Shown: positions 1-9,111 of the stretch, in pieces
Layout: every line of letters begins with the position of its first letter
Numbering within the stretch: position 1 is the first letter of the stretch
Source: an uncultured Actinomycetes bacterium
GTDB taxonomy: Bacteria > Actinomycetota > Acidimicrobiia > Acidimicrobiales > RAAP-2
NCBI GenBank assembly: GCA_903854175.1
Contig: CAINVQ010000081.1
Coordinates: 1-9,111 of the forward strand
DNA length: 9,111 nucleotides
Reading direction: 5' to 3'
The notes under the pieces: model-generated
Databases searched by the model: none
What the model saw: the letters and a program-made list of their open reading frames with translations, nothing else
What the model was told of the DNA's origin: nothing
Translations under genes and position numbers: made by a program

Positions 1-1
1 G

Positions 2-424
2 CCGGGAACTCCTATGAGCGAGATTCCTATTGACATTGCGTTCATTGGGTCTTGTACCAATAGTCGAATTGAAGATTTACGAATTGCAGCTGAAGTTCTT
101 CGAGGCAGAAAAGTTGCGAGCAGTGTTCAGCTTCTCGTGGTGCCAGGGTCGATTGCTGTTAAAGAAGAAGCTGAGCGTGAAGGTCTCGACAGGATTTTCC
201 TAGCCGCTGGAGCTGAATGGCGAGGAGCTGGGTGCTCAATGTGTCTCGGGATGAATCCAGACATTGCTGGGCCGGGACAACGCACCGCATCAACGTCCAA
301 TAGGAACTTTGAAGGTCGACAGGGCCCCGGAGCACGTACCCACCTCGTTTCACCAGCGGTCGCCGCAGCGTCAGCTGTTGCGGGCAAATTCTGTGATCCG
401 AAGAATCTTGCAGGAGTGAACTAG
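2..424 (+). CDS. leuC: 3-isopropylmalate dehydratase large subunit, C-terminal part (5' end outside window)
   Basis: This is the C-terminal ~140 residues of LeuC, the [4Fe-4S] subunit of isopropylmalate isomerase, which converts 2-isopropylmalate to 3-isopropylmalate in leucine synthesis in the cytoplasm. The frame is open from base 2 (P-G-T-P before the first Met at 14), so that Met is internal and the gene begins upstream. Seen: [11 protein letters not shown] and [13 protein letters not shown], which carry the three cluster-ligand cysteines (Cys14, Cys74 and Cys77 counting from the Met at 14). The family blocks [14 protein letters not shown] and [13 protein letters not shown] follow. The full family protein is usually around 465-475 residues, so about 70% is missing from this window. 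The stop TAG (422-424) overlaps the leuD start by one base, indicating an operon with coupled translation. Identification is secure. Confidence 0.97.
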
Positions 425-1014
425 TGGAAAAATTTATTGTTCATGAAGGCATTGGCATCCCACTTCGCAGAAACAATGTTGACACCGATCAAATTCTCCC
501 ATCAAAGTTTTTGAAAATTTTGACCAAGACAGGTTTTGACGGTGCGCTCTTTGCCTCGTGGCGAGCAGATGATGATTTCATTTTGAATCGCCCGATATAC
601 GAAAAGGCAACGGTTCTTGTTGCTGGACCAGACTTCGGAATTGGTTCATCAAGAGAAGCTGCGGTATGGGCATTACAGAATTACGGAATCCGCGCAGTCA
701 TTGCACCACGCTTTGGTGACATCTTTCGAACAAATGCAGGAAAGTCTGGACTGCTCGCAGTGGTGCTCGATGAGCAAAAAGTGAACGAACTCTGGGACTA
801 TCTTGATGCGAATCAAGGAGCTTCAGTAGTTGTTGATCTTGAGAATCGTGAAGTACGTGCGGGCAAGAGTTTTAGCGCAACATTTGAAATTGATGAGAAC
901 ACAAGATGGCGCATGCTCAATGGCTACGACGAGATTGCACTAACCCTGGATTCAGATGAGCTAATCACTGCCTTTGAATCGCAGCGTCCGTCGTTTAAAC
1001 CCGTTATTGCTTAG
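424..1014 (+). CDS. leuD: 3-isopropylmalate dehydratase small subunit
   Basis: LeuD is the small (swivel-domain) subunit that completes isopropylmalate isomerase with LeuC. The 196-residue length is normal. Seen: the N-terminal RRNNVDTDQILPSKFL block (15-30), the substrate-binding loop GPDFGIGSSREAA (68-80), and PRFGDIFRTNAGKSGLL (95-111). The start is GTG at 424, overlapping the leuC stop as TAGTG. It is supported by AGGAG at 412-416, seven bases upstream and inside the leuC coding region, so translation is probably coupled. One departure: the loop usually reads GSSREHA, but here the His is Ala79. The 3' end overlaps the convergent lyase gene by four bases (1011-1014) and no terminator is visible. 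The family call is firm. The effect of the His-to-Ala change is unknown. Confidence 0.97.
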   Translation: MEKFIVHEGIGIPLRRNNVDTDQILPSKFLKILTKTGFDGALFASWRADDDFILNRPIYEKATVLVAGPDFGIGSSREAAVWALQNYGIRAVIAPRFGDIFRTNAGKSGLLAVVLDEQKVNELWDYLDANQGASVVVDLENREVRAGKSFSATFEIDENTRWRMLNGYDEIALTLDSDELITAFESQRPSFKPVIA

Positions 1015-1907
1015 TGAACGTGTTCCTCAGCGGGGAACCAACCAGCACGACCAAGTAGTGCTGGCGTAACAATTGCGAGCTTCTCAGTGATGTACTGAGC
1101 AGCTTCAGTTAAACGATCAAAATTGAGCCCAGTGTCGATGCCACTTCGCTCAAGTAGGTATGTGAGGTCTTCACTCGCAATGTTTCCAGTTGCTGCAGGT
1201 GCGAACGGGCATCCACCAATTCCGCCAGAACTTGCGTCGAGTGCGAGCACACCCATTTCGTATCCCGCGAACGCATTGGCGTATCCAGTGTTACGGGTGT
1301 TGTGTAAGTGAAGTCGAAGAGGCAGCGAAGTAACTTCTTTCACTCCGCCGACTAAGCGACGAACATCTTTAGGTGTTCCAACACCAATGGTGTCGGCGAT
1401 TGCGATTTCGTCAACGCCCATTTCAGTTGCAGCTTTTGCGATGCTCGCGACTTGTGACGTTGAAACTTCACCTTCGAATGGACAGCCAAAGGAGGCACCA
1501 ATAGTTGTAGTGACTTTGATGCCTTCAGCTTTAGCGCGCTTAACCATTCCTTCAAGATTCGTTAGTGATTCTTTGATGGTCTGGTTTTGATTGCGCTGGG
1601 AAAATGTTTCAGTGGCAACGATGACAATGTTTGCCTCATCTACTTTGGTTGCAAAAGCGCGGTCAAGCCCACGCTCGTTCATTACGAGGCCAATGTAGCT
1701 AACGCCATCAACGCGTGGCACTCCAGCCATAACCGCCTCAGCATCACCCATCTGGGGAACTCGGTCTGGTCGCGCAAAGCTCACGGCTTCTATGCGCTTG
1801 TGACCAGCTCCAATGAGAAGTTCAATGTAAGTGAGCTTGTCCTCAGTAGAGATGATCTGTTTTTCGTTTTGTAATCCATCACGAGGCCCAACTTCAACAA
1901 TTATCAT
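1011..1907 (-). CDS. HMG-CoA lyase family protein (DRE-TIM metallolyase)
   Basis: A 298-residue TIM-barrel lyase of the HMG-CoA lyase type, a family that splits 3-hydroxy-3-methylglutaryl-CoA into acetyl-CoA and acetoacetate at the end of leucine breakdown. Seen: VEVGPRDGLQNE at 4-15 with the catalytic Arg9 and metal-binding Asp10; Glu40 in RIEAVSF; PQMGD (51-55); the metal motif HLHNTRNTG (His200, His202); and GGIGGCPFAPAATGN (228-242) with the loop cysteine Cys233. Human HMG-CoA lyase has HCHDTYG at the metal motif. The HxHNTR form is common in bacterial paralogues of unsettled substrate (some may act on other acyl-CoAs), so the exact reaction is uncertain. The ATG start at 1907 has a strong AAAGGAGAG ribosome site (1912-1920) four bases upstream. 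The gene runs tail-to-tail with leuD and probably has its own promoter. Confidence 0.88.
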   Translation of the reverse strand: MIIVEVGPRDGLQNEKQIISTEDKLTYIELLIGAGHKRIEAVSFARPDRVPQMGDAEAVMAGVPRVDGVSYIGLVMNERGLDRAFATKVDEANIVIVATETFSQRNQNQTIKESLTNLEGMVKRAKAEGIKVTTTIGASFGCPFEGEVSTSQVASIAKAATEMGVDEIAIADTIGVGTPKDVRRLVGGVKEVTSLPLRLHLHNTRNTGYANAFAGYEMGVLALDASSGGIGGCPFAPAATGNIASEDLTYLLERSGIDTGLNFDRLTEAAQYITEKLAIVTPALLGRAGWFPAEEHVH

Positions 1908-1933
1908 CGAACTCTCCTTTTAGAGTGGTGCTG

Positions 1934-1961
1934 CATTGATTATATGCAATATTCATTGATT
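1934..1961. repeat. Direct repeat CATTGATT flanking a -10 box
   Basis: CATTGATT occurs at 1934-1941 and again at 1954-1961. The copies start exactly 20 bp apart, about two helical turns, so they face the same side of the DNA. The first copy overlaps the TATAAT of the lyase promoter. This is what a pair of regulator half-sites would look like. No regulator gene is present in the window. Confidence 0.4.
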
Positions 1962-1967
1962 CGCTCA
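1939..1967 (-). promoter_or_regulatory. Probable promoter of the HMG-CoA lyase family gene
   Basis: On the minus strand a perfect TATAAT box lies at 1939-1944. The best -35 position at 17-bp spacing (1962-1967, TGAGCG) is weak. Transcription would begin near 1932, giving a leader of about 25 nt that contains the AAAGGAGAG ribosome site. The weak -35 and the direct repeats across the box suggest an activated or regulated promoter (inference). Confidence 0.5.
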
Positions 1968-1979
1968 CTGAACATAAAA

Positions 1980-2060
1980 CTATTGAAATACATAACTCCT
2001 GATGAAATTACTTTTACAGAACTGTATGTATGCAAATAACTAACTAATTGTATTCAATAG
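1980..2060. repeat. Long-range inverted repeat between the lyase and dehydrogenase genes
   Basis: CTATTGAA (1980-1987) plus TACA (1989-1992) pairs with TGTA (2049-2052) plus TTCAATAG (2053-2060), giving 12 bp with one bulged A at 1988. The loop is 56 nt and contains a small dyad, TACAG-AA-CTGTA (2015-2026). On the minus strand the structure follows the dehydrogenase stop (2067-2069), and after the second arm the sequence continues TTTTAT. It could help end or protect the dehydrogenase transcript, but the large loop makes it a poor classical terminator. Confidence 0.35.
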
Positions 2061-2066
2061 CGAGAT

Positions 2067-2993
2067 TTAGCTTTGGAGTACGACATTAACGGGCCCTTCG
2101 CCTCGTTGAATTTTCTCAACCTGCAACGCAATAAGTCGCGCCATTCGAGGTGTCATGGCAGTTGAATTTCCTCCAACATGCGGAGAAATGATTACGTTGG
2201 GCAAGCTGAAAAGGACATGACCATTTGGAAGTGGTTCTGGATCCGTGACATCTAGAGCCAATCGAAGTCGCCCGTTTGTGGCCTCTTTAACAAGTGCAGC
2301 GGTCAATGCCACAGGTCCTCGTGAAATATTTACAAGCAGTGCGCCATCTCGCATGGATGAAAGAAACTCTTCGTTTATTAAACCAACTGTTTCGTTATTG
2401 AGTGGGACCGCGACAACAACTATGTCGGCTTGAGCAAGAAGTGAGTGAAGTTTGTCAAGTGAATGAACTTCGCCGTTTTCTGTAGTCCTTGCATTTTTGG
2501 CAACACGAAGAATATTCACTTCAAATCCCTTAAGGCGGTCTTCAACAGCTTGTGCGACACCTCCGTAGCCAACGAGCAGTACTGTCCGATCTGCAAGGCT
2601 TTCGTATCGCGCCGGAGCCCAAACCCCTTTGTCAGCAGCCAGAATGAAGTCCTTTATTCCGCGCTGGGATGCAATTATTAGACCAAGTGCGAGCTCTGCG
2701 GTTGAAGTCTCATGAACGGATGCAGCATTTGCGAATACGTGGCCTTTTGGTAAATGATCGGCAACGCCGTCAAAACCAACAGATTGACTCTGAACAAGTT
2801 TTGTTTTCACTCCTTTAAGAGCACTCAGCAATTTTGGTGAGCTCATGTATGGGGGGACAACAATGTCGATTGTCGAATAAGGGCTAGGAGACTGCAGGTC
2901 CCACTGAACAAAGTTTGCCTGACATGAAAGGGCGTTAAGAGCTGTCTCGAGTTCAGGCGTTGGGAGGCTGACAATGGGTACTGGCTCACTCAT
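2067..2993 (-). CDS. D-isomer-specific 2-hydroxyacid dehydrogenase
   Basis: A cytoplasmic NAD(P)-dependent oxidoreductase of the D-2-hydroxyacid dehydrogenase family, which includes glyoxylate/hydroxypyruvate reductases and phosphoglycerate dehydrogenase. From ATG at 2993 it has 308 residues, typical of the short forms. Seen: the nucleotide-binding LLVGYGGVAQAVEDRL, with Ala in place of the third Gly of GxGxxG; NISRGPV with catalytic Arg225; DVTDPEPLP with Glu253; and SPHVGGNS with catalytic His272. The Arg-Glu-His triad is therefore intact. Start choice: GTG 3011 and ATG 3005 are also in frame, but none of the starts has a Shine-Dalgarno sequence, and a TATGCT box seven bases before ATG 2993 suits a leaderless mRNA. 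It is divergent from the sugar ABC operon and near a glycerate kinase, so hydroxypyruvate or glyoxylate reduction is a reasonable guess, not a demonstrated one. Confidence 0.88.
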   Translation of the reverse strand: MSEPVPIVSLPTPELETALNALSCQANFVQWDLQSPSPYSTIDIVVPPYMSSPKLLSALKGVKTKLVQSQSVGFDGVADHLPKGHVFANAASVHETSTAELALGLIIASQRGIKDFILAADKGVWAPARYESLADRTVLLVGYGGVAQAVEDRLKGFEVNILRVAKNARTTENGEVHSLDKLHSLLAQADIVVVAVPLNNETVGLINEEFLSSMRDGALLVNISRGPVALTAALVKEATNGRLRLALDVTDPEPLPNGHVLFSLPNVIISPHVGGNSTAMTPRMARLIALQVEKIQRGEGPVNVVLQS

Positions 2994-3000
2994 GCGTAGG

Positions 3001-3030
3001 AGCATATCCACAAAACATCAGTAATTTCAG
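3001..3030 (-). promoter_or_regulatory. Putative leaderless promoter of the 2-hydroxyacid dehydrogenase
   Basis: Minus strand: -10 TATGCT at 3001-3006, -35-like CTGAAA at 3025-3030, spacer 18 bp. The A of ATG 2993 lies 7 nt after the -10 box, the expected transcription start, so the mRNA would begin at the start codon. The proposal explains why no ribosome binding site is present. It is inferred from spacing only. Confidence 0.4.
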
Positions 3031-3049
3031 GGAAATTGCTGGGAATATT

Positions 3050-3094
3050 TTGCATGCAATTTTGAGTATTACTTACTTTTTGCTACTCGCGAGT
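3050..3094. promoter_or_regulatory. Two perfect palindromes in the divergent intergenic region
   Basis: The 278-bp gap between the dehydrogenase and binding-protein genes (2994-3271) holds no credible ORF. It contains two perfect 10-bp palindromes, TTGCATGCAA at 3050-3059 and ACTCGCGAGT at 3085-3094, whose centres are 35 bp apart. Both could be operator sites, but 10-bp palindromes also arise by chance. The rest of the gap is AT-rich with short T runs (3112-3117, 3125-3130). Confidence 0.25.
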
Positions 3095-3190
3095 GCGCGA
3101 CATTTCCTTGGTTTTTTAATTTAGTTTTTTGATAATCCCTTAATCCATTGGAGAATCTTGGAAAAACCAGGTAATTAACGAATCGGTAAC

Positions 3191-3240
3191 AAATTGTGAC
3201 AGTTTCACGAATTGCTCGAATGAATTCCATGGTATACATT
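3191..3240 (+). promoter_or_regulatory. Putative promoter and overlapping operator of the ABC import operon
   Basis: Best promoter: -35 TTGCTC (3212-3217), 17-bp spacer, -10 TACATT (3235-3240). It would start near 3247 and leave a leader of about 25 nt. Immediately upstream is an imperfect dyad: AAATTGTGA (3191-3199), a 5-bp gap, then TCACGAATT (3205-3213), with 7 of 9 positions symmetrical. The TGTGA/TCAC half-sites resemble CRP-family sites, though those normally have a 6-bp gap. The dyad overlaps ACGAATTGCT (3207-3216), which recurs inverted near 9038. Regulation by carbon status is plausible but inferred. Confidence 0.4.
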
Positions 3241-3271
3241 GCATCTAACTAAAACTACTCAGGGGGTAGAT

Positions 3272-4414
3272 ATGAAAAGTAGTAAAGGAATGACAATGCG
3301 TGTTGTCGCAGCGTTGGCGGGAGCCACCATGCTGTCTTCACTCATTGCAGCACCAGCATTTAGTTCAGACTCTGCTTCAGTTACAGCAGCTAAGACTGAA
3401 CTTGCTAAGTACGCAGCAGTGCCTAAGTGGGTTGCACCAGGACCAAACATCAACGCTAAGGCAATCTCAAAGAACAAGACAGTAATGATCGTTCCATATC
3501 TTTTGGCGATTCCTTACAACGCTGGTTTTGCGGATGCTGTAAAGCTTGCTAACACAAAGGCCGGATTCAAGAAGACCACAGTATGGGCTTCAGACGGTTC
3601 AGTTACAAGCTGGGCTGCTGGAATCACCCAGGGTATTGCTGACAAAGTTGCTGTAATCGACCTCATCTCAGGTGTTGCTGCTGCTTACGTTGAGCCACAG
3701 ATTGCTCAAGCTCGTGCAGCTGGAATCATTGTTATTGGTTCAACCAACGATGACCCTTCAGTTCCAACACCTTCGTATCTTTCTGGTGTTGTTCCACTTG
3801 ACTACGCACTTGCAGGAAAGCTTGAAGCTGACCAGGCAACTGTAAGCACCGGTGGAAACGTGAACTGCATTATCGTGACTTCAACTCAAGTACCACCAAG
3901 CCTTTCAATGACACCAGTTGTTGAAGCTCGCGTGAGTGCACTTGGCGGAAAGTTCGTAACTATTAACGTGCAGCCAGCTGACTGGGCATCTCCAACTATT
4001 GGAATTGCTGCTCAGGTTCAGGCAAAGATTGCTGCTGACCCAACCATTAACTACGTACTTCCTAACTACGACGGTGAAGCGCCGCTTGTACTTGCAGGAA
4101 TCAACGCAGCTGGTAAGGCCGGCAAGATCGGTGTTGCTTCATTCAACGGAACACCTGACGCCATGAAGTTGGTTCAGGCTGGAACACTTGAAATGAACGT
4201 TGGAGAAGACTTGGCATGGGCTGGTTACGCAACCACTGACGCCAACCTCCGCGCACTTCTCAAGCCAAAGGCTGTTGGAGTTACATACAACGAGCACCTT
4301 CCATTCATCATCTTCACAAAGAAGAACGCAAACAATGTTGGTGTACCACCAAACTTGACTGATGGATACGGAAATGTTCACCTCAACTACCTAAAGGTAT
4401 GGGGAGTAAAATAA
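3272..4414 (+). CDS. Sugar-type ABC transporter substrate-binding protein
   Basis: A 380-residue secreted binding protein of the periplasmic-binding-protein type used with RbsA/RbsC-like importers. It captures a sugar-like ligand outside the membrane and delivers it to the permease. Seen: a Sec signal peptide (basic start to about residue 10, hydrophobic 11-30, probable cleavage after the APA at 27-29); a first lobe starting TVMIVPYLLAIPYNAGFADAV (70-90); and the second-lobe block ASFNGTPDAMKLVQAG (289-304), matching the family pattern GxDGTPxAxxxI. No lipobox Cys is present; the only Cys is 199. Start: ATG 3272 has AGGGGGTA just upstream and begins the signal peptide cleanly; an in-frame TTG at 3239 is too far upstream. 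Codon use is strongly biased (21 of 25 Lys codons are AAG), unlike the mixed use in the glycerate kinase, suggesting high expression. Ligand unknown. Confidence 0.92.
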   Translation: MKSSKGMTMRVVAALAGATMLSSLIAAPAFSSDSASVTAAKTELAKYAAVPKWVAPGPNINAKAISKNKTVMIVPYLLAIPYNAGFADAVKLANTKAGFKKTTVWASDGSVTSWAAGITQGIADKVAVIDLISGVAAAYVEPQIAQARAAGIIVIGSTNDDPSVPTPSYLSGVVPLDYALAGKLEADQATVSTGGNVNCIIVTSTQVPPSLSMTPVVEARVSALGGKFVTINVQPADWASPTIGIAAQVQAKIAADPTINYVLPNYDGEAPLVLAGINAAGKAGKIGVASFNGTPDAMKLVQAGTLEMNVGEDLAWAGYATTDANLRALLKPKAVGVTYNEHLPFIIFTKKNANNVGVPPNLTDGYGNVHLNYLKVWGVK

Positions 4415-4437
4415 TCTTCCTCTCGTAGGAAATTATT
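4410..4437 (+). promoter_or_regulatory. Hairpin on the stop codon of the binding-protein gene
   Basis: Bases 4410-4415 pair with 4432-4437 (AATAAT/ATTATT), C4416 is bulged, and TTCCT (4417-4421) pairs with AGGAA (4427-4431) around a 5-nt loop. That gives 11 bp including the TAA stop. No T run follows, so it is not a good terminator. A 3' hairpin of this kind after a binding-protein gene typically protects the upstream mRNA from 3' exonucleases (inference from other ABC operons). Confidence 0.5.
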
Positions 4438-4452
4438 AAGAATTATGAACGT

Positions 4453-4548
4453 AAGGCCGACTTGGAGTGACCAGTGCAAAACACTGTAACTATTTCTAAT
4501 GTTTCACAGCACTTCGGTGCTGTGAAGGCATTGGACCAAGTCGGCCTT
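4453..4548 (+). promoter_or_regulatory. Putative three-way-junction RNA enclosing the ATPase start site
   Basis: Three nested helices are directly visible. P1 is a perfect 13-bp helix: AAGGCCGACTTGG (4453-4465) with CCAAGTCGGCCTT (4536-4548), plus two further pairs (4450-4451/4550-4551) beyond one mismatch. P2 is CAGTG (4472-4476) with CACTG (4482-4486), loop CAAAA, and holds the GTG start codon 4474-4476. P3 is TTCACAGCAC (4503-4512) with GTGCTGTGAA (4517-4526), capped by the very stable C(UUCG)G tetraloop. The GGAG ribosome site (4464-4467) is half inside P1. Folding would therefore hide both the ribosome site and the start. The 5' arm of P1 is non-coding, so protein sequence cannot explain its complementarity. 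Function and ligand, if any, are unknown. Confidence 0.55.
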
Positions 4549-6054
4549 TCGCTTCGCTCTGGCGAAGTGCGTGCCCTTATTGGTGCGAACGGTAGTGGAA
4601 AGTCAACACTTGTAAAAGTGATTGCTGGGTATCACACACCAGACAGCGGTGAAATTGAAGTAAACGGAACAACGTGCAGCCTCAGTGACGCACGTGGTAT
4701 TCGCGAATTATGGAAAGTCTCAATTGTCCACCAAGACCTCGGACTAATTGATGGACTCAGTATCTTGGAAAATTTTCTTCTCTACGATTTCTCCTCTAGC
4801 AATGATCTAAAGATCAGCTGGGGCGAACAAAGCAAAATAGTTTCCAAGTTTTTAGAACGCTTTGGCGTCAAAATCTCTCCTTTCCGAAAGATCAATGAAT
4901 GTTCACGTGTTACGCGTGCGCTCATTGCCCTTGCTCGTGCAGTGTGGATTCTCGAAGCAGACGCTCGAATCACTGGCGAAAATGCTGCAACAACAACGGG
5001 AACGCTCATCTTGGACGAGCTCACAGCATTCCTAAGCATTGAAGAAGTACAACTACTCAAATCTGTCATTAAGGACATTGTCGCAAGCGGATTCAGTGTT
5101 CTATTTGTATCTCACGACCTCGATGAAATTTTGAGTTTCGCTGATCAAATTACTGTTCTTCGTGATGGCCGCTGCGTAGCTGACCAACCAACTCAGGGTG
5201 TCAGCAAAGATGAACTCTTCGCTCTTATCGCCGGACGTTCAGTCGATGAACTGAAAGATGCGCCTGCATCTGACTTCACAAGCCTTGATGAGAGCAAGAA
5301 GATCACTGTTGAAGGCCTTACATCAAGCGACCGAAGTCTCGGACCTATCAATTTTGACTTTGCACCTGGTGAAGTAATTGGACTCACTGGACTCGTTGGC
5401 TCTGGCTATGAGCTCGTTCCATATTCAATGTTCGGATCGGACAAGGGCTCGGTAGGCGAGCTAACAATTGAAGCAGGAAAAATTAAAATTGAACGCTTGA
5501 CCCCGCCACACGCAATTGAACTTGGAATTGCGCTCGTGCCTGGCGACAGAAGTACTCAGGGACTATGGAGCGACATGACTATCGCTGAAAACCTGACCGC
5601 AACAGACAAAGAGCAAAAACTAAATCCTTGGTTAATTTCATGGAAGCGAGTATGGGGTCGCGGAAATGAAGTTGTTAAAGAATACGCAGTGAAGGCTCCA
5701 AGTTCACACACAAAAATTGTTCAGCTCAGTGGTGGTAACGCACAACGAGTCATGATGGCAAAAGGCATTACTGCAAAGCCAACTATTTTGTTGCTTCACG
5801 AGCCGGTGCAAGGTGTTGATGTTGGCTCTAGAAGCCACATCGCAGATGTAATCCTTGATCGTGCATCTAACGGCCTTGCAGTTGTATGCGCAAGTGGTGA
5901 CCACGAATTCTTGGCGCAAGTTGCGACTCGAGTTTTGGTCTTTAGCCATGGACAGATTGTCAATGAGTTGAAGCCAAAACAGGGGCAGCAATTCGTTGGT
6001 AAAGATGAAATTGTCTACGCCTGTCAGAACAAAACAACCGTCAACGTTCAATAA
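4474..6054 (+). CDS. Sugar ABC transporter ATP-binding protein, two fused ATPase domains (RbsA type)
   Basis: A 526-residue cytoplasmic ATPase that powers the importer, with two ABC domains in one chain as in RbsA, MglA and AraG. Domain 1: Walker A GANGSGKST (37-45), Q-loop Gln87, Walker B LILDE (178-182), H-loop His214. Its signature region is not LSGGQ but ECSRVTRAL (142-150), followed by extra residues (about 160-176) before Walker B. Domain 2: the P-loop is GLVGSGYE (306-313), without the Lys-Ser/Thr; the signature LSGGN (418-422) is good; Walker B reads LLLHEP (439-444), with His for Asp. Only one of the two composite ATP sites therefore looks competent. GTG 4474 has GGAG at 4464-4467, six bases away. 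The gene begins 59 bases after the binding-protein stop and its start lies inside a strong RNA fold. The permease follows after 17 bases. Confidence 0.93.
   Translation: MQNTVTISNVSQHFGAVKALDQVGLSLRSGEVRALIGANGSGKSTLVKVIAGYHTPDSGEIEVNGTTCSLSDARGIRELWKVSIVHQDLGLIDGLSILENFLLYDFSSSNDLKISWGEQSKIVSKFLERFGVKISPFRKINECSRVTRALIALARAVWILEADARITGENAATTTGTLILDELTAFLSIEEVQLLKSVIKDIVASGFSVLFVSHDLDEILSFADQITVLRDGRCVADQPTQGVSKDELFALIAGRSVDELKDAPASDFTSLDESKKITVEGLTSSDRSLGPINFDFAPGEVIGLTGLVGSGYELVPYSMFGSDKGSVGELTIEAGKIKIERLTPPHAIELGIALVPGDRSTQGLWSDMTIAENLTATDKEQKLNPWLISWKRVWGRGNEVVKEYAVKAPSSHTKIVQLSGGNAQRVMMAKGITAKPTILLLHEPVQGVDVGSRSHIADVILDRASNGLAVVCASGDHEFLAQVATRVLVFSHGQIVNELKPKQGQQFVGKDEIVYACQNKTTVNVQ
4550..4569 (+). 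promoter_or_regulatory. Additional hairpin early in the ATPase coding region
   Basis: CTTCGC (4552-4557) pairs with GCGAAG (4562-4567) around TCTG, with a further G-U pair (4551/4568) and C-G pair (4550/4569). It directly follows the 13-bp helix and competes with only its two outermost pairs, so it could stack on or alternate with it. It encodes codons 26-32 of the ATPase, so part of the sequence is constrained by protein. Confidence 0.35.
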
Positions 6055-6071
6055 CCCTAGAAAGGTAAGAA

Positions 6072-7115
6072 ATGTCCATCTCAGATACTTCTGCAACCAA
6101 TAGCAACGCAGATGTAACCAAGATCAAGAAAAGCTCTTCGTCAAAGAAGTATGCACGCTTAGACCTTCTCGAACGTGTTTGGCTGATTCTTGTTTGGGCG
6201 TTAGCAATCGCAGTTTTTGGTGCTCTTCGTCCTCACACATTCTTAACGGTCACAACATTCTCAGGAATGTTTGGACTCAACGCAACGCTCGCAATTTTGG
6301 CGCTCGGACTAATTATTGTTCTCCGAGTTGGAGAGTTTGACCTTTCAATTGCCGCAAACCTTGTTGTTTCTTCAGAAGTAATGGGAATATTGAACGCGCA
6401 GCACCATGTTTCGCTACTACTTGCAATGATTGTTGCAATTGTTGTTGGTGGAGCTATCGGGGCCTTCAACGCATTCATTATTTTGAAATTCAAAATTGAC
6501 TCATTCATTGCAACGCTTGGTATGGGATCAGTACTTTCTGGAATTGCATTATGGATTACAGGTGGAACGGCTCTTACAGGCCTTTCGCAGGCGCTTGTTA
6601 ACGGTGTTGTTATCCGTCGCCTCTTTGGTATTTCATACGAGTTCTACTACTCACTAGTTCTCATGATGGTGCTTTGGTACGTGTTCCGTTACACCGCAAT
6701 TGGTCGCCGTCTTTTGTTCGTTGGTAAGAACAGAGAAGTAGCCCGTCTTTCTGGAGTCCATGTTTCTCGAATCCGTTTCGGTGCTTTCACTGTGGCAGGA
6801 ATGATTGGCGCACTTGCTGGAATTGTTTACTCGGGAACTTCTGGAACAACGAACCCATCTGCTGGACTCGTGTACTTGCTCCCTGCATACGCAGCAGCGT
6901 TCCTAGGTGCGACATGCATTGACATTGGAGACTTCAATCCAATTGGAACTGTGGTCGCAGTGTTCTTCCTTGTTACTGGGGTTCAGGGACTCGCCATGCT
7001 TGGCGTTGGAAACTTCGTTCAGGACATCTTCTACGGTGTGGCACTGATTCTTTCAGTAGCAGGGTCTCAGTACCTCGCGCGCTCTAAGGCTCGTCGAGTC
7101 ATTTCAACTGAATAG
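6072..7115 (+). CDS. Sugar ABC transporter permease (RbsC type)
   Basis: A 347-residue integral membrane protein of the branched-chain/ribose permease family, forming the channel of the importer, presumably as a homodimer since only one permease gene is present. The hydrophilic Ser/Lys-rich N-terminus (1-32) is cytoplasmic. Hydrophobic segments lie at about 34-52, 66-86, 92-107, 113-138, 145-165, 190-207, 236-256, 265-283, 290-310 and 316-335. Seen: VGEFDLSIAA (86-95), the counterpart of the family motif GGIDLSVG, and the cytoplasmic coupling loop GRRLLFVGKNREVARLSGV (211-229) that would dock with the ATPase. The start ATG 6072 has AAAGG (6061-6065) at a 6-base distance. It is the last gene of the operon, followed by a weak hairpin and the convergent SDR gene. 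Confidence 0.93.
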   Translation: MSISDTSATNSNADVTKIKKSSSSKKYARLDLLERVWLILVWALAIAVFGALRPHTFLTVTTFSGMFGLNATLAILALGLIIVLRVGEFDLSIAANLVVSSEVMGILNAQHHVSLLLAMIVAIVVGGAIGAFNAFIILKFKIDSFIATLGMGSVLSGIALWITGGTALTGLSQALVNGVVIRRLFGISYEFYYSLVLMMVLWYVFRYTAIGRRLLFVGKNREVARLSGVHVSRIRFGAFTVAGMIGALAGIVYSGTSGTTNPSAGLVYLLPAYAAAFLGATCIDIGDFNPIGTVVAVFFLVTGVQGLAMLGVGNFVQDIFYGVALILSVAGSQYLARSKARRVISTE

Positions 7116-7136
7116 CTAACTTCTTTTAAGAAGTAG
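7116..7136. terminator. Weak hairpin between convergent permease and SDR genes
   Basis: ACTTCTT (7119-7125) faces AAGAAGT (7128-7134), giving 6-7 bp around a very small loop, and CT/AG (7116-7117/7135-7136) extends it across a bulged A. It lies just past the permease stop and 13 bases from the SDR stop, the usual place for a shared bidirectional terminator. It is AT-rich, and only TTT follows on the plus strand, so termination efficiency may be low. Confidence 0.4.
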
Positions 7137-7148
7137 TTTCAGCTGCAA

Positions 7149-7916
7149 TTAAATAACTGGTGAGAGTCCGCCGTCAACGCTGATCCCTACGCCCGTGATA
7201 TAGCTGGCACGAGGTGACAAGAGGTACGTTGCGATATCAGCAAACTCTTCTGAACGACCGAAGCGACCGAGCGGAATAGGCATGGTCTTGGCAGTGTTCA
7301 CGTAGAACTCTTCTTCAGAGATGCCCTGCCCAACAGCGCGTCGAGCCCACTGGCCAGAAGCCACGAACCCTACGAGGAGTGCGTTAACACGGATGCCACG
7401 AGGGCCAAGCTCATTAGCCATTGTTTTGGTCAGAGTAAGCCCTGCTGAGCGAGTAGCTGAAGTCGGGGTGGAGCCCGCTCCTGGCGCTCTGGCGCTGTTT
7501 GAGAGGGTATTGATGATAACTCCATTGGACTTTTCGAGATGTGCTGTGGCGTAACGGATTGCCCTGACTGTTGACATGATCTTTAGATCAAAGTCTTCTT
7601 GCCAGTCAGCATCAGTTGAGTCTTCGAGACGGATGGAACTAGCACGACCGGCGTTATTAACTAGTCCGTCAATGCGACCGTATTTACTTGCGCTGGCATC
7701 AATGAAAGCTTCGATATCTTCCTTCTTCGTAACGTCAGCTTTGAAACAGAGTGAATTATCGCCAAGAAGTTGACGTGCGTTTTCGAGTCGAGCTTCATCT
7801 CTCCCACACACCGCTACATTTGCTCCTTCACTAATCAAGTTCTTCGCGAGGGCTAAACCAATTCCGTCGGTTCCACCAGTAATGAGAATGCAGTGATTTT
7901 TTAATTGAAGGTCCAT
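7149..7916 (-). CDS. Short-chain dehydrogenase/reductase family protein with altered catalytic motif
   Basis: A 255-residue Rossmann-fold protein of the classical SDR family, soluble and cytoplasmic. Seen: the dinucleotide motif TGGTDGIG (13-20); CGRDEARL (37-44), where Arg after the second strand suggests NADP preference; the structural NNAG (87-90); GIRVNAL (174-180); and the C-terminal SVDGG (246-250). The catalytic Ser is probably Ser139. The catalytic YxxxK is absent: the aligned stretch PTSATRSAGL puts Thr152 where Tyr belongs and Arg156 where Lys belongs. The protein may be inactive as a dehydrogenase, use another acid/base, or bind cofactor for another purpose. No ribosome site precedes ATG 7916, but a TAGACT -10 box ends six bases before it, so the mRNA is probably leaderless. 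It is divergent from glycerate kinase and so likely related functionally. Substrate unknown. Confidence 0.88.
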   Translation of the reverse strand: MDLQLKNHCILITGGTDGIGLALAKNLISEGANVAVCGRDEARLENARQLLGDNSLCFKADVTKKEDIEAFIDASASKYGRIDGLVNNAGRASSIRLEDSTDADWQEDFDLKIMSTVRAIRYATAHLEKSNGVIINTLSNSARAPGAGSTPTSATRSAGLTLTKTMANELGPRGIRVNALLVGFVASGQWARRAVGQGISEEEFYVNTAKTMPIPLGRFGRSEEFADIATYLLSPRASYITGVGISVDGGLSPVI

Positions 7917-7972
7917 TTAATAAGTCTATTAGCGCTGAATAAAGTTGTATTGACTTCACATATGATTTCAAA
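7917..7972. promoter_or_regulatory. Divergent leaderless promoters of SDR and glycerate kinase
   Basis: The 56-bp gap carries a -10 box for each direction at leaderless spacing. Minus strand: TAGACT (7923-7928), then 6 nt to ATG 7916. Plus strand: TATGAT (7961-7966), then 6 nt to ATG 7973. Neither gene has a Shine-Dalgarno sequence and neither has a convincing -35. AGCGCT at 7931-7936, the core palindrome of many LacI-family operators, sits between the two boxes; its flanks are only weakly symmetrical. Shared regulation of both genes is plausible. Confidence 0.5.
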
Positions 7973-9001
7973 ATGAGCACTTCTGAGCCTGGAGCTTCAG
8001 CCAATCAACGCAAAGTAGTTGTGGCAATGGATAAATTCCGTGGGAGCGCGAGCGCTACTCAAATGAATGATGCAGTTACAAAAGGACTTGAATCAAATGG
8101 TTGGTCCGTTACTACCAGATTGATCTCTGACGGAGGCGAAGGCTTTCGCAGTTGTTTTGAGGGTGAAGTTGTATTCATATCTGCCCCTGATGCGTATGGA
8201 ACTTTGAGATCAGTACCGCTAACTATCAGTCAGATTCATGGTGAACGAGTCGGCGTTCTTGAAGTTGCAGAAATTGTGGGCTATACAAAGTCGGACCCGA
8301 CCCCTGAAGACGCTTTAAATGCTTCGAGCAGAGGCGTTGGGGTTGCATTACTTGAAGCAGAGAAGTTGAATGTGAGTTCAGTGTTGCTGGGACTCGGTGG
8401 TTCATCAACCTCTGACGGAGGACTTGGCTGTTTTGAAGTTCTTAAGGCAAACAAGTCTTCACTCTCCATCACTGTGGCTACAGACATAACGGCAGTTTTC
8501 TCTGGTGCTATTCGCTACGCCAAACAAAAGGGTGTTATCGAAAGAGATCTATTTAAAATTGAGGACCGGCTTAAAGAGCTCGCTATGTTTTACAAAAATG
8601 AATGCAATGTAGATGTTGAGCAGATCCAAGGTGCAGGAGCTGCAGGAGGCATTGGGGGCGCGCTCGCTGTGCTTGGTGCAGAACTCCGTAACGGATTTTC
8701 AGTCATTGCAGAAGCGACTGAGTTTGATTCGCTTGCTCAGAGTGCAGACCTGGTCGTTACTGGCGAGGGCAGATTTGATCTGGGGAGCCTAGAAGGCAAA
8801 GTTGTGTCGTCAATTTGTGAGCGAAGTGGTTCGACACCAGTTCTTGTCCTTTGTGGGGAATATGACAAAGATGCCAAGGATCATTTTTCGCGTAGATTTC
8901 CGCAAGGAAGATTAATCAGCTTTACCGAGCAATTTGGAAGCAGCCGCTCTTTCGAGTCGCCCGAGCACTGCGCAGAAGAGATTGCGAAAGAACAGAAGTA
9001 G
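7973..9001 (+). CDS. Glycerate kinase family protein (class I, GlxK/GarK-like)
   Basis: A 342-residue cytoplasmic kinase that would phosphorylate D-glycerate with ATP; characterised members of this family mostly make 2-phosphoglycerate, an entry point to lower glycolysis. Seen: VVVAMDKFRGSASATQ (15-30, family usually APDSFKGSLSA), SDGGEGF (52-58), SSRGVGVALLEA (118-129), LGLGGSSTSDGGLGC (139-153), TDITAVFSG (170-178), GAGAAGGIGGALAVLGAEL (220-238), and VVTGEGRFDLGSLEGKV (261-277). It is shorter than the usual ~375-385 residues, mainly because only about 17 residues separate Cys153 from Asp171 where the family normally has a longer segment. ATG 7973 has no ribosome site but lies six bases after a TATGAT -10 box, so it is probably leaderless. 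The proximity of a sugar importer and a hydroxyacid dehydrogenase suggests glycerate is a catabolic intermediate here. Confidence 0.9.
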   Translation: MSTSEPGASANQRKVVVAMDKFRGSASATQMNDAVTKGLESNGWSVTTRLISDGGEGFRSCFEGEVVFISAPDAYGTLRSVPLTISQIHGERVGVLEVAEIVGYTKSDPTPEDALNASSRGVGVALLEAEKLNVSSVLLGLGGSSTSDGGLGCFEVLKANKSSLSITVATDITAVFSGAIRYAKQKGVIERDLFKIEDRLKELAMFYKNECNVDVEQIQGAGAAGGIGGALAVLGAELRNGFSVIAEATEFDSLAQSADLVVTGEGRFDLGSLEGKVVSSICERSGSTPVLVLCGEYDKDAKDHFSRRFPQGRLISFTEQFGSSRSFESPEHCAEEIAKEQK

Positions 9002-9025
9002 CTAGTGCTAACAGTTCGCTGAAAC

Positions 9026-9067
9026 ACGAATTTATATAGCAATTCGTTGAGTGATTAGTTCAGTCAA
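9026..9067. promoter_or_regulatory. Two adjacent dyads upstream of the next gene
   Basis: First dyad: ACGAATT (9026-9032) and AATTCGT (9041-9047) around an 8-bp AT-rich spacer. Second dyad, adjoining it: TTGAGTGA (9047-9054) and TCAGTCAA (9060-9067), 7 of 8 positions symmetrical. Neither is followed by a T run, so they look like operators and not like a terminator for the glycerate kinase gene. A possible promoter overlaps the first: -35-like CTAACA (9008-9013) and -10 TTATAT (9032-9037). AGCAATTCGT (9038-9047) recurs on the opposite strand at 3207-3216. Confidence 0.35.
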
Positions 9068-9099
9068 ATGCTTTGTTATCTTGTGCCTAGGGGGTAATT

Positions 9100-9111
9100 A
9101 TGAAAAAGCAA
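9100..9111 (+). CDS. Start of a further gene, probably secreted protein (3' end outside window)
   Basis: Only ATG AAA AAG CAA is visible before the window ends. The start is supported by AGGGGGTA (9089-9096) at good spacing. The 18 bases from 9089 match those at the binding-protein start (3261-3278) at 16 positions. A basic MKKQ beginning fits a signal peptide, so a second substrate-binding protein is a reasonable guess, but the product cannot be identified from four codons. Confidence 0.5.

Follow-up and report, generated by a model that had tools for sequence, protein, structure and literature searches.

It is an old question how many binding proteins for each translocator can be produced from one operon, and the locus studied here raises it at the boundary between a binding-protein gene and the ATPase gene behind it. 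The window, by which we mean the whole stretch of 9,111 nt that was analysed (47% G+C), carries on its forward strand a three-gene ABC importer operon in the order binding protein, ATPase and permease, which is like that of a sugar importer. The binding-protein gene (3272-4414; Peripla_BP_4, Pfam PF13407, E = 4.5e-16) is followed, after a spacer of 59 nt from its stop to the ATPase start (4415-4473), by the ATPase gene (4474-6054; ABC_tran in Pfam, 526 codons), which begins with GTG and has an in-frame TGA two codons 5' of it, and then by the permease gene (6072-7115; Pfam PF02653). Upstream of the operon are part of a gene which we take to be leuC, then leuD, a name also supported by the names of its sequence matches, and, on the opposite strand, presumably a lyase-like and a dehydrogenase-like gene. 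On the 3' side are another dehydrogenase-like gene and a glycerate kinase gene.

A preliminary description of this DNA had reported a perfect 13-bp inverted repeat around the ATPase start, and the repeat is found exactly as reported. Its 5' arm, AAGGCCGACTTGG (4453-4465, forward strand as for all parts of the element), is non-coding, while its 3' arm, CCAAGTCGGCCTT (4536-4548), covers codons 22-25 of the ATPase together with the third base of codon 21; the two are exact reverse complements, occur once in the window, and form a helix of 13 bp (P1) that is extended, beyond a U.U mismatch, by two further pairs (4450-4451/4550-4551). The three features placed inside the repeat by the same description are all present, namely the GGAG at 4464-4467, presumed from the sequence to be the ribosome-binding site and having two of its G inside P1, a hairpin that contains the GTG start at 4474 (P2, CAGUG-CAAAA-CACUG, 4472-4486, with 5 bp at 4472-4476/4482-4486), and a hairpin with a UUCG cap (P3, 4495-4535). 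The inner helix of P3 has all 10 of its 10 positions paired (4503-4512/4517-4526) and the outer helix joins 4495-4502 to 4527-4535. The minimum-energy fold is a three-way junction of P1, P2 and P3 with GGAG and GTG enclosed, and it also has a small 3-bp helix at 4466-4468/4489-4491. From P1 to P3 the element spans 39-134 nt 3' of the binding-protein stop, and the bulk of it lies within ATPase codons 1-25, hence it is not purely intergenic. In addition, a frame of 14 codons (ATG at 4445 to TAA at 4489) runs across the GTG start, and ribosomes translating it would unfold P1 and P2.

The fold of positions 4400-4600 has a predicted energy of -80.7 kcal/mol, and the comparison with dinucleotide-shuffled controls, proposed in that description, gives z = -5.88 with none of 200 shuffles as good; the 13-bp repeat of P1 appears in 0 of 200 shuffles. 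When the ATPase codons are resampled and the real leader is kept, z is -5.4, when the leader alone is shuffled it is -4.4, and when leader shuffling and synonymous resampling are combined it is -6.0, in each case with 0 of 400 controls as good. A helix of at least 13 bp between leader and coding region arises in 234 of 20,000 trials with codons resampled, in 1 of 20,000 with the leader shuffled, and in 0 of 20,000 with both. The 234 cases mean that pairing with resampled codons is commoner for the real leader than for a shuffled one; the strong test is the joint one. The joint result agrees with the earlier argument that the pairing of a non-coding arm is not accounted for by the protein. Among 86 ATPase starts screened more coarsely, that of the window is fifth by z, and no other has a perfect leader-coding helix of at least 13 bp, the next longest being 9 bp. 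Set against real DNA, the chance expectation given at that time, 0.02 per 9 kb, is too small by a factor of about ten. The window and the comparison loci, 947,681 bases in all, contain 22 perfect inverted repeats of at least 13 bp with a gap of 20-150 nt (about 0.2 per 9 kb), a count in which overlapping loci are kept and at least one repeat is counted twice.

The only close relative with DNA is the locus L144, which has the same gene order and an ATPase 82%, a binding protein 88% and a permease 89% identical to those of the window. The close-relative junctions compared as DNA are those of L144 and of the more distant L145, and the homologues P0003-P0009 (60-70%) enter as protein sequences alone; the closest genome relative of the window is G1483. 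The spacer of L144 is one base longer, its alignment to the window is gapless from 4445 through 4600, and it retains the three-way junction of P1, P2 and P3. Inside P1 the changes at 4454, 4457 and 4538 each turn a Watson-Crick pair into a G-U pair, so that the helix, for which an alignment of relatives had been suggested, is kept with 0 double compensatory changes. The 5' arm is identical at 11 of 13 positions, both changes being G-U, and the 3' arm at 12 of 13, where the one change (Gln22 to Arg) leaves the pair intact; a change at 4549 turns the U.U mismatch into a pair, and two of these four changes alter an ATPase amino acid. P2 gains pairs in L144's own fold (seven pairs, loop AAA), while in P3 the pair 4508-4521 is broken and three one-sided changes still pair. 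In the two-sequence consensus, with the broken P3 pair left out, 6 of 37 pairs are changed on one side, all 6 still pair, and none of the 37 shows a double compensatory change, which is a count over two sequences only. The minimum-energy fold of the window, when scored in L144, retains 37 of 41 pairs; three of the four losses are the extra helix 4466-4468/4489-4491, which is therefore lost there. Random placement of the same substitutions retains as many pairs in 19% of trials (P = 0.19, not significant). Given this value and the lack of double changes, the retention is clear, yet it is not a proof of covariation. L144's own fold has z = -6.5, with 0 of 300 controls as good when leader letters are shuffled and codons resampled. 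On the whole, the junction is a real structure, and one that looks selected.

Spacer positions 4445-4465 are identical in L144 at 19 of 21 sites versus 19 of 30 just upstream (Fisher p = 0.048, with boundaries chosen post hoc). Conservation is poor in the joining segment 4466-4473, where 5 of 8 sites agree, and GGAG is not kept, L144 having GGAC. As a further observation, synonymous codon conservation versus L144 is about 77% in ATPase codons 1-60 and about 50% later, and the higher 5' value may partly be an RNA constraint. In L145, whose ATPase is 54% identical and whose gene order is the same, the 5' arm of P1 is absent. The 113-nt spacer of this locus instead holds a 14-pair hairpin 41-75 nt 5' of the ATPase start, a shorter helix pairs the GTG region with codons about 25-27, and CGCTTCGGTGCG is found at the position of the UUCG hairpin as in the window. 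The preliminary description had named loss of the 4453-4465 arm at unchanged gene order as the observation that would tell against the structure; the result is divided, the arm being kept in L144 and missing in L145, which has other hairpins. A two-sequence RNA model scanned over 355 kb (63 sources) finds no third copy, the other matches being the reverse strands of the same two places.

Searches for further homologues gave distant relatives for the most part. A scan of genome contigs with the ATPase alignment A1 yields at least 546 relatives, the best 80 of which were used as the background set, none of these 80 exceeding 40% identity. Among the matches listed, searches for close ATPase relatives under strict E limits find them in 0 of 397, 0 of 166 and 0 of 245 genomes, with 3, 8 and 6 candidates scored per genome respectively. 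With the permease as query, 17 of 345 genomes match (best 50%) and, in another set, 8 of 42 (best 51%). The family of the latter set has ATPases 34-35% identical to that of the window, and in five of its loci (L111-L115) the binding-protein gene is behind the permease gene; in L128 it is in front, and the junction of L128 joined the wider junction set described below. A genome search that matched 10 of 172 genomes yielded L144 and L145, and further searches matching 36 of 99 and 1 of 223 genomes yielded no additional close relative. No relative is detected in viral contigs by protein or DNA pattern, and no match in plasmids by blastn.

The ATPase start stands out by the predicted cost of opening its surroundings rather than by its unpaired probability. 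The cost for -18 to +15 of the start is 25.5 kcal/mol in the window and 28.3 kcal/mol in L144, while that of the other starts is 6.9 (binding protein), 5.8 (permease), 11.7 (leuD) and 7.8 kcal/mol (glycerate kinase) in the window, and 9.5 and 9.0 kcal/mol in L144. The mean unpaired probability from -12 to +5 is ordinary, 0.34 versus a mean of 0.37 over 86 ATPase starts. With its start paired, its GGAG mostly paired and a high predicted opening cost, the region has the features of a masked ribosome site, and the ATPase would be expected to be poorly translated from this mRNA as long as the structure is not unfolded by a ribosome or factor. The earlier suggestion of reduced or conditional ATPase translation agrees in its first half with the enclosed start and the two costs; no sign of ligand sensing was found. 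A cost as high as that of the window or higher is reached at 7 of 25 binding-protein/ATPase junctions (the window included), at 4 of 92 other ATPase starts and at 2 of 67 permease starts.

The substitute hairpins of L145 led us to ask whether binding-protein/ATPase junctions are structured in general. The junctions compared are related by descent and were gathered by similarity to this operon; ATPase and permease starts and upstream genes were assigned by script, and the start of L149 looks wrong beside that of L148. Strong structure, defined as z at or below -4.5 and scanned in the first set from -90 to +110 of the start, is found in 16 of 25 binding-protein/ATPase junctions; the remaining ATPase starts give 6 of 92 and the permease starts 3 of 67. 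In a wider set, with binding proteins recognised by a local profile, the proportions are 18 of 34 versus 5 of 83 other ATPase starts (p = 5e-8), the remaining 16 of the 34 junctions being without strong structure at this threshold; in both comparisons the "other" starts may include unrecognised binding-protein genes. Among the 16 strong cases of the first set, 10 cover or enter the start of the ATPase gene and 6 lie in the spacer. When codons are resampled, z = -3 is reached by 5 of 25 binding-protein/ATPase junctions, versus 2 of 92 other ATPase starts and 0 of 66 permease starts (one row dropped from the 67). The five represent three operon types, those of the window, of L148/L149 and of L132. 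Where the structure is embedded, no more than 3 of 60 codon resamples give an equally good fold at 9 of the 10 loci, and this is true of none of the other 15. These results show that codon choice itself creates the structure in several operons.

Where the structures lie is best described from the binding-protein side. If the loci are lined up by their ATPase starts, the signal is divided; lined up by their binding-protein stops, they show one main block from about +20 to +120, hardly any signal ahead of it, and a lesser hump 160-180 nt 3' of the stop that comes largely from loci with spacers of 4-5 nt. In a finer scan, 23 loci have z at or below -5; the structure is 20-120 nt past the stop in 15 of them, and in the remaining 8 it is outside this range, at 9 to 272 nt. 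The position has a standard deviation of 67 nt about the stop, still wide, versus 96 nt about the ATPase start. The shorter the spacer, the deeper the structure lies in the ATPase gene (Spearman -0.71, -0.77 and -0.78 for n = 22, 19 and 18, n falling as near-duplicates are dropped: L154, the same element as L144, in every version, and L017, L019, L149 and L020 in stricter ones). When spacers are shuffled among 30 loci, the observed clustering behind the stop is never reached (0 of 5000). The place of the structures is thus tied more closely to the binding-protein stop than to the ATPase start; they are in the spacer if there is room and otherwise inside the ATPase gene. Over the 34 junctions this argues against the start codon as the reason for the location of the structure, which had been the original emphasis.

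Several individual loci may be described here. In L162 (G1423:C77), with a spacer of 2 nt, the ATPase start codon is within a 19-pair helix with a two-base bulge that pairs codons 1-7 with codons 24-31, and this locus accounts for one of the 22 perfect inverted repeats counted above in 948 kb; in L151 the start codon is beside a long helix. Long hairpins within the first 120 nt of the ATPase gene are seen in L148, L149 and L009, made from the conserved ALDxVxLxVxPG codons, and in L163, made from codons of the N-terminal part. In L017, L019, L020 and L023 (Anaerolineales, Anaerolineaceae, Leptolinea and Roseiflexus records), with spacers of 4-5 nt, a common structure is seen 160-180 nt inside the ATPase gene, with z of -8.0, -8.6, -9.2 and -4.5 respectively.

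In our best explanation, which we consider rather probable, the fold at the binding-protein/ATPase boundary acts in cis on its mRNA and serves to give much binding protein and little ATPase and permease; on the predicted folds, the cell would probably make far more binding protein than ATPase. The structure would form the 3' end of a stable binding-protein mRNA and would shield it from 3'-to-5' decay that arrives through the ATPase gene, and some transcription might also end early here. The fold, spanning the ATPase start, would in addition lower ATPase translation constitutively; we propose no sensing step. The anchoring to the stop and the hairpins in the spacers of sister operons argue for a shared task at the 3' end of the binding-protein message, either its stability or a partial loss of what is downstream. 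The fold would reach over the ATPase start because the spacer is only 59 nt, and since the structures track the binding-protein stop, the hiding of the ribosome site looks like a consequence of the short spacer. Of the three roles originally offered, a plain stoichiometry device is the best reading, and a ligand-sensing or protein-autoregulated site finds no support, with the joining segment as variable as it is. We also propose, tentatively and with rather less assurance, that, in operons with a short spacer, ratio-setting or 3'-end structures of the binding-protein gene occupy the first 10-60 codons of the ATPase gene behind it, whose codon choice, and occasionally an amino acid, would be selected for the RNA of the neighbour. 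Candidate members of such an ATPase-embedded class would be the element of the window, L132, L148/L149, L151, L162, L163 and L009.

The nearest known systems are stem-loops reported in similar operons. In Clostridia, according to Wu et al. 2022 (PMC9045158), stem-loops downstream of binding-protein genes set the ratio of binding protein to translocator, acting as internal terminators and affecting the stability of the upstream transcript, and at least 15 such stem-loops are predicted in E. coli; PMC8219983 describes SRPS operons, ABC transporters included, and in PMC4423207 a stem-loop at the 3' end of one gene is reported to set relative mRNA stability, with ABC transporter operons among the examples. 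As in this class, the binding-protein gene of the window stands first, with the translocator genes behind it and a stable structure shortly past its stop. With the stem-loops of PMC9045158 the likeness extends to the operon type, the place behind the binding-protein stop, the long stem, the poor U tract and the expected excess of binding protein. Those stem-loops, however, are described as single, intergenic and transcription-ending, while the present element is a three-way junction of spacer and ATPase codons that encloses a start and has nothing like a terminator tail. The main text of PMC9045158 does not use the words start codon, ribosome, translation or coding sequence. Unlike the stability stem-loops of PMC4423207, the element extends into the next gene, and its own role in stability is a putative one. 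The element is not a plain member of the stem-loop class, because it lies mostly in ATPase codons 1-25. We read it as the known device of a stem-loop behind a binding-protein gene, in a variant written over the start of the next gene, where the ribosome site may also be masked.

E. coli K-12 offers a comparison. At mglB-A, araF-G, xylF-G, ytfQ-R and alsB-A, a hairpin is found in the folded spacer behind the binding-protein gene in all five cases; the best z behind the stop is below -3 in three of the five, with best window centres at 0 to +20, while 1 of 5 control ATPase/permease junctions is below -3. Different from the window, these hairpins are all in the spacer (60-139 nt) and none covers the start of the ATPase gene; at the three loci where z is below -3 they are nearer the stop than in the main set. 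Leaders that mask a ribosome site are also well known in general, for example RNA thermometers and the expression platforms of riboswitches. The present element is like them in having its start region base-paired, and unlike them in that no switching partner or conserved sensor is seen and no Rfam match is found. In the titles and abstract openings of the literature searched, no such structure over an ATPase start is reported; most subscription journals are outside this coverage, which makes it weak evidence of absence.

The rival explanations differ mainly in what they make of the start codon and of the stop. That the junction exists purely to hide the ribosome site and start of the ATPase, with mRNA decay not involved, is favoured by the enclosed start and the costs of 25.5 and 28.3 kcal/mol, by the 7 of 25 comparable junctions (versus 2 of 67 permease and 4 of 92 other ATPase starts), and by the start codons of L162 and L151, in and beside a long helix respectively. 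We nevertheless regard this explanation as unlikely, for strong structures track the binding-protein stop, many are confined to the spacer or sit 50-100 nt within the ATPase gene, and the unpaired probability of the start is ordinary for ATPase genes. A weak internal transcription terminator or pause element of the Clostridia kind would share the position and the operon type, and the internal terminators reported in PMC9045158 have poor U tracts and long GC-rich stems. Such an element is improbable here: positions 4450-4560 contain no terminator-like site, 0-4 T are found in the eight bases after each of the 16 strong structures, and a 13-bp helix closing 70 nt of further structure has the wrong shape. 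An ordinary intrinsic terminator was rejected on the same stretch, where the eight bases after the P1 domain have four T, not in a run.

More doubtful still is a conditional element, whether a ligand-binding RNA, a protein-bound autoregulatory site, or control through translation of the 14-codon frame. The shape of a three-way junction would suit it, and the ATG and TAA of the frame are both present in L144, where the frame is open. The joining segment 4466-4473, however, is kept at no more than 5 of 8 sites, and the RNA model found no further copy in its 355 kb and 63 sources. Five of the 14 small-frame codons differ in L144 and all five differences are nonsynonymous, so the peptide is not conserved, and a leader peptide under selection was rejected on this ground. 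As the preliminary description had supposed, no known riboswitch is recognised: no Rfam covariance model matches at the element, and the three matches obtained up to E = 10 are all elsewhere in the window and all below the gathering score. That the fold is a coincidence, or simply follows from conserved ATPase codons (the FGAVKALD motif), is hardly credible. The UUCG hairpin is indeed largely dictated by this protein motif, its sequence recurring in the 54% relative, and codon resampling next to the real leader still yields a 13-bp helix in 234 of 20,000 trials; against this, the 5' arm does not encode protein, no such helix arises in the 20,000 trials of the joint null, and L144 retains P1. 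The ratio-setting structure at the end of the binding-protein message is thus the explanation we keep.

The placement relative to the stop, with its spill into the next gene, is the part most worth the attention of specialists. If the structures are indeed anchored to the stop and spill into the ATPase gene, the 5' codons of this gene carry regulatory RNA that gene finding and codon studies can miss, and the ratio of binding protein to translocator might be predictable from sequence in bacteria that cannot be cultured.

Two minor observations concern the rest of the window. The encoded ATPase looks one-sided between its two domains, as judged from motifs whose names (Walker A, LSGGQ) we presume to apply to these segments: the first domain has a good Walker A (GANGSGKST) and no recognisable LSGGQ signature (ECSRVTRALIALARA), the second has LSGGNAQR and a degenerate Walker A (GLVGSGYE), and similar letters are seen again in the closest homologues of alignment A1. 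At the end of the window (9100-9111) there is another ATG, preceded by AGGGGGTAATT, which resembles the leader of the binding-protein gene, AGGGGGTAGAT at 3261, and this ATG is possibly the start of another binding-protein gene.
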